In this document: piece after piece, positions 1 to 5,929 of the stretch | Layout of the letters: each line of letters starts with the position of its first letter | How positions within the stretch are numbered: the stretch's first letter is position 1 | From: JALXCG01 sp026991065 [NCBI: Gemmatimonadota bacterium] | Lineage (GTDB): Bacteria > GCA-2686955 | Length of the DNA stretch: 5,929 nt | Reading direction: 5' to 3' | Assembly: GCA_026991065.1 (NCBI GenBank) | Contig: JALXCG010000440.1 | Coordinates: forward strand, 1-5,929 | The notes under the pieces: generated by a model | What the model was told of the DNA's origin: nothing | What the model saw: the letters and a program-made list of their open reading frames with translations, nothing else | Databases searched by the model: none | Made by a program: the position numbers and the translations under genes

Positions 1-100
1 GCTAAGTCCTTGAAAGGCAACCAGCCTTCCTGCGGACTCAGCGCCTTGATCTCGAAGCAGGCCCGAACACGGGGCTCGAAAGCCAATGCGCGACACGCTC
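1..100 (-). repeat. Left arm of the ~97-bp imperfect inverted repeat (may continue beyond the window)
   Basis: The reverse complement of this segment matches the plus strand from about 1194 to 1293 at about 89% identity (11 mismatches in 97). The match holds to within a few bases of position 1, where a 2-base gap may allow it to continue, so the outer boundary is not visible. The inner boundary lies near 97-100, at a 14-bp palindrome absent from the right arm. Both arms read through without stop codons in one frame on the repeat strand (RALAFE...ACFEIKA...GWLPFKD). No transposase or known insertion-sequence end is recognised. Confidence 0.85.
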
Positions 101-116
101 CTAGGAGCGCTGCGCA
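87..116 (-). terminator. Palindrome/stem-loop after the 322-residue gene
   Basis: A perfect 14-bp palindrome cgctcctaggagcg (96-109) lies about 25 nt after the stop at 135. Pairing extends outward through a small internal loop to TGCGC/GCGCA-type ends at 87-116. It could be a U-less terminator hairpin or a protein-binding site, since it has no T tract. It coincides with the inner edge of the left repeat arm. Confidence 0.3.
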
Positions 117-134
117 TCACACCGTAGCAATCGC

Positions 135-1103
135 CTATTCACAGCTGGATCGTGTCGGCATGAGCGCCGGGTAGATCATCTCCAACGTTGTGAAGAGCGT
201 GTTCAGGCTGGCTGATGTAACGGGGTGCCCGCCGCGGAGTAGAGCAGCGGCGCAGTTTTCCAGGCTCCGTAGAACCGAGAGCGGTGTCGCCAAGGTTGCA
301 AGCAGCAGGTCGCCCTGATAGCCGATCCAGGGAGGGTGGGAGATCGACATCCACTGTTTGAGCAGGATTGTGGCCATCTCCTCATGGAGGTCAGGCGGTA
401 TGTATGGGCCGAGTTGGGCCATGACCCGGAACCCAAGCCGAGTCGGCTTGGAATGCACGAGTCTGGAGATGACCTCAACTGCCCCTTCTCGATTCACCAG
501 CGGGTCCGGCCCAAGCACCGAGGCGATGCGATGGCAGACTGAGATGTTCACGTTTGCATCAGACAAAAGGGCAAGAAGTGAACTTTGTGCGTCCGTGTCG
601 ATCTGATCTCCGAGGAACTCGATGGCAGCCATCGCTTCGTCACCGATCCAGACCGCCTCAGTTGGGTCCAACGGATCGATGCCATCGAGCAGTGCCGACA
701 ATTGTTCTTCAAAACAGTGACGGGTGGTTCCCGGAGATGCCAGCCTGGCGGTAGCAAGAAGCGGCGTTTGTTCCCACGCCGGGTCTGGGTCCAGAGCAAC
801 TTTGATGTCAGCGAAGTCGTGGAGCAGCAACAACCTCGCCAGTGAAACCGGCGCCAGATCGGTCGCCAGTACCGCCCACCTGACAACTGGTTCCGCCGGC
901 CGGACGACTCTGCTCCAGAGCCACTGCTGTGCCCAGTCCATGCGAACATCAGGCGCGTGAATGCGCAGCCGCTGGCCGGGAACTGCGGCCGCGAGCGCGT
1001 CAATCCAGCGATCCGACGGAACGGTGTCCGTCCAGACCAGATCGATCGGCTCGCCGCACGTAGGCTCGGTGAGTACGTTCCCGGACGCTTGCACAGAAGT
1101 CAT
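135..1103 (-). CDS. Hypothetical protein of 322 residues, helical C-terminal half, between inverted repeats
   Basis: I do not recognise this protein. It has no signal peptide or convincing membrane segment, so it is probably cytoplasmic. Residues about 18-110 look mixed alpha/beta (PIDLVWTDTVPSDRW, VVRWAVLATDL, ARLLLLHDFADIKVAL). Residues about 150-310 are a series of amphipathic helices (EAMAAIEFLGDQI, SSLLALLSDANVN, GAVEVISRLVH, LGFRVMAQLGPY, EMATILLKQW, LENCAAALLRGG), compatible with an ARM/HEAT-like solenoid, though no repeat consensus is clear. Codon third positions are GC-rich like its neighbours, which supports real coding. ATG 1103 is chosen as the first start; the only purine-rich stretch, AAGGG, sits two bases before it, too close for a good ribosome binding site, so the true start is uncertain. 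The gene is bracketed by the inverted arms at 1-100 and 1197-1293, with a palindrome after the stop, so it may be the passenger of a repeat-bounded unit. Function unknown. Confidence 0.72.
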   Translation of the reverse strand: MTSVQASGNVLTEPTCGEPIDLVWTDTVPSDRWIDALAAAVPGQRLRIHAPDVRMDWAQQWLWSRVVRPAEPVVRWAVLATDLAPVSLARLLLLHDFADIKVALDPDPAWEQTPLLATARLASPGTTRHCFEEQLSALLDGIDPLDPTEAVWIGDEAMAAIEFLGDQIDTDAQSSLLALLSDANVNISVCHRIASVLGPDPLVNREGAVEVISRLVHSKPTRLGFRVMAQLGPYIPPDLHEEMATILLKQWMSISHPPWIGYQGDLLLATLATPLSVLRSLENCAAALLRGGHPVTSASLNTLFTTLEMIYPALMPTRSSCE

Positions 1104-1196
1104 AACCCTTGAGTCGACCGGGGATCAGTAGGAATTCAGTTCTCTGTGCGAAACAGTTGTGAAGCGCCGCCCGGGCTGTAAGTCATTGGTCAGGAG

Positions 1197-1293
1197 TCTG
1201 TCGCGCATTGGCTTTCGAGTCCCGTGTTTGGGCCTGTTTCGAGATCAAGGCGCCGCGTCCGCGGAACGGCTGGTTGCCTTTCAAAGACTTTTG
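1197..1293 (+). repeat. Right arm of a ~97-bp imperfect inverted repeat flanking the 322-residue gene
   Basis: Read on the plus strand, this segment aligns with the reverse complement of the window's first ~100 bases. From 1194 onward there are 86 identities in 97 positions without gaps; the longest exact block (tcgcgcattggctttcgag, 1201-1219) is near the inner end. The arm lies in the gap between the exported-protein stop and the start of the unrecognised gene. A 6-bp stem (GTTGCC 1273-1278, GGCAAC 1293-1298) sits at its outer end. The rest of the 1104-1382 gap shows nothing I can support. Confidence 0.85.
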
Positions 1294-1382
1294 GCAACGC
1301 AGAGATCGGCGCAGTGACAAGTGCGGGGCAACGGGAAGACAGTGTGCGATTGGCTCCCTGGGAAAGGGCGAAGCGAGCATTC

Positions 1383-2132
1383 CTAGTGCTGGTACTGGCT
1401 ACGCTCTGGACGCTGGAATCTGCGCGTGCGCTTGCTGGGGCGGCCACGGGTGGCCCGCCGCTTTCGGTCCGTCGCCGGGTGTGACACACGGCGCGGTTGC
1501 TGGAGCGCGTCTTGCCTCCATTTTGCCTCTACGCGATCGGGGTGCTTGTCGGCGAAACGCTGCAACGCTTTCGCATAGTGCGGGTATTGGGCGGAGCGAG
1601 CCAATACAAAGTGCGTACGAGCCGCCGAGTTCCACGCCTCATTGCGCCACTCGGGATGAGATTTCAGAATCTGCGCCTCTTCACGTGCCAAAGCCGGATC
1701 CTTGTGAGTTCTCTCTTCAAACCCCTCCCCTGCGTCGGTCATGCCGAGAATGGCACGAACTCTTCCAGGGTTTTTCTCGAGGCCACGAAGCGCGGAGCGC
1801 GCCGCCGCCGGATGACGCTCGTAGTAGTCCCCCGCGCGAGCAACGAGCCGCGGATTGCTGCGAAGCAGAGCGAGACGCTTTTCATGACTCTGAAAATACT
1901 CATAAGCCGCCCGCGCGCGCGCAGAATCGAACTCTTCAGGTGGAGCAACTCCGGTTTCCAAGGAACGGAGCAACTCCGGATGAGCCGCTATTTCGAGCGC
2001 GTACTCCCGTGCCGAGATTGGCCAAGTTGCGAGTGCACAGAGAAAGCCCTCCGCATCGGTGGCAGTAGCTGAAGGCGCAACGCTCCATATAAGAAACGCG
2101 GCGATCAGAAGATCTCGAAACTTTGAATGCAT
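1383..2132 (-). CDS. Exported helical-repeat protein with HP/NP motifs and an arginine-rich tail, function unknown
   Basis: The 249-residue product starts with a likely Sec signal peptide: basic MHSKFR, hydrophobic LLIAAFLIWSVA, then small residues APSATATDA with cleavage likely near residue 24-27. No lipobox cysteine is at the junction, so a periplasmic or secreted location is inferred. The mature part is helix-rich with recurring His-Pro or Asn-Pro turns at helix starts (HPEL 51, NPRL 93, HPAA 107, NPGR 121, HPEW 159, HPDR 197). This resembles uncharacterised exported proteins built of short 'xHPxL' helices; I know no function for them. Residues 211-249 form a tail with 12 Arg and 2 Lys against 2 acidic residues, which may be a nucleic-acid or polyanion-binding extension, or a frame-shifted end. 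ATG 2132 is chosen because the signal peptide begins there; the Shine-Dalgarno signal is weak. A promoter candidate precedes it, so it is probably transcribed on its own. Confidence 0.75.
   Translation of the reverse strand: MHSKFRDLLIAAFLIWSVAPSATATDAEGFLCALATWPISAREYALEIAAHPELLRSLETGVAPPEEFDSARARAAYEYFQSHEKRLALLRSNPRLVARAGDYYERHPAAARSALRGLEKNPGRVRAILGMTDAGEGFEERTHKDPALAREEAQILKSHPEWRNEAWNSAARTHFVLARSAQYPHYAKALQRFADKHPDRVEAKWRQDALQQPRRVSHPATDRKRRATRGRPSKRTRRFQRPERSQYQH
1942..1979. repeat. Two copies of GGAGCAACTCCGG 25 bp apart inside the exported-protein gene
   Basis: The 13-base sequence ggagcaactccgg occurs at 1942-1954 and 1967-1979; each contains the small inverted repeat GGAG-CAA-CTCC. 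The copies are 25 bp apart, not a multiple of three, so they encode different residues (PELLR and TGVAP) and do not reflect a protein repeat. A small local duplication is one explanation; coincidence in GC-rich coding DNA is another. Confidence 0.5.
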
Positions 2133-2178
2133 GGCAGATGACCCGTGTGGAGAATGGCTTGGTAGTGGTCAAAACGCA

Positions 2179-2206
2179 AGAATCATTCCACGCCTGGCTG
2201 TGTCAA
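2179..2206 (-). promoter_or_regulatory. Candidate sigma-70 promoter for the exported HP-repeat protein
   Basis: On the minus strand a perfect -35 box TTGACA (2206-2201) is followed after 16 bases by GATTCT (2184-2179), which matches TATAAT at three of six positions. The start codon is at 2132, giving a leader of about 40 nt. The -35 agrees with the specificity expected of the RpoD-type factor in this window; the -10 is weak, so this is a candidate only. Confidence 0.35.
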
Positions 2207-2298
2207 TCGCTCGAAACGGCCACCAGCTGCAGGTCTCGCCAGATATCGTAAGCTGTGGAACTACCGCCACATAGGCTCTTCACTAGGGTTTTCATTGC

Positions 2299-2315
2299 GC
2301 CCTATTCGACAGGGC
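2299..2315 (-). other. Short stem-loop after the DUF2064 gene
   Basis: GCCCTGT-CGA-ATAGGGC on the minus strand pairs over seven positions, one a G-T wobble, about 70 nt after the stop at 2386. It is short and has no T run, so it is only a weak terminator candidate. The rest of the 2133-2385 gap shows the promoter at 2179-2206 and nothing else I can support. Confidence 0.2.
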
Positions 2316-2385
2316 CACGGGAAGCCAGAGGATCGGCGGATTGCAGAAAGGACGCTCCTGTCTACAAAACGCTACACTTCCTTGC

Positions 2386-3093
2386 TCAGGAGGCAGGCGC
2401 CTCGCCTGTCCGAGCTTCAGCCGCTTGAGAAAGCAGGTGGACCAATTCGTGATCGGGCTGTCGGCGCATCAGCCGCCGATGCAATTCGCGCAGGCCCTTG
2501 GGATGGTCCACGTCCGCAAGAGGATCCAGGATAACTCGCTCGTAACCCAACTCTCTGATGTTGCTTTCTACCGTGGCCCGTACAGTGCGGCTGCGCCATG
2601 GGACCTTGCGGAGCAGTTTCATGGGTGGCACGCAGAGACCGAGGAGGTACAGGCCACCGTCCCGTGCGGGCCCTAGAACGACCGGAACGCCATCCCCCAG
2701 TAGGGCAAACGCGCGATGGAGGTGACGCGGACGCAGTTCAGCAACATCGCCCGGTATGGCAACCACGGGGGCGTAGCCGAGTGCCTGAATGCCAGCAATT
2801 GCACAGATCAGGCGCGCCCCGAAACCATCGCCGAAAACCGGTACGACTCGAATCCTGCGACTCCGTCCGATGACCGGTTCAACAACCTGCCGAAGACCGC
2901 GCTCCTGGTCCCCGGGAAGAATCAGGTCGACATCTGCATCAATGCCGCGAATCGCGACCAAGGTCGATTGCACGATCGTCCGATGGATATCTTCACTCTG
3001 CGCTCCCCACGACTTGACCTGAGCTTCTACCTGCGGCGCTCTGCAAAAAAGAAGCACGGCACGTGGCAGAAAAGGCAAGGTCAATTGCTGCAT
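2386..3093 (-). CDS. DUF2064 / TIGR04282-like glycosyltransferase-A fold protein, divergent
   Basis: The 235-residue product matches the DUF2064 family (GT-A fold, 'rSAM/selenodomain-associated transferase 1'). Members are about 200-240 residues and presumed cytoplasmic nucleotidyl- or glycosyltransferases whose substrate is mostly unknown. Visible family features are the first strand AVLLFCRAP (12-20), FGDGFGARL (87-95, usually QGDLGERL), VVAIPGDV (110-117, usually the metal-binding GSDCP/GTDCP), the hallmark GPARDGGLYLLG (141-152), VPW (164-166) and LADVDHPKGLREL (192-204). Two signatures are altered. The usual 'VPGRVKTRL' after FARAP is QVEAQVKSWG, losing the basic KTRL, and the CP of the DCP motif is replaced while its Asp remains. 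Enzyme activity may therefore be changed or lost. Usual partners (a family 2 glycosyltransferase, a radical SAM protein) are absent. The gene lies 111 nt after the sigma stop with no clear terminator between, so co-transcription is possible. Confidence 0.82.
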   Translation of the reverse strand: MQQLTLPFLPRAVLLFCRAPQVEAQVKSWGAQSEDIHRTIVQSTLVAIRGIDADVDLILPGDQERGLRQVVEPVIGRSRRIRVVPVFGDGFGARLICAIAGIQALGYAPVVAIPGDVAELRPRHLHRAFALLGDGVPVVLGPARDGGLYLLGLCVPPMKLLRKVPWRSRTVRATVESNIRELGYERVILDPLADVDHPKGLRELHRRLMRRQPDHELVHLLSQAAEARTGEAPAS

Positions 3094-3096
3094 GGG

Positions 3097-3102
3097 CTCC
3101 TC
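3097..3102 (-). promoter_or_regulatory. Ribosome binding site deciding the DUF2064 start
   Basis: The minus strand reads GAGGAG-CCC-ATG, with the ATG at 3093-3091. The GAGG core is five bases from the ATG. The only earlier in-frame start is TTG at 3153, which has no such site and would add 20 residues (MCERAPTIGSGQ...) unlike the family's N-terminus. Confidence 0.55.
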
Positions 3103-3204
3103 GCTTCCACCTTCGCGTTGGCCGCTCCCGATCGTGGGCGCCCGCTCACACAACAGGCGCGCGACGACGCCCCGGCGCGAACCTGAGGGAGAGTGCGGAG
3201 ACGA

Positions 3205-4581
3205 TCAGACTGCTTGCAGTTTTCGTATTTGGCGCAAGCTCTGAGATCGCGATGGATGGCGCAGCTTGCGCAGTGCCTTGGCTTCGATTTGACGGACACG
3301 CTCTCGAGTGAGCCCAAAAATACCACCTACTTCATCAAGTGTCTTGGGCTTCTGTCCGCCGAGACCAAAGCGCATCCGGACGACCATCTCTTCGCGGTCA
3401 TCAAGAGTTCGCAGTAGCCGCCCCATCTCCTCCCGCACCAGGGAACGCGAGACTCGCCGTGCGGGGGAATCTGCGCGCGTGTCTTCTATGAAATCGCCCA
3501 ACCGAGTGTCTTCCGACGAGCCCACCGGGCGGTCCAGAGAGACCGGCTCGAAGGACCCACGCATCACCTTGCGAACTCTCTCGATAGCCAGCCCGGATTG
3601 CTCGGCGATTTCGTGGACATCTGGCCTGCGTCCCAACTCTACTTCGAGAAGGCGGGACGCCTTGACAACCTTGTTGATCGATTCAGAGACGTGAACAGGA
3701 ACCCGAATCACCCTGCTCTGGTCGGCGATTGCACGCGTGATCGCCTGTCGAATCCACCATGTAGCGTAAGTAGAAAACTTATAGCCCTTGCGGTAGTCGA
3801 ATTTTTCTACGGCCTTCAAAAGACCGCGATTGCCCTCCTGAATCAGGTCGGAAAGCTCCAGCCCACGGTTACTGTATTTGTTGGCGATGGTGATCACGAG
3901 CCGAACATTGGCTTCCACCATTACTGCCTTTTCGCGCTCCATCGCACGCGCGTGTCGATCGTGCTCCTGAAGATCCCCCCGGAGTTGCTCAAGAGACCGC
4001 CCGATCTCTTCGGCAAGGGCAGGAAGTCCCCCAGAGAGAGCGTTCTCCGAAAGATTCAGGCGCTTGACTTCGCCGTTGAGTGGGCGGTCTCCAGCTACCG
4101 ATTCCATGACCACGAGTGCATCGCGGGTGCGCGCGACGATCTCGTCCACCCACTTCTTTTCGAGTGAGAGAAGCACTGCGATTCTCCCCGCTCGATTGGC
4201 GGCTTCGGCATCGACACCGATCGCCCTGTATTCCTCTTCCAGCCGTTCGAGTCGCTTGAGGAACTTCTCGGTCTGACGCTGCAGGATATCGTAGTAGTTG
4301 GGGCGCCAGGTAGGGATATCAAGGCGCGTGACACGGTCGACCTTCCGTTCAGCGGAACGAACCGTAGCACCAAGCTCCAATACCTGACGAATTGCGATTC
4401 GATTGCGAAAAATCGCCATGCGGCGGGCTCGATCTGCCCTTACTATTCTCTTGGCAATTCGAACTTCACCATCTTTGTCGAGTAGTTGGATTCTTCCCAT
4501 TTCGCGGAAGTAGATGCGAATCGGGTCATCGCAAAGGCCTGTTGGCGTGCTTGTGGCGTTCGAGTTGGTCGCTCTCTTCAA
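3205..4581 (-). CDS. rpoD: RNA polymerase sigma factor, sigma-70 family, RpoD type (group 1 or 2)
   Basis: Sigma subunit that guides RNA polymerase core to promoters and melts the -10 region. In the 458-residue form starting at TTG 4581, region 1.2 is at about 18-46 ([12 protein letters not shown]). A non-conserved, coiled-coil-like insert spans about 50-215. Region 2 is at about 224-290 ([39 protein letters not shown]), region 3 at about 291-368 ([14 protein letters not shown]), and region 4 at about 389-450 with helix-turn-helix [20 protein letters not shown]. The Gln/Thr pair that reads the -10 element and the RERxRQIE helix that reads the -35 element are conserved, so normal TTGACA/TATAAT specificity is expected. 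The frame extends upstream to GTG 4875 (556 residues), but the extra 98 residues look non-coding. The TTG form lacks region 1.1, so this could be the primary RpoD of a lineage with a short N-terminus or a group 2 alternative factor; the symbol names the family. The previous gene ends 362 bp upstream. Confidence 0.93.
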
Positions 4582-4590
4582 CCGCTTCTC

Positions 4591-4595
4591 CCTCC
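4591..4595 (-). promoter_or_regulatory. Ribosome binding site deciding the sigma factor start
   Basis: The minus strand reads GGAGG followed by nine bases (GAGAAGCGG) and TTG at 4581-4579. This is a near-ideal Shine-Dalgarno sequence and spacing. No comparable site precedes the upstream GTG at 4875, and no ATG lies in frame before region 1.2. Confidence 0.6.
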
Positions 4596-4771
4596 GCGTG
4601 CTTCCGCGGCGATTCAGATTCTGGAAATGAACCGCCGGCGAAGCGATGAATCTGGCCGCATCGGCACGCGATATTTGGACCTGGAGGGGGAGCGACCACA
4701 GCAAAGATGAAGCCGCTCCCTTTTCAGTGGGCACTGACCAAAGAGCATTTTCCGTGCCGGGAAGTCTGGCT

Positions 4772-4814
4772 GCGAAAGGGGCCAGTTTTCGCGAAAAGAT
4801 GGCAAGACTTTCGC
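4772..4814. promoter_or_regulatory. Nested inverted repeats around TTTTCGCGAAAA (possible operator)
   Basis: A perfect 12-bp palindrome, ttttcgcgaaaa, occupies 4786-4797. It is enclosed by a second inverted pair, gcgaaag at 4772-4778 and ctttcgc at 4808-4814, so the half-site GCGAAA occurs four times in 43 bp with near-common symmetry (centres 4791.5 and 4793). Such an arrangement fits binding of a dimeric or tetrameric transcription factor upstream of the sigma gene, about 190-230 nt before the chosen start. The binding protein is not known to me; the role is inference from symmetry alone. Confidence 0.35.
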
Positions 4815-4877
4815 TTTGATCACGCGCAGGTGGTCTCCGGCTGTTGGATATTTCCCACTTGCTGGGGCAGAACACGC

Positions 4878-4912
4878 GCCGCGGCGTCCCTTCTCGGAAG
4901 GGGCACCGCGGC
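4878..4912 (-). terminator. Strong GC-rich stem-loop after the secreted-protein gene
   Basis: Two 16-base arms (4878-4893 and 4897-4912) pair around a 3-base loop. On the minus strand the arms read GCCGCGGTGCCCCTTC and GAAGGGACGCCGCGGC, with one mismatch (C/A) and one G-T pair. The hairpin starts 31 nt after the stop codon at 4944, where a transcription end or mRNA 3' stabiliser would sit. No run of T follows on the minus strand, so it is not a classic intrinsic terminator; it may be a U-less terminator or a processing/stability hairpin. It also separates the secreted-protein gene from the sigma gene. Confidence 0.5.
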
Positions 4913-4943
4913 TCATGAAGGGGAAATCTGTGCCGTTACCGGC

Positions 4944-5929
4944 CTACTTGAGGAGCAGCATGCGCCGGACTGCTGTGAATGACCCTGCTTCGAGACGATA
5001 GACATACACCCCGGACGGGGCTGCGCGGCCGGTATCGGTTGTCCCGTTCCAGACGACCTGGTGCTTTCCCGCTTGTTTTTCACCGTTCACCAGCAAAGCG
5101 ACCCTGCGTCCCGTCAGGTCGTAGATGCTCAGACGAACCGTTTCTTTTTGGGGTAGCTCGAAACCGATCACGGTTCGCGGATTGAACGGATTGGGCGAGT
5201 TCTGGCCGAGCGCGGTCCGGGTCGGCAATCCCGGACTCTCGCCACGGCGAACCTCTATTTCAGCAACCGATTCTTCCGTGGCGAGCTTGTCGGTGACCGT
5301 GACTCGATAACGATACACACCATCGGCACGGGCAGTTTCGTCGAGAAAACGCTCCTGGGCGATCAATGGATCCGTGGTCAGGAGAGTTGCTGAATTATCA
5401 CCAGATAGCTGATACACGCGCACGCTGGCCAAGCGGGAATCTGCTCCAACCAGCTGCCAACTCAAGAGATTTCCAGCCGGCTCGGCTGAGCCACTCAGCT
5501 CAACGGCACGCACACCGACCGGAACTTCAAAGAAACGGAGCACGTCACGGAGGCATTCGAGGCGGGTCGAGGTCTCTTCAGCACCGGTTACTCCCTCGAA
5601 ATTCAGAGGCAGGTAGATGAGCTTGTACTCCGCATCGTAGAGTACGCCCGCGCCTCGCGCGGACCCCGAGTAGAAGAGAGCATCTTCCGCTCCACCGGTC
5701 GCTTGAATCACATCTGGTGAACGCCAGTTGTTGGCGCCGCCGATACCGGTAAAGAAGAGGCTCCAATCCCCCGTTACCGAATTCCCTTCTACCCCATCAG
5801 CCAGCGGCACACCCGCATTGGGAGAGACGAACTCAGCCTTCAAGTAACTGCTGAAGAATGTTGTGGAACCGATGTCTTCAGCGATATTTTGCCCGGTCAA
5901 GAAGAGCTTCCCACCTTGTGCCAAATAGT
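4944..5929 (-). CDS. C-terminal part of a secreted/surface protein with GATase-like, FN3-like and FlgD-type Ig domains (5' end outside window)
   Basis: The reading frame is still open at the window edge (it reads Tyr-Leu-Ala-Gln-Gly-Gly-Lys), so this is a 3' fragment of about 327 residues; the TTG near position 5924 is internal, not a start. Residues 1-135 carry LFLTGQNIAEDIG, which resembles the 'GxLFxSGQDIGxDL' segment of the class I glutamine amidotransferase-like domain found near the C-terminus of large extracellular proteins, often peptidases. Residues about 138-227 look like one fibronectin type III-like beta domain. An NSPNPFNPRT linker (about 242-251) follows, then a FlgD-type Ig domain (about 256-326) with LSIYDLTGRRV and GVYVYRLEAGSF, ending in MLLLK. 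Such C-termini act as sorting or anchoring modules in FCB-type bacteria (type IX-like secretion), so a secreted or cell-surface location is inferred. The catalytic domain, if any, lies outside the window, so the substrate cannot be named. The domain calls rest on motif recognition only; the FlgD-like end is the surest. Confidence 0.9.
   Translation of the reverse strand, partial: YLAQGGKLFLTGQNIAEDIGSTTFFSSYLKAEFVSPNAGVPLADGVEGNSVTGDWSLFFTGIGGANNWRSPDVIQATGGAEDALFYSGSARGAGVLYDAEYKLIYLPLNFEGVTGAEETSTRLECLRDVLRFFEVPVGVRAVELSGSAEPAGNLLSWQLVGADSRLASVRVYQLSGDNSATLLTTDPLIAQERFLDETARADGVYRYRVTVTDKLATEESVAEIEVRRGESPGLPTRTALGQNSPNPFNPRTVIGFELPQKETVRLSIYDLTGRRVALLVNGEKQAGKHQVVWNGTTDTGRAAPSGVYVYRLEAGSFTAVRRMLLLK

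Follow-up and report, generated by a model that had tools for sequence, protein, structure and literature searches.

We consider it likely that the two inverted arms at the left end of the window are independent insertions, in opposite orientations, of an IS5-like MITE that duplicates a CTAG/YTAR target and is built round a strand-specific hairpin, the fold of which would be needed for multiplication. The repeat is present in many copies, usually 161 bp long, with inverted ends and 4-bp flanks; its two copies in the window differ in age, and in another genus the gene between the arms keeps its genomic setting without them.

The window is the entire contig C440 (5929 bp), one of the 902 contigs of a draft genome (G000; 4.14 Mb, 83.8% complete) that is broken at repeats. 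The arms lie at 4–102 and 1192–1290 (99 nt, 89% complementary, separated by 1089 nt). Because the runner-up inverted pair within the window is just 21 nt long at 76%, chance is excluded as their origin, and the inverted repeat described in an earlier note on this DNA is real. The repeat extends past the limits of the arms: the right arm lies inside a full-length but decayed copy of 163 bp (copy 2; 1194–1356, plus strand), and the left arm is the final 100 bp of a truncated copy (copy 1; 1–100, minus strand) of an element that usually measures 161 bp. The left copy is incomplete because the contig starts inside the element, as do contigs C523, C539 and C579. No Rfam family at gathering scores and no tRNA was found in the window.

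The earlier note had offered a dispersed, non-autonomous mobile repeat as one reading of the arms, and this part of it stands. Searched against its own genome, the left arm had at least 50 matches (40 of 97 candidates scored), of which 40 were arm-length at 89–100% identity, itself included. The element starts GAGC(C/G)TGTCGCGCATTG and finishes with the inverse of this sequence, and a scan of G000 with the end pattern returned 64 forward and 64 reverse matches (128), against 0 for a reversed control pattern. Among copies taken within 157–166 bp, exactly 161 bp was the length of 32/42 in G000 and of 8/10 in G001, a genome of another genus of the same family; some shorter or longer end-to-end distances were also found in G000. 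Being short, dispersed in many copies, free of a transposase ORF and bounded by terminal inverted repeats, the element is a MITE by its structure. G001 carries a subfamily (24+34 end matches) with the end GAGCCTGTTGCGCATAG, in which both ends are altered together. Deletion derivatives include a 73-bp copy with an internal deletion (L053, 1135–1207) and a 34-bp palindrome (L116, 10546–10579) that is little more than both element ends joined. Five contigs of G001 (C41, C57, C60, C107 and C113) begin with an element end, which falls in the first 86 bases. Contigs that open in element ends in this way indicate that the elements fragment these assemblies, and copy numbers may be underestimated.

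The sequences adjoining the ends were compared over 52 elements, 42 from G000 (1 of 43 rows having been dropped as spurious) and 10 from G001. On both sides the outer 4-mers were mostly CTAG or one step away from it, with C at flank position –4 in 46/51 and G at position –1 in 49/51. Identical left and right 4-mers occurred at 16/52 elements, compared to 10.5 when shuffled (p 0.019), and identical pairs other than CTAG numbered 7 where 2.1 were expected (p 0.0016). Outside the 4 bp, similarity between element copies ends. We read the 4-bp flanks as a target duplication at YTAR-like sites. In the window itself, copy 1 is followed by CTAG (101–104), a target-type tetranucleotide; copy 2 is flanked by TCAG (1190–1193), which is decayed or atypical, and CCTG (1357–1360), and these two do not form a clean pair.

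Comparison of the copies separates the two arms in time. Over the whole of its length, copy 1 matches a copy on contig C177 at 100% identity, and 28/41 other copies are closer to copy 1 than the right arm is. Copy 1 and copy 2 share 91.4% identity over 93 columns of a local alignment, and the best match of copy 2 to any other copy is 88%. Judged by these identities, the left copy is young, and the right copy is older and decayed. The divergence of about 11% between the arms, from which the age of a paired unit had been argued, instead measures a young copy against an old one.

The 322-aa gene between the arms (135–1103, minus strand) is complete and belongs to no recognised family, as had been reported; searches of Pfam, NCBIfam and PADLOC gave no match at the limits applied. 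Among 60 genomes searched, this conserved hypothetical gene is present only in G000, where a protein search finds a single copy, and in G001, where the orthologue is 38–39% identical. Gene order is common to the window and G001, running sorting-domain protein (54% identity), rpoD (70%), DUF2064 (46%) and 322-aa gene (38%). The anchors in the window are an rpoD-like sigma factor gene (3205–4875, minus strand) and a DUF2064 gene (2386–3153, minus strand) that is TIGR04282-like at a score below that model's cut-off. On the syntenic contig of G001, element ends (either subfamily's end, at most 4 mismatches) occur only at 77–124, about 6 kb from the gene. Since G001 has the 322-aa gene in the same position, following rpoD and DUF2064, without either arm, the gene is an ordinary chromosomal resident, not a passenger. 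A 249-aa ORF (1383–2132, minus strand), which lies between DUF2064 and the 322-aa gene, has no family match and nothing corresponding to it on the syntenic G001 contig, and is a further difference from G001 at this site.

These observations bear on two other ways in which the arms could be related. If both MITE copies and the intervening gene moved together as a composite unit, opposite arms would surround one gene, as they do here, and the available text of two sources mentions MITEs on the flanks of integrons and composite movement of a MITE-like sequence (PMC10969869, PMC3189936). Such a unit is nevertheless very unlikely, given that another site has an identical version of the left copy, that this copy is nearer to most other copies than to its supposed partner, and that the gene occurs in the same order in G001 without the arms and is present once in G000. 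An invertible segment, or phase switch, recombining between long inverted arms of 89% identity is the least probable of the readings we weighed: the orientation of the 322-aa gene relative to rpoD and DUF2064 is identical in G001; none of the window ORFs with a family match is a recombinase (as far as the contig reaches, which is up to the left arm); and the repeat is present in dozens of copies. Both were rejected on the ages of the copies and the arm-free synteny in G001, and with them went those parts of the earlier reading that spoke of a unit, a passenger gene or a switch. The arms mark two separate insertions that flank an ordinary gene, not one unit. Inverted arms round a gene can be two chance insertions, and draft contigs tend to break in such repeats.

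The neighbourhoods of 55 single-module copies in G000 and G001 were examined with a crude ORF caller. For the 40 with both neighbours called, orientation relative to the neighbours was even (12/10/9/9), which gives no support for a cis-acting role in host transcripts, and that role was rejected as a candidate. With the same caller, 13/55 copies fell inside a called ORF, and in 6/55 the upstream same-strand gene ended 3–5 bp short of the element, which is what a TAG stop contained in the target would give. At the other boundary of the element, in G000 and G001, ten downstream ORFs on the opposite strand come to their end, and stop codons may often be part of the target sites.

The whole element is predicted to fold into one rod, at –108.8 kcal/mol (z –11.3) on one strand and –83.0 kcal/mol (z –8.6) on the other, and six predicted pairs differ on both sides between the G000 and G001 consensus sequences yet remain paired. 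Inside it lies a module of about 65 nt, composed of a 7-bp helix, the loop AAGGCG, a helix of 7–8 bp, the loop GCA and a capped tip helix, followed on the return side by the loop AA, the returning helix, the loop CAACGCN and the closing helix. In G001 the loops read AAGGAG and CGACGC, and in both G000 and G001 2/7 pairs of the outer helix are G-A/A-G. A covariance model of the module (R1), whose training sequences were chosen by an exact 20-mer so that identity of the tip among them is partly selection, found the module in both window copies: truncated in copy 1 (1–54, minus strand; model positions 1–52 of 65, 57.6 bits) and with all 65 model positions in copy 2 (1240–1308, plus strand; 57.8 bits). 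R1 also picks up second modules that had been left out of its training; at ten loci two modules lie on opposite strands with their starts 104–107 bp apart. At 14 element-bearing loci, searched down to E 2–5, the module had no Rfam match, and it was not found in five IS loci searched (L268, L269, L270, L275 and L282).

The helices of the module covary. Over 20 sequences, pair changes on both sides filled 68 cells, relative to 21.9 (s.d. 3.3) when shuffled, and the covariation score was 0.496; shuffling gave 0.171 and sliding no more than 0.186. For 60 distinct matches, in an alignment fitted to the model's structure and drawn from lineages that share descent, the score was 0.605, compared with 0.183, and covariation extended to the tip helix once model-found lineages had been added. 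Among 15 representatives the commonest letter accounted for 88% in unpaired columns versus 64% in helix columns. At 23 lineage-pair cells most sequences had G-U, and at no cell did most have A-C (single cells: 109 versus 11), some of the wobbles being shared by descent; second modules, each taken on its own strand, gave 7 G-U majorities and no A-C. We take this asymmetry to point to one folded strand in each module, which may be RNA or single-stranded DNA. The module could instead be a functionless relic of common descent, or of recent horizontal spread of one successful MITE, and its patchy distribution would fit this, as would the near identity between the tips of G000, G001 and Marinobacter, which is partly due to the gammaproteobacterial set having been found by exact 20-mer. 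We regard this as unlikely, because the helices differ widely between lineages yet stay paired while the loops are nearly fixed, because G-U far outnumbers A-C, and because the tip also covaries after addition of the model-found lineages.

Among the matches listed, the exact interior 20-mer was also present in Marinobacter, Shewanella, Zhongshania, Spongiibacter, Spongiibacteraceae, Haliea and another gammaproteobacterium. Where both ends could be read, the surrounding elements were about 263–267 bp long and had other ends; two Zhongshania-type lengths of 233 bp arose from the end pattern matching an inner site. R1 matched 63/369 genomes of the class of Marinobacter xestospongiae, which we take to be Gammaproteobacteria (E-values rough, from a short calibration, and no reversed-sequence control); 20 of the 63 had a single match and 9 had at least 14 scored candidates. 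A pattern survey of the same 369 genomes, with 9/369 positive and 2/369 for the reversed control, is an undercount compared to R1. Of 386 genomes drawn as relatives, R1 matched eight (G000, G001, G658, G007, G052, G515, G523 and G669). G658 is gammaproteobacterial, because one of its loci matches a G205 locus in the class sample letter for letter, and the matches in G007 and G669 were weak (30.9–31.5 bits), with no YTAR-flanked ends there. Neither a Marinobacter element nor a window-type element had a match in plasmids by distant search, and viral contigs had no match to an exact 22-mer.

The ends of module-bearing elements were then scored at 39 loci (38 distinct, 27 genomes) outside the training set, 7/46 having been dropped with the module near a contig end. 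At 16/39 loci (14/27 genomes), 12-bp ends agreeing at no fewer than 10 positions were found with YTAR tetramers outside both, compared to 0/155 in control windows of the same loci; a duplicate pair (L316/L368) and two loci from pattern-found genomes are included in the 39 and are not among the 16. The tetramers at the 16 loci were identical direct repeats at 8 and one step apart at 3, and at the remaining 5 they were CTAA/TTAG, complementary rather than repeated and perhaps part of longer ends. Sizes fell at 152–160 bp (5 loci), 212–228 bp (4) and 254–266 bp (7). Such YTAR-flanked ends were missing at 23/39 loci. In G658 (L316, L321) a module-bearing element of about 258 bp has the ends CCCAAACCACCTCA, TATA flanks and at least 14 scored copies; it is apparently the same module at a different target.

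Insertion sequences of the IS5 group share a YTAR-type target with the present element and, unlike it, encode a transposase. A search for the IS5-type transposase family PF05598 in nine genomes (seven gammaproteobacterial hosts, G000 and G001) gave matches in five; there were none in G000, an 84%-complete draft, in G001, in Spongiibacter marinus (G062) or in a Haliea draft (G066). A PF05598 transposon or fragment had one end equal to that of the local module-bearing element at 18/18 positions in Spongiibacteraceae SAT61 and in Shewanella SHEW3503E, at 17/18 in Zhongshania marina and at 15/18 in Marinobacter BWSM_102, so that 3/7 gammaproteobacterial hosts have a one-end match of 17–18/18, and a YTAR-type tetramer adjoins each of the four matching ends. 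The agreement is confined to one end, the other end of the SAT61 transposon being different and the Shewanella copy being a fragment, and most Zhongshania PF05598 loci and both M. xestospongiae loci had no matching end. From the one-end matches in these three hosts, an IS5-group transposase acting in trans is the most likely agent to move the element.

No mobilising transposase with these ends was found in the G000 draft, where the only match to PF01609 (DDE_Tnp_1) lies at L089 without the element's ends. Near this 420-aa DDE_Tnp_1 ORF (G000:C699) there is a CRISPR-like array at 2440–2915 with seven repeats (GTGACAAAGCTTCCCTGACGAAGAAGGGATTGAAAC, up to 3 mismatches). An autonomous relative in G000 or G001 was also sought at 12 of 22 ends with foreign interiors and was rejected there, as no credible second end was seen; by inspection, none of the ORFs at these 12 ends looked like a transposase. 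A palindrome of the REPIN/RAYT type, moved as single-stranded DNA by a Y1 transposase, would likewise be palindromic, of high copy number and specific in its folded strand. We hold this to be highly improbable: Y1 transposases are not expected to leave 4-bp direct flanks, which are observed here, the element has long ends and measures about 160 or 260 bp, and PF01797 had 0 matches in the 84%-complete draft of G000 and 1 in G001. An IS5-like MITE remains the reading that we prefer.

Among MITEs with long hairpins, bcr1 resembles the present element in being dispersed and often intergenic and in having a transcript with predicted stem-loops. ERIC, Correia and QMITE2 resemble it in the same respects, and MITEs whose transcripts form stem-loops were already known; the available text describes for them no internal module common to elements with unrelated ends (PMC10969869). 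The closest counterpart in target and build is MITEPsy1 of Pseudomonas syringae, for which the available text reports 100 nt, no ORF, inverted ends and a 4-nt duplication of CTAG or YTAA, transposition having been shown and derivation from the IS5-family ISPsy2 being thought likely (PMC3189936). Like MITEPsy1, the present element is short, lacks an ORF and has inverted ends and a CTAG-like 4-nt duplication; it differs in its length of 161 bp and in its ends (PMC3189936). As far as the open PMC literature was searched, the module is undescribed. What appears to be new, then, is a covarying module common to elements with unrelated ends.

Taken together, the comparisons suggest the following mechanism. 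A short non-autonomous transposon would insert at a CTAG-like (YTAR) target and duplicate 4 bp, as IS5-group elements do, moved in trans by an IS5-group transposase, and its fold, as RNA or single-stranded DNA, would be needed for the element's own multiplication. Since the ends differ by lineage while the module persists, we infer that elements without the fold multiply poorly; the module would thus be retained for its part in multiplication, and the ends would vary according to the resident transposase. These elements are probably MITEs of the IS5 type that need a strand-specific fold in order to spread. More tentatively, and with somewhat less than even confidence, this uncatalogued structural motif may lie at the core of a family of YTAR-targeting MITEs that spans the bacteria, in which the ends follow the resident IS5-type transposase, the module is indispensable, and elements with two modules give either strand one correct fold.

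On the established view, MITEs usually need only their ends. Nearly fixed loops and covarying helices combined with unrelated ends would imply an additional requirement for spreading, which may be a host factor, an RNA or a replication-linked fold. As the module is common among the sampled gammaproteobacterial genomes and has no Rfam match, many repeats could now be recognised by it, and the requirement could be tested.
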